A DNA stretch of 64,000 nt from Phlyctochytrium arcticum (taxonomy: Eukaryota; Chytridiomycota; Chytridiomycetes; Chytridiales; Chytridiaceae), in contig JAHLKI010000001.1 in NCBI GenBank assembly GCA_025602905.1, positions 2,907,898 through 2,971,897 of the forward strand. The letters run 5' to 3'. A program made the translations under genes and the position numbers. Below, piece by piece: positions 1 to 64,000 of the stretch (the stretch's first letter is position 1; each line of letters starts with the position of its first letter). The notes below the pieces were generated by a model. The model had not been told where the DNA came from, made no database searches, and worked only from the letters and a program-made list of their open reading frames with translations.

Positions 1-1453
1 CGACCGCCCAGTCCTCATAATTCCGACTACCAGTTTAACCCCGAACGAGACGACTATGACGATGATTTGATGGGAGACGAGAGTCAGACTCCGCTCGCAA
101 GATTCTCGGCATCAGCAGCAGCACAATTGCCTATACTCATTATTAAGGCACCTTGGCACCTTGATGCACTCCTTTACCGAAAGCGCTCCTGAAAAGACGG
201 AAGAATAGGAGGAGTTCCGATGCCGACATGGCGAAAACCGCCATGAAAACCCCACTCGCCTCCCCCACTACCGCCTCCATACGGTCTCCACTCTCGCCAA
301 GGAAAAACAATCACCGCAAGGACTCGGCTTCCTTGCCCCCACTTCCGTCTCTGCACTTGCATTCAAGAGGTCAAGAACAACGATCGCGACCATCTGACCC
401 ATCCTGCTTCCCTCTGTTTCACGAGAAATCTCTGTTGATGAGGCCATCCATAGATTCCTTTGGACCACCACCGCCGCTAGGAAACTACCCTTTGAAGCCG
501 CCAGCATCCTACGGATATCAAAGCTTTCCTGGTACGAATCACAACTCCAATTTCCACTACACAGTCCACAACAAGATCTACAACAAGCGAGGTACAACTT
601 TGTGGAATCCCCAACCCAAAGTCATGCCTTTAGTCCTCAGGCTTTTCCAAACCACCCTAACTTTACCGGATCGTTTGACGGTCCCGCCACTCCACCACAG
701 CAACACTGGCCCTACCCTCCTCCAGAACCTTCCTCCTCATGGAGAGCTAGCCCGTCAGATCCATCCTGGCAGTACAGCACTGCCGTCCTTGATGCCTATA
801 GTAGAAACGCTACCCTCGTACACATTCGACGACATGAATTCCTCATGGATGCCATCCCATCACCATCTCCGTTCCCGAATTTCGCTATGACTCAACCAGA
901 CGCCGCCTATCCATCGCTAGACATGGTTGGGACATCCCCTGCAATCTCATCAACACTCCCACCATCACCCCCAAGTAATGAAGACCAACTGATGCAACCG
1001 AAATCAAAGCCGTCCCGTCAAATTGCCACATCAGAGTTCCCCGAATTCCCTAGCACCGCTGAAGCCATCCAAACTTACACTCCCGAATCCTTCTCCAAAA
1101 CCGTTTTGTTCAAGCAATTCTCGACAAAAGAGAGTGCCCTCAATTACATCAAAGAAGAAGCGCAGCGATTCGGATTCACCGTCCTTGTCCGAACTTCTAA
1201 ACCAAACTATGTCGTCCTCATCTGCAATTGTGGTCGGAGACTCAAGAAATTGCCCATGGAACGCCGTCGGAACCGTAAATTCAAAACGGCCATGACGGGC
1301 TGTGAGTGGCGGATTATCATGTTTCGGAGTTTGGAGGATTCGACAAAGAAAGAGCCGGGTACGCATGGCCAAGAGGGTTATTTTGAATTTCGTCTATCTT
1401 CGAAAATGGAACACAATCATCCGTTACCTGTTACGGCCGAATTAGCTGCCTGA
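1..1453 (+). CDS. FAR1/WRKY-GCM1-type zinc-finger protein (5' end outside window)
   Basis: The 3' part of a probable transcription factor. The last ~110 residues (about 1085-1450) form a FAR1-like DNA-binding domain. It opens with a phenylalanine-rich strand, then CNCGRR, TGCEWRI and a terminal HNHP, giving a C-C-C-H-H zinc cluster of the FAR1/WRKY-GCM1 superfamily, which also supplies the N-terminus of MULE transposases. No transposase core follows, so this looks like a domesticated regulator. Upstream is a Pro/Ser-rich linker. The reading frame changes force introns. I favour one at 532-575 (GTACGA...ACAAG), joining the frame that is open around 186-531 to the frame ending with TGA at 1451-1453. 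A second junction lies between about 83 and 203, but its sites are weak. The acidic segment at 1-82 may belong to this gene or to an upstream one. The domain call is good; the 5' model is uncertain. Confidence 0.65.
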
Positions 1454-2331
1454 TTTACATAGTGCTGGACATTCCCTTTGATTCCTTACCAGTTTTAATG
1501 TTTTCCATGGATCTTGATTTTCCCTGTAGAATAGTTTCGTCCGTAGAATAGCTTCTCCATCAGCTTTTACGTAGATAGTTTCTGTATCGTTAGTTTGTGT
1601 TTTTCAGTTTGGCCCCAAAACAAAGTTCTATGAGATTTATTTGTGAAATCATAACCTTTCCTATAGCAAAACAGACGAATAGCACCCGACAACATTTTAC
1701 CCTCTCCCTAAACCAACGATGCTTTGTGAACTTGTGACAAATGAAAACCCAACCACCAGAAAAACCCCCCCAAAAAAAAGCCCGCACAAAAAAAAGTTGG
1801 ACGACTGCCCGAATTGAAAGAAAAAGAAAACCCAAAAAAAGTTACCCCCAACCTGAACGGAAAAAAAGGAGCAGAGCACCTTCTCAAAAAAGTAGAGAAA
1901 GTGATGCGAAAGAAAAAAGAAAAAATCGAAAACGTCGAAAGGAAAAAAAAAACCGAAAGGAAATCCGCCTCCCAAGGTTGTCCATTGTCACATATCCAAA
2001 GCATATCAGTTGTCCAGAAAAGATGCAATAGTCCCACGTGAAACACGCTCCATTTTGCTGATAGATGTATCGAAAGAAACAGCAATCGTCGCAAGGTAGG
2101 TTGTGACCCAAAGATTGAACATTCCCCAAGTCGTATTACGAAAAGAAACAAAAAAGAAATAGAAGCTTTGTTGAGAATCCATAGCTGCCGTGCATGCCTT
2201 GCTGATAACTATGCTGGTATCAAATAATATCCTGTCCCCTCATCGCCACACGGAAAAGAAGTCTGATAAATAGGCTCGAATCCAAGTGCAACAATGCCGC
2301 AAGGCCGATAGTTGTAATAAAGATGACAGTT
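1454..2331. other. Convergent 3' region, A-rich, no gene seen
   Basis: This lies between the stop of the FAR1-type gene and the stop of the tropomyosin gene, which converge here. It has runs of A/AAG on the plus strand (about 1740-1970) that open spurious Lys/Arg-rich frames. I see no intron signals or domain, so it is probably 3' UTR and spacer. Confidence 0.5.
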
Positions 2332-3161
2332 TTACAAGTCCTCAAGACCCTTGAGCGTGGAATCCAGCTCCTGCTTAATAACTTGGTACTTTTGGGTCAT
2401 TTCTTCCAATCGCTTTTCGTAGTCTGACTTTTCAGTGTCGAGCTGTTTTGCCTTGCGCTCGGCTTGTTCGACATTCAGCTCAAGACTTCGAGATCTGTTG
2501 AACAGTTGATTAGCAATTTGCACAATGATCACAACAAACAGCAGGCTCATACTTTTCAGTTGCTTCTCGCAGGTCACGGCCTTTGTCCTCCAGCTGCTGT
2601 TCCAGCATTTGAACCTTGCGTTGGAGAGCCTCGGCTTGTGATTCCTCACGATCACCTTCAACCTTCCTCAGCTTGACCTAAAATTACGGAGATGACATGA
2701 ATAAAAAGATGTTTTAGAGTAGCAACATAACGTGAACACACCTCCTCTACGCGCTTCTCGGTTCGGTCCAAGTTTTCTTGCAAAAGGGTAACCTTGTTGT
2801 TTAGGCTCTGAACCTCAGTCTCGCGTTTGGCGAGCTCTTCCTTGAGTTGACGGGCCTCGGTTTCGGCCTTTTCGGCGCGAGAGTGGTGAGTTTCCGATTC
2901 AATACGGAGCTTCTCCAATTTCTATAGGAGAGAAGAAAAATGGGCCAAAAAAAAGAATAAGTAAGGGGTCAGATCAAAAACATGCCCCAAAAGCAGAATG
3001 GAAGGTATTCGCCACACATCCGCCAATCTACGAGATCCCTGGTACATCGCAAGCATATATGACCTCCAGATGGCCCAGGATCCCCATAGATTTGCCCCGA
3101 TCGAGTGTTCCGCCGTGTGAATCCAGTCTGTAGTCACACCAACCTCCTTAATCTTGTCCAT
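2332..3161 (-). CDS. TPM1: Tropomyosin (161 aa, four exons)
   Basis: Actin-cable coiled-coil protein that stabilises formin-built filaments in cytokinesis and polarised growth. The exons are 3161-3144, 2921-2742, 2677-2553 and 2494-2332. Together they make 486 nt, giving 161 residues, the same length as S. pombe Cdc8 and S. cerevisiae Tpm2. The start MDKIKE matches the family start MDKI. The rest is an unbroken heptad pattern with no proline and many Glu/Lys/Arg, ending GLEDL, much like the yeast C-terminus. The first exon codes only six residues, so open-reading-frame searches miss the start. All junctions are GT-AG and in phase. The upstream region is shared with the divergent dioxygenase gene. 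Identity is secure; the symbol is by analogy. Confidence 0.9.
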
Positions 3162-3573
3162 CTCGAAAGTAGTTTTTTTGGGTTTTAGCGGGTTGGTTGA
3201 TTCAAAGAGGTATGGGTTGGGGCCAGAGGTCAACTGCCGTAGGCTTTTTTTTGATGTTTTGAATATAGATAGCTGACCGAATCACAGACAGATGGGTCTG
3301 CACAAAGGAGAAATCTCGAAAGTATTTCAGGCGACAATCGCAACGCTCTCAGCAGGCGGCGTATTTCGCGGCACAGTCATCGGAGACAACATTGGCTTCC
3401 ATTTGTCGAAACGGGCCTAAATGGAAAATTGGATCTGAAGACTGAGCGCCGTGAGCGGAATTTTTCAAATGCTGCAAGATCGTTAGGAATTCCATCGCTG
3501 ATTCGCTGGCAATCATGGGCAAATATCGATAATTATACTTTTGGGCAGCAGCGGAGCAGCATCAATCTACAAG
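3162..3573. promoter_or_regulatory. Divergent intergenic promoter region
   Basis: 412 bp between the tropomyosin start and the first plausible ATG of the dioxygenase gene. It must hold both promoters. I do not see a convincing single motif. Confidence 0.4.
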
Positions 3574-4632
3574 ATGATGGTGCCGATCGCGTCTTGCTGC
3601 TATGTCGTCGGATTAACCCCGAAACCACTCTTCAAGCTGGGATTAACGGATATCGCAGCAGCCATCCACTCGGCGATTGGACCTTCCCCCGTTACTGTCT
3701 ACGACCTCAAAATCCTCTCTGACTCGGTTATATTGGTGGGCTGCATAACTCTGCTACTCGAGGCGGAACTGCTGTCAATCCTGGAAGCGATCGACTATGC
3801 CCAAGAAGTGGAAGTTTACGTATCTGGCCCGTGCCAAATTCCGATCCAAACATGGGACATTCAAAGCTTGAGTGTGACGAAGGATGGTCGGATTAGTGCA
3901 AACGACCAGCTGGAGCAAAGAGGACTTGTCGTGATACCAAATGCTGTGGCACATCCCATAATCGCCAAAATCAAGTCAGCGTGCGACCACAGAATTGAAA
4001 AAGCCCATCAGCGGCTGGCAGAACATCATGCGAATATAAACGTGGGCTCGGATGCTTTCGCATTCCGCGAGCTGGGCAGTCGGGGGAAGCAACGCTTTGA
4101 CTTGATCATGTCTGCGGTAGCCAATGACGATCTGGATGAGCTGGTACAGCATGGTGCTTGGATGCCGCTGGTGCGTCATCGACTGGGTATGGACGGGATA
4201 CTCTCTTCTTCAAAAATCACGTCGGATGCAACGCCGGTACCTTGTTTGATGAGTGTTGTATATTCCCTCCCGGGAGCGGATAACCAGAGTTGGCATGCAG
4301 ATGGACCGCCCCCTGCGGGATCTCTCCCGCCATACGCAGTATGTGTATTTATCCCACTCATTGATCTCACTGTTGCTACGGGTTTTACTCAATTTTGGCC
4401 TGGAACGCATCGTGACACGGGACTTTTGGGATTCGGGCCTGCTGCTGAAGTGTGTGAAGCAACCGTAGACGGATGCGTGAAGAATGGGGATGCACTCGTC
4501 TATGACTATGGGTTGTTGCATCGCGGAATGGGTAACGTAAGTAGTGAACAACGACCTGTTTTGCAACTGGTGTATCATGTGGAGGGGTGGACAGATTCCA
4601 AAAACTATGGCACTGAAAGCTTATTTGATTAG
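3574..4632 (+). CDS. Phytanoyl-CoA dioxygenase (PhyH) family protein
   Basis: Probable Fe(II)/2-oxoglutarate-dependent oxygenase, about 352 residues in one exon. The C-terminal half carries the PhyH jelly-roll signature. The metal-binding HxD motif is in WHADGP (about 4293), the distal histidine is in YDYGLLHRGMGN (about 4505-4540), and the 2-oxoglutarate-binding arginine is probably in RPVLQLVYH. FWPGTHRDTG is also typical of the family. The N-terminal ~110 residues are not recognised. The frame is open from about 3502 but lacks an ATG before 3574, where two Met codons are adjacent; I take the first. The substrate cannot be inferred, because PhyH members act on fatty acyl-CoAs, small metabolites and natural-product intermediates, and no biosynthetic cluster surrounds it. 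Confidence 0.75.
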   Translation: MMVPIASCCYVVGLTPKPLFKLGLTDIAAAIHSAIGPSPVTVYDLKILSDSVILVGCITLLLEAELLSILEAIDYAQEVEVYVSGPCQIPIQTWDIQSLSVTKDGRISANDQLEQRGLVVIPNAVAHPIIAKIKSACDHRIEKAHQRLAEHHANINVGSDAFAFRELGSRGKQRFDLIMSAVANDDLDELVQHGAWMPLVRHRLGMDGILSSSKITSDATPVPCLMSVVYSLPGADNQSWHADGPPPAGSLPPYAVCVFIPLIDLTVATGFTQFWPGTHRDTGLLGFGPAAEVCEATVDGCVKNGDALVYDYGLLHRGMGNVSSEQRPVLQLVYHVEGWTDSKNYGTESLFD

Positions 4633-5408
4633 ATTTATTTACCTGTGAAAATATATCATTCCCTCCACAAAGAAAGGCCGCACGGGTCATTTTGAATCTA
4701 CCACTTGCTTCGAGATCGTTTCGCATTGGAGGACCATTTGTGTTTCTTGCGTATTGGTCCTCCACATTTACTTTGGTAGTTGTGTATTAGTCAATTACCT
4801 AACTAACTAATCTCGGCAGATACGCACATTATAGGCCATCCCCAAGTCATGTACGATGGATCTAATTTCGAGCATTGCCTCCCCAGTAGGCATTATGAAT
4901 GAGCCTGTTTTAGACAGGCTCCAGGATCTGCATCAACCGCAGGGATTCATCAAGGGATTCATATTATCGGAGCAGATGACGATCCAGATTGCTATACTCC
5001 AGGATTGCAGAAGGGGGACCTGCAAATTGGAATTGATATGCGACAGTCATTTCCATAGGCTTATTGGAACCGCACATTTTTGTTCTACGTTCAAGCATGA
5101 CTTTCCCGTATAGTAGATGTAATGCCGTTTGTTGAAATCCCGCCGCTAGATGTTTATAGATTTGCTGTTGATGCTGGAGAGATTATCGCAAATATTCTCC
5201 CGCCGCCGTCGTACCAGGGTACCAAAAGGTTCTTTTCCGGCCGCGTCTTTTTTGACCCCCAATTTTGCGCCTCCGCCGCCGGCGACGAGGTTTTCGGCGA
5301 CCCATAAAAACAACAGACCTCCGCTCAGATCCCCCCCACAATCACAGATCTCCGACCACCCACAACTACCCTTAATTACTCCAGCCTAAACTACTGCATA
5401 ACTTCAGC
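4633..5408. other. Intergenic, no gene supported
   Basis: 776 bp between two same-strand genes. Short open frames (for example around 4856-5113) show no domain, no intron signals and no recognisable composition. The last 200 bp is rich in C and CCCC tracts, as expected of the 5' leader of the downstream wall-protein gene. Confidence 0.4.
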
Positions 5409-5970
5409 ATGGTCCGCTCAACTATCCTTGCGTCCGTTACTCTGGCCCTTGCTGCCTCCACCGCCTTTGTTTCTGCTCAGACGACCACCGCAACGTGCGC
5501 TGCTGCTGCTCCGTTCGATGAGGTAAGATAGTTTTAGGCTCCATCATCCAAAGCAACATGTATTAATCTTCCTTCATATACAGTGCATCCGCAACATCCA
5601 GGCCCAGACCAACGGCTGCTCCGACGCTGCCTGCCAATGCCGAGTCGCTACCGGCAAAGTATTCTGTTACATCAACTTTTGCGGCGGTGTGAGCTCTACC
5701 CACCCCGAATACCCCGCCGCCACTTGCTCTCGCAACCAGCTCTGCCCATCAACATCAGCGCCAAATGCCGTCGGCTGGAACGGCAGCTGTAACAACCTGC
5801 CCAATGCCAACGGTGGAGTGAATGGAAACAACTCGACCAACGGCAATGGTACAACCAACAACAACAACAACGGCACTTCAACGCAGAACAGCGGTGCGTT
5901 CAGCTCTGTCCATGTATGGACTACTGCCATGACTGTTGTTGGCATGGCCGCTAGCGTTGCAATGTTGTAA
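5409..5970 (+). CDS. CFEM-like cysteine-rich GPI-anchored cell-surface protein
   Basis: Two exons (5409-5522 and 5584-5970; intron 5523-5583 with GTAAGA donor) encode 166 residues. The start has a signal peptide of about 23 residues ending at a V-S-A-Q cleavage site. There follows a module with cysteines spaced C-x7-C-x10-C-x3-C-x-C-x8-C-x4-C-x14-C. The C-x-C step and the Asp just before it resemble CFEM domains, some of which bind heme. A Ser/Thr/Asn/Gly linker then leads to a hydrophobic tail ending at the stop, as in GPI-anchored proteins. It probably sits in the plasma membrane or wall. Ten cysteines instead of the canonical eight make this CFEM-like, not a certain CFEM. Confidence 0.75.
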
Positions 5971-6323
5971 GCTTGATTGCCTCTCCGAACGATCCCCTTC
6001 TTTCTCCATTCGGCATCCCCCAACCAGCGTTGATCTTGGGATTCTTCTTGTGGACACTCTTTCAAGGATTAGAGTTCCAACCTCATTTACCCCCCACATA
6101 TACTTAGCCCCTTTCGCCCAGACATTTCACTCCTCCCCTGACCGATATATAGCAAAGTTCCTAGCACACATATTATCCCTATAAAGTAGAAATAGATCAA
6201 GACCAAATTTCCTGTATTTAATTAATGCATCTACAGTAATTACATCCACCGAAAAGGCACTTTGCGCCCTGCCAATAAATAGTCTTTCTTACGCCGATAC
6301 TTGATGACCCATGTTTTGTTTTC
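5971..6323. other. Convergent intergenic spacer
   Basis: 353 bp between the stop codons of the wall-protein gene (+) and the rhomboid-like gene (-). It is AT-rich towards its centre and consistent with two 3' UTRs. No further gene is seen. Confidence 0.4.
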
Positions 6324-7376
6324 TCACAAACGAGAATAAGTGCCTCGGCTCTGTCCTAACCAATTCCGTACTCGTCCCCCAATTCCGGATTGGCCGTCCT
6401 GGCTGCTCATTTAAAGTAAATCAGATTGTTGGGAGCACTCTGAGCAAAATGCTATACGTACCCTAAACCAAGCTCACCAGTTGGTGAATTCATGGTTGGC
6501 AGCTGCACGGATGAGGGGGTGGGAATAAAGGCATCCCATCTTGCCAGCATCTGAAACGGCCGAGTTCGTTCCAACTTGATTTGCCACTTGTCGGCCAAAA
6601 TCAAGAAATCCAATGCACCAAGGTGATCTGTGGGGGGATACTTTATCAAAACTTGGTCATAAACAAGGGCAACACATGGAACTTACAGAGAATGCCGGCG
6701 AAAATGCCCACCATGTTGAAGATGAAAGGCGAGCCAGAAAAGAACCACCAGGACAGAACCAGGAGGAGCCATGGGTACATGGCACCGGGTAATGGGATCC
6801 CAAAAATCCTACATTTCCAATCAAATTGATTTAAGCTTTCCATGTCTTTTTCAAATTGTACACTGTCACCCTTTACCTCCTCGTCTTGAAAACACCCGCC
6901 TTGGCATTGGCCTCCACTGCAATCAAAGCGTACATGATACTGTTCATGCCTCCCACGCACCAAGCATGTTCCCCTGCCGAAAGGCCTACCCCCATCCTGG
7001 CCAGAGGATACGCTACCAGCCCATACAGAATCGCACAGACGGGCCCCAGCACAAATCCAAATTGCAAGGCATGCAAAGTCCCCCGTTGTCGTTCCAGGAC
7101 CGCGAGTAGAGGCGGGAAAAACAACATGTTGAGGAAGAGGGTGGCGAAGCTGAGATGGACGGCAGACGATGCGAGGAGGGAGGGAATAAAGTGATACCAG
7201 GGGTCAACTCCCAACTGTGTTGGGCAGAAACCGGGCGACGGGGGAGAAGCGATAAACTTGTTGCCGAGCGTGGAGGCGACGGCTTGGAATACTAGGAATC
7301 CAGTTGCGAGAGGGAGGGATAGGTACCATTTCTGTATGAAGCGAAGGACGGTTACTAGATATGTTTGGGCAGCCAT
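6324..7376 (-). CDS. Rhomboid-like membrane pseudoprotease
   Basis: Four exons (7376-6877, 6808-6687, 6627-6462, 6402-6324) encode 288 residues with about six hydrophobic helices. Rhomboid landmarks are visible: a HxS-type helix with NMLFF, a LERQRGT loop, then CVGGMNSIMYALI where active rhomboids have GxSG. The later helix reads NMVGIFAGIL where the catalytic histidine would be in GHxxG. Both catalytic residues thus appear absent, so this is likely an inactive rhomboid of the derlin/UBAC2/RHBDD2 kind, acting in ER or Golgi protein handling. The cytosolic tail ends in a Gly/Arg-rich stretch found only after removing intron 6461-6403, whose GTACGT donor would otherwise give an early stop. No UBA domain is seen. 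Confidence 0.7.
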
Positions 7377-7618
7377 TTTTCGGCTGCAAGATCTGTCGAT
7401 TTAATCACGAAACTGGCGTTTTGAGAACAAATGACAAATCGCTTGGAGAGGAGGCCAAAAATGACATCCACCAAAACCCTAACACACAAAATGACAGTTC
7501 ATCTTCCATAGATTTTTGCAAGTACACAGTAGGTCCCATAGGTTCACAAGCATATACGCCGAGAATAAGAGGTCTTTATTGAGAAAATGCAGAAGCCTCA
7601 GATTATATCGCAAACAAT

Positions 7619-8941
7619 CTACTTGCTGCTTCCCAACTCGACCGCATAACCGATAATCAGCTTGACGAATTCGACCATGTGGTCAAAGGAGATATGCGTT
7701 ATATCATCGTTGGCAGTGTGAATGTAGGGGCTGGAAGAGTCAAAGGGTGCCTCGAAGGTAAACGCGGCTGGGTATCCGGCCTTGTTCCATGATGCATGGT
7801 CTAAGAAAAACAATGATTGAGACTTAGATGCTTATGGTAAAGGAAAAGGTACGAACATACCAGAGCAGCCGTATCCGCACTTGACATCTCCCCATGGAAT
7901 AGAAGCGTATTCCTTGGCAACACTTTGCAAAAACACGCGCAGTGAGTCATCCGAGAAATCGGTGGCAATGCCGATAATCTCTTGTTTGTTGGGAGGGGTG
8001 TAGCCAGTCATGTCGACTTGGACCATTCCAGCAATTTTGACGCCATCGTCTTGGTACTTGCGCACCACCTTTTGGGATCCCAACAAACCGCCCTCTTCGG
8101 CCGAGTACCAGTGAAACTCAATGGGGCGCGTGGGTGCAACACCAGATTGCAAGAGGAGACGGTACGCCTCGAAAATGGTGGTGGTGCCTGAACCGTCGTC
8201 GTCAGCACCGGGGGAGCGTCCCCAGTACGGGTTCCATTGGTTGATGGAATCCAAATGGGCGCCGACAATCACGACATGGTCATCGGTCGCACCCGCAGGG
8301 GTGATTCTGGCAATGACCGAAGACTGGACCCAGTCGTGAGCAAACTTGGTCACGGTAATGTTGAATCCTTTGTTGGCCTGGTTGGCGGCGGTAGCCTCAT
8401 CCAGAACGCGGTCAAAAATCCAGTCAGAGGCTTCCTTGCCGCTGCTGGTTTTGTAGTAGCGGGTCGTGAAGCCGGTGAGGGTGGTGAGGAAGTTCTTCAT
8501 GTAATCTTTGGAAATGTTGCCAATAATGGGCTTGACGACGGATCCGAATTCAGGAGACTTTGGCAGATCTGAGGTTGGAACTGTTCAGTATTGATCTCAG
8601 GCATCATTCATGCATCTGCCCATACTAACCAAACTTGGGTGGCATGACCGCGGGTCGAAGCAGACCCTGCTCGTCCGTCACATCAATGAATTTTTTGCCT
8701 TGTCGAATGAGGCCAAACACCTAATCCAGTTTGTTTAGTCCTACAGCCAATCCAAACCATCCATACACATGTAGCTCACCTCCTCTTCAGTGAGCCATTG
8801 TTGTTCACTGGGCGACAATGAAATCAATCGGCGTTCCTCTTCGGCCAACACCTTCTGGTCGACGGGAGCGGGAGCAGCGAATGCTGGAGTCAGTGCCAGA
8901 AGCGTCGCAACTGAAGCGAGCAAGATGGACTGGACGCGCAT
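7619..8941 (-). CDS. Secreted M28 (leucine-type) aminopeptidase
   Basis: Four exons (8941-8780, 8720-8630, 8580-7861, 7800-7619) give 384 residues. A signal peptide (MRVQSILLASVATLLAL, cleaved near AFA-AP) and a short propeptide precede the peptidase domain. The two-zinc M28 ligand set is complete: His/Asp in GAHLDS, bridging Asp in GADDDGSG, catalytic Glu pair in SAEEGG, Asp in VDMTGY and the last His in YIHTANDD. A CGYGC cysteine pair near the fourth exon fits the disulfide of this group. It should act outside the cell, releasing N-terminal hydrophobic residues from peptides for nutrition. Length and order match the fungal LAP1/Vibrio-type (M28E) enzymes. Confidence 0.92.
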
Positions 8942-9555
8942 CGCGGTCTTCAAACTGCGAAATGTTGTTAGCTGTTGGGATTTACTTCCTGAAATGCGAA
9001 CGGTAACATACTTGGGTGTAGGTAAGGACTGGAGCGGGCTCGTATCAAGTCCTTGAAAGATATCTATATAACTTGCGGGTGGTAGCTTTTGGCTCTTTGC
9101 TGGCTGGCACCTCCTCAAAGTCTTTATATTCTCTCAGGCTGTCCCAAGTGGCAGCCAGCGCGGCGTCTGCTGACAAAGAAGTCATTCCGCTTGCTCGCCA
9201 AGGTGATCTATAATGTGCTGCGCTGATCTCACCTCCTACGAACTATCGAAATCGAACATGATATGACCTTCCAAGTTCCAGATTGTGATTGGGAATTTCA
9301 TGCTTCTGGTCATATCGCAGATTGTTGGCAATAAGAGTTAGGGAAAATGACATTTCGAATGGCGGGCTACCAGCGTGGAAGCCTGGAAGGGCGTTGGCCC
9401 ATGATCAGGAGAGAGGAGAGTCGTCCGAGTCCTCCGATAAAAATGATGGGTTGACTGGCGGCTTGGAATGAAGGACTTCGACCGTACATCTGCCTACCAT
9501 CCATCAGTCATGCTCACAACTCAAAGGCTCCGGATAAAAAAAGTGAAAAAATAAT
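8942..9555. other. Aminopeptidase upstream region, no gene seen
   Basis: 614 bp between the aminopeptidase start and the tRNA. On the minus strand the tRNA is upstream of the peptidase. T-runs seen in minus-strand sense at about 9536-9553 are suitable RNA polymerase III terminators for the tRNA. No further coding evidence. Confidence 0.4.
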
Positions 9556-9628
9556 TGGAGAATCGGGGTATCGATCCCCGTGCCTCTCGCATGCTAAGCG
9601 AGCGCTCTGCCATTTGAGCTAATTCCCC
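9556..9628 (-). tRNA. tRNA-Ala (AGC)
   Basis: 73 nt that fold as a cloverleaf. The acceptor stem is GGGGAAT pairing with ATTCTCC with one G-U pair, and the discriminator is A. The A-box is TAGCTCAAATGG, the anticodon loop CTTAGCATG reads AGC, and the T-arm holds GATCGATAC between CCCCG/CGGGG arms. No intron. A T-rich stretch follows at its 3' side (plus coordinates 9536-9553). Alanine identity also fits the GGGG start with G-U in the acceptor stem. Confidence 0.95.
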
Positions 9629-9844
9629 CTGCTTCCATGAACTTTGAAGGGTCCTAAAAGTGATATGGCTAACAGTTCCCACACATAACTTTCTTTTCAC
9701 CTGCTTTTCACCTCAACCTCATCATTTAAGAAGGAAGAGCATGCATGCTCATTGGCAAGAACGAACAGTCAAAGTGTGAAATCGATGGATGTTTGATAAG
9801 TGGCATAGGTAAAAGAATGCATCTATGTGTAGTAAATAAAGGGC

Positions 9845-12800
9845 TCACAGCTCGTCGGACGGCTGTTCCTGTGCGTCCACGAATCCGCTGGACGCACCCG
9901 AGGAGACAGAGTGGAATGATGCGGCACCCGGACTGGCGGGAGACGGGTAGAGTGATGATGTCGTTTCCAGAGGGGAGAGGGGGAGGGGTATGGAAATGCG
10001 GGGAAGTTCAGTGGGCGTAAGGGTTGGGGATGAGACGGTCGGGGACGTGGTGACAGGTGATTCAGGTGTTGCAGTGATGGAAGGAATTGGGGATGGTAAA
10101 GAGGGTTCAGCGGGAATTGCGGTCAAAGGAGTGGCAATGAAAGTTTCAGCCTCGGGAGACATAGGTAATTGAACATTTCCGTCAAGGGCCTCTTGTTCAT
10201 TCATTGCCATTATGGGGCTGGTGACGGGGGACGCAGCCCTGACAAAGTTCTCGGGCGAAAGACTATCTAGCCTCTCCTCGATTTCCGCATCATCAACATG
10301 TCCCAAGCGGTCCACCAAATCCCCTGCCCCAACGCCTACTCCTCCCTCCGACTCCTGCTGCGCTGCTAAAATCATCTTCTCCAGGTCCTCGCTGTTATGG
10401 GTATTGCTGCCAGTTGAGCCTATCGTCGAGGCGATCGAACGGCGTCGGCCAAAATGGGCGGGCGCGGCAAACAGATGGGCGGAAGCAGCAGCGGCAGCAG
10501 TGGCGAGGGCTACTTCTGCTTTTGCTTTTTCAACCTCAAGAACTGCCTGGAGAACTCCACGCTCCGCTTGGGCCAGCTCGTCTGCTGATGAACACGTCAA
10601 ATTATCCGTGCTCGACGCTCCACTACGTCCTGACACCGACGATCGGTTGGATAAAAGGCTCCCTGGTGACCTAAGGATGGCCGATTCATACTCCTCAGTC
10701 CGAATAATAAGGGGCGGTAGATTCTTGTCGCTATCAACGCTTTTGGGCACAATCTCATCTTCTTCGCCCGGTCCCTCGCCACCAATCACCAAAGTAGGTA
10801 AGGTGCTCTTGATTTCCCGTGGCATCCAATACTCTTCCATCATGTCTTGGATCTCCTTTGGCTTTTCGATGGGCTTTTCACTGGGTCGTCGCGCAAACCA
10901 GCTCAGCCGACTTGTGGTGCGTTCGAGCCCTTGCGGACCGGCGAGAGCAGCAGCCTCTTCTTTCTTGCGGCGCTCTTCAGCTTTCACCCTTTCGCGTTCT
11001 TCCTTTTCAATCCGTTTACGTTCTTGCTCTTCCTTTTTCTTGCGCAAATTCTCCTCGTACTCTTCCTGCTTCTTCTTCAAGCGCTCTTCCTTGACCCGAA
11101 GCCGTTCTTCCTTCTCCTTTCGCTGCTCCTCTTCTAATTCTAGTCGCTCACGCTCCTCTTCTTCATCCTCATCGTCAAAGTAATCGCGTGTAATAGAAAA
11201 CCCAAGTTTTTCTAGAACCTTGGGAAGACACAGACGATAATCTAAATGGCCCTCGATGACATCGTCCAGGTTTACATTCTCAACGCCGGCAACATTTTCT
11301 ACAGGCCGCAAGCCGGCTACGTTGTTCCAAACGGCCACACTGGCACGGTACAACACTCCAAGAACCATATCGTTTGCCGAGTATCCATTCACTACACGTC
11401 CACTGACGACCGAGACAATCTGTTCCCATTCCTTTTTTTCAGCCATGACTGGGCAGCCGAGAAGATACACTTCCTCAACGATGCCATAAGCCCCGCGAGA
11501 CGCAAGCTCTAACAGACAATGGAAAATGACACGTGCTCCAAGTGAGTAGCCGACTAGAGTGACGGGTCGGTTTTCCTGAACTCCCAGAATAAGGGTATCG
11601 GCCAGTACCTGATGAAAAAAAAAGTCAGATATTACGCGTTATGAGCAAATGAATAATGAATACGTACTCGTCCAGCCTTGTTTGCCTTACTCAACCCAAT
11701 GCCCCAAGGGTTGTCTACCAGATAACTCAATTTCATGACCCACAACGGCCCAGTCAAACCAATCATCAGTGTTGACAGGACAGTTGCCTGTAGTCCTTGC
11801 TGTACCAAAAAACTCGCCACTTCTCCAACCAAAAGTTTGAGTGCACTACCCAACTCCTGCAGTGCGTCTGTTTCCCAGCAGAGGGCGTACTGGTCTCCGT
11901 GGCAGTCGCGTTCCAGGGTCGAAAACGGAAGTGTGTGATCATCAGCACCATATGTAATCCATCCAGCAACCGTGATTAGCACGTTGGTTTGCTTGGCTTT
12001 GGGTGGGCCTTCAGGCTCCTTGAATCGGATACCTTCATCGTAGTCGCCATCCACGGTCGACTGCAGATCATCAAACATGGCTGCCGCAGTGTCTTCGTCA
12101 ATGGTGCCCACTTCGTCCAAATCCGCGGCGGTAAAGTCTTTTTTGACCTTGTTGCCATCTGTGGAACTCTCGCTATGATGCTGTCCAAAGTCCCAGAGAA
12201 TTGTACTATCTCCAAATTTGGTAGGTGATTCAAGTGCTCGGTGCTCTTCATCGGTTTCAGACATCCCCAGACCCTCGTCCAAGCCCCAGTCGTGGGACAG
12301 GTAGATATCATCTTCCGCACCTGATAGCGGGCTACTACTCGAGTTTTCGTTGTTGCTAGGCGCCAGACTGGATCGCCTTCGCAAATCAGGTGACGTCCTA
12401 GACTCTGATTGATCGTTGTTTGGCTTGGATGGAACCTCCTTGAGCTGGGTATTGCTGTTCTCATTGCTACGATCTGCCGTGACTTGCGCGAGCACAGCAG
12501 CGGAAGGACGTTGTGGGACGGGTGGGGGACGACGTTTGAGTGATATATCGCCGCTGCCAGAGCTCTGAATGTTTTCACGCTGCGAGTCTGACACACTGAC
12601 CCAGTTGCCAATACGGTCGAGCTTTTCGGCAGTGACAGGGGCATAACTGGATGGTATTGGCTCCTCTGGCTCTGCAAGAGTCTTTTCGTCTGCAGAGCGT
12701 GTATCGCCAGCTTCTGCGGTTGACTGCTTTACACCATCAGTGGTTGTATCAGCAGCAGTCTTCTCGGCGCGTTGCGTATCCATCTTCTCCTGCAGTGCTT

Positions 12801-14475
12801 GACGCGCTTCCCTTCGCCGCTTCTTTCGCCGTTCGGTCCGACGCGTTTCTTTGTTTTCCTCAATTTGCCGCAAGCCGTCTTCAATTTGGAGAAATTCAAA
12901 CTGGGTAATTCCGCGGGTCCGTTTCATCATTTTGAATCCTCCCATGCTACCACCGGTAAGAACTCCACCAGTTGTAATCAAGGCCAAAGCGCCTGTCGTC
13001 GATAACGCAGCAGTCGCTCCTGTAACACCAAATGTTCCCAACGCAACACCAATACCTCCCGCAATCAGCGGGGCGGCTAAACCAGCTGTTAAACCAATGA
13101 CAGCCCCTCCCGCCAAGGTCGCCAATCCCGTAAACAACCAGCGCTTGCGTCCATCTGCAGTATTTCGTTTGTCCATAAGCTCAGCATCGCCTTTGACTTC
13201 TTCGCTGTCTTCATAAATACGAAGCTGCTCGGCGATAGCTGCCTCAAGCTTGACTACATCGAGCCAGGGAACCTCCAAGTCCCGCGCAACTGATTTGAGC
13301 ACGGCCCTACTGCGAGCATCATACTGCCCGTCGGAAATGCAGAGAATAAACAGATGAGTCAGGATAGTGTATCGGATGTCTGTAGGTTCCAAATCTCCAT
13401 CTTGAGTGTCCTCCATGCCGTCAAAGTCCATCGGAAGTCCCTGTTCTAAAGCCTCCTCCTCCATCTTTTGCCGCTTTTCTTGACGTTGACGAACCACCTC
13501 TGCGGCCTGCTTGGCATCATCAATGAGTGTTCGAGACAGGTCTGATGGCAAGAGCCCGTGCTGTGCAAGACTTTCAATCATGTGGCGCTCCTCTTTACTG
13601 ATATCGAGGTAAATAAACAACCGCTCCATAAAGTGTTCTGCCCATTTCCTGTAAGCTTCGTTGGACTTTTTCAGCCCCTTGATGTCAGGGCGTTTGTTGT
13701 GAACCACGCTCAGGTAGCAAAGTCCCGCATATCCGATTTTCTGCGACTCGGAAAAGATGTTTTGTATGGATGATATCTTCTGGGATTTGGAAACGGGTCG
13801 AGGTCTGTTGCTGAGTCGTGCTTGAGAAGCAGCGGCAGATTGTACAGACATTGTGTCGTCGTTATCGTCATCGCCATATTCTGTGCGGACAGGGGAGCTA
13901 TCGCGACTTGAGCGTACTGAGGGATGGGGATAGGATGGCTTGCGGTTTACCAGATTCATGGCAGAGACCGGTCGGCGCAACAGCTCATTCCCTGCAATCC
14001 GACCGCGCGGTTGCATGGTTGAAATACTACTTGCTCGGTGGAGAGATGCTGTAGAGACAGTTGGCTTCTTTTCCTGCGATAGGGTCGGAGATGACAGACT
14101 GAGCTCTTGCCGATCATTTCTTGGTGACAGTTCTCCAATATCGCTGCCAACATCCGAGCCATCTGAGCCCACAGCACCATTTGATGAAAGGTCTGCGTCG
14201 TCCTCAGCAACATCACTTGCATGTTCTACCGTCCCCGCCTCCACTTCCCGATCAGCTGTTTGTTGAGACGCTTTTGGTGATGCAACTTCTGACGCTTTCG
14301 ACTGTTCCTGATAAAGGCAAAAGCTGGTTTGAGTATATTTGGAGATAAACCATCCCTCTGCGCGGCGGGCTTAAACGTCCAAACTCCGCGCAAAGAGACT
14401 CTGAAGTGAGCAGCGCAAACAACTCACCATGGCGGAAACTTCAGAATCCATCGTTGGTGGTTCTTTTTCGCTCAT
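9845..14475 (-). CDS. MIL1: DUF726 / TMCO4-Mil1-type alpha/beta hydrolase protein
   Basis: Three exons (14475-14428, 14307-11668, 11608-9845) encode 1483 residues. Residues ~1-250 are Ser/Asp-rich and probably disordered. A glycine/alanine-rich hydrophobic block at about 408-475 gives the membrane segments typical of DUF726 proteins. The lipase-like nucleophile elbow GYSLG is at about 916, reached only after splicing into exon 3. A long Glu/Lys/Arg coiled coil follows (about 1015-1110), then a Ser/Pro-rich tail. Yeast Mil1 (YFL034W) and human TMCO4 share the core; Mil1 binds the AP-1 medium chain, suggesting a role at Golgi/endosome membranes. The start MSEKEPP in a 48 nt first exon is my choice because exon 2 has no ATG near its 5' end. 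The long tail exceeds family norms. Confidence 0.8.
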
Positions 14476-15215
14476 GGCGGCCGAGTATCAGTGGCAAGAG
14501 CCTACAAGTTGCTGTTGGCCGTGGAGGCTCGGTGATGCTGATAGGTAAACGCAGTATCCGGCGCGTCAACCACTTGCCGACCAGCTCGTTAGTAAAAGTG
14601 GCCTCTGACTACCAGGAAGAGACTGTCCTGCTTGCCCTTGGAGCTTTAATAATCCTTCTCCGATAGTTCTTTCTGCGATTTGCGAATTTCGAACGGTGGA
14701 ATTGTCACGGTCGTCTGAGCCACACGTGACTTGTGCGGCCAACTTTTGCCATTTGGTTGGCATTTGGACTCTTGGACCATCTCCGACTTTGCAGAGTTCC
14801 GCAATATGGCTACAACGCTCTTGAGAATGTGTGATTCTCAGGAAGGCGAGAATCATTTCAAACCATGCGCATTGGCTTTCGTTGCCGAAGGGGCACTCCC
14901 TGACCAGTCCTCAAATTCCTTGCCCCGTTCGTCTTTTACAAATTTCCATTCATAACATACATATTTTTTGAAAATGCGAAAGAGACTGATGAAATGAAAG
15001 CAATGCAAGCTCTGTGCCTCTATAGAATATACTTGATTGTCCTGTGAATGTGTTTCTGTCTTGTTATGGTTGATCCTACGCGGTGACGCTGGTGATATCG
15101 ACCAGATCTGACTGGCCACCGCTTTTTGTTTATCACAACAAAGAAATCGTTCTTGACTTTACATACATCGTACGCAATCGTCCACGCTACAAACCAAACG
15201 AAGACAAAACATACG
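14476..15215. promoter_or_regulatory. Divergent promoter region between MIL1-like and LOG genes
   Basis: 740 bp between two divergent starts. Short open frames here have no domain or splice structure. Both promoters must lie within it; no specific binding motif is recognised. Confidence 0.35.
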
Positions 15216-16067
15216 ATGCCAGAGCTCAAGTCCATCTGTGTTTACTGCGGAAGCAGTCTGGGAAAGGACCCCGTATACGAAAATGCCGCACGCGAACTAG
15301 GTTCAGCTCTTGTCAAGGTAAACCTCCAACCGTACACGGACCTCCTACCATGATTTTTTCTGACACTATGATGTTTAGGAGGGAATAAGTCTTGTCTATG
15401 GAGGTGGAAGTAAGGGCCTCATGGGCGTTATCGCCAATAGCGTGCACCTGGCCGGCGGAAAAGTATTGGGAATCATGCCAGAGGTATGCAGTATGAGATT
15501 TGAGGAACGGCAAACGCGAGGGTCGAGATTGATTGATATCTATTAGACCATGTCCCAATTCGAGGGAATGGCTGTCGTTGGAGAAGTCATTGTGGTCCAT
15601 GTACGTTTTTTTTCGTAATGTGTACCCAACATCATCATCATCATCTAATCTTTTCCCCCCAGGATATGCACACTCGTAAACAAAAGATGAATGAACATTC
15701 TTCGGCATTTATTGCCATGCCGGGCGGTTTTGGGACATTTGAAGAGCTGTTTGAGATTATCACTTGGCTCCAACTCAACATTCACTCCAAGCCCATCGGA
15801 ATCCTCAATGTGGCCGGGTTCTATGACCCGTTGGTGACCATGATTGACAAGGCCATTGACTCGGAATTTATCCGCGAGTCAAATCGGGGGTTGATTGTTG
15901 TGCGCAGTGAGGTGGGAGAGTTGATTCAGGCTATGAAGGGTATGTGCAGGTACGATCGAACTCATCACTCTGGATCTAACTAATCTAATGTTCCTCGCAA
16001 AGAATATGAAATTCCAGAAGGAGCACAGTACAACCTTTCATGGGAAGCCGCCAAGGACCTGGCCTGA
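15216..16067 (+). CDS. LOG family nucleotide 5'-monophosphate phosphoribohydrolase
   Basis: Five exons (15216-15317, 15379-15483, 15547-15600, 15663-15939, 16003-16067) give 200 residues, the normal LOG length. The family signature is clear: an N-terminal CVYCGSS nucleotide-binding start, VYGGGSKGLMG, and the catalytic MPGGFGTFEE with the Arg of HTRKQ just upstream. LOG proteins hydrolyse cytokinin riboside 5'-monophosphates to free cytokinins; many microbial members act more generally on AMP-like nucleotides. They were long annotated as lysine decarboxylases because of this motif, which is incorrect. The protein is probably cytosolic, with no targeting signal. Whether this fungus makes cytokinins cannot be told from this locus. 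Confidence 0.93.
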
Positions 16068-16248
16068 ATGTGGATGGACAAGCAGTTCTGCTATGTAGGA
16101 TAACAGTGTCAATCACTGGACGCTATTTATTAGGAACTCAACAACTATTAACATAAGAAAAGAAGTACAATATAACTTAAATGTAGGAATGGGCGTCGGT
16201 TATGCATTTGAAGCTTGGGAAAAGGACAGATGGCGGAACAAGAGCGTC

Positions 16249-18994
16249 TTAGTGACCGGCCGCTGGTGCTACACTACCAATCGCCCCCTCTCTCCGCTTG
16301 ACGTCCATCATGAAGCCAGCTACGGCCCGCATATCTACTTCCTTGTCTGTCTCGACGGCTTGCAGAAGGGGGGTCAATAGCTCATCCACATTTTCCACAG
16401 GAACCTTGCAGCAGGCCGCGATGATTTTCTTGCAGCCCAATTCAGACTGGCCCGAGGTAGATTTGAGATGAATAATCTCACTGCGGAGTGATCGTTCCAA
16501 GGATTCCTTTTCTTGAAGCGTTTGACGGAGGTTTTCCATTTGGTGGCTCATATCCTCATGGTGTTGTTCTTCTTGAGAAAGCGGGGTATCATCCATTTGA
16601 GACGAAACCATTCCGCCTGCCATCAATGTACCGCCGCCGGTAGCCCCGTTGACAGAATTCAGTGGCGATGACGCGTGGTAAATATGTGATTTGGTCATTT
16701 CCAAAACGTCCATTTCGGTGGGGGGAACACGCGCAATTTCCTCGCCCAGACACCGTTCCAGATTTTTGATCCGTTGAACCATCTCGGGCAGCATTGAATT
16801 CTCCTTGCGTAAGGCATAGTTTTGTTTCCGGATTTCCGCCAATTCCTTGGTGACTTGTTTGAGCTGGGTGCGAGACTCGTTCAACTGATCCGTTTTGACC
16901 TTCATTTCAGCCGAAAATGCGCAAGACATGTCGTCCACCATTTGCTGAACGGCTGGGTCAAGTTTCAAAGACTTTAGCTTTAATTCTAATGAAGGGATCA
17001 GTAAACTGGTATAAGGAATGGGTGACCAACGTAAGCAACTGGTCGTACCTGTAGAAACCTCACGTCCCCTCGTGGCGCTTGCAACAGCGCTAAGCGCCAA
17101 AGCAGCGTCCTCTTCATCAGTGCGAATACTGGGAAAAACCACCCGACTTGTGCCCTCAGACTTGTCCACCTCCATCGAACCTTCTGTCGGACAGTCGGGA
17201 CGTTCTGGACATCGCGATCCTACCAGCTCCTCAAACCCGAAATCGGCCGGTCGAAGCCCAGCCTTGTTTTCCAGAGAAGCATCTGCACCGACATCCACCA
17301 ATTGTTCTACCAAGTTGCGATTGCCGATCCGAGCAGCAATGTTGAGCGCAGTATCGCCGGCGACGTCTTGTGCATCAACGATTGCGGAAAAGTTGCCATC
17401 GTGGCGTGCAATCCATTCCAAGACGCATTCCATGTAGTACCGACTGGCCGCTACCCGACCCTCAAGTCCTGCTGTGGAAGAAATGTGATGGAGCACGGTC
17501 CGATTCCGGCTGTCCACCACCATCAAGGTTGAACTAAGTTGCTCAAGCAACTCTGGGAAAGTTTGATTGTCATAGTTATTGGTGACACGCACGGCCCGAA
17601 TAAGAGCCGTCTCTCCGTCGGCGTTAACACTTCGGATGTCGGCTCCCTTTTGCAATAAAAGTCGTACGACATTAATACGGGCCAAGGCGGCGGCCCAGTG
17701 GAGGGAGGTGTGTCCTTGTTCATCAATGACAAAGTCAAGGTTTAGATCGGTCGGGATGGAAGGTCCTGAGAGCATGTCTGGAATGTAAAGCGGATCTTCA
17801 TTGACAAACATGGCCATCAACATGGCACGATACTTTTCTGAATTGGTTTCGATGATGGTGTCAGCGTAGTTGTCCGTTCGAGGTCGCTTCTTTGAGTAAT
17901 GATTGGATGCGCTAGGTGAGTTGAGACCACTTTCAGCAAGTTCTTCGTCCACTGGTTCCGCCGGCTGCTCCACTTCGAGTTGGCGTTTGCTGGCTCGAGC
18001 AGGGACAACTCCGGCTTTGCGCCGCCGTGGCGTGGCCGCTTCAGAAGCAGCATGGCGATCATCAGCAGCAGCAGGAGTCGTAGCTGCGCGCGCCTTATAT
18101 TTAGCAGGGACGGCCCCTCCAGCTTTCTTCAAAATGTCGCGATTCGCTGCCGCAACTTGTTCTTTTGTTGGGGTTTGATCGACGCGTCCGGGCAGCGGTA
18201 ATTCAAACTCCAGAATTGGACGCAAGTGAGTATCAACATTGTACATCTGGGCTAGTTGTTCACCGCGTTCGAATGGTATCCTGCTATAGGCATCAATATC
18301 TCGTCATCAAATCAAAAGTCTACCCTTTTACATACCACGTGCCCTGGTACTTTCCATATCCGCCTTGCACTTTTTCATGCTCTCCAGTCATCACCTCCTT
18401 GTCCAAGATCTTTGTGCGCTTGCCCTTGTCAACTCCTGCTACTTTGAGGATTTGCGTGGCGTTCAAGAATCCATCACTTTTACGTCTCATGACTGCAATA
18501 CCATTGCACATCATTTCGTAAACTGGGATACCCGAGTAGACGGCTGCGTAGATTTCTCCATCGGCACCAGTTGCTACTGGCGCGGCTGGCGTCGATGGCG
18601 TGGAGGGAGAGAAATCCCCCTGCATGTCGTCTTCTTCTGATTCGATGTCGGCAACTTGCCTACTAGAACTTCTCGGAACTGACGCGACCTGTTGATAAAT
18701 GTTGCGGGGCGATACGCCCAAAAGACCCAAGCCTCCGGATTCACTGGCTAGCCTGGATAGAGCCGGGATCTGAAGTGGGTGAAAGGGTGGCGGGGCCGAG
18801 GAAGATGGCCGCGGTGGGTACGGGCTGGTGAGGGCACTGCTGGGACCGACAGTGGTGGTGATGGAATCGCTGCTGGGGCTGTTGTTGTTATTATTATTAT
18901 TCGTTATGCTTGCAAGGTAAGATTGGTAATATTCATGTCCTGGTGTCGAAGAATAGTGTGAGGGGTCGTATGGCATGTCTTGACCTCGGAGCAT
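16249..18994 (-). CDS. MBP1: Mbp1/Swi4-type APSES-ankyrin transcription factor
   Basis: Three exons (18994-18336, 18280-17049, 16985-16249) encode 875 residues. The APSES (KilA-N-like) DNA-binding domain spans about 147-255, with GKYQGTW followed after the intron by [10 protein letters not shown]. This region is split by an intron with a GTATGT donor, so neither exon alone shows a full domain. Ankyrin repeats follow (about 400-600; [24 protein letters not shown]), then a coiled coil and an acidic C-terminus, the order found in Mbp1 and Swi4. The family binds ACGCGT (MCB) sites and drives G1/S genes with Swi6. Intron 17048-16986 is 63 nt with no stop in frame, so a naive model would read through it and add 21 residues. 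The N-terminus is Asn/Ser/Pro low complexity. Confidence 0.92.
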
Positions 18995-19998
18995 ACAAGA
19001 TCTGTCAGCGGCTACAGGGGATCACGTCTATGGGTCTCTTGTTTAGAAAAAAATCATCGGTGCAGCCGTTTCGCACGCCCCACACTAACCTTTCTTCCCA
19101 CACACTTTGAATCAAACACGTTGGACTTTGTACGCAGCGTTCTGGAGAGGACTATTTCGTTCGACAGAAGACAGGCAGTGTAGCTGTGGGAATAGCAATT
19201 GTCAGTCAAATGCGTTTGTTTTTTCTTTTTCTAGGACCTACCGAAAAGTCAAGGACGGGATTGCGAGGGGAACGGCGGCGACGGACAGTTTGCTGATGGT
19301 CGTCGTCTTGGGGATGCCCCTGCCCAGAAGGTGCTTAATAAGAGCGACGGCCGGCCCTGACTTTGCTGCGCTTTTCCCAGGAGAGCAGCTCCAGAAACCC
19401 GCAAAACACGGCCGCGCTTTCCAAATTCCAAGAACGCGCTAGACGTGGCGCAGGTGCAGGTGAAGGTGCGCAGCATTGGGTAAGCGAAGGCGAGACTCAG
19501 TGAGAAGATCTCCAGAAGATCTCTCTCTCCTCAGTCTCCTGGAAGGCCGCCTGGCCATCTCACGACGGCCGGGCGGCCAGATTCTTACATTGGTCACAAG
19601 GCATCTCGCTCGCCGCACTGAATCAGCCCTTTTCGACATGACATCCCCAGACAACGGCAGCTCCAACCAGATCCGAGCACCAAAAGATACGAACCCTTTA
19701 AGTCATCCATCCTACAGTGATCTTCACGAGCGTTATTACAACACTCTCAGCTATGAGCGAGCCAAGAGTCCTGTTGAAGTCAATGCGTCCATGCATTCAT
19801 GAAGTACTTGTCCAACGTCGCTTCCGATACCTTGCCCATATCTGATTCTACGTGTGATCACTCACTTCTTTTTAGCTCCTCAGATAAAGACCCTTCCGTA
19901 ACGACAAACATCGGCCACTCTCGCACACACAATGCAAGAAATACTCTACTGAACATGCCAACCTACATGGGCAGCGGCAACTTTCTCGAGGACGCCAA
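18995..19998. promoter_or_regulatory. Divergent intergenic region
   Basis: About 1 kb between the Mbp1-type start and the next plus-strand gene. The open segments at 19639-19800 and 19880-20001 look mildly coding and might be 5' exons of the downstream gene, but I could not join them in frame with good splice sites. Confidence 0.35.
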
Positions 19999-20707
19999 AT
20001 GAGTAAGAAGTTCGGATCGCACTTCGGCCAGACTTATGGACGGGCCCACCCAACAGGCCAAACCCTATATCGCAACTTTCCTGGGTGAGGTCACCTGCAT
20101 GACGGCGCTCCCGGAAGCTACAGTATGGGGGACTCCCCAGGCAAGCCCAGGCTGGTCATTCAATTGGCAGAATCCCTCGAAAATCAACCTCACCCCGACT
20201 GGCTTAACATGACGCAAGCTATGGCCGAGTGTGTCAGATTATGTCCGCTGGGCAACCCCAACAACTATGATTGGATTCGAACAAACAAAAAGTCCCAGGC
20301 TCTTTGCATTCAATTCGATTTCAATATGCTTGATGACGAGCCTGTCCCCGCAACCTCCTTTGCCGACCCCGAATGCCTGTGGGCCGAGTTGGGGCGGGCC
20401 CCGTCGTACCCGATCCTGTATGGTCTGGATCGAAACAGGGTGCCCCCCACGGAGTTTGAAGAGAATCTGCCCTTCGGGACGGTTGTCGCCATTCAGGCGA
20501 TGCTTACTACGTGGGACTTCCCGGCTCGGAAGGGTCCGTGCCAGTCCGCCTTCGCTCAAAAGGGAAAAGCCAGCCGAACCCGCATCCCACCTGGTGCGCA
20601 CCATGTCCATCACGACAATCAAGATCCTGGCAAAAGCCCGGGATAACGTCGTTCATGGGACGGATGCGCACGCTGTCGAAGCCGGCGAGGCTTTGAACGA
20701 CTTGTGA
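19999..20707 (+). CDS. Hypothetical protein, three exons
   Basis: A model of 19999-20084, 20124-20510 and 20563-20707 keeps frame (618 nt, 205 residues). The first intron is 39 bp with GTGAGG, the second 52 bp with GTGGGA. The start MSKKFGSHFGQTYGR follows a purine-rich leader. The protein is soluble, without signal peptide or membrane segment, mildly acidic in the middle, with a charged C-terminal helix ending ALNDL. I do not recognise a family. Upstream open segments could add exons. Confidence is in coding potential only. Confidence 0.45.
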
Positions 20708-21030
20708 TGATTGTTAAGTATTCATCCCTTTCTGAACGAAGATCTTTCCTTTCCTGTACTTTTTCACGTTCAAGTACATATGATTAGGATAACTTCTGCG
20801 TATAATGATGATGTATGAATCCAGTATTATTTCTATACTTGAAGTGTAAACTTTCGTAGACATCGGAGAGACATCCTTGCATCACCAACAACCGCGGAAA
20901 AGGATAATGTGACTGACGCTGCGCAGCCAGCTGGGAAAGTTGTTCCAAAGTTTTCCAAAGCGAGATCGGGAGCTGTAGAAAATTGAGACACTGGCAGAAA
21001 CAACAACTAGAACTTATTTCGACTCGCAAC

Positions 21031-22218
21031 ATGACACTTGAAGGCAAAGCTTCGCTCCTTGCGGCCGCCAATGCCGCATATGTCGATGAAGACTTTACTA
21101 CTGCTCTCGGCGGCTACTCACGCGTGCTGGACGCTTCTCCAAAGGATGCTGATACTTTGCTGAAGCGGGCCGCTTGCCATCACCAACTCGGCCAGTACGA
21201 GAAGGCAAGCAGTGATGCGCAGAGTGCCGTCATCTTGGCTGGAGGCGACCCCAAGTTGCTGGGAAAAGCATTGGTGAAGCGAGCACAAGCGTTGGTTGCG
21301 TTGAAGCAGTGGCAGCAGGCCCTGGATGTTTTGGTGGAAGCAAAGCGAGAGGCCCCTGAGGAAAGCTCGGTTATTCGGGACAAGTTGATCCAAGAGTCTC
21401 AGAAGAATGGAGCTAAGAGTAATATTGAATCGTGCATTATCTCACCACGTAAAATTGCTAAGGCCTTCATCTAATAGTGCCCGAACCCACACCGACCGCA
21501 ACCCCCACACCTACTTCCACCACCACTGCCCCTACCGCCATTCCTCAACCTGCCTCCTTCCTCCCTCCCTCCAAAATCCGTCACGAATGGTTTCAGAACG
21601 AAAATTTCGTGACCATTACAGTGTTTATCAAAAAGTTGCAACCATCAGATGTATCCATTACATTTGCCGACCAAGCTCTATCCTTGACTGCGAAGCTGCC
21701 AACAGGTTCTGATTACTCGTTGGAGCTGGAGCCATTGGCGCACGCTATTGATCCCAGCGAAAGTAAATTCTCTGTCTTGGGAACCAAGATTGAAATCAAG
21801 CTCAAAAAGAAGGATCTGGGACTGCGTTGGGGAACGCTGGAAGGCGAAGAGACTGGGCCTACGTCTACTGTCACTGTTGCGTCAACGGATAAGCCAGCGT
21901 ATCCGACATCAGCGCGAAAGGTACATAGTTTCTTGTAGTTGGCTAAAACATTCTCTAAACGCTCGAATTTTTTAGCGGCACGACTGGGACGCCATGGCCA
22001 AGGAAGTTGATGCCGAAAAGCCAGAGGGGGAGCAGGCTCTCAACGCACTTTTCCAACAAATCTATCGGGATGCGAGCGAGGAGACCCGCCGTGCCATGAT
22101 GAAGAGTTATACGGAAAGCAACGGGACGTGTCTGAGTACCAATTGGGCCGAAGTTGGGTCAAAACCCGTGGAAACGACTCCTCCAGAGGGCATGATTGCG
22201 AAAAAGTACGAAAAGTAA
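21031..22218 (+). CDS. SGT1: SGT1 co-chaperone (TPR-CS-SGS)
   Basis: Three exons (21031-21418, 21478-21920, 21976-22218) give 357 residues. The domain order is diagnostic: an N-terminal TPR region (residues ~5-120; repeats such as [17 protein letters not shown]), a Pro/Thr linker, a CS domain (~155-245; [17 protein letters not shown]), and a C-terminal SGS domain with [25 protein letters not shown] and STNWAEV. SGT1 links Hsp90 to Skp1, supporting SCF ubiquitin ligases and kinetochore assembly. It acts in cytosol and nucleus. It converges with the Fanzor gene, whose end is only about 190 bp away. Confidence 0.95.
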
Positions 22219-22320
22219 TCGCTTTGGTCTTTCTAGCCTTGCATTATGTCTTTCCATGTACATCTTGTTTACAATTCCAGCAATATGAAACGTGAGAGGG
22301 ATTATACAAGTTATATGTAA

Positions 22321-22341
22321 CCCGACCCCCAAGGGTACGGG
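22321..22341 (-). other. Hairpin 3' of the Fanzor gene, candidate guide-RNA scaffold element
   Basis: About 70 bp beyond the Fanzor stop, the minus strand reads CCCG-T-ACCC-TTGG-GGGT-CGGG, a hairpin with an eight-pair stem, one bulged T and a four-base loop. It sits in a GC-rich patch inside AT-rich spacer, next to GGGGGGTTGACGCCC. In described TnpB and Fanzor loci the guide RNA overlaps or follows the 3' end of the gene. Position and structure fit that, but it could equally be a transcription end signal shared with SGT1. Confidence 0.3.
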
Positions 22342-22407
22342 ATCCAGAATATGTGAGGGCGTCAACCCCCCCGGAAAATGTCTATATAATACCCCGACTA
22401 TTTCAAG

Positions 22408-24478
22408 CTATCTACCCCTCTGAAATGGAAGTGGCCGCACGCCAGTCTGCAGGAGAGCTCGAACTATGGTGGCCATATTGAGAGTACTGAGGCCGTCGCG
22501 GTTGTAGTATCGCATACGCTGCCCCACATTCCCATCCGCTGTCCAATCCTGCTCTATACAATCTGGGTTGGTACAACCCAGCAGGCCGTGGACAGACTGA
22601 TGGTGCCCTTGCGCTCGGCGCCAGGGCCGGGATGACAGGCGAGTCTTGATGTTTTTGATGACTAGAACTTGGAATTAATACTTGTTGGTCATCTCTCACA
22701 AACAATCAGACTTGCATACCTGGTTGATGACAACGACAGCACAACGCCGACGTCTTGAATTCGTCCAGGAGGAAACACTGAACGTGGTGCTGGCGAAATG
22801 TTTTTCTCCAACCAGCCGTCTTGCTTGATGTCTGGAACCTGGCGGTTCGCCCCGCAGCGTCCCAGTCCCCCAAGACCACGACAAAGTTCTCGCCGAATTT
22901 GTCTCGCATCCGATTGATCAGCTCGGCCTCCGACTTTTGGGTGAATGAATGACAACGGAAGCGCGAGCGGCGGTGGAAGCGCCGATGGTAGAACGCCTGG
23001 AGCTCCTGCCGATGATTGGCCTGATATTCCAGATATTCGACGAATTGATTCGTATTCATGGTCTTGTGGGTAGGAATTGCAGATTCCAGTGATTCTATGT
23101 CAGCATCCCTCCGCATCGACTGGGACGTCTTGCGTATGACCTTGGACCTGGTTTCTTTGTTTCGCTGATTGGCAGTATACCGCATCGTTTCTCCGCCATG
23201 AACACCGCGACAAAATAGGATGTCCCTTTTGTTTGGGTCTATCACCACGATGTTCGGCGCTTGTCCCAAAGTATCAAGATTTTGATCGCAGTAGGTAGCA
23301 GCAATTTCAGCTCTGATTGCTGCCTTTGACTTGCGCTTAGCTGAGGTACCGTATTTGAATCCAGGCGTTTGAAGGTGGACCGAGACTGCATGCCCATCCG
23401 TGGCGATGGAGAAATCAAACTCGAGCCCGGTCGATTGCTGGGGCTGGAAGACTCTTGATTCCAGCCGGAAACAGTTGCTCCATAGGTCGTACTTTCGGTT
23501 GCCCTCCCTTAGTACGCCTGCCTGCTTGCGAGTCAAACACAATATACTCTTGGCCAGTATCGTTGTGTCAATTCGAATCGATGATTGAATATGAGACTTT
23601 CGCAAGGGAATCGCCGTGAATGATGGGTATTGGTACTGTTCGTACAGCTCTGCCAGCTTGCAATACGACTGGAGGTAGTGTAGTGGCTCTACCACGACAT
23701 CTAAAGCAATGCCGTCTGCACTCTCTATCGCTCTTCGAGGCAGGATCGACCAGATTTCGTCAAGAATGGCTGCTTCTTCAACGGGCAACCCATCCAATTC
23801 CTCCTCGGTCGGAACAGTGTCGAAAGTAGCAATGCTTTTAAGCCATCGTACACGTTGATAGAAGGCTGGCAATAACTCCCGTTGATTCGTGATTTTGAGA
23901 TGCTGCACCCGTTCTTTCACATCAAGACGCCGATTCAGGAATCGCAAGAGCATTTTGTAGTAATTCTGCTGAATGTTGACTCTCAAGTTGGTGAAAATAC
24001 TCTTGCCCACATAGTGGGAAGGCTGCTGGTCATCCTTCATTTGTGGCTGGTGGAAATTGGCCAAAGCGCTGTAAATGGGAATGGTGTCAATATAACGGTT
24101 TTTGATCGCGACCATCTCCGGTGCTGTGGGATTGTATGCGTTGCCTTTGTTGAGCAACTGGAAGATGGCGTACATGTCTTCGGCCTTGGGAGGTTCCAGA
24201 GACACGTCATGCAGGTGCTGAGTGTAGAAGAACCGGAGAAATTGTGTTGTGTGAGAAGCTAGCTCGTGCACCGTCTTGATGAAAGATAACAGCCGCTGTA
24301 AGTAGATGGGCGCAAGGGGATGCTGATGGTTGAAAATTCTTGCAAGCGAAATCTTGCGGGCGGATTGGCGGGGGTTTGGGCCGGCGTTTGCAAAAGATTC
24401 AGGTAGAGGAGTAGGATTTCCAGGAGGGTTTGGTGGCTTTTTCTTGCGTTTCGGGCCGGTGGGGACCCAGAAGTACAC
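22408..24478 (-). CDS. Fanzor (eukaryotic TnpB-type RNA-guided nuclease)
   Basis: Exon 24478-22720 plus exon 22661-22408 (intron 22719-22662, GTATGC...TTCTAG) gives 670 codons in frame. The RuvC core is complete only when spliced. Motif I is IVVIDPNKRD with Asp at ~414; a central VVVLGDWDAAG (~534-544) stands in the RuvC-II region as in Fanzor1 proteins; the zinc finger has C580/C583 and C616/C621 (GCTNPDC); motif III is YNRDGLSTLNM with Asp ~642. TDGHAVSV (~361-367) and RYTANQRNKE are also Fanzor-like. Known members cut DNA guided by an RNA made at their 3' end. The 5' end is unsettled: this frame has no ATG before a stop, only GTG at 24478, while an ATG at 24501 opens another frame (MPPKTKRQ). 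An unseen intron or a frameshift is needed. Confidence 0.88.
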
Positions 24479-24501
24479 TGTCTCTTCGTTTTTGGTGGCA
24501 T

Positions 24502-25393
24502 TGTGTGTATGTATGTGCGATGCGAGAATTGGAAATCAGTATATTTGGAAGGAGGACATCTAAAAAGACCAATCAAAAAGAGAGGATTAGGCGTTTGTTG
24601 TTGCCGATGAGCGATGTTGAAGAAACTGACCAAAGAAGTAAATTCGGGTACGATCGGTTGCAACGCGAATAGTCTTTGTCGAAAAAAAGGATGGGGGAAA
24701 GCAGCGGGGGGACTTGGCGACGGGCTGCTTATATATGCAAAACGCCAGCACGCCGCCATGTCGCAGTGCGTGCGGGTTCTAAACCGCCATTTTTCCCACA
24801 GATCTAGCTCCTCCTTCCCGCGCCACACACACCTGCTCCGTCGGGTCCCGCCCTGGCTCGACGGATTGTGTGGATATTTCTAGGAGTGCGCATGTACGAA
24901 AATAAACTTTCTTATTCATTGCCTGGGGGCATTTACATGCTGTCGTTCACATGCAATGCAGAATTGCAGGCTATGTGATAGACTTTTAAATTCCGAGTAA
25001 AACGCGATGGCTGGTGCGTCGGCAGAAATTCAAAAATCGAAAGTTGCGTTTGGAGGCCAGGCATTCAATGAGCGCCATCTCATTCACTAGATGTAGACAG
25101 AAAAGGGCGACGACATTCGAATCCTAGATGAGCGACACAAGACAATGCATGGACAGCGCCTCAATATGTCTGTAGATCTACAAATAAGCCTGCAAAGGAT
25201 GGGCAGTTTTGGTCTGAATTCCACGCTAGTTCTGTAAGTTAGCTTTACTATATATACCACCTGATACAGAGTGAATATACTATTGACATGATTGCGTAAG
25301 AGAGTTCTGCATATGTGTAGCTTTGTGGTTATCGCTGTGAGGAAGTTATCGCTGTAAGAAAATAGTCTGGGAAAGCGTATGAGCATTTCGATC
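24502..25393. other. Gene-poor spacer upstream of Fanzor
   Basis: About 890 bp with many stops in all frames. A G-run at 24698-24710 and a TATATATG stretch at 24731-24738 lie upstream of the Fanzor start on the minus strand and could be promoter. I found no terminal inverted repeat that pairs with the far side of the Fanzor gene. Confidence 0.35.
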
Positions 25394-25834
25394 TCAGCTC
25401 TTGGTAAGTAACCTCACCCTCAGTTGTTCAGATTTGATCTTCAGTACCGATTCAATGATGGAGAACTCATCAGTCAACCCGACACTGAGCACTTTGTGTA
25501 CTTTCATCAAGAATTTGCGACCTCTTGGGATCCGTTCGATGTAGATGTCCTCGTGTATAACCCCCATCCATGACATCCGATCTATAAGGTCGACAACGAG
25601 GGCTTGTGTGAGAGATGTTGTGGGTAGCAAGCTGAGAAGAGCATCCAAGTCGGTCCATTTGATTTGCCGCAAGTTTTCCATGGTCTTGCTCCGGCAGAAG
25701 ATTTCTTTGAGCATTCCGGGCGTTGTCATCCTCATCATTAACGACCAACACCGACTCCTCCCGTACGGCGTTATCTTAATATCTTTGGTCTTGGTGGATG
25801 CCCAACGGGCCTTGGCGGCTTGCTTTTTGGTCAT
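25394..25834 (-). CDS. Hypothetical small protein
   Basis: An open frame of 146 codons from an ATG at 25834. It is basic at the N-terminus (MTKKQAAKARW), then has amphipathic helical stretches such as WTDLDALLSLLP and SIIESVLKIKSEQLRVRLL. The frame stays open upstream to 26005 without another ATG. I recognise no family. It is the first open frame upstream of Fanzor on the same strand and could be passenger DNA of the same element; nothing proves it. Confidence 0.3.
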   Translation of the reverse strand: MTKKQAAKARWASTKTKDIKITPYGRSRCWSLMMRMTTPGMLKEIFCRSKTMENLRQIKWTDLDALLSLLPTTSLTQALVVDLIDRMSWMGVIHEDIYIERIPRGRKFLMKVHKVLSVGLTDEFSIIESVLKIKSEQLRVRLLTKS

Positions 25835-25999
25835 CTTGAGGACTTTAGACGACTGTCGCGTAGTATCAATTTTGAGTTTGGGAAGCCTTGTTGCTGGTAT
25901 TGAGTTGCTTGCGAAGCATTCGTCCGTTCGCGCAGAACCCGCGGACCACGTTGAGTGCCCATCGCAAGCAATGGAATCGTAGTGAATAGAGTTCCGTGA

Positions 26000-27530
26000 T
26001 GACAATAAACAATAGATATACGATACGAAGGAAAGCTTGCTGTGGCAGATGGTGGAGCTTCTTTTTCATCCCAGCTAGTAAAAGTGAAAGAGCCAGAAAA
26101 AGTAAATTGGAAAAGAGAAACAGAGGTAGTGAAGAGAAACAGTCAAAGTACCGTGAAAGGAAGAAAAAAATAAAAGAGTCTCAAATAGGGATTAAAAGAT
26201 AAGAGGAAGCAAGCATTTAGACAGATCTGCCTGACTCTACATACGAATCCTGGGTACAGGAATGGGTATCCAAACGCATAAGGTGAGGAATATGCCCAAA
26301 GGACAGCATAGTAAGAGTGGGAACAAAACAATACGCGACCAAAGTCTTGTGAATCTGCAAACAGCTGCGTTTTTTGGGGATAGGAACAAAGGACAGAAGA
26401 GAAAAGGTGGAAACAAAATATCGGTAACACGCAGGGGTTCATCTGCCAGACAGACGGAGCAGATGTATAAAACGGGCAAAGTTGGAAACAAAGCATGGCG
26501 CTACAGGAGTAACAACAGTACGGACAGCATCTGTCCCGCAGACAGGAAATGAAGCAAAACATGAGCGCACACAGGAAGTATGGCCAGATTTGGCAGACTG
26601 CTCAGACGGAGTGCATCAAGATGGAACACGTCGAAAGAAGTTGAGTGTGCGGCAGACGCGAAAAGGACAGGAAAGGCAAAGAAGGGGAAACGAAGTAATC
26701 GGCGGTCAGCAAATGGGTAGAAGCCTGTGAGAAAGAAGAAATAGCTAAGAAAGCAGTAATGTTGGATCATCAAATGTATACAGGACTGCTGGACTGCCAG
26801 GCAGGAGAACCCAAATGTGTAAAAAAGGAGCAGTAGGAAGCAAGACAATAGACAGATACATCGTACATCCTCATCCCGAGTACGGATAAGCACAAAAAAC
26901 AGGAAGGGAAGAGTGAGAACTGAAGATGAGTAACAGCCCTAAAAAGTCAAAGTCCGGAAAACAGATGGAGCATGTAAATAGGACGAAGATTAGAAAGAAA
27001 GGTTGGCTGCAGAAAGTCAGATCTCGAGACAAAAAGAAGCTGTAGCTACGTTGTACGGACAGATCATGCAGAAAGGCAGGAGAGCCCAGAACAGAAACAG
27101 GTTCAAGGTCTTGGGACATTGTGGTAGGCTTTAAGAAAGGATTATAGGACCAAATAGATCGTAGACAGGAGCCAGGCAAAGAAAACGGAAGTATAGGGGA
27201 GTAAGTAGATGAACGTACTGGAAAACATAAAGCTACAGTCATGAGAAGATTTGGCCAAACGAAAGGCGGAAAGAATGAAAATACGAAGAAATGTACGTCT
27301 TACATTGGACATATATTCGGAAAGGACAGACAGGATGGGACACAATTGGAAGAGAACTGAAAGGGAGGGTGCGAAAGACATGAGGTCAGAAAGGATACCC
27401 AAGGCACCCAAGCAGACAAAAAGACTGACATGACAGAACCCTGGCCGTTTTTTTAAAACTGAACCAATAGGGCGTACTAATTTGTACACAGATTGGGACC
27501 CTCCCCTCCAATCCTTTCCCATGCGACTTG
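26000..27530. other. Purine-biased non-coding tract
   Basis: For about 1.5 kb the plus strand is strongly A/G-rich, with degenerate repeats around GGACAG/GACAGG. No ATG-initiated frame with domain or codon character is seen on either strand; the long minus frames are Phe/Cys/Leu-rich consequences of the pyrimidine strand. It may be a decayed repeat or a non-coding transcript unit. Confidence 0.45.
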
Positions 27531-28272
27531 GTCATTAGGTAGGCATCATCTCCAAAGACATCATCTTATGGGTGCAAATGGAGTTGGCCTGGACGGAACT
27601 TCTATTTTGCTGCATCCTAGTCAAAGCGGACGTGGATAGTATGCACAAAAACTGCGCGCGATAGTTATGGAATCGTGGGAACTTTTCATAGTAGTAGGTT
27701 AGCCAATGCAGCGGGTTAGAGCGATAAATGTCTTCTACAACTATTTTTGTCCGACATATAAAATGATACAAGGATTTTGGGTGCCTACTACGAAAATCAT
27801 TTTTTTGGGTCTATCTCCAATTTCAATGCATTCATGGATTATATTCAACCCATTTACATTGTACCTTTCCTCCTCGCTGATCAGCCAATCGAATTGATTG
27901 GCAAAGAGGGGATCACTACAGACAAACCATTTGTCAAGCAAGTCAATTTCTTCTTCTTCTTCTTAGTCTGAAGTCTGAGTATAAGCAGTGATATGCTCTT
28001 GGCGAAACTCAAGGATGCTTTTCTAAAAGACCTTTCCCTTGGACGTACAATGATGGACATCCTTGAACATGAAAACATCCGCAAATCTAGGACGCGTCAC
28101 GTCGTGCGAATCTCGCTTTTGACGGGTCAAACATCAAACAAAGGGTGTTATGAGCACGATGAGAAGTATCATGTGTTATCATATCAAGCATCAGACCAGT
28201 TGTTATAGATTTGGAGACGCGTATAAGAAGAAACAAAAACTAAGTTATTCGACCTGCAACAGCCTTTTGATC
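27531..28272. other. AT-rich spacer, no gene supported
   Basis: About 740 bp with only short frames and a TTC/TCT microsatellite at about 27949-27965. Nothing recognisable. Confidence 0.35.
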
Positions 28273-28693
28273 TTACAACGTAGGGGAATGGACTTTGACA
28301 ACAGCTGAGAGATGAGGGAGACATGGATAGCGAGCTTCAACAACAGGGAGGCGAGATTCACGAGAATCAAACAACAGGGAGGCGAGGCCCGCGAGCTTGG
28401 ACAACAGGAAGACGGAGTTCGCGAGCAACACCCATGGGGCCGGGAAGGGGTGGTTCCCGAACTTCGGGTCCGCGAGCTTTGACAATATTACCTGAACGAG
28501 GAAGAAGGGGCTCGGGAGCTTCGACAACAGGAAGACGGGGCTCGCGAGCTTCGACAATAGGAAGACGGGGCACGCGAGCTTCGACAGCAGCAAGACGGGG
28601 CTTGCGAGCCTGCAGGCCCGCAGTACCAGTAGAGAGAGCCGACGTAGCCGAAACGGTCAAAGCAGCGACACAGATGGTAGGTGCGATCTTCAT
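28273..28693 (-). pseudogene. Secreted repeat-peptide precursor, frame broken near its 3' end
   Basis: An ATG at 28693 starts a good signal peptide (MKIAPTICVAALTVSATSA). It is followed by imperfect 10-residue units, one per 30 bp: ARKPRLAAVE, ARVPRLPIVE, AREPRLPVVE, then two diverged longer units, ARELRLPVVQ and ARGPRLPVV. A TGA then stops the frame at 28367-28369. The same repeat continues in a neighbouring frame (SRESRLPVVE, ARYPCLPHLS) to a stop at 28273. Either a frameshift has truncated the last units or there is an unseen splice. The layout of signal peptide plus short tandem peptides separated by basic residues resembles fungal pheromone or Kex2-processed repeat precursors, but classical Lys-Arg sites are missing. 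Type is given as pseudogene because of the break; the shorter 108-residue product may be functional. Confidence 0.45.
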
Positions 28694-28805
28694 CTTGAAA
28701 TACGATGTATCGAAAAAAGGAAGAGGGGATTTCGTTGAAGATAGCAGGGACAGGAGCTATCGAACACCTGCTTTTATACTCATTTTGCCACTTGTTGCGG
28801 GATAT

Positions 28806-28885
28806 TGTCAAAATGACGGAGTACTGTCAAAATGCTCGCCATCTAGGCTATGAGCACCGGTCAAAATCGTCAAGGGTGTCAAAAT
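28806..28885. promoter_or_regulatory. Cluster of four TGTCAAAAT-type motifs
   Basis: TGTCAAAAT occurs at 28806, 28825 and 28877, with a near copy (GGTCAAAAT) at 28859, all within 80 bp and 113-192 bp upstream of the start of the secreted repeat precursor. Same orientation and regular density suggest a regulatory cluster. The binding factor is unknown. Confidence 0.35.
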
Positions 28886-29837
28886 TGTCAACGGTCGTGG
28901 TCTAAATTTGGTAACCTTGGTCTAAGATCGTAAAGTAAAGCAGACAGTCGGACTTGAATTGAAGTTGACTGATGCGTATGAAATGCAACTGTAAAAGGCT
29001 AATTATGATGGATGCGAAACAAACACATCGCAAATGTTGCGGCCCTTTGGCTGCTGTCATCTGGACGGGAGAGTGCGGTTACATCTGCAAGATCCACGCG
29101 GTAGTAACCGCTGAAGCAACATCTATACGCAAACGTCCGGAGTTTGAACGTGGGAGCAATCACAATATGCCATGTATGAATTATCAGCACTAAAAAAATG
29201 ACCCGTTCTATATTGGAGGATATGCTGATAAGCTCCGAAGGAATTGACCTGAAAGCGTGGGAATCTTCCCGGATTTGATTGGAGAACCAGCCTTCTTCCA
29301 TCAGGATGTTTGACCTCGGTGCCCCATTGTTCGCAGTTGTTGTTGAATGATACGGACAGCATTCACGAGCGTATGGGAAGTGCCATCATCGACTAAACGG
29401 ATTGATGACTTGGATGAAGGTTTATAGCGTTTCCTGGGGTGGTAACTACTCAAAGAGTCCTGGGAGGGAATTATTTAAACGTCCCAAGAGGGAGATCCCC
29501 ACCTACACAAACCCCACGCTGGGATGTAACCCGGAAATTCTGCTGAAGCCTGGGCATGGTTGGAACCAAAATTCTACCTCGCCCGAGACACAGCGCTTCG
29601 GGCGAGGTACAATTTTGCGGGGACTCTCCATGCTGCTCTCCATGTCATCTATTTGGGTGCGTATCGGGCGAAGTAAAATGCGTGTGGTTCGATCCAACAA
29701 CGCGTCCTCCGCAAGAATATACGCACCCGGATTTCCAGAGAATTTCCCACCAATTGCTCGCCGTAACCTCCATTGGTACACACCCATTCATAGGGAGAAA
29801 AATCATGATATTACTATTAAATAAAAGTAGGTAACAG
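28886..29837. other. Gene-poor spacer with inverted repeat
   Basis: About 950 bp without a supported gene. It contains the hairpin listed separately and partial echoes of one arm (TCGGGCGAAGTAAAAT at about 29668), suggesting remains of a repeat. Confidence 0.35.
29568..29616. repeat. 19 bp inverted repeat (hairpin)
   Basis: AAAATTCTACCTCGCCCGA at 29568-29586 is the reverse complement, with one mismatch, of 29598-29616; the loop is 11 nt. A degenerate copy of the right arm lies about 70 bp further on. Such near-perfect stems in non-coding DNA often mark element ends or structured transcripts. Confidence 0.6.
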
Positions 29838-30802
29838 CTAGGTAGATAAAGTCCCGCTATGCGAAGAGAAAGTCCAGTTAATCTGCGATTCCTCGGTCAC
29901 AAAAGTTTGCAATCTCTCAATGAACTGAAGGAGACGCTCGGTTGCCAACGGATCACCTTCTGTCACCTTGTCTTCAAGTCGAAAATAATGGTTAAGCAGC
30001 CTTTCATCGGCCTCTTTCACCTGTCGCTTCCTGTAATCTCTGTAGATATCGACGGGGCTGACTTCCTCTCTTTCCACAGGTACCCGAGAAATCGTTTCAT
30101 AAACCTCGAAACCGCACTCGTCAAACATTTGCGCATATCGATCCCAAACCTCGTCGGTCAAAATTGGCTCCTCTGCGAATAGGTTAGCATGAAAAGCATG
30201 CTTGCAGGGCAACAAATACTGTCTGCCAAAGAGGCAATTGCACTCAAGGGTATCGTAATCAGGGGCCAGCTTTCCTTTGACGACTCGGTTTTCTACCGAG
30301 TTGTACTGTTCGATCAAGAGGCGCTGAACAGGCAGTGGGAAGCGACCTATGTTAGGGTGATCTTCAGTATCCTTCAATACCTTTGATTTGAACAAAACTT
30401 CGGGACGATCTGCCTCCAGGCGGCGCTGTATGTTGACTTTGGACAAACCACACACGCTTTTTGAATACTTGAGAATTTGCCACAGTTTCTGTCTGCTTTG
30501 ACTAGTCGATGATAAGATTCTAATGGATTTGTTGAAGTCATCTGTAGCAGGGTGGGAGAATGTTGACGCGCGGCCATTGTCCAGCAATCCAGCACAGCAG
30601 GATTTGCCCATAACTTTCCGGGATTATATGCCCCACCAAGGCGATATATCGGGTGGCGCGGGACAATCAGATCTGCAGATTCGCGCAGCCAATCAGCGTT
30701 GGCCGCCGCATCGTTGTTCGTCGAAGGAACAGCCGGTCTTCCATTTCCTCCCAAAATCATCTGGCAAACCACCACTACAATCTCCTCACAATCTACCGGC
30801 AA
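29838..30802 (-). pseudogene. MULE-type transposase remnant with SWIM zinc finger
   Basis: Two overlapping frames (30802-30374 and 30611-29838) together hold the C-terminal half of a Mutator-like transposase. The first has TNPLESYHRLVK, where the family has its Asn-Leu-Glu-x-x-His motif. The second holds the SWIM finger, CNC...LPCKHAFH, at about 30190-30255. The N-terminal catalytic DDE part is absent: the sequence stops at the leuA promoter. The change of frame near 30490 implies a frameshift or small intron. With the missing catalytic half I call it a fossil. The tail after SWIM (charged helices ending about 29850) could derive from the host. Confidence 0.6.
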
Positions 30803-30825
30803 AAACCAGCCAACGAGACTAGACC

Positions 30826-32918
30826 ATGACCAACTCGGGCAAGGACAAGCTGATCATCTTTGACACGACGCTCCGCGACGGTGAGCAGGTACGTCTCTGC
30901 CGCGCCTGCAGATCTCTCCAGTCCTATCTGGTAGGCACTGGTGAATTTGTTCTCTGTTTTTCGTTGTTGCCTTGTTTTGGGCTCTAGAAAGGATTCTGGT
31001 CGGACTGTGGGCATCAAGGCCTGAAAAAACTCTAATGCAAGATGCAGTTCATAAACTAATTGTTTTTCTTTCCAATTCTATCAGTCCCCAGGAGTCACTT
31101 TGACTGCATCAGAAAAAGTAGAGATTGCCAAACAACTTTCTCGTCTGGGCGTTGATGTTTGCGAGGCTGGATTTCCAATTGCATCACAAGGAGATTATGA
31201 AGCCGTTGAACGAATTGCCAAGGAAGTGGGACCGCTGAGTGCAGGACGCCGAGGAGGGCAACCAATGGTAGGAGCATGGCGATGAACCCCTTTAAAATTA
31301 TTTTTGCTAACATTCCGACCCCCAGGTGATTTGTGGACTTGCTCGAGCAGTACCAGCAGATATTCAGCGCGCATATGACGCAGTCAAACACGCTCCCGCC
31401 CATCGCATTCATACTTTCCTCGCGACCTCCGACATTCACCTACAGTACAAGCTTAAAATAAACCGCACAGAATGCATTGCTCGTGCTGTTGCCGCCGTTA
31501 AATTTGCACGCTCTTTGGGCTGCAAAGACATTGAATTCTCACCAGAAGATGCTGGCCGTTCCGATCGCGAATTTCTGTGTCAAGTTTTGGCAGAAGTCAT
31601 CAAGGCTGGAGCTACTACTTTGAACATTCCGGACACGGTTGGCTATAACACACCAGAAGAGTACGGTGCCATGATCAAGTTTTTGGTGGAAAAGGTCGAG
31701 GGTTCTAAAAATGTCGTTTGGTCCACGCACTGTCACAACGATTTGGGTCTGGCAACAGCCAACACTCTTGCCGGCGTTGCAAACGGTGCCCGCCAGGTAG
31801 AGGTCACAATCAACGGAATCGGCGAGCGTGCGGGCAACACCTCTTTGGAGGAGCTTGTAATGTCAATTTATACCCATCCATCGGCCTACCCCGTTTATCA
31901 CACCATCGACACCTACCAAATTTACAACACCTCCCAGCTCGTTACAAAGAAAACCGGTATGGTTATCCAGGCCAACAAGGCCATTGTTGGCGCTAATGCA
32001 TTCGCGCACGAGTCGGGCATTCATCAAGATGGTGTTTTGAAGAACAAGCAGACATACGAGATAATAGAACCCGCTGTCGTTGGAATTCCGTCCAACTCTT
32101 TGGTCCTGGGTAAACATTCGGGACGAAACGCATTTAGAACGCGCTTGGAGCAAATCATTCAGAACTCGCTGTATGAGGATGTTCTCAAAGCTGATCCTAC
32201 CATGTTTGAGAAGCTATTTGTGGCCTTCAAGAAGCTCGCTGATACCAAGAAGAAGGGTGTCACAGATCAGGATTTGTTTGCTTTGCTGGACGACCAATTG
32301 AACGTGCACGACTCGGGCCGTGAGACATATCTTTTCAAATCCATTCAAGTTGTCAGTGGTTCCGGTGTCTTGTCGACAGCCACCATCACAATTATTGACA
32401 CGACAATGACCAAACAGAAGTCTAACGGCTCAATCGATGAAGATGTTGACAGCAACAAGCCCAGTAGTGGCCCTGAAGGTGTAGAGCGATGCGATGCAGC
32501 TATCGGACATGGTCCAGTTCATGCGATTTTTTCCGCCATCAATCGTTTGATTGGATGCCACAATGTTTTGGCTTCTTACGAAGTTAAGGCTGTGACCGAA
32601 GGATCCGACTCGTTGGGTCGGGTCGTGGTGCGTATCCACGAGTCAGACGAGGAGAGCGAGACTGCTGAGCGTCCATCAAAAGCGCCCCGTCTGGAAGACG
32701 AAGACACCTCAGTGCCTGCTAAAGATTTGCAAATCTATCAGGGACAGGGCACGGATGAGGACATCTTGGTTGCCTCGGCAAAAGCGTACATTAACGCCGT
32801 CAACCGCATGGTTGAGTCAAAACGTAGAACGATTGAGCGAAAGTTGCCGGGTACACATGTTGAGGTTGTCGGTGGACAGGTGGAGGCTGTTCCTCGTACA
32901 CGCAAAGTAGATGTTTAG
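30826..32918 (+). CDS. leuA: 2-isopropylmalate synthase, bacterial/plant (leuA) type
   Basis: First committed step of leucine synthesis, joining acetyl-CoA and 2-oxoisovalerate. Three exons (30826-30888, 31085-31267, 31326-32918) give 612 residues. Catalytic landmarks are DTTLRDGEQ + SPG (joined across the first intron), [17 protein letters not shown] and HESGIHQDG. The C-terminal leucine-sensing domain begins after the LGKHSG stretch. Two acidic low-complexity inserts sit in that domain, one at about 32410-32490 and a longer one at about 32640-32750 containing [12 protein letters not shown]. The architecture matches bacterial and plant IPMS, not the yeast LEU4 type most fungi use. No N-terminal targeting peptide is evident, so it may be cytosolic. 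The first intron is unusually long (196 bp). Confidence 0.92.
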
Positions 32919-33130
32919 ATTATGATTCCCTTCAAGAGATTCTTTGAGTGTTCTGACTTCTTTACACTTTTTGCCACCTTTAGATTGTAGTAGCTATCTG
33001 TAAATAAATTCTCAACAGTGTTTGTGAGCGGAAAAATTCCCCGGGAAAATCCAGGCCCGCCAGATGACGCGCCAGATCAGTCGGAGTGAGACTTTTCCGG
33101 CAACATCTTTTCGAACCTCCCGAGTAAAAC

Positions 33131-34469
33131 ATGTCTGTAACAGATCCACGAACCTCCCAGTCTGCCTTCCCAACGACCGAAACAAGTGGGACCTCATCCC
33201 TCAGCGAAGTCGAACAAACTCCTGGAACATACGCCGTATGGCCAATTGCCGGCGAGCCCACCGAGGTCATACTCTACGAGGCCAACGAGACAGCTCTTTC
33301 TAGAAGACCAAATGGAAAGCCAAAGCCTAGGACCGTCTTGGTCATGGTACCAGGTAAGGAGGGTCAGCTCTTGCAACAGGCCACGATCTCTAACAATACA
33401 TTGTTTATACTCATAGGAAATCCTGGTGTCCCCGACTACTACGAATCATTTCTGGGAATAATCCACAAGGCATGTCAAGAGAAAATTGATATCATTGCAG
33501 GTACGCTCCTCCTTCTCATTCTCAAAGACTAGATCCCAGCGTATACCTCCATCTGACCCTATAGATACTAGTCCAACATTTGGGTCACTCTACGGGCGTC
33601 TCGCATACCAAAAACTATTCAACGGATGACCAGATCCGACATAAGGTTGCTTTGGTAGATCTCATACCTGAAAAGTACGGCAAGGATGCGCAGATTATTC
33701 TTATGGGACATTCATTTGGGGCTTGGGTCATTGTTCAGGTACTGTGTTTTTCGGGATGACATATATTGAGTTGACCTAATGTTAATGGGATGAACTAGGT
33801 ACTGAGGGTTAGACCAAAGGCAAATATAGTTAAAGTGTTTGCTCTCTTCCCCGTTCTGCATTCTATCGTCAAAAGTCCCAGAGCAAGATTCATAAAAGTA
33901 CGTTTGTATGCGATCCGTCATCACCTCTTACATGATGTTAACATCCACGATTTGTCCGTAGTACGCAATCCTCCCCGGTCTCCGCAACGTTGCTCCCCTC
34001 CTCATTTCTTTTCTCCGCACCACAACCACAGCCCTCCATCCCCGCCTCTTTACATCTCTCGTATCCGTCCTGTCCGGCCAAAAAGGCCGCGATCTAGCCA
34101 TCACTTGCAACAAACTGTTGACGTACCGAACGGTCCTCAATACGCTGTACCTGACCAGCTACGAATTTCGCGTGATTGATGAATTGGATGATGATGTGAT
34201 TGCGCGTAATGTCGATAAAATGGTGTTTTATTATGGGACTACGGATGGGTGGGTCCCCGTGGAGCACTATGAGGATATGAAACAGAGGTTTCCGAAAGGT
34301 AGCAATCACATAGGCTTTGTTGGTCTCGCAGGAACTTACCTCCTTGTTTTCAGCGGAGATATACTTGTGTCGTGATGATCTGCCTCACGCCTTTGTGATG
34401 GGCTATGCTGATATCATGGGAGCAAAGGTTGCTCAATGGATTCAGAAAGTCTTAGACGCTCAATCTTAA
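33131..34469 (+). CDS. LDAH: Lipid-droplet-associated hydrolase (LDAH/DUF2305)
   Basis: Serine-hydrolase-fold protein of the family found on lipid droplets. Several exons are needed: the first runs 33131 to about 33352, ending VMVP, then GNPGVPDYYESFL after an intron, a middle exon with the nucleophile elbow GHSFGAW (about 33710), exons over 33800-33900 and 34090-34300, and a last exon (34355-34469) with DLPHAFVMGYAD. The GNPG oxyanion motif, GHSFG serine and late PHAF histidine are the expected family order. The last junction (GTAGCA...TTTTCAG) is clear. The N-terminal ~75 residues are Ser/Thr-rich and may be disordered. Internal junctions between 33740 and 34090 are approximate. Confidence 0.85.
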
Positions 34470-34706
34470 ACTGGAAAAAGACGTCCTCGAGGCCTCTTTA
34501 GTAGTGTACGAAGAGTAGGAAGTTGTAGACTAGCAGTTGCATATGGATGAAGACCTTAAATAGTACTTTATTTTCCCAGACGTGTAGACAGGTAGACATG
34601 ATGACGCTATATACAAAAGCAGAATGCACACAAAAAAGTAAATACAGTAAAAACTCTGCGCCCATGAGAAAGCATGGTTTGCGAAGGACAGCATCAGCAA
34701 GTTGCC

Positions 34707-37700
34707 TCAAACAGGCATTCCTTTACTAGGTTTCGAGCGTGACGAGACAAATTTTCCCGTCGACAGCCATTTCGCATACGCCTGCAAACGACAAGTACGA
34801 CCCAGTCAGCTCAATGTTAAAAGAAAACAAAATGGATTTAGCTGAGCACACTTACCTCATAACGAGGCAAATCAGCTTTAGCCACTCCACCACCCCCCGC
34901 ATTGGCCGCAGCCTTGACTGCACTTTCCACGTATACTGCGTACATGTTGACATCACGAGGATCAAGAGAAAAATATTCAGGCGAGGGAGCGGTCCCCGTG
35001 TCAATCACGAGGTGGTTGCTAAACTTTGCGTGATGGGATGGTGAGGAATGATGTGTTGTCGGACGCGATGAGTGCTGATGATGTGAATGATGGTGATGGG
35101 CTGGTCGCTGGTGTTGGGGACTGTAGTCTGGGCTCGGCGAAGGGTTGTCCAAGGAAGACCCTAGAACGCCGGTAGGCGGTACGAAAATGGGTTTAGGACT
35201 GGTGGTAAAAGGTTGATGTGGGACTGGCGGTGAATGTGGCGAGCGGTAAGGTGGACTTTGGGAATTGGAAGGGTGGCTGGTTGAACCACACGACCCAACG
35301 TACTGGGCAAAAATGGTATAATCAGGGTGGGAACTTTGCAAAGCGAGGTCGTGGTCAAGCGAAGGGGACAGCAGAGACGCAGTGGGTTTGAATTGGTTGA
35401 TGTACCTGCGCTCACATTCGGTTACTATATGCGGGGGAGAGTGTAGTCTATGATTTGCGGCCCTACCTTTTGTACTCTTTCAATTCGCTTCTTGGAACTT
35501 GCGGCTCCAGTAATCGGGCAGCAAGCGCACTCGTGGTCCACCAGGGAGCCGACGCTTCTTTCCCGCCCTTGCTGCCTACATCCGGGCTGTCACTCCTTTT
35601 CGGACTTTTACCTGACTGCCCTTGCCCATGCCTCAACTCCGTAATTCGACTGCCACGTCCCGTGCTAGAGTTACGACCTCCGCCGGAACGCCCATCGCCA
35701 TGTCGAGCATCAGCGTCCTTGTCGGTCAATTTCAGCCAGCGGCGAACTCCACCTATATTTAGACTGAGAGAGTCGGTGGTCGAATGGAGGATGGAGGAAG
35801 AGGAATCGTCATCATCAGTATCGTTGCTTGGTATAGATGCCGGCCGTTGTATCCGGCGATGGCGTGTTAGCGAAGGGCGGCGAGTGGCATACCTGTAAAT
35901 CATAAGGTATCTGTAGAATTGATTAAATATTTGTACTATAAACACAATCCAGCTCTAAAGTCAAGCACACACTTACCGACTTTGTTGATGCGTGTGGGCG
36001 CGCACCGTGAACGGGCTAAAATCGAGAATTCCATCACGAGATTGCACACTGTGAGAAACTCTGTTAGAAAAGGTGCAAATGTGTTTCATCAGCCACATGT
36101 CCAACTTACTACGTTGAGGTACTGATCATGTTGAACGCAAACAACCGAGCGAAGGAGGTATATAGCTTTGGCCTATAATACTCGGTGTAGTATCCATCTC
36201 CAAGAAGGAAAGGCCCCATTCGCAAAAATTCGCTTTCCGGTTTTTGAGATAGTAGTTCCTTGGTATACCAGAGAGTGTAGCTGGCAGTAAACAGCAAATT
36301 TCAATTTAGCAATCAGATCATTCCCCAGTTGCTAGCGCTCGGCATGGGACCTACCTTCTTGGTGTACTTTTCTTGCGTGGGTCCTCATTATGAAGATAAT
36401 AATCCGAAATCAATTCCCAGAGCGGGGATGTTAGATGCTTTTCTTCCGGAATAAAATGTCCCAAAAACAAATTCATGGCGTCTTGCTTCTCCGCATCGGT
36501 AAAGGAATTTGAGTAGTACCTCCTGATGCTTTCAATCATGTCTCGTGAGTGACTTGTCCAAGGACTTATTTTTCGGTACGTTTCCATCGTGTTGACCAAA
36601 TGCGAACCACCGTACTGGAGAGCGATCGTATCCCCATGGTCATGGTACATTGCGTTAAGAAGATTGATAGCGTCCGAGTCAAACGGAACGGTGGGGTGTT
36701 CCAGAACACCCAACGCATACAGCTGGTGGCCAAAAGCAGATTTGCCAATTACAAACTGGGCAGCATTGGTACGATCCAAGCAGTCAATGCAATTGGTGCG
36801 AACAATGCCATTCTGCCGCCGGCCCAAAATGCGATTGACGGGAGCGTCTTCCCCAATTGCTTTCGCCCGGCGAAGTGCGTTCATATACGGCTCTGGTCCA
36901 CTATGGAAAAACCCAGTCGTGGCCAAGACCTGCTCGGCCAAATTTTCCAGAGTACCGATGACATCCTGATCGTGACTTTTCGATGCACGGGCCATGTCCC
37001 AAGCAATATACTCTATTTTCTGCTCTTCGGGAAGAAACTGGTTGAGGTAAGTAACCATCTCGGTAAACTCGTCCAACAGAATCGACTCTCTTCGGTTCTT
37101 TTCCTTGCTCTTGACCAAATTAAGCACGATAATCGGTACGCCATATCGCCTAAACATATTATCAAAGTGGAGTGCTGCCGCCGAGAAGAATGGATCAATG
37201 ACATTCAACTGTATCGGTGGTTTTGCGACCATTCCGGCTGTTTCCTGTGTCCAAAATAGCGGGATAGATCCTCGGTGTTGGATGAATGAAGTATATGCGG
37301 GTTTTGCACCATATCGTCCCTGAGGTGAGTGAAAGGAAGTGGACGTTGCATCGTGCACAATCTGCTCTGTCTCGACATCATTTGCCACATAACCATGATC
37401 GTTAACTCCACGCTTGAGGAATCGAGCCCCGGCAAAGTAGCGAGAACGACGCGCAATTAGAGTTACATAGATGCTGCGGCCAAAAACAGAAATCTCTAAA
37501 ACGTAACCCGTGTCAGAAAAGAAACCACCACGAAAATAATGCATACGCACTCGACTGATCAACAAAGCCGTGAATGACTGGCAAGACCCAATCAGACCGT
37601 AATGTCTCAAATCCGGTTTTCGTCAAGTGGTAGTTCCAAACAAACATCTCGTTATACTCAAAATTTTCCCTTCCTGGGGGCAGGCTCATATTCCATTGGA

Positions 37701-38399
37701 GAGTGCGAGTAATGTCATATGTGTAACTGAAATAGAAGTTTTTGCTGAGGTCAACCTGGCTGAACACTTGCTGGTATCTATGCCCAAATGCATGAGAAAA
37801 AAATGATCATATGCAATCAGAACAAGGCCGTACCTGGCTTCATCGGGCTTCTTTTCTAACTTGGTATTCGGCCCCGGTATACTGATCAACATAGTCTCAT
37901 CGATGTGATATACATAATGGCCACCAATGAGAGCGACCGCACTCCGCTTCATGAGTGCAATGATGTAGTAGCCCTCCAAGAACCGCACGAAACCGATGAT
38001 ACCAAAGAATGAGCACACTTTGTGCAAACCGCCAGAACCTTTATTGCCATTCTCAATCATCCGCAACAGCTCCATGATGTCCGGCTTGTTATAAACAACC
38101 TCATCGTCAATGATGTTGAGATCAAGACTTGTCCGGTCGATTTTGAGGACTCGAAACTGTTCATCGCTCTGATTGGAACCCACGATAAAGAAGCGCTGTC
38201 ATTGAAGGATGAGCCGGTAGTGCAAGTCATGATTGAACACTGCACAATGTACCGTTCGGGTTTCATACAACGTAAACTTGCTGTAAATACAAACAAAATA
38301 AACAAGAACTCAGGTACAAGACTGAATGGTCAGGAAAGAGACGTACTTGAGGACTAGCCGCTCGTCGGGTGGCCCTGCGCAAGGACTGAGGGACGCCAT
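34707..38399 (-). CDS. FIG4: FIG4 phosphoinositide phosphatase (SAC domain)
   Basis: PI(3,5)P2 5-phosphatase that works with the Fab1 kinase and Vac14 at the vacuole/endosome membrane. The first exons are 38399-38347, 38280-38253 and 38195 onward. The SAC N-terminal region reads [20 protein letters not shown] and [14 protein letters not shown]. The long exon from about 37500 to 36355 holds the catalytic CX5R(T) motif in [12 protein letters not shown] (about 36790). The C-terminal part covers several short exons (for example ending [22 protein letters not shown] near 36150) and a long Ser/His/Pro-rich region before the last exon at 34707-34790. FIG4-specific features are the distinctive [12 protein letters not shown] motif and the Y-x-x-Y-Y-x-P segment after the SAC domain. 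The His/Ser-rich tail is longer than in yeast. Confidence 0.93.
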
Positions 38400-39628
38400 G
38401 TTTGTTGTTCAGTCATTGGCGCTGTCTTACATGGGTGTTGGAAGCTCAAACGGTCAAACCAACAAGAGCGAAACACCCCAGCGCGTGCCGTCACCACATT
38501 TGTATTTTGGACTCGATATTGTTAGTATGATACTTTCTACTGCGATCTCCAAATGTCATAGAACGGCAAGAAAACTGCTAGGTAACAGATGGAATGACTA
38601 TGGAGGAAGGCAAGCTTTCCAAATATGCGGAATTTATGCCGGTTTTACGGTTTGATTACAGGCCAAGTGCCAATGCCCCAACTACCGGGTGCCTATATAA
38701 GCAGTTGAAGTATCACAAAGAAGAGGATACTCGAATGGTAGATACAGTCTGAGGCAGCTGCTCATCCATGCCATACGTTATAATCCAACAAGATCATCCT
38801 GGTGCGTCCATGGGTTTTTGAATCCCAGCTCTGATATCGTCAAATCATCGTGAGCCAGGCTATCGCCCACTCATAAGACAAACGAGCCAACTCACACAGT
38901 CTGTCAGTGGCGAACCATTGAGTAAGATCCCATACGACATGTGCGAAACATGGGATTGACGAGTACGTAAATGTAGCTTTCAAGCGTATCACTTTAGAGA
39001 AGATCGGGGAATAGGTACGGTGGGCTGGGCATAAATGTGTGCAACTAGTGTCGAAAGCGCGGAAAGCTCGATTTTCGTCGCCGCCCAGGCGATCGGCCGT
39101 CGTTTCGGCGGTTAACCCTTTGCAATTCCAGAGTCGGTTATAGAGATCATTGAACATTCAGCCTGCTTCCAACAGAGGACATATGCGAAGTAAATCTAAC
39201 TTTCTACTCTACCTGGTGTCGAAACGTGGAATATCTAGAACCACCCAAGAGAAACAGAGTATATCGCTGTCAGTCCGCATGGCCAAGAGGACCTACTCCG
39301 GATCATGAAATCGGGTCCGGAATGGAAGGCCGCTTGCCGCACCAGAGATCGGTTATGTAGAAACAGCAAAGAAAAATTAGCAGGAAAGAGATGTATAACT
39401 GGTTCCGGGTCTCCAAAGACGGGTATTTTCGCCGGTGATGCCGGTACGCAGCTCCACTTCAATCTGTCACAAATTTTTTTGACAGATCTCTGGCCAGATC
39501 TTGGGCCCGATCTGTGAGAATTTGAAAAATCATGGAGCAAGCCACGTTCAAGCAAAAATTCAACCTCAAAATTCTTGGACTTGAGAGAAACCATTTTGAG
39601 AGTGTACACTATCCCAAAAATTGTCAAT
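38400..39628. other. Spacer with start of a duplicated segment
   Basis: No gene is supported. Short sequences at about 39173-39200 (GAGGACATATGCGAAG) and 39270-39285 recur upstream of the related gene copies near 41 kb and 60 kb, marking the left part of a duplicated unit. Confidence 0.4.
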
Positions 39629-40366
39629 ATGACCGTTCTTGAAGCTGCCGCCGAGCAGTTGGTCATCGCCGCACAGCAGACGGTCGAATCCTCCTTAATA
39701 AAGCAAAACGAGCAAATATCCTCTATAGTCAAGCAAAACGAGCAGATACTGACGGCCTTGCAAGACATACGTCGATATTCTTCGGCCACCGACATAAACA
39801 AGTTGTCGGACACCATCATTTCTGCCATCAACGCTTCGAAAACCGAAACACTCGAAGCCATCGACGCTTCGAAGACCAAAGCACTAGATGATATCGTTAC
39901 TGCCATCAACGCCTCGGAAAGTGAAACACTGGATGCCATCAACGCTTCGAAGACTGAAACACTGGATGCTATCAACGCTTTGAAGACTGAGACACTAGAT
40001 GCCATTATCGCTTTGAAGACCGAAACAGTGCAAATCATCGAACAAATGTGGAAAGTCCAGACCATTCAATGGGCTATTGCGAACGCCTCAATTGTGCAAT
40101 TCACTTACTACGAAGCGAATGTCAATGGATCCGAAAGCCAAAAGCTAAACGGCTGTGACTTAATCGAAAGAATACTGAAGATTTTTATGAAAGACATGGG
40201 TGCCATCGTAGGGACTTACTATCTACAATTCGTTGCTTGTGATCAGTCAGCGGAGGGGTTGTTCGACAAGTTTCTTACTGTCTTGGTCGAGCGGATCCAC
40301 TCACTGATCGGCCACAAACCACGGATGGTAAGAGAAGGGGTTCAGACGGTTCTTTATTATAAGTAG
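39629..40366 (+). CDS. Hendecad coiled-coil protein, intact family copy
   Basis: 245 residues in one exon from ATG 39629. After MTVLEAAAEQLVIAAQQT comes KQNEQ repeated, then six 11-residue units of the form AINASKTETLD (about 39830-40040). This is a hendecad coiled coil, unusual among fungal proteins. A globular C-terminal part follows, with WAIANASIVQFTYYEAN, a Cys pair and SAEGLFDKFLTVLVERIHSL. No signal peptide, membrane segment or known domain is visible. Related, decayed copies lie at 41209, 50008 and 60448. The dense repeats opened a long antisense frame that I discard. Function unknown; a multicopy, fast-decaying family next to repeats suggests a lineage-specific accessory gene. Confidence 0.65.
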   Translation: MTVLEAAAEQLVIAAQQTVESSLIKQNEQISSIVKQNEQILTALQDIRRYSSATDINKLSDTIISAINASKTETLEAIDASKTKALDDIVTAINASESETLDAINASKTETLDAINALKTETLDAIIALKTETVQIIEQMWKVQTIQWAIANASIVQFTYYEANVNGSESQKLNGCDLIERILKIFMKDMGAIVGTYYLQFVACDQSAEGLFDKFLTVLVERIHSLIGHKPRMVREGVQTVLYYK

Positions 40367-41208
40367 TTTGTCATCAGCAATTTTATTTTAACTTATGATG
40401 ACTTAACTTGTTCTGATGGTCTTCTGATGGCGCTACCCTCCTACTGTCCCGGGGGTGTCGCTCACATTGATATGCACTGAGGGACGACTGAGATTCGAGC
40501 GACATTCCGTGCAAGACTCCCGCCAGAGGAGTCCGTTTACAACGGGGGGTTTTTCCAAGTAATTCAATATTTTGTGATGCTGCTGGACACAGACGGGCCC
40601 GATTTTGACAATAGGAGGAAAGCTCAGTCAAGCAACAAGATAGTTGTTGATGTTCATTTTACGAGTATGACAACTTACTGCACAGCCTGCACTAGCTAGA
40701 CCGAAGGGCAATGGCGCAGCTGATGCAAGCATATGAAATGGTCCAATGTTTTTAGGTAGCTACGCTTTGGGGCCCCGGGCCAGGTTGCTGTAGAGTGAGC
40801 GCAATTGCCACATGGGTTGAGAAGCTGCGTTGTTCCGTAAAACTTTCCCAAAGGAATGTGTCTGGTTAGATTAGGTGACGTTCACCTACTCACATCGGGG
40901 AAATACAAATGTATTGACTGGCTATACAAATGAAATGTTCGGCAGTTTTACTCTCGGCCCGCATGATCAAGAAAACTGACCCAGGGTTTTGCAAAGATCG
41001 CGCGCTCTACCAAAGAACCATAATTCCAAGGAGCTAGCCATCGCAAGAATAGAGATGTATAGTTTCCGAGTTTCATAAGGTGGGTATTGGCCGGCTGGTA
41101 CTATATACAGTAGCCCCGCCGATCTGTGGGAGAATCGGGCTCAGCCTCAGAGCCAAGCCACATCCTGGGGAGATGAGGGAGATCCACCAAAATTTTGCAC
41201 CGGAGCAA
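40367..41208. repeat. Spacer with segment shared with 59.86 kb
   Basis: About 840 bp without a gene. At 40624-40690 the sequence around AAGCAACAAGAT and CGAGTATGACAACTTA matches, with differences, 59870-59930. The stretch near 40955 (CTCGGCCCGCATGATCAA) matches 39275 and 60155. These are the upstream parts of three copies of one duplicated unit. Confidence 0.5.
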
Positions 41209-41898
41209 ATGACAACCCTTGAAGCTGCCGCCGAGCAATTAGTTCTCGCCGCACAGCGGACCGTCGAATGCTCCACGGTCAAGCAAACGGGGAGATCCTG
41301 ACGGCCTTGGAAGACATACGAACCAAGACGGGCACTCTCCTTGCCGCCATCGACGCTTCGAAAACTGAAACACTAAATGCCATTGAATAAATGCGGAAAG
41401 TCCAGTCCCTTCGATGGGCTATTGCGAACGTCTCTCTTGTGCAATTCCATTACAGAGCGACCGGATCAAATTTATCGTATACGGAAAACGTGGGGCGAAG
41501 CGGCACTGCACATGTCAAATTTATATTAGAAAGCTATATGTGCAACGCAGGCGCTAACGTACCGACTAGCTATCTGGAAAACATTCGTCTTGCGAGATCC
41601 TATGAGACACAGCAGTCAGTGGAGGGGCTGTTTGACAAATTTCTTGCCTTTTTGATCGATGCGATCCTCAAACTCACAGGCCAGGAACCGCGGATCGTCA
41701 AAATGGGGATACGGCGGCTCTCTATTACAAGCGAACTTCTCTTGACGGCCTTTCGATGGTGCCGCTGAACGCTATCTCACTCAGTGGAGGGGCTGTTCGA
41801 CAAAATCCTGAGCGTTTTGGTCGAGCAGATCCACACACTCAATGGTCTGGAACTATGGATCGCCGAAAATGGGGACGAGACGGTTATACATAATAAAT
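41209..41898 (+). pseudogene. Decayed copy of the hendecad coiled-coil gene plus extra C-terminal fragment
   Basis: It starts MTTLEAAAEQLVLAAQ like the intact copy. Two lesions are visible: an A run shortened by one base near 41285 shifts the frame, and the codon after ATTGAA (41385-41387) is TAA where the intact copy has CAA. Only one hendecad unit remains instead of six. The C-terminal region is otherwise open (41391-41768). It is followed at 41778-41898 by a second, separate copy of the C-terminal end (SVEGLFDKILSVLVEQIH), so the locus was also rearranged. A MITE is inserted right after it. Confidence 0.6.
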
Positions 41899-41901
41899 AA
41901 A

Positions 41902-42273
41902 GGAGATTGTTAACGGCACCCCCCTGAAAGTGTTAACGGCACCCCCCTGCAGCCGGATTACCATAGAAATACATCTGTTACCTAACCACTTAAGTGTCAG
42001 ATCCTTTCCTTTGCAGAAATGAATAGGTGCGCCCGCCCACCTGGCCAGTCTCACTCCCGAGTAATCAAGTCGAGCAGGGTTGCTCAATTGTGAAGAAGCT
42101 CTGATGGAAAACGGCCTGAGGAGACCTATGGCAGCAACAGCACACATGGTTTGAAGCACAGAGACAAGCAATTTCTCCCACAGACAGATGGCATTTGAAT
42201 TTGTAGGTCTATGGTAATCCACCTGCAGGGGGGTGCCGTTAACACTTTTAGGGGGGTGCCGTTAACAATTCCC
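41902..42273. mobile_element. 372 bp MITE with 8 bp target-site duplication
   Basis: The ends are inverted repeats (GGAGATTGTTAACGGCACCC at left; reverse complement of GGGTGCCGTTAACAATTCCC at right, differing near the tip). Each end carries the motif GTTAACGGCACCCCCCTG twice, spaced about 26 bp, in inverted orientation at the two ends. The element is flanked by TAAATAAA at 41894-41901 and again at 42274-42281, a perfect 8 bp duplication. There is no coding capacity. Eight-base duplications fit hAT-like and some MULE-like DNA transposons; no autonomous partner is visible here. Confidence 0.85.
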
Positions 42274-42567
42274 TAAATAAACTTCTTCTGACGAACTATT
42301 GCAGGCATCGTTGAGCTCTGTCCAGTATCTTACTAGTTGACGTCGATGGGTACTGAGAATCATATGCCTTACCGAATAGAACTATGTGTCAGGGTGTTCA
42401 ATGATAGTGCCACTCAATGATAGTGCATTGTATTCTCACCGCCCCCCACATCTAAGGTTGAAGACATAAAGACACAGAAGCCGCCAACATTTACGATGGA
42501 ATGATCAAGAAGCTAACGATTACAAGACTCTCATGCTACACTACACCAATAGAGTCCATCGCGCAAT

Positions 42568-45500
42568 CTACCACTTGGCGAGATTGGAGGAAAGAGTGGC
42601 CCAGCTGGATTGAACAAGTGGGCGAAAAGTAGCGTCACGGGTAGGGTTCTTCTCCAAGATGTTTTGAAAAGTTTGCAACTGCTGGGTTTGAGTCGTCAAC
42701 GTAGACCAACCCCCACTCAACGTGGAGGTCAGCTCGCGGCAAGGGGCTGTCGAGGCGATGGCAGCCGTCACTTGAGCTTGAGCTATATTGAGTGACGAGA
42801 TCTCACGATTGAGACTGTTAATGGCGTCTTGATCCCCTTTGATGGCGGAGACAATCGCATCGATGATTGCACCTATCAACTCGATTAGTATCTGAATACT
42901 CCGATGATTTATAGAATTTACCAATTCCAGGCACCCACTGGAGGATTCGTCAGCGGATGGTCTATGCATATCAAAGGCGGTGCTCACGTACCTTGACCCA
43001 ATCGTATTTAGCCAACTCGTTTTTGCGATCGTTAAGAGACTGGTTCTTGATGTCCAACTGGGATTTTTGCGCACTCATTTGAGCTATAAGCTGTATGGTA
43101 TTGGTGAGTTATGGAAAAGGAAGAAACCTGCGACGTACATTGTTGAGAGCCATTTGAGACAACCCTTGGAACTGGATGAAGATGGACTCGGCGGCTTTAG
43201 CCAGGTTAGATCCGTTAGTGAGCTGAGAGGATCTGGAAGAGATAATGGCCGCGAGCGTCTCTTGAGTCAAGGGCTGCGTAAATGGGTCCTTTTGACCCGC
43301 AGCGAATTTGACGTAGAAAGCGACCGCCTGATTGAGAGCGGGGATGAGGTTGTTGGTAAGTGTAGCGGAGAGATTCTTGAGGTCGTTCCCCATCGACTGA
43401 ATACCGGAGGCGCTGAAAGAAGTGAGGTCGAGCCGCAGGGGAGTGTCTGACCAACTTACGTTATGATAGTCGCGGCCACACCGTATTGTGCAGCGGAGGC
43501 ATCCAACTGGGCACGATTGCAGATAAGGCTAAGTTCGGGCGCTTTGAGAGCCGCCAAGAGTGTACCATCTTGCTCGGCGGTGACGAGCGTTCGAAACTTC
43601 CATACACGATCAGCAGGAGTCGCCGGACTGAAGAATCGCTTTGCTATTGGGTCGCTGTGGGGATCATAAGGTGGAGGAGCGACATCTAGCGCAGCTGCAG
43701 TGAGGAAGGCTCGTGCAGGAGCCGCGCGCGCCTTTTTCGCCAAAGGAGTCCCGATTGCCATGGACATATTCTTGAAGTGTGCCGAGAGAAGATTGAGCGA
43801 CGCCGGAGGCGGAGGGGTATCGCTGGCCATCTGGATGTACGCCATGCACTGATTCTGGACGTTCAACCAGCTAGCCACAGCGTCAACCACCATCGTAGCC
43901 GTGAAGTAGCTGGGGTTATTCCTGCAAGCCGTTAATCATTTGCGTGCGCAAGTGAAGTGTAGATCGAGACACGAACCAGAGTGTATACTCCTGTTGAATG
44001 GAGGTCAACGAGCCATCAATCGAGTCCCAGATATCCCCAATTTGAGACATGAGGTCGATAATGGTCTGGAATATCGGGATGACTTGCTTGAGCTGGTCGG
44101 CAGTAGTAGTAGAGCTCGCGATGATTCCCTTGAGACTTCCGATAACGCTGCCATTTTCAACGTCAGAATGTTATTGGAACTATATAGACGGCCGGCACTC
44201 ACCCTGCAAGCTTTCCAGTCGAAACAGCATCACTGATCATCATGGCAAAGTTGGTACCTGCGGTGACTGCGAGAGTAGCAGCGAGAGGGCCAACTCCTGC
44301 GAGGAGAGCAGCAATAGCACCGACAGTACAAATCAAGGCTACGAGACCCTCGATGATCGTCTTCGCCAAGAGCGAATCAAATTGAGCCTGAGCTTGTTCA
44401 AGTGCTTTCTGATTCGCTGCGATGCTCTTCTTGATCTAGAGGACATGTGTTAATGATGGAAGGTATCATTTGGAAAACGTATTCTCACCTCATCCAAGTT
44501 CTTCATCAGCATCTCGTGGAAACCTTGAAACTCGCTCAGGAGCGCGCGAGTATCCTTGGCAATCTGCTTGGCGCTTGCACCATATTTCTGCAAGAAGCGA
44601 ACAATTGTGAGTGTGAGTCAAGTCCCACTCTGGTAAAAGTCAACTGACCATGACGATCCACATGTTAGATTGCAGGAAATCCGTCAGAGTCATATCCTTC
44701 CCGACCGCAGGTAGGATGGTCTGTTGAAGGACAGAATAGCTGTGTAAATCGCGGACGATGGGAATCGTCTTCAGTTGAAGCGCCTCGTATTTGGTCTTGC
44801 AGCCTAGCATGACGGCACTGAGAGACGTCTCTTTTGCATCGGCACCGGTCACTTTGAGCTGGCTGGACACGACATAAGTCAAAGTGAATACGCAATTCGA
44901 AGGAACATACTCGATAAATGGCAGAGTCATTATCTTCGTAAAGTTGGCGGCGATCTTGCCAGTCGTGGCCGTCATTTCGGGAAGGGTTTCGGCACTATAC
45001 GCGGGTGGTGCGCCGAATGCACTGGTCACATCCTTTACTGTGATGCTCACATTAGGAGATGGTGCGGCTGCCATCATAGCATGGGGCCTTTCAGACTTCT
45101 TCTCGCTGAAGACTTGTTGCTTGGCCGCTTTGAGTAGGCTCGGCTTGGCAACAGCACGAGCGGAAAGCGTCGTTGAGCCGCTACTCCCCCTACCGCTAGC
45201 GACGAGATTGACAAATGCATCAGCCGCTGGGCCAACTGCTGTCCAGGCTGCGGCAGCCTCTTTGGCAGTTACGGGCTGGGCGGTGCTGGTCGACTGTTCC
45301 CCTTGGCCAAACTGCTCGATACCTCTGCTGACCGCGGTCATACCTCCAGAGACGGCGCTGAGGATGTTGACCATGGCCCCAAAATCCGTGATGATATCCT
45401 GAAGAGTACCTTCGTAAGACTGAATGGGGGAAATGAGACGCCGAGTGATGGCGTTGGCTACCATCTCGGGAGTGACATTTGGAGCCTTGGTAGACGGAGG

Positions 45501-46372
45501 AGGGTGGAACACGCGCTCGAGGGGCTGAGTTACGTTGTCCACGGTGAGATCAAGCAGGTCTGCGAGCAAGGCTTTCCCGCTAACTGAGTCACTGAAGGTA
45601 GCAATGGGTGCCATAATCGGCGCGACGATCTCAAAGATTGACTGTTGATAATAGGGAGGGTGGACATCGGATGTCTGAGGGAGTTTAAGCTCGCCGACAA
45701 AGGCATTCAAGTGATTGATTATGTCGGCTGCGTGAGGATACGCTTCGATGAGGAGATATATTTTCTGGAATACGGAGTAGGTAAGATTACCGAGGTTTTC
45801 TCACTAAAGAATGGTACTGACCTCTTGGCTATCCGTGAGCTTCTGGAAATCGATAGCCTTCCAGCCGGAAACTATGGCCCTCATAGAGTACGCGATCGCG
45901 TCTTTGTCATTACCCAGAGCCGTGATCGTTTGAGGGAAGACGAGGGCATAGGTGGAGAGATCCCGAATGGCAGGAAGCGCGTCTTGACATGCATCCAAGA
46001 ACAGGCTCTTTATCTCCACAATATTGGCTATGGCAGTATGGTTAGTTACATGAGAATGCGTAGACGATTCAACTCACGAGTGGGGCCAGGAATGCCGGGG
46101 AACAGCCCAAAGAATGCTTTATTGAGGGCTGGGAGCGAGTCCGTGCCATAGATCTTGGTAAGATTTTTGAGGTCGGCTTCGAGTTTGAGCGGGAGAAGAG
46201 CAGCAAAGTCAGGAGTGGAAGTCATTTTTCCTGACAGAGACGATGTGAACTTGATGTGTGGTCCTTGCGCATCGGCACTGATCTTTAGACATATCTATTA
46301 TTTATGTGAATTAGATATCTATGAGAGAGTGGACTAGGGATTTGGATATCATACCTCCTCCGAGTGTGGCAT
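42568..46372 (-). CDS. Large all-helical protein with hydrophobic hairpins (alpha-pore-forming-like), gene A
   Basis: A many-exon gene starting MPHSEE (exon 46372-46355, GTATGA donor), then an exon from about 46290. The chain is almost wholly helical with few aromatic residues. A motif of the form IRDLxxY occurs twice, at about 45940-45985 and 44710-44766. The second is followed by a long helix and a strongly hydrophobic Gly/Ala hairpin (about 44250-44375; GAIAALLAGVGPLAATLAV), then another long helix. After a Pro linker near 43800 a second helical module follows, with a weaker hydrophobic turn near 42860 and an end at 42568. Helix-hairpin-helix layout of this kind is seen in ClyA/XaxA/Hbl-type alpha-pore-forming proteins. 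No signal peptide is evident. The gene looks intact by splice logic; it could be two genes split near 43.9 kb. Function is inference. Confidence 0.6.
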
Positions 46373-46985
46373 GATTGATGATTCGAGCTTCAGCGTTTGT
46401 CCTCTTACAAAGATACACACGGAATCAGTATACAAATATCACACACAGAAATCCAACGGAATCGGGGGCGGGGGGCGAGAATCAAGGCTGCCTTTTATAT
46501 GGGGGGTTGTACCCAGGAAAGGGCTACGTTACGAATGACTATACTCGAGTATCTGCCTATTAGTGCCTAATGAAGGGGCGCTTGAACAATGTTGGGCACA
46601 ACAGGGGCAATACACAGGAGGGGGGGTCGAAAATTAGAAGACTGTTTGTTCAGGGAGTTGTGAAGTCGTCTTTGTTGTTCGGAAGTCGTCTTTGATGCTC
46701 GGAAGTCGTCTTTGTTTGCTCAGCGATCTTGTCGTTGATGAGACGCGTTGAACCTGAATTTCAATCGGAGCCTGGATTCGGAGGGCGGCGGTGCACCAAA
46801 ATCCAAACAATTTTGCCAAATAGAATTTAGAAACGATGGCATCCGTACCTGGAACCAGACCTGGAACACAAGAAAGAATGAATACCCTGAAGTCAGAAAT
46901 GTTTATACCGATGCCGAGGGCTCTCCGATAAAGCCTTCGTGGGCCAAAGCACACCCCATCTTGTCTCGAAATCGTTCGAAAAATC
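46373..46985. promoter_or_regulatory. Shared promoter between the divergent helical genes
   Basis: 613 bp between the two divergent starts. It contains G runs (about 46462-46476, 46501-46507, 46619-46627) and a direct repeat: GAAGTCGTCTTTG occurs at about 46661, 46681 and 46701 with a period of about 20 bp. Such shared upstream DNA suggests co-regulation of the pair. Confidence 0.5.
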
Positions 46986-49855
46986 ATGGCCAACATTGTT
47001 ACTGCCCTTGGTCCTGGTTCTAAACTCGCATCGCTCTCGGGCTTTGCCCAGCCTTACCAGGCCGTTAGCAAAAACTTCTCTGATCTCCTCGTGTATCCGT
47101 TTCTTGAAAATATCAAAGTCTATCAGGATCCCAATGGCAAGGCCACGGGCACGAAGGACCTGCGTAGTTTGGCCGTTGATGGCTCATCTCGCTTTGCCAG
47201 CCTTGTCAGCCAGGACATTGCCCTGGCCCGTCAGACCACCAGTTACGCTGCTACTCTTCAACCTCTTATCGAAGCTGTCGATATTGCGACCTATGTTGTG
47301 TCTCTGAGTGAAGTCGTCAAGAACTATGCCGATTCAGCTCGCGGTGATTCTGAACAGTCTGCCACGTTCTTTACTCAGGTACCGTCCCACCCCCATTTCT
47401 TTTATGTGACTACTCGATAATAACTCGCTTCCTAGTTTTCGTCTTATGTGGACGTCGTTAGCGGTCAAATCGATGCCATGGCTGACCAGCTCGCGAGCAT
47501 CGACGACCAGATTGCATCTCAATCCGACCAACTCCAATCAAAGGATATTGGAGACTCATTGTATGAAATCTTCAAGGCAAGTATTCATCCCTTTGTCTTC
47601 CAACGACTTTTCTCACCTCTTTTCCAAATAGTCGGTCTTTAATCTGGACCCCCACCCGGCCAACGCCCTCGTCCAGATTGCAGCTCTCCTTCAGATCACC
47701 GTCGACACTATCAAAGGCAAATTCTCTAGTCTCTTCGTAGACAAGGCCCGCCTCAAGAAGGTCTTGGACGGACTCAAGACTATGCGCACCCAAATCTCCT
47801 CTCTCAAGGCCCTCTTCTCCTCTCTCAGGGCCAATCTCCGCGTCGTCATCGATAGCTCATCTGCCTTGCTCGGTGTATGGGACGATGTCACGACACGCCT
47901 CCAAAGCGTTGCTGGTATGACCCGTCATGCAACAGCCGGCGAAATCCAAGTCCTCGTTGCGCAATGGAACAAGGTGTCGAACGACGCGCAAGCCTATGTC
48001 CTTGCGGTCACCGCCTCGCCATCGTCTTCAGTTGCACTTCGTGCTGCAAAGGCCTTGTCGGAGACACCAAAGGTCCCTATTGGCCAACACGAGATAAAGC
48101 TTCAACAACTTCTCTCTCATTCGGACCCCAAGAGGCAGCTCCAAGCTAGGTATGTCTGTCTCTTGCACATGTCTATACCTTCAGTTGCTGATCAAGGTTT
48201 TATTCATGCAGGCTTCGCGCGAATCCCCATTTTAGTCAGCAATTCGCTTGTGAACAGATGAAGCGCGTGCATTTGATGGCCGCTCCTGCTGCCGATTCGG
48301 ATGAGCAAATATTGAGCAATGTGATCAGGTGTGTATCATATCTCAACTCTCGTTATATTGGGCTAATTCAATCAAAGTCCTCCCGATGATGCCAAGAAGA
48401 AGCTTGACGAATTGGCAACCAATACTGGCGAGATTCTCCACCAATTTGACGTAAGCATCTATTCCCTCCCTCAATTATTCACAACTGACTCAAGTGATGC
48501 AATAGCAACTGCTCCAGATTCCCTATCTTAATCAGCTCGCCTGCACCGATCCCGACGATGGCACGACTCCAACTGACATCAGAGCCATGGTCACCAAGTT
48601 CCGTGAGGTTAGGCGCTTTCTAATTTTTTGGGATGTTGGTCCTGATCGGAATTAACAGAGGTACTTGAACCTGCAAATGGAGACGATCCCCGTTGCTCGA
48701 GATTTGCAAACCTATGCCACCACCCAAATTGCCGTCTTGCCTACGGTCAGTCCAACCGCAACGACGGACCCTGGTAAAATAAGTCTCAAAGACTTCTTGG
48801 ACATCAACAAGGTAATGGTCCATGTGCCGTAATGATATCAACCGAAACTAAAAGTGAAGTACCATTACTAGGGTCTCACTTCTGAGTACCAGGCCAAGGC
48901 GACTGATCTGTTCAACAAGAGGTTTGTGGCTACCATCCGTCATGGTCCTTCGCTAACCTTTGCCGATAGTTTGACCTACCAGAAATCATGGGACAATGCC
49001 ATCAACGCTGTGACTAAAGCCGTCAATGAGTGCACGACTAATATCGATGCGTATGTCTCCCATCTACGTCTGCTTTTTGGTTGCTCACCTTTATTCTCTA
49101 TGCTTCATATGTCAGCTGGAATAAGAGCGTCGACGAAATGACAGACCAGATGAAAAAGAACACTTTGTACGGCGCCCTGTTTATTGTCGGCGCTTTGGCT
49201 TGCTTTGCAGCCGCCGCATTCTTCCCAGGAGCTCTATTGGGAGCAGGTGAGATGTTGAAGTTTGGGTCGCTATGCATGCATGATGATTGACGAATACCTC
49301 AGGCGCATTGATTTGGATGGCGGTTGACCAGCTCCAGAAGGCCAATAGGGTGAGTCTATTGTCATTGGCTATTTCTTCAATTTTAACCTGTGAAATTATA
49401 GCTCTCAGAGGCCATAAATGAGGTGAGAAACTCTTACCTTGGTCGATAGTATCGATACCTAACGGTGATGTCCATTAGTTGAAGTCCCGCATTGCCGTTG
49501 CGACGGATGCTCGCGCCAAACTCAATAAGTAAGCCTATTCTTCTACTTTTGCCGCTCATTCCAAGTGCTAATGGTTCTCAGCGTCCTACCATTCATGCAG
49601 AAGATCGCCACCAGTTTGACAAACGTGACATCGATATGGAGCACGATCGTCACCTGCCTCACCAATGTCAGCGCATTCTATACCGTGCTTTCGACTCCCT
49701 CTGGCCCGGTTCTATGGAAAATTCTTGAACCTAAAGTCTCATCGAATGTAAGTGCTGTCCAATCATTTTCTTTTATGATAATATGCTGACTGGATACACA
49801 GTGGCAAGCTGTAGAGAGCTCTTGCGCGGCGTACATTCAAGTCGTAGCGTCTTAA
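46986..49855 (+). CDS. Large all-helical protein with hydrophobic hairpin (alpha-pore-forming-like), gene B
   Basis: Starts MANIVTALGPG at 46986 and ends TAA at 49853-49855, with about a dozen introns of 45-70 bp (for example after 47379, 47575 and 48148). The N-terminal half is a long helix, a central turn and a long helix, with short motifs (TIKGKF, WDDVTTRLQSV) similar in kind to the C-terminal module of the divergent gene. The C-terminal half has the same IRDL-like motif (IPVARDLQTY, about 48679-48715), a helix, then a hydrophobic hairpin split by an intron (about 49155-49340; ALFIVGALACFAAAAFFPG), then a last helix pair. Gene A has these modules in the opposite order. The likely fold is an alpha-pore-forming-type subunit; family assignment by sequence search was not possible. 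No signal peptide. Confidence 0.65.
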
Positions 49856-50639
49856 ACGTGGGGAGAGTTGAAGGCGGTCTAGTCTGTAAATAGACCGTTT
49901 TTCCCTTATAATTTTTGAATCAAACGATGTTCATTTATCTGTGACATGATTAGTCTGGCGTGCCTGAGATCTCGCTAAATGAAAATTCAAGATAGCATAC
50001 GCAGCAAAACGGGGAGATTATGACGGCTTTGGAAAGACAGACGGCGCACAGACATTACCAAGTTGACGAGCATCGAGACGACTACCATCGTTGCCCCGCC
50101 TGGAAAACAGAAGGACTGGACGCCATCGAACAACTAAAGGGCAATAACAATCACCAGCAGGCTTGAAATGGGTCCTTGTCATGCATGGTTCGCAAGGCAT
50201 TGGTCCGTTTGTATGAAGACATCATCACTCTAGTGGATTCCGTCTCGTCGGCCGAAACCATCTCTATCGATGGGTTGGCTGCAGCATTGATTCTTCACAA
50301 TAGATTAGAAATGTTTCCTTAAATGTTGCGTTTACTTTCTTCAGAATATTCCTACACACTGGACATTTTTCACTTTTAACTTTCCATTTCATTATTTCTG
50401 TGACAGTGCATCAACTATATACAAGTTTCTTGAGAATCTATCTATTGCTGTAAACTATCTGACGAATAATGTTGAAAATACATATCACTTCAGCGATCGC
50501 TTATCCTTATGCTTGTGCCGTGCGCCCAGCGTCGGTAAAGATTGATCGTGTGCGGTAATCCCCTTTGTGGACTTTCTACGGTAGTCGGCAAGCAATTCCC
50601 GTACGTACGATGGCCGATACCTGCGACCTAGATGCACGT
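49856..50639. other. Spacer with a remnant of the hendecad family
   Basis: At 50008-50140 the sequence AACGGGGAGATTATGACGG and following ACATTACCAAGTTGACGAGC matches the QNGE..LTALEDIRR..TDITKL segment of the hendecad family, out of any long frame. The rest shows no gene. Confidence 0.5.
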
Positions 50640-51035
50640 AGTTCCACATTGATTTGGGTGCGCCGGGGGATAGCGAGTGGGGGCAATGAATGATGGAGTC
50701 CAGCGCGGTGGCTTTCTGAATGTACTGCGCTGATAGGTCGCGACACAGGTTGTTGTCGGTCCTCCATGTGGTGTAGGTGCTGATGGGTTACCTACGGCGA
50801 CGACGGATGTCACATCAGATCGAGATACCTCGTAATGGAAAGCGTTGCGGGGGTACGACGCTGAGTGATGGAGTTCAGTGTGATGGCCTTGTGGATGTAG
50901 CAGGCGCCGCGATGGGTCAAGATACGGCATTCCAGAGTTTGCTGTACTATACTCTTTGTGATGTGGTTGCTGATGATGTGGTAAGGGCGACGATAGATGT
51001 GACATCAGGTCGAGATGTATCGTAATGGAAAGCGT
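50640..51035. repeat. Diverged tandem duplication, about 190 bp unit
   Basis: Two copies are recognisable. ATGATGGAGTCCAGCGCGGT at about 50690 pairs with GTGATGGAGTTCAGTGTGAT at about 50864, and CATCAGATCGAGATACCTCG at about 50813 pairs with CATCAGGTCGAGATGTATCG at about 51003. Both are followed by TAATGGAAAGCGTT. The two offsets (about 175 and 190 bp) show that the copies have gained or lost bases. No convincing gene lies within. Confidence 0.55.
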
Positions 51036-51056
51036 TCGTGCGGCTGAGCCTTGGCG

Positions 51057-52288
51057 CTAGCAAAGGAAAACGCGGACAGGTCGGTGGTGGGGCGAGTACA
51101 GCACTTCGTAAATGACCAGAGCGCAGGTAGAGTCGATTTCCTTGCAGAGGCCAGTTTCGAGAATGGCACCGGATCCCCTGCCCAACTGCTCAGGCAATTT
51201 GCGGGTGGGCGTTTCGAGCTGAAGGGAGACGGTCACGAAGCCAGACTGGAGATGTAGAAGCGCAAGCTGGAGCGGACACGGATGCTGATGACTTTGTCTT
51301 GGGTGAGCGCGTTGGGGGAAGTCTTTGATGGAGCGGGTAGTTGCCTTTGGTGACTTCGCCGAGTACAGTCATTCCGGGTTTGCCGGGTTGCAGAGAAGGG
51401 TCATGAGAGAGCGAAGGATACTGACCATCAGACTGATTTCGGCGTTGCCAAAAACAGAGGCGAGGAAGGCGATAGCGAGGTAAGCAATGTCGCGAGTGCT
51501 GCCCATGCGGATAGTGAAGGAGTTTCAAAGACGTCGATCAAGTTGTGACCGGCCAATGTAGCATGTGGATGGCGAGAACAATCCTCCGGCAAAGAGCCCA
51601 CCGTGCGCCTCGCAATCACGCTCCAGCCTCCGGCCCTATAGAGATGCGCAAAACAGATGAGTGATCTTGTTGCTGGCATGAGAAGAAGAGTGTTTGACTT
51701 ACTCGTAGTCCATTTGGTCTTCATGCCGAGGAGCTTCTTAAACCAAGCAATGGGCCCCTTCGCAGGCGGCCCAAGCCTGTCGGAATTGCTCTGTCTTTTG
51801 ATCGGTGCCGGCCTCTTCCACCAGAGATGCGGCTCCGGATCCAATTCCGCTGTAACGATGGGTGTCAATAGGAGTATCAAGATTAGAAGAGGATTGTGAG
51901 TTACCTCGTCGGCGGCGCCAGTAGGCTCTGTCCCGGATGCAAACTTCCCGTTTCCCCACAAGGAAAACGGACGCTCCACCGCATCCCTCTCAAACTCCTC
52001 CATCTCCAACCTGAGCTTCGCAGCCTCCTTCCTACGCTGCGCAGCCTCCTCCCGACGCCTTGCTGCCTCCCCCCGGCGCCTCGCAACCATCTGCTGAAGC
52101 CCCACAACCCTCTCCCCATGACTCGCAACAACCCCCGCTCTCATCCAAGTGGGAGCCTCCTCAGTCTCCTCAACCTCCTCAACCTCCACCGTCATCTCAT
52201 CAAACTCCCCTCCCTGCCCCTCAAACCAGCGGTTGTCAGTCACCAGTTCCTCGGCATCCTCCAGCCAGAGCGCGTCGTGTCGTGGCAT
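51057..52288 (-). CDS. Hypothetical coiled-coil protein with hydrophobic segment
   Basis: Starts MPRHDALWLEDAEELV at 52288. A highly charged Arg/Glu/Ala helix (AARRREEAAQRRKEAAKLR) covers about residues 70-100, followed by a hydrophobic stretch (NPLLILILLL) that may instead be intron sequence (a GTGAGT-like site sits at 51900). Further exons appear at 51860-51700, 51635-51430 and 51255-51057. The last one reads smoothly (LPEQLGRGSGAILETGLCKE) to TAG at 51057-51059. I recognise no family. Exon joins are approximate; the gene call rests on the start, the charged helix and the coding character of the last exon. Confidence 0.4.
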
Positions 52289-55043
52289 TGTCGCAGTCGG
52301 AATCGTACTCGTACTTGTCGTGAAAGTCGTAGTAGTCGTCGTCGTCTTCGTCGTTATCAACGGTATGGTCCAAGTTTGACGTTGGATAAAGATCAAAGGG
52401 GGGGAGGCGACAGGCCCCTCAATATATCCCCGAGCCATTCGATGTATTGTAAGGTTTCCAGACCCCCATCTCATGCCAACTGATCTATTGTCTTCACGCA
52501 ATGTACATTGTCTACATTGTCCGTGTTTCTCTTAAAAAATCCGTAGGCCAAATGCCTGCCAAAGTGCACTGGGTACTATTGTGTGAGAACCACAAAGTCT
52601 CTCTGATACATGTATGTGGATCTATATCTGGATCCGGATCTGGGGGTGGACACGCAGAAGTTACCAGCGAGCATTGTCTTCTAACGCCCGAGAAGGTTCC
52701 ACGCTGCAAAACAATAGTTAAAGATTCGGTTATATCGGGTGCGTCATGAGGTTACTGGTCCCTGAACTAAGATTTACGGGCTTCCAACTATGCCTAAGTA
52801 GGTATGTCTGTGGTTGCGATGGGAGCTGACTACTGCATGGTTATATTCAGTAAAGGTACCCATAAATTGTCGACGCTTACACCGTACGATACGTTTTATC
52901 ACATGTCACTATAATCGCAAAAGGGATTGCTATTAAGCGGTATAGTGAACTGCAGACTAGATATCACCGATCTTGCATATGTTGCATAGAATATAGCCAT
53001 AACTTTGTTTGAGTTGTTTGTTTGTTCGGTCTAGTTGGAAGGTCGCGGTTTGTTGCAAGCGCGTACGTAAGGCGGACTTTCGGTCGAACTTGTTCTTTAT
53101 ACCTCGACTATGGCAATGACTCAGGATATGACTGGAAGAAGTATGTTCAAGGCTGTGATTGCAACTGGCAGTTGTGGTGGAGTTATGTAGGCGCAGCCTG
53201 CAATTTTACTGGTATGAGAGACATTTGTGTGATTTTTTCCCGGATATAGTATATCCACTCAATATATGTGGACGGCCAGGCGCGCCTACATTTGAAGAAG
53301 GTTGTTGTTATTCCTCCAGAAGCAGTAGCCCTTCTCGGAGATTCATTGTTCCTTATAAAAGTGTCGGCAGCACGGCCAAACCTTGCATTGATGCCTTCGA
53401 TGTCCATCAACATGTAAAGAAAATGTTTGGGCAAGCAGTAGTGGTGAACTGTACTGGCCACGCCTTGATCGTGAAGCCCAAGTAAAAAACAAACCTACTT
53501 CAATTCTCCACTTTCTGATCATGCTCCTCCACACTTTCCGTTATTTTGAATTACAAACTTCCCACACGGCGCATATTCATTGAATTTCTATTGAGTTTTA
53601 GTGGAGAGAGTCAGTGAACAATTTGTATTGACGGCTTATGTGACTTTTGGGATTTGACGCGGCTACCTAGCGCGACTGACATTTGCCTCAATTCCGCAGT
53701 CCGCAGCATTTGACATTTTGACATCCAATCTGTCAAGGTAGGCGCACGGAAGAGAGAGTCTTTTGGCAGGAGAAATTGAGGATTTACTTTTACGTTATGA
53801 ATGTCTCTGCGGTATGATGCCCGGATATCGGCTCATGATCCCAAATATGAATTCTAATTCCGGTGATTTGTCACAATATTCTAAAACGAACTAATCAGGG
53901 TAGTTGGTCGGTCCTGTCTCTCGGTGCTGGTTTCAGGGTCATACGTTGCCGTTCCAAGGCTTTGTCAAAATTATTTTGTGGGAGCGGGAAGGAAACGAAT
54001 GCGATTCAGGCGAACGAAATTGGATGCCAGAGAGACAGGTATTATATAGCGTATTCTCTCCTGCCTGCAGAAATAATTAGCAGATTTCCCCCACAGCGTA
54101 TTTCTCTCCACAAATATGGAAGCTTCGATTCAAAATAGAAGGGCTTACGAATTGACCGCAGCGGCAACCCCCTGAGCCAAGCCACAAAAAAGTCCCACGC
54201 GCACGTGATTGTTTCCCCCTTGAAAACCCGGAAGTCCCTCCGCAAAACTGCTTGAACACCGCATAATTGGATACTCGAGGAATATCAACGAGCAAGAACT
54301 GAATGTCGGAATAGAGTATCGATGCCTGGCTGCGCAAGCTTTGATCAAGAATTGGGTAAAAACGCCGCAGGTACGATTGTTGGGATTCACGTATACCGAT
54401 TACGATAGTTCTGAATGCCGCGAATAGGCCTACCTTCAACCTCCTACGCCGACCCCACACAATGAGCACCGGCTCAGGTGTCGGGATTAGTCTCAAAAAC
54501 CTCCGCATCACCGCCCTCCCAAACCAATGATCTGTTTACAATCACAACTCGGGTCCATACAATTAATATATAAATTCCCGACTGGATTAAACGGCCGATC
54601 ATGAGAACTCGTTTACTGGCCGATCAATTTTCCAGGCGTTTGTAGTCCACTCACGAAAAGTCAATAAGACTTTAAAGATTAATGAGCAAAGTCGGAAGTG
54701 GGCATTTTGAGAAATGGTTCAGGCTCAGGTTCAGGCTGAAGTGTTGGTGAGAAACAAATGGAATTTCCAACCATTCTGTATGTCGCTTCAAATTACAAAA
54801 AATCTGAATGTTATGTGTGGTGCGATGGGGAGTATATTCCCCAACTGTTTCAAATGTGACAAGTAATAGACATAGGTACTATCTTCATTTTAATATCTAC
54901 AAGAAGGCGTTAAAGCAACGCACAATTCAAATAAGTCCAACAACGTTCAGTTGGCCAATAATGTCGGGGTTTCGTTGACAAATGTTGCTGGGTCTCCCCA
55001 ATTATCGTTCACCCTAAGGGTAATTTAACCTCTGCGTAATCGA
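52289..55043. other. Long gene-poor region
   Basis: 2.75 kb without a gene I can support. Open segments at 53022-53485 (+) and 54077-54511 (-) read like decayed coding sequence but have no domain and no consistent splice pattern. TGACATTTTGACATC near 53710 and similar TGTCAAAA words recur here as in the 28.8 kb cluster. Confidence 0.4.
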
Positions 55044-55065
55044 CGCGTCGACGCGTCGACGCGTT
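55044..55065. promoter_or_regulatory. Three tandem MCB boxes (ACGCGT)
   Basis: ACGCGT occurs at 55044-55049, 55052-55057 and 55060-55065, an exact 8 bp period. ACGCGT is the MCB element bound by Mbp1 in the MBF complex. Three in phase are far beyond chance in this AT-rich setting. The nearest supported start downstream is the RhoGEF at 55843, some 780 bp away, with weak open frames on the minus strand between. An Mbp1-type factor is encoded in this window at 16249-18994. Confidence 0.6.
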
Positions 55066-55842
55066 TTTGGCGGTCGGTTTTGACATCCAGAGACTTCGCT
55101 AACCCAACGCTGATCACGGCACGAACGCCACTAGTCTCAACTGGAGGCAAATTCCGAAATGATGATGGCGACGCCGATCGGGTATGGAAGCAGGGAAGGC
55201 ATGGCGAAGAAAGAGATAGATGAGGTCGATTCTCGAGTACGTATTGTTACCTGAACACTCGTAGCACACCCGACAAAATCTGACCTGGTTGCTGAATGCC
55301 ACATCTAGAATGATATTTGCGCCAAGCTCGTCGAAGCAGGCTTCTCTCATGCGCTGGTACCGCCCTGCAGCTCAGACAGTAGCCATGGCATCTCCTCCAT
55401 TCCCCAGATCCCCACACGATCAGCAAACACAAAGACTAGCGCACTCGCCCGTCTGCAATCCACAGTTGTAGCCACCATAACGTCCCGAAGAAAGCCTGAA
55501 TGTATTTGACCTTCAATATGATTCATTGGCATGATTAATCAAACCATCTTTAGCCATCGCAACAACCTTTGTCGCGGCCCGCACCCGTATGCATTAGTCT
55601 CAAGGATGACAACAACAACAATGTCGTTGCCCTCGTGCGAACGCGCTATGTAAAGTGCTGATCCATCCCATTTGGTAGCAAGGCAGCTGACACCTCGCTC
55701 GTTCCCAGGTTTTTCATCTGCATTATTTCGTACAACAGCAAATCGAAGAGAAGTCGGCTGCGGTGGTTGCCTTGCAATACTTTCGTCTGCCGCATGTTCT
55801 AAACGAGCTGCACAACGATGCGATCTGGATATCGTGGACGCA

Positions 55843-58800
55843 ATGGCTTTTGAAATTGTTGACAACGCTAAGCAGTTGGAGCGGAAACCGGACCTCGATG
55901 CGGCTTTGACAGTGCTGGACTCTATGAATGTATGTCCTGCAGCCTTTATATACTTTGATTGCATCCACTCATCTACTGCTGACCAGCTTGACGCGATGGA
56001 TCATGTCGTCGTCGATGTCATCGTTCCCAATGGTAACTGTTCCATTTGCAACCACATTTCTCATTCATTGAAAGGCTCATTGTGTATGTTTAGCTGAAGC
56101 GGATTTCCTCAACCAGATCCCCTTCAATGTGGGCGTCACAGCGGACAAATTCATCCCGTCATTAGAGAATTCCAAGATCTACAGCGATCTGGGTAGGGTG
56201 AAATTGTTCTGTTAGCACTATGGTTCTGGATAACTTAGTTGGGGACATTTTAGGCTTGACCTTCAAATCTGGAGCACCATGCAAAAATATTTACCAGGTA
56301 ACCGCAAATATGTACCGGCAGTTTTGGGCGTAATTGATCTAAAATACGATTAGCGACATCAAATAGCTGACCATACGAAAGTCGTGCAAGCCATCCGTGA
56401 CATTTATGACGAGGAAAAGAAGTATCTCCAGAAATTAAAGCAGTATCAAAAGGTAAGCTTTATGAATGCAAGTGTAGCAAGTCAGCATTAACAGTCTTTT
56501 TTTCACCTCCAGGATTATGTGGACTACATTCAAAGTATGGACCAGGATCAAATTATCCCAACGGAACAAGAGTTCTTTGCCTACTTTAAGGATTGTTGTC
56601 CCTCCGTCAAAAACCTGATTGTAGCGTCGGAAGATTTTCTGGGAAAACTGCGCACCCCACAGGCCTCTGTGGACCAAGTTTGCACCGTTTTTGTAGAGGC
56701 AGCCGATGAAAACAAGCCGTTTTTCCAGGCTTTCAGGGCATATCAGAAGGTCTATAAGACTGCCAGCCACAAAATCCAAACAGCCAAGGAGAAGAATATG
56801 GGGTCATTGCTGAAGGCCGCGGAGGTAACATCCACTGTATTACACTGGATGGGCAGCATCATCTGATATTGTTGTAGAAATTGGGAAGAGATCCTACGCA
56901 AAGCATTGATACCCTACGCGCGCTACCAACTCAGCGCTTCCCAGTCTATAGGACGGCACTCGAGACTATCACGCAAAACACGCATCCGTCCGATCCCCAT
57001 TATCAGCTGATCGTCAAAGCCCATGGCGATATGCATCTAGCAACTTTGAGCTTAGATGAAGGGCAGAAAATGAAGGACGAATTCGCGCTCTTACCAAAAC
57101 TGGATGATCGTCTGGGGGCAGCAGGGCAGGTGCGTCAGCGTTCCAGCACAAAGACTTTCTCGTAATCTAACTCGTCTCTGCAGCTGGTCAAGACAAACAT
57201 GTTTTACATATGCGAGCTACATTGCTCCGTAGTCAATGACAAACACAATCATATTGGCGATGTGACATTAATTCTGTACAACCGTCAGCTCGCCATTGTT
57301 GAGCGTAAAGTCAACCATCAGAAACGGTTTTCCTTACTTAGAAAGAAAAGTTGCGACTTGTCGAGTTTACGCTGGAAGTACAGGGTGTCGACTATTCACG
57401 ATATAGGAACAATTACTGCAATAGACCTACCAGAACACGACTTTCGCTTGGTCACTCTGCGGAGCCAAGTGGCGGACTCAAGGCCACTCACTTCGGAAGA
57501 TACCCTCAACTTTTATCCACCGCTCCAAGTTGCTGAAGGACTAGAAAAATGCGCAGTTACTTATCGGGCAGAATCAAAGGAATCCAAGGATTTGTTTCTG
57601 AGAGCTTTTCGCGATACAGAGGTGAAGATGAAAGTCCTGCGAAAAGGTATGCTGGTGCCGGAAATGTGGGAACATCAAAGTCGATTAAAAATTCCTAAAG
57701 AAAATGCTCGTCCTGATGTCTTTTCGCCAACGAATCTTTACGTGGACCAGCACAACAATATTGACATCTATTTCAATATCGTTCCTGCCAGAGATGCGTT
57801 GGGGAGATCCTCCGTATGTATAGCAAGTTCATGACTCTGATGGTGAGCTGTTACTCATTCGTTGCAGGGGCGGATCGGTCTTGGGGTGGTTGATCAAAAT
57901 GCGTCAGTTTCTGGCCTTTTGGAGATTGCAAAAATCAAACACGGTACAGTTCGTGGGTGGCAGAAACGTTCCTTCTTCACTCCTAACAGACTCTTTTAGC
58001 CGCATTCGGGCTCGTACAGAGCAAGGACAACAAGGCACAGGTCACCTTCAGCTTACAGTCCGACGTTCTTGGTAAGAAGGGGATCGGCTTGATCCCTGCG
58101 GAGATGAATTCAGAATGGGCAGCCCCTGGAGATGTTAAGCGGTCAATTCTAGAAACAGGTACGTCCCTTAGGAAACGGGAGTGCAGTTTTTTTTTTCAAA
58201 CACAAGGAACTAATCGCCGGAAAGTATGTTCTGTCGGAACCGTTGTGCAGCGACATCAGCCTGATATGACTCGCTTCAAACTCGTCACGGAAATTTGCCT
58301 TCAAGCCATCTGTGATAAATTCCAGAAAGTTTGCAATACATCAGCCATGAATGCACGAAATATCCCACGTTCCGGTTCAATACATTCCCTGCTCTCTGTG
58401 ACCAGTCAATCGAGTGACAGTACGATCCAGAGCAAAGCCAGCACCAAAGCACAACTTCACAGTCGCAAAACCTCTTTGATGCCCCAAGTGTCTAACGTCT
58501 TTGGAAATCAACCTCAGCAAGAAGTGGAGCCTGTGTATCCGTCTAGAAGCACACCGGAGCCAATGCATGTATTCCCACCAAGTCGTATTCCGTGCAACCC
58601 CATGCACACATACGGTGCGGATCGGACGTCGCCAACCAAGACGCGCGGGTCGCAAGGGCTGCAAACGCAGAGCATGCGCGGTTCACCGACCAAGAGCCAA
58701 CCGACAAGAGGCCAGTCAAGCCAGTCAAGCGGGACAAGCGCAAAATGTAAGAGCACAGTGTTCCACAATATCCATCGATCACTTGTTCACTATATCGATA

Positions 58801-59667
58801 TCGGCTTCTGCAGTCACCAAAGACATTGCATTAGACGCGCTTATCAAAGCCATTGAATGGACAGGTAGGCTCACGAAATGATATACAGAAGACGTTTTCT
58901 AATGGTTAAGTGTAGGATTGAATGGAGATTTAGGTGATTTGTACAATATTGGTGATGAAGAAGAAATAGACTATGTTGTCGATGTGATGGGTGAGCTCCA
59001 GCGTTGACTGACTTGAAGCTTCTGGTTTGTAGCTTTCTTGACAGACAAATTTGCCAAGCAATCGTTCAACCGCATATCCACTCTCAATCAAACACATTCC
59101 CCGGCCGTGCTATCGGTGGCTCTGAAAAGAACCTTATTGAACTGGTGTGACAAGGCGGACTCTGAAAAAGAGTTTCTTAGCTCCCGAGAAGCACGACAAA
59201 ATATCAACACCATTTTCAGTGAGTAATTTAAGATATGGAGCCCTGCAGTAAAATCCTCAACGTATAAAATTGTAGAGCACACTGATCAAGAACCAGAGAA
59301 ATTGGCGGAGTCTTTGAGACTGAGTTTGGAGGAAACATTGGATTCAGAACAGAAGAAACGAATGGCATTGCTTTTCCACCATTGGAACAGGTAAATTTCC
59401 ATGTCAATAATGTGCGCTGACACACGCGAGGACATCTCATTTTTGCAAAACCCTAGAGTGTGGCAAGCAATCCAGACAGAGGGTGTGGACAACAATCTGG
59501 GTTTCAATCTGGCTTGTTTGGCTTGTTTCGTCAAAATCCGATATGAAAGTAAACGGCTTACTCAAACGCATATCTCTCTCGCGAACTTCCTTTGCAAACA
59601 TGCACATAAAGTCTTCCCAATCACGAGTGCCACCAAGCGTAAGGTGTCTCAAGGAGGAAGATTTTGA
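55843..59667 (+). CDS. Rho guanine nucleotide exchange factor (DH domain)
   Basis: Many exons. The start MAFEIVDNAKQLERK (55843) is the first ATG of an open frame. The exon ending near 56030 joins one beginning EADFLNQIPFN. The DH domain lies at about 56380-57060: AIRDIYDEEKKYLQKLKQYQ is the first helix, and LPTQRFPVYRTALETI with NTHPSDPHYQL is the conserved core helix. A PH-like region follows (57190-57650). A Ser/Thr/Pro-rich basic linker (58340-58750) leads to a C-terminal helical region (58796-59667) with MALLFHHWNR + VWQAIQTEGVDNN that may be a degenerate RhoGAP or other helical domain. The last junction uses GTAAAT...CCCTAG at 59393-59457, TGA at 59665-59667. It should activate Rho/Cdc42 in polarity or cytokinesis. 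Confidence 0.75.
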
Positions 59668-60447
59668 CGACATCGCGGACACAAGCACCAAAACGAGTAG
59701 ACTCAACCACATTTGAAAAGATGGAGGAGGCCACCTCTCCATCATGCTCAGCTGGTACCTTGCATCGCGTTTATGAATAAAAAAATGGTACACTACCGAA
59801 TATGGGATACTTGATAATGAGCGTTGACGACACCATTGGCCCCTCTCTTGTAATTGGGAAGGAAGCTAAATCAAGCAACAAGATGGTTGATTGTTTTGCG
59901 AGTACGATATTCTAACTTATTGCACCAGATCCCAACCACACACACATTCTGCAGGTCGAACAAGTCCACCACTGTAGTTGTTTCAAGTGTAATTTTTAGG
60001 ACCTTAGGTTTCACCGTCCAGGTTGCGTCCAGCTGAGGACACATGCGAAGCAAATGTGAGGTTGTATCTAGTCATGCTCCAGATCGAGGACGACGAGGAG
60101 GTAAGATCATCTAAGACTAGCTCTGAAGGGTGGAATATTCGACAGTCTCACTCTCAGTCTGCATGGTCAATAAAACGCACCTAAGGCCTTGTGAAGGGTG
60201 TCCCTGAAGGTGGGAAGGGCGCGCACTGTGCCCAAGATCTGTAATTCCAAAATGACAAAATGATTTCGCCACGGTAAGATAGACTGGCTCTATGTAGCCC
60301 GAAGTTAGACCGAGATCTAGAACATTATTCCAATGGTCTGCAGGGCTGTTCTGAGGCTATTCTTAAGCCGTTCTGCTGGCTATTTTGTCAATCTCTGTGG
60401 GAAAATTCACAGAGCCAAGCCACCAGGTACTGAGATCGTTTTGTCAA
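59668..60447. repeat. Upstream part of a duplicated unit
   Basis: No gene. Sequences at 59870-59930 match 40624-40690, and 60036-60060 (GAGGACACATGCGAAGCAAAT) match 39176-39200. They are in the same order relative to the hendecad-family copy that follows. Confidence 0.5.
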
Positions 60448-60666
60448 AATGACAGACATGACGAAGCTGCCGCCCAGCAGCTAGTCATCGCCGCCCAGCA
60501 GACCGCCGATGCCGCCATAATTAAGCAAAACGGGGAGATGTTGACGGCCTTGGAAGACATCCGTCGCACCGACATTACCAAGTTGGTCAGCAACCACGGA
60601 TCGTCAAATTGGGGGATAAAGCGATTTTTTATTACAAGTGAACTTCTCTTGAAGGCCTTCCGATGA
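60448..60666 (+). pseudogene. Truncated copy of the hendecad coiled-coil gene
   Basis: Begins AAAQQLVIAAQQTAD and KQNGEMLTALEDIRRTDITKL, as in the intact copy. It then jumps directly to the C-terminal segment (CACGGATCGTCAAATTGGGG), deleting all hendecad repeats and most of the globular part. The 3' flank (GCCGCTGAACGCTATCTCA) is shared with the 41.8 kb copy even beyond the stop. There is no ATG at the expected place (GACGAAGCT follows ATGACAGAC out of frame). Confidence 0.6.
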
Positions 60667-61102
60667 TGCCGCTGAACGCTATCTCAGTCGGGGGATGGGC
60701 TATTCGACAGATTCTTTGCCGCGTTTGTTCATTACAAGTGACTTTCTTCTGGCGGCGACATACATAGATACCATCTTATAAGATTCATGTAGAGTAATAG
60801 GGAGTTCCAATAAATGATAGTATCTTCACCCTGGTTCAGACCCTGGTTGCTGGGGGTTAATGACACGAATGGTCCCTTCCTGGGCATCCGGAAGGGCACA
60901 GTGTCAATTGTGAATATGACATTTCAAGTCATTGCGAGCTGACTTCATCACACTGCAATATCGCTGGAAGCCAACGACGCCGAGGCAGCAGTGTTACAAG
61001 CATGTCCTTACGGTAAGAAAAGAGTGTGATGCTGAAAGGTGCGGAAAAGACAGGTTGCGCAGGCACGATTTGTGCGTGATTTTCGAAATTGTGCACGCTC
61101 TG

Positions 61103-62729
61103 TCACTCCGAAACATCACCAGAGTCCACTACTATAACCTCGGGATCCTCCTCTGGATCCTCCTCCGCCTCATTAGCCGACGAATCGGAATATACAATGA
61201 TAGCTTCACTCAGAACACGCGAATTATCCTCCGCTTTTCTGGTCGATGCGCTCCCAGCCTCTTTTCCCACCCATATCTCCTGCGGATCGAACAAGTCGTC
61301 CATTCTGTCCAGTACGTCAGCGTCTCTTGCGAAGCTCTGCATTGGATTCATAGCCAGAGGAAGGTTTTCGATGGCCTTCTCACAAATATTGGGCGCCATT
61401 CGTTCACGAAAACCTGAATCAGTAGATGAGAATTGAGTCACTGGAAACATATGAATGGAAGTTTACCGTGTATAGAACCATTTCCAAATAATCGCTCAAG
61501 TCGCCCCCGCGCATTCCGCAGAACACTTTTATAGAAAATATCAGTGAACGGTCAGTTCAAAACAACCAAAGAAGACATACTTTGGTGGTAAATTCGCCAG
61601 TAGTGCGGCATTTAAGACGCTGTCCCAACTCAAATCAGGAAGATTGGCGGCGTTCTGCGTTTTCTCGTCCGATGTATACAGATCGTCCATATGGTAGCCA
61701 ATATCTTTTAGCTTTGTCTCGGTTTCCTCCACTAAACATTCACGAATGTCAGCGTCAAGTACAGGTGGTTTTGTCGCACTGCCATTTTCAGTCATTTATA
61801 GGAAATCAGAGAAGTTGCCGCAGTAGAACGTACGCGTTATCGTTGTCCGCGGCCCACTCTGAAAACCAAATTTCATTGGTCATAGCACTCAGCTCAGCTG
61901 ATAAAGCTTCGTGGTGGCGATAAACGGATCGTATTGGCACTCCAGAGGTGGGATCATCATCTCGGTCCTGGAGAGGTGTTCTTATTAGGGGCAGTTATGA
62001 GGACAATTGCGAGCATAACACAATAACAAACCAGAATCGTAGAGCCCTCATTATCTTCTAGGGAATCTTCACTGTCTTCATCAACTTCAACGTCTTCAGC
62101 GTATAAAGGAGGTCTGTGATTATGGTTAGTACAGAGACTTGAGTGTAATCCTTTTTCAATCACGCACCTTGGCAGGGATTGGAGCGGCATTGGCCACAAA
62201 GCTGACCTGTTGACGTTGGTTGAGAACTGTTAATACTCAAAGATATGTATGCTTGATACCTTTCAAGTTCATAATTTGGTCGAGCCTTCTCACTTAATTT
62301 CAATTTTCCTGCCATAGCTATACGAAATGAGTCGCTAAAGGCATTGACAATGACTTCTTTCAAGGGATTCCAAATGTCTGGGATATCCGGTCTCCTCCGC
62401 CTCAATGCTCGGTAATCTGGTGGAGCTTTGCGTTTCACTGACTGTGTTGCTTTTTGTGCGCTAGGTTCATCGTCCGACAACGAGGATATCGATAACGCAG
62501 GGGATGCCCTCTGATGTGAAATGGGCGGGACATCTTCGTCCATTGCCGTTGGGCTATGACTTCCACTCTCAAGGGCATCCTGCAGTGTTCTCCAACGCTT
62601 CTTTGACGATCTACTTGATCTTGTCGCTTTTGACGATCGGGTGCTCGCCAGATCCAATGCTACAAAACATTGCACAGTCAGTCCAATCAATTACAGAGCC
62701 TCTTATCGCTCGATCTTACTTGGATTCAT
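61103..62729 (-). CDS. Hypothetical acidic nuclear-type protein
   Basis: A multi-exon gene. The first exon codes only MNP (ATG 62729) before a GTAAGA intron; the second runs from about 62659 to 62267. It is Ser/Arg-rich with a KRKAPP basic patch and an RRRRPDIPDIWNPL segment. Small exons follow: one with QLCGQCRSNPCQ (about 62215-62168), an acidic one (EDVEVDEDSEDSLEDNE, about 62110-62035), then 61965-61830, 61732-61580, 61525-61465 and 61410-61103, ending acidic (EEDPEEDPEVIVVDSGD). Basic patch plus acidic clusters suggest a nuclear or chromatin protein; the Cys-x2-Cys-x4-Cys group might bind zinc. Not recognised. Divergent from the proteasome gene. Confidence 0.55.
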
Positions 62730-62806
62730 TGCCCAAGTGATGCAAAACAGCTCCTTTTGTGCAGTAGTCTCACGTTTGAAAACGTTTCCCGGGCCGTAAA
62801 AAAAGT

Positions 62807-62850
62807 GGGGGGGGGACCGAAAAGAGGGGGAATAGGGGGGGGGACAAGGG
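62807..62850 (+). promoter_or_regulatory. G-run cluster (possible G-quadruplex) in divergent promoter
   Basis: Runs of 9, 5, 9 and 3 guanines within 44 bp, separated by 4-10 nt. It lies between the starts of the acidic protein gene (62729, -) and the proteasome gene (63049, +). The spacing allows a G-quadruplex. An ACGCGT word at 62986-62991 lies nearer the proteasome start. Confidence 0.5.
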
Positions 62851-63048
62851 AAGAAACTGAAGGGCTGCTCACTGACAATAGTGTAGTGGTCTACAATTAG
62901 TACAAGGCAAAAACAAACCCAGCGTCAAAAGTAAGATGTCACGATATCACCACCGGCAGTAACTTTATCACTGCTTCTCTATTGTGACGCGTCGTTTAGT
63001 AACCTCCTACCACCCCAATCTTCCAAGCAGCTTTACCCAAACTTCAAG

Positions 63049-63968
63049 ATGGCCGACCGATATTCATTCTCCCTAACGACCTTCTCGCCGTCAGGAAAAC
63101 TGGTGCAAATTGAACATGCCTTGAACGCAGTGTCCCAGGGAGTGACTAGTATTGGAATCAAAGGTGGGTGCGGAACTGGGCTGAGATCAGTTGGATGTTG
63201 GACTGACCCCGACTGTAGCAACAAATGGAGTTGTAATAGCAACAGAGAAGAAGACCCCTACCTTCTTGGTTGATGACTCGTCACTGGAGAAGGTCTCCAC
63301 GATCTGCGGAAACATTGGCATTGTTTACTCGGGAATGGGACCAGACGCTCGCGTTTTGCTGGACAAGGCTCGTAAGAGTGCGCAAGAGTACAAGCGAGTG
63401 TATCACGAAGAGCCACCTACGGTTATGCTGGTGAAGGAGGTTGCAAGTGTCATGCAGGAGTTTACACAGAGCGGGTAATGGCTTTTTTTCGACCACTAGC
63501 TGTTTGATGTGACTAATCTGGTCTGATTCCTATCAGTGGTGTGCGACCATTCGGAGTTTCACTTTTGATCTCTGGATTTGACGAAAGTGGTCCAGCCCTA
63601 TACCAAGTCGATCCGTCAGGATCTTATTGGGCGTGGAAAGCAAGCGCAATCGGAAAAAACATGGTCAATGCCAAGACGTTCTTGGAGAAGCGGTGAGTGT
63701 GTCGCTGATGGCCAATGAATTAGCTGCAAAATCTGAATGAAGGTTGATCTATAGGTACAATGAGACGATGGAAATCGAGGATGCGGTCCACACCGCTATC
63801 CTGACACTAAAAGAAGGATTCGAAGGGCAGATGACGGAAAACACGATTGAGATTGGCATAACCCAGCTGGTGGAGGAAGTGTCACACGATGGGCAGCGTA
63901 CAAAGGTTGGGCGCTTTAAGAGGCTAAGCGGGAATGAAATCAAGGATTATCTTGCCAACATTGCCTAG
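63049..63968 (+). CDS. PRE8: 20S proteasome subunit alpha-2
   Basis: Four exons (63049-63163, 63219-63474, 63537-63692, 63755-63968) give 246 residues. The start [25 protein letters not shown] is the proteasome alpha signature with the [14 protein letters not shown] form specific to alpha-2 (yeast Pre8, human PSMA2). Later landmarks are [14 protein letters not shown] and [24 protein letters not shown]. Alpha subunits form the outer rings of the 20S core and are not catalytic. All junctions are GT-AG and in phase; TAG is at 63966-63968. Confidence 0.96.
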
Positions 63969-64000
63969 TTTTAGTATCGTGTTAAATAAAATGGAAAAGA

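Follow-up and report, generated by a model that had tools for sequence, protein, structure and literature searches.

The window analysed here is a stretch of 64,000 nucleotides of Phlyctochytrium arcticum (contig JAHLKI010000001.1, positions 2,907,898 to 2,971,897), situated at one end of contig C1 in a genome of 31.5 Mb. Its minus strand carries a spliced gene whose product, as judged by protein similarity and motifs, belongs to Fanzor1. The long exon (22720..24535), defined by the open frame and the alignment with SpuFz1, lies in an open frame of 609 codons at 24535-22706. The last exon (22408..22661), which ends with the stop codon at 22408-22410, is read in another frame and encodes GCTNPDC and NRDGLSTLNM. 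A 58-bp GT-AG intron of phase 1 (22662..22719) separates the two exons, as recognised by homology and by the alignment of copies of the gene. The gene forms the 3′ part of an 8.3-kb insertion.

In a search of the PDB at E-values up to 1, the top match of the spliced protein was SpuFz1 of Spizellomyces punctatus, with an E-value of 5.2e-158 over residues 76-687, followed by the Fanzor1 proteins of Parasitella parasitica (5.7e-41) and Guillardia theta (2.2e-5); three of the four matches obtained were Fanzor1, and the fourth had an E-value of 0.41. The value for SpuFz1, together with the homologous open frames of the same genome that span the splice point, indicates that the similarity is not due to chance. 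The magnesium ligands of SpuFz1 are given as E541, D383, N385 and D606 (PMC10432273), and all four are kept in the alignment, where their counterparts are E592, D433, N435 and D661, respectively. D433 is the RuvC-I Asp within VVIDPNKRD, D661 is the RuvC-III Asp within NRD, and the RuvC Glu takes the alternative position, at E592 within LLDEFKTS. The cysteines C599, C602, C635 and C640 pair up with C548, C551, C586 and C591 of SpuFz1, a pattern that suggests zinc binding. One catalytic Asp (D661) and two of these cysteines (C635 and C640) are contributed by the last exon. The Fanzor1 motif described in PMC3627910, D-X(125,275)-[TS][TS]XX-C4 zinc finger-X(5,50)-RD, is found in the spliced protein as D433, T595-S596, C599/C602/C635/C640 and R660-D661.

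The original prediction of a Fanzor nuclease, with a RuvC-I Asp on the long exon and a core completed only by the last exon behind the 58 bp intron, is borne out by these alignments. A catalytic role for the GDW motif, which it noted in the RuvC-II region, was rejected; GDW is kept in SpuFz1 yet is no ligand there, and the catalytic Glu is E592 instead. The catalytic residues are present, and RNA-guided DNA cleavage would be the activity predicted for an intact copy, the frame of the window copy being broken near its start. Pfam scans gave no match for the spliced protein at E-values up to 1, nor for the public protein P0001 at E-values up to 0.01. P0001 is a hypothetical protein of P. arcticum on contig C48, 97% identical to the spliced product, and the precomputed domain PF26935 is assigned to it and to its relatives.

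The 58-bp intron is identical in the five aligned copies of the gene (C1, which is the window copy, C48, C44, C6 and C17, named after their contigs). These copies and the near-identical C27 are referred to as family A; the intron is missing from a second, related family of the genome, family B, and from SpuFz1, which has a single ORF. The protein is continuous across the splice point in SpuFz1, in a Gaertneriomyces protein (a comparison at the protein level, the structure of that gene being not known) and in the open frames L016, L018, L020 and L022 of the same genome. Removal of the 58 bp preserves the stretch around SRPWRR that the homologues share. The claim of an intron at 22719-22662 thus stood, with GT...AG at its ends and a splice that restores the continuous protein of the homologues, and this comparison indicates that the intron is probably genuine. 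The public model P0001 uses a later junction, by which 18 conserved residues of the SRPWRR stretch are dropped; because of this omission, the evidence favours the 58-bp intron over the public model, which is likely to be in error. The intron, present in family A and absent from the related open frames, may represent a recent gain inside a transposon gene.

In the window copy, the ATG at 24501, which is the start used in the family, does not share the frame of the long exon, and the first in-frame ATG is at 24175, corresponding to residue 121. The window copy is one base short within the first dozen codons relative to all four other aligned copies (C48, C44, C6 and C17); C27 was left out of this alignment, and its open frame is as long as those of C44 and C48. 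Judging from the sequence, the window copy probably makes no full-length enzyme, and its break may be an assembly error. The long exon contains one stop in C6 and none in the other five copies, and the last exon of C17 has insertions of 7 and 3 bases, which shift the frame. The suggestion that the enzyme may be active therefore fails for the window copy, with its N-terminal frame break, and fits the sister copies C27, C44 and C48, whose long exons have no in-frame stop. Similarly, the extent of 22408..24501 first given for the gene is right at the end of the last exon, but not at the ATG, and the inserted unit is larger (22307-30619). The nine copy pairs with C6 or C17 had pN/pS values of 0.36-0.59; in the remaining six pairs the ratio was about 1 or higher, and the C1-C48 pair showed 0 synonymous and 5 non-synonymous changes; with so few changes, nothing firm follows about selection on the copies.

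The whole inserted unit covers 8313 bp (22307..30619, minus strand, as are all of its parts). Its borders were placed where the homology to C48 stops, at 30619, and where the 3′ homology of six copies stops, at CTTG, and each border is abutted by a duplication. Upstream of the gene lies the Y block (24834..27985), a pyrimidine-rich 5′ part of the element that is shared wholly or partly with other copies and with the locus C34; two of its ORFs were tested against Pfam and gave no match. It is followed by the U block (27986..29654), a carried-along upstream segment that is complete also in C48 and partly present in C27. The outermost part (29655..30619) is the 3′ piece of a MULE-like element, X, whose terminal repeat (...CGATACGCACCC) is located at 29655 and which is ended at 30619 by the 5′ end of the window insertion. 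A shorter element, 5.7 kb long and with 27985 as its left end, was also considered and was dropped because the homology to C48 continues past this position. The U block contains an ORF (28370-28756, minus strand) that by eye resembles a secreted protein with tandem repeats; it has no Pfam match and may be a piece of a captured host gene. Elsewhere in the genome, X is found at many loci and has terminal repeats and duplications of 8-9 bp in the three copies read; it is about 2633 bp long, and these copies are more than 99% identical, so that X was probably active recently. An SGT1-like gene with TPR, CS and SGS domains has its stop codon 88 bp before the insertion, which in turn is situated upstream of a 2-isopropylmalate synthase-like gene. 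At gathering scores, Rfam models matched only a tRNA within the window.

A protein search of the genome returned 66 matching stretches altogether, most of them 29-60% identical, and among them were six near-identical copies (C1, C6, C17, C27, C44 and C48; 97-100%). A query with the right end matched six loci, all of which are these Fanzor copies. The 3′ end is CTTG in all six, followed by TA in five and by AA in C27, and in C6 it is immediately preceded by 12 additional bases. The 5′ ends vary from copy to copy: that of the window copy is at 30619, inside X; those of C48 and C44 are at other points, further left in X; the C6 copy runs through the left repeat of X itself; that of C27 corresponds to about 28595; and C17 has a left end of its own and a 1.96-kb insertion. 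At the locus C34, the Y block is present, and the Fanzor gene and the 3′ end are absent. The Fanzor element has probably spread through the genome recently.

The window copy is flanked by an exact 9-bp repeat, TATAATCCC, with its right copy at 22298..22306 and its left copy, preceded by GGCA, at 30620..30628 (both minus strand). The repeat adjoins both ends of the unit, which had been fixed by homology before it was sought, and its probability by chance is about 4e-6. In C17, TAGAGAGAG is found on both sides, and the left end seems to be cut within ...AGAGTATAC, so that the duplication may be 5 to 9 bp long. In C44, GGCA is followed by nine bases up to the junction, and the right flank is different. 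C27 and C48 do not fit the duplication pattern: the left and right flanks are mutually unlike in C27, as in C44, and the left end of C48 shows neither a duplication nor CATA; C6 has no readable left junction. In family B, the 5′-truncated copy L015 has a 12-bp duplication, and L016, L017 and L018, which have the full left end, show by eye no duplication beyond TA.

The left flanks of C1, C44 and C17 share GCA, followed by TA and seven nucleotides up to the junction, the junction of C17 being ambiguous by 4 nt. The left junction is readable in five copies of family A, three of which thus have GCA^TA; C48 is without it, and in C27 CATA occurs 15-16 nt away, off the 9-nt spacing. The insertion motif of these few copies, CA^TA, coincides with CATA, which is given as the TAM of SpuFz1 (PMC10432273). 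Among the nine distinct related left ends that were read elsewhere in the genome, CA precedes the 5′ end in two, and at seven the genome protein search gave no Fanzor match within 10 kb.

Left ends related to that of C17 are found at 23 places, C17 included, and 15 of the others were read. The 15-mer ATCAAAAGAGTATAC is present within one mismatch in 11 of these 15 loci, nine of which are distinct, two pairs being duplicates; L071 and C33 are without it, and C24 (T|TC) and C6b (A|TC) have diverged. Likewise, 11 of the 15 start with A|TC, that is, with a 5′-TC end inserted between A and T. The window copy itself does not have this 5′ terminus; the right flank begins with T in five of the six family A copies. 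A genome search for ATCAAAAGAGTATAC with one mismatch gave 27 sites, compared with 3 for the reversed pattern. The variant ATCACAAGAGTATAC occurs at eight sites, and six of them (C2, C3 twice, C4, C39 and C47) lie 1125-1137 bp upstream, on the same strand, of a match to PF14214, the Helitron Rep; these six are related copies and amount to roughly one event. In the stretch fetched, C39 does not differ from C47, and C4 has no match to it. The Fanzor family therefore shares its 5′ terminus with Rep-bearing elements of the same genome. In total, 101 PF14214 Rep stretches were found in the genome, many of them on a few contigs (C3, C4, C25 and others).

At the 3′ side, the 18-mer of the right end was found at 22 sites of the genome when up to 3 mismatches were allowed, compared with 23 for the reversed control, which is no excess. 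A site on C3 (L089, C3:529330-529470), 6.0 kb downstream of the 5′ end of a Rep element, shares GGGTTACATCTA with the right end of C17. The homology of L089 to a copy on C24 (L090, C24:257950-258090) continues past GGGTTACATCTA and diverges soon after, with no CTTG end. No Rep gene was seen in the Fanzor element itself. Because its 3′ end is CTTG in all six copies, not the Helitron consensus CTRR, the element is called Helitron-like here and is not filed as a Helitron. The 3′ hairpin of family A is a stem of 4+4 bp with one bulge, which is not better than shuffles (z about 0), and that of family B is a perfect stem of 7 bp. The right and left ends of family B have 7 and 6 matches, respectively; those read, namely all except one of the seven (C20, 83%), are located at family B copies. 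The listed ORFs of L070 (C27:105700-111100), which are flanked by a related left end and a Y-like block, include by eye no obvious transposase; they resemble, also by eye, a host membrane protein that the element possibly captured.

By analogy with SpuFz1, the scaffold of an omega RNA is predicted in the region 22305..22407 (minus strand), which is aligned in six copies. This region includes the 103 nt between the stop codon and the right end, where the hairpin of 4+4 bp ends 14 nt before the terminus CTTG (22307), which is followed by the fixed TA. The guide of SpuFz1 is 14-15 nt long (PMC10432273), and the native guide is accordingly predicted in the next 14-15 bases of host DNA beside the right end (22290..22304, minus strand). 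The fold of this region is not better than shuffles in family A, and its z value in family B is −6.9. Fanzor1 guide RNAs have been predicted to take the target duplication into the scaffold (PMC10711439), a prediction with which the fixed TA would agree. When empty, the site of the window copy would read GGGGCA^TATAATCCC, namely the CATA TAM followed by the guide, and the occupied site, which reads TGTA, should be spared. With up to 3 mismatches allowed, matches to the guide of the window copy beside CATA were confined to its own place (TGTA, 2 mismatches) and two sites on C9 (3 mismatches).

The explanation that we regard as moderately probable is that the Fanzor1 gene resides on a non-autonomous Helitron-like element, which is moved in trans by one-ended transposition and also carries the omega RNA sequence at its 3′ end. 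The Fanzor element would probably be mobilised by the replicase of Helitrons that lie elsewhere in the genome and have the same 5′ terminus. Replication or insertion would be anchored at the 3′ end, consisting of the hairpin, CTTG and then a host T, and the 5′ end would often be missed. The expected outcome would be a fixed 3′ end, short target-site duplications, and varied 5′ ends with which upstream sequence may be captured. Transcription of this 3′ end would yield the omega RNA scaffold, with the host DNA beyond it as the guide; since the guide would have the sequence of the empty insertion site beside CATA, the nuclease would cut chromosomes without the element. Here the omega RNA, the guide, the TAM, the cutting and the mobilising enzyme are what we infer. 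Copying of the one-ended rolling-circle type from the 3′ end explains the fixed 3′ ends, the varied 5′ ends and the duplications in truncated copies. It leaves C34, which has the 5′ part without the 3′ end, unexplained, and this is counted against the explanation, as are the CTTG end, the weak hairpin, the fact that the 5′ terminus is the only link between the element and the Rep loci, and the flanks of C48, C44 and C27.

The left flanks of C1, C44 and C17, in which the TAM of SpuFz1 stands seven nucleotides from the junction (ambiguous by 4 nt in C17), would also agree with a nuclease-driven process, in which Fanzor cuts a CATA site and repair then copies the element from its 3′ side to a variable stopping point, hence the varied 5′ ends. 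This process is clearly unlikely, because SpuFz1 is described as cleaving 16-21 nt beyond the TAM (PMC10432273), compared with junctions about 7 nt beyond it here, because the right flanks differ by eye among the six copies, so that no copy's guide fits the site of another, and because the 5′ terminus common to the Helitron Rep loci would be left unexplained. Carriage or movement of the element by the MULE-like X is unlikely and is disfavoured, even though duplications of 9 bp are typical of MULEs, the three X copies read have duplications of 8-9 bp compared with 9 bp at the window insertion, X sequence forms the left end of C1, C48, C44 and C6, and MuDR-type Fanzor1 elements with 9-bp TSDs are on record (PMC3627910). 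The points at which X is cut differ among C1, C48 and C44, X has no match in C17 and C27, and none of its terminal repeats is found at the Fanzor 3′ end. Terminal repeats of X do not bound the window unit; the only one present lies inside it, at 29655.

If the copies resulted merely from recent segmental duplications, the joint presence of U and X in C1 and C48 and the lack of the 3′ end at C34 would be readily understood, and the fixed 3′ end and the duplication would be coincidental. The exact 9-bp repeat at two independently defined ends and the 12-bp duplication in family B make this very unlikely. The classical LINE pattern combines 5′ truncation and a constant 3′ end with variable duplications, and it would speak for retrotransposition in trans, in which a LINE-type enzyme copies RNA from the 3′ end. 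Such retrotransposition is nevertheless disfavoured as very improbable, since the unspliced 58-bp intron is kept in the five aligned copies and there is no A-rich tail at the 3′ junctions.

The original description of the locus as uncharacterised understates what is available. SpuFz1, its relative, is a Fanzor1 with a solved structure (PDB 8GKH) that has been used for genome editing (PMC10432273), P0001 is public, and descriptions of transposon-borne Fanzor1 genes date back to 2013 (PMC3627910). The Phlyctochytrium element resembles that of SpuFz1 in its ligands, its paired cysteines, the position of the gene just upstream of the right end of the element, and the CATA TAM compared with CA^TA at three insertions. 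It differs in that the SpuFz1 element is described as 2.1 kb long, with 30-nt inverted repeats and a single ORF (PMC10432273), whereas the Phlyctochytrium unit is kilobases longer and has an intron and varied 5′ ends; no matching terminal repeats were seen in it by eye. The elements CRe-1/2/3 of Chlamydomonas reinhardtii are similar in being non-autonomous Helitrons with an intron-bearing Fanzor1, in having intact 3′ ends, and in that 5′-truncated copies have TSDs of 7-19 bp and copies with the consensus 5′ end have none (PMC3627910). They are described as being of the Helitron2 type, inserted after TTTT (PMC3627910), and their host is a green alga; in contrast, the present element is hosted by a chytrid fungus and targets A^T, and the 5′ end of its related loci is A|TC. 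In Mucor circinelloides, MCi-2 is an unclassified fungal family whose Fanzor1 copies share the 3′ region and differ at the 5′ side, with TSDs of 11-12 bp and no recognised terminal repeats (PMC3627910). Its TSDs are reported to follow ATAATTNNNN(N), a pattern that the present duplications do not follow, and one of its subfamilies has a partial Crypton transposase (PMC3627910), a gene that was not noticed in the Phlyctochytrium unit.

In a chytrid, a Fanzor1 that retains all of its residues is nothing unusual, and one-ended Helitrons with a Fanzor1 are already known. New here are the host, the intron, the 5′-terminal link to Rep loci and the apparent coincidence of the insertion motif with the TAM, the last being based on few copies; no paper on this P. 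arcticum element was among those listed for Fanzor in the library searched. The biological role of Fanzor is described as open (PMC10432273). The present genome combines several nearly identical, probably young Fanzor1 copies and readable insertion sites with a possible mobilising Helitron and predicted guides beside a known TAM, and it thereby offers a direct testing ground for the idea that Fanzor promotes the retention or spread of an element in eukaryotes. Fanzor might shape where its Helitron-like carrier persists, by cutting element-free homologues and favouring copies at its own TAM, as a eukaryotic counterpart of TnpB-driven retention for an element of the one-ended rolling-circle type; we regard this as a rather unlikely conjecture. 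The element is also a likely fungal example of one-ended transposition accompanied by duplications. The genome has a third Fanzor family, more distant than A and B (L023, L025, L026 and L033), with ends that by eye resemble inverted repeats, and different Fanzor families of the genome may ride different types of element.
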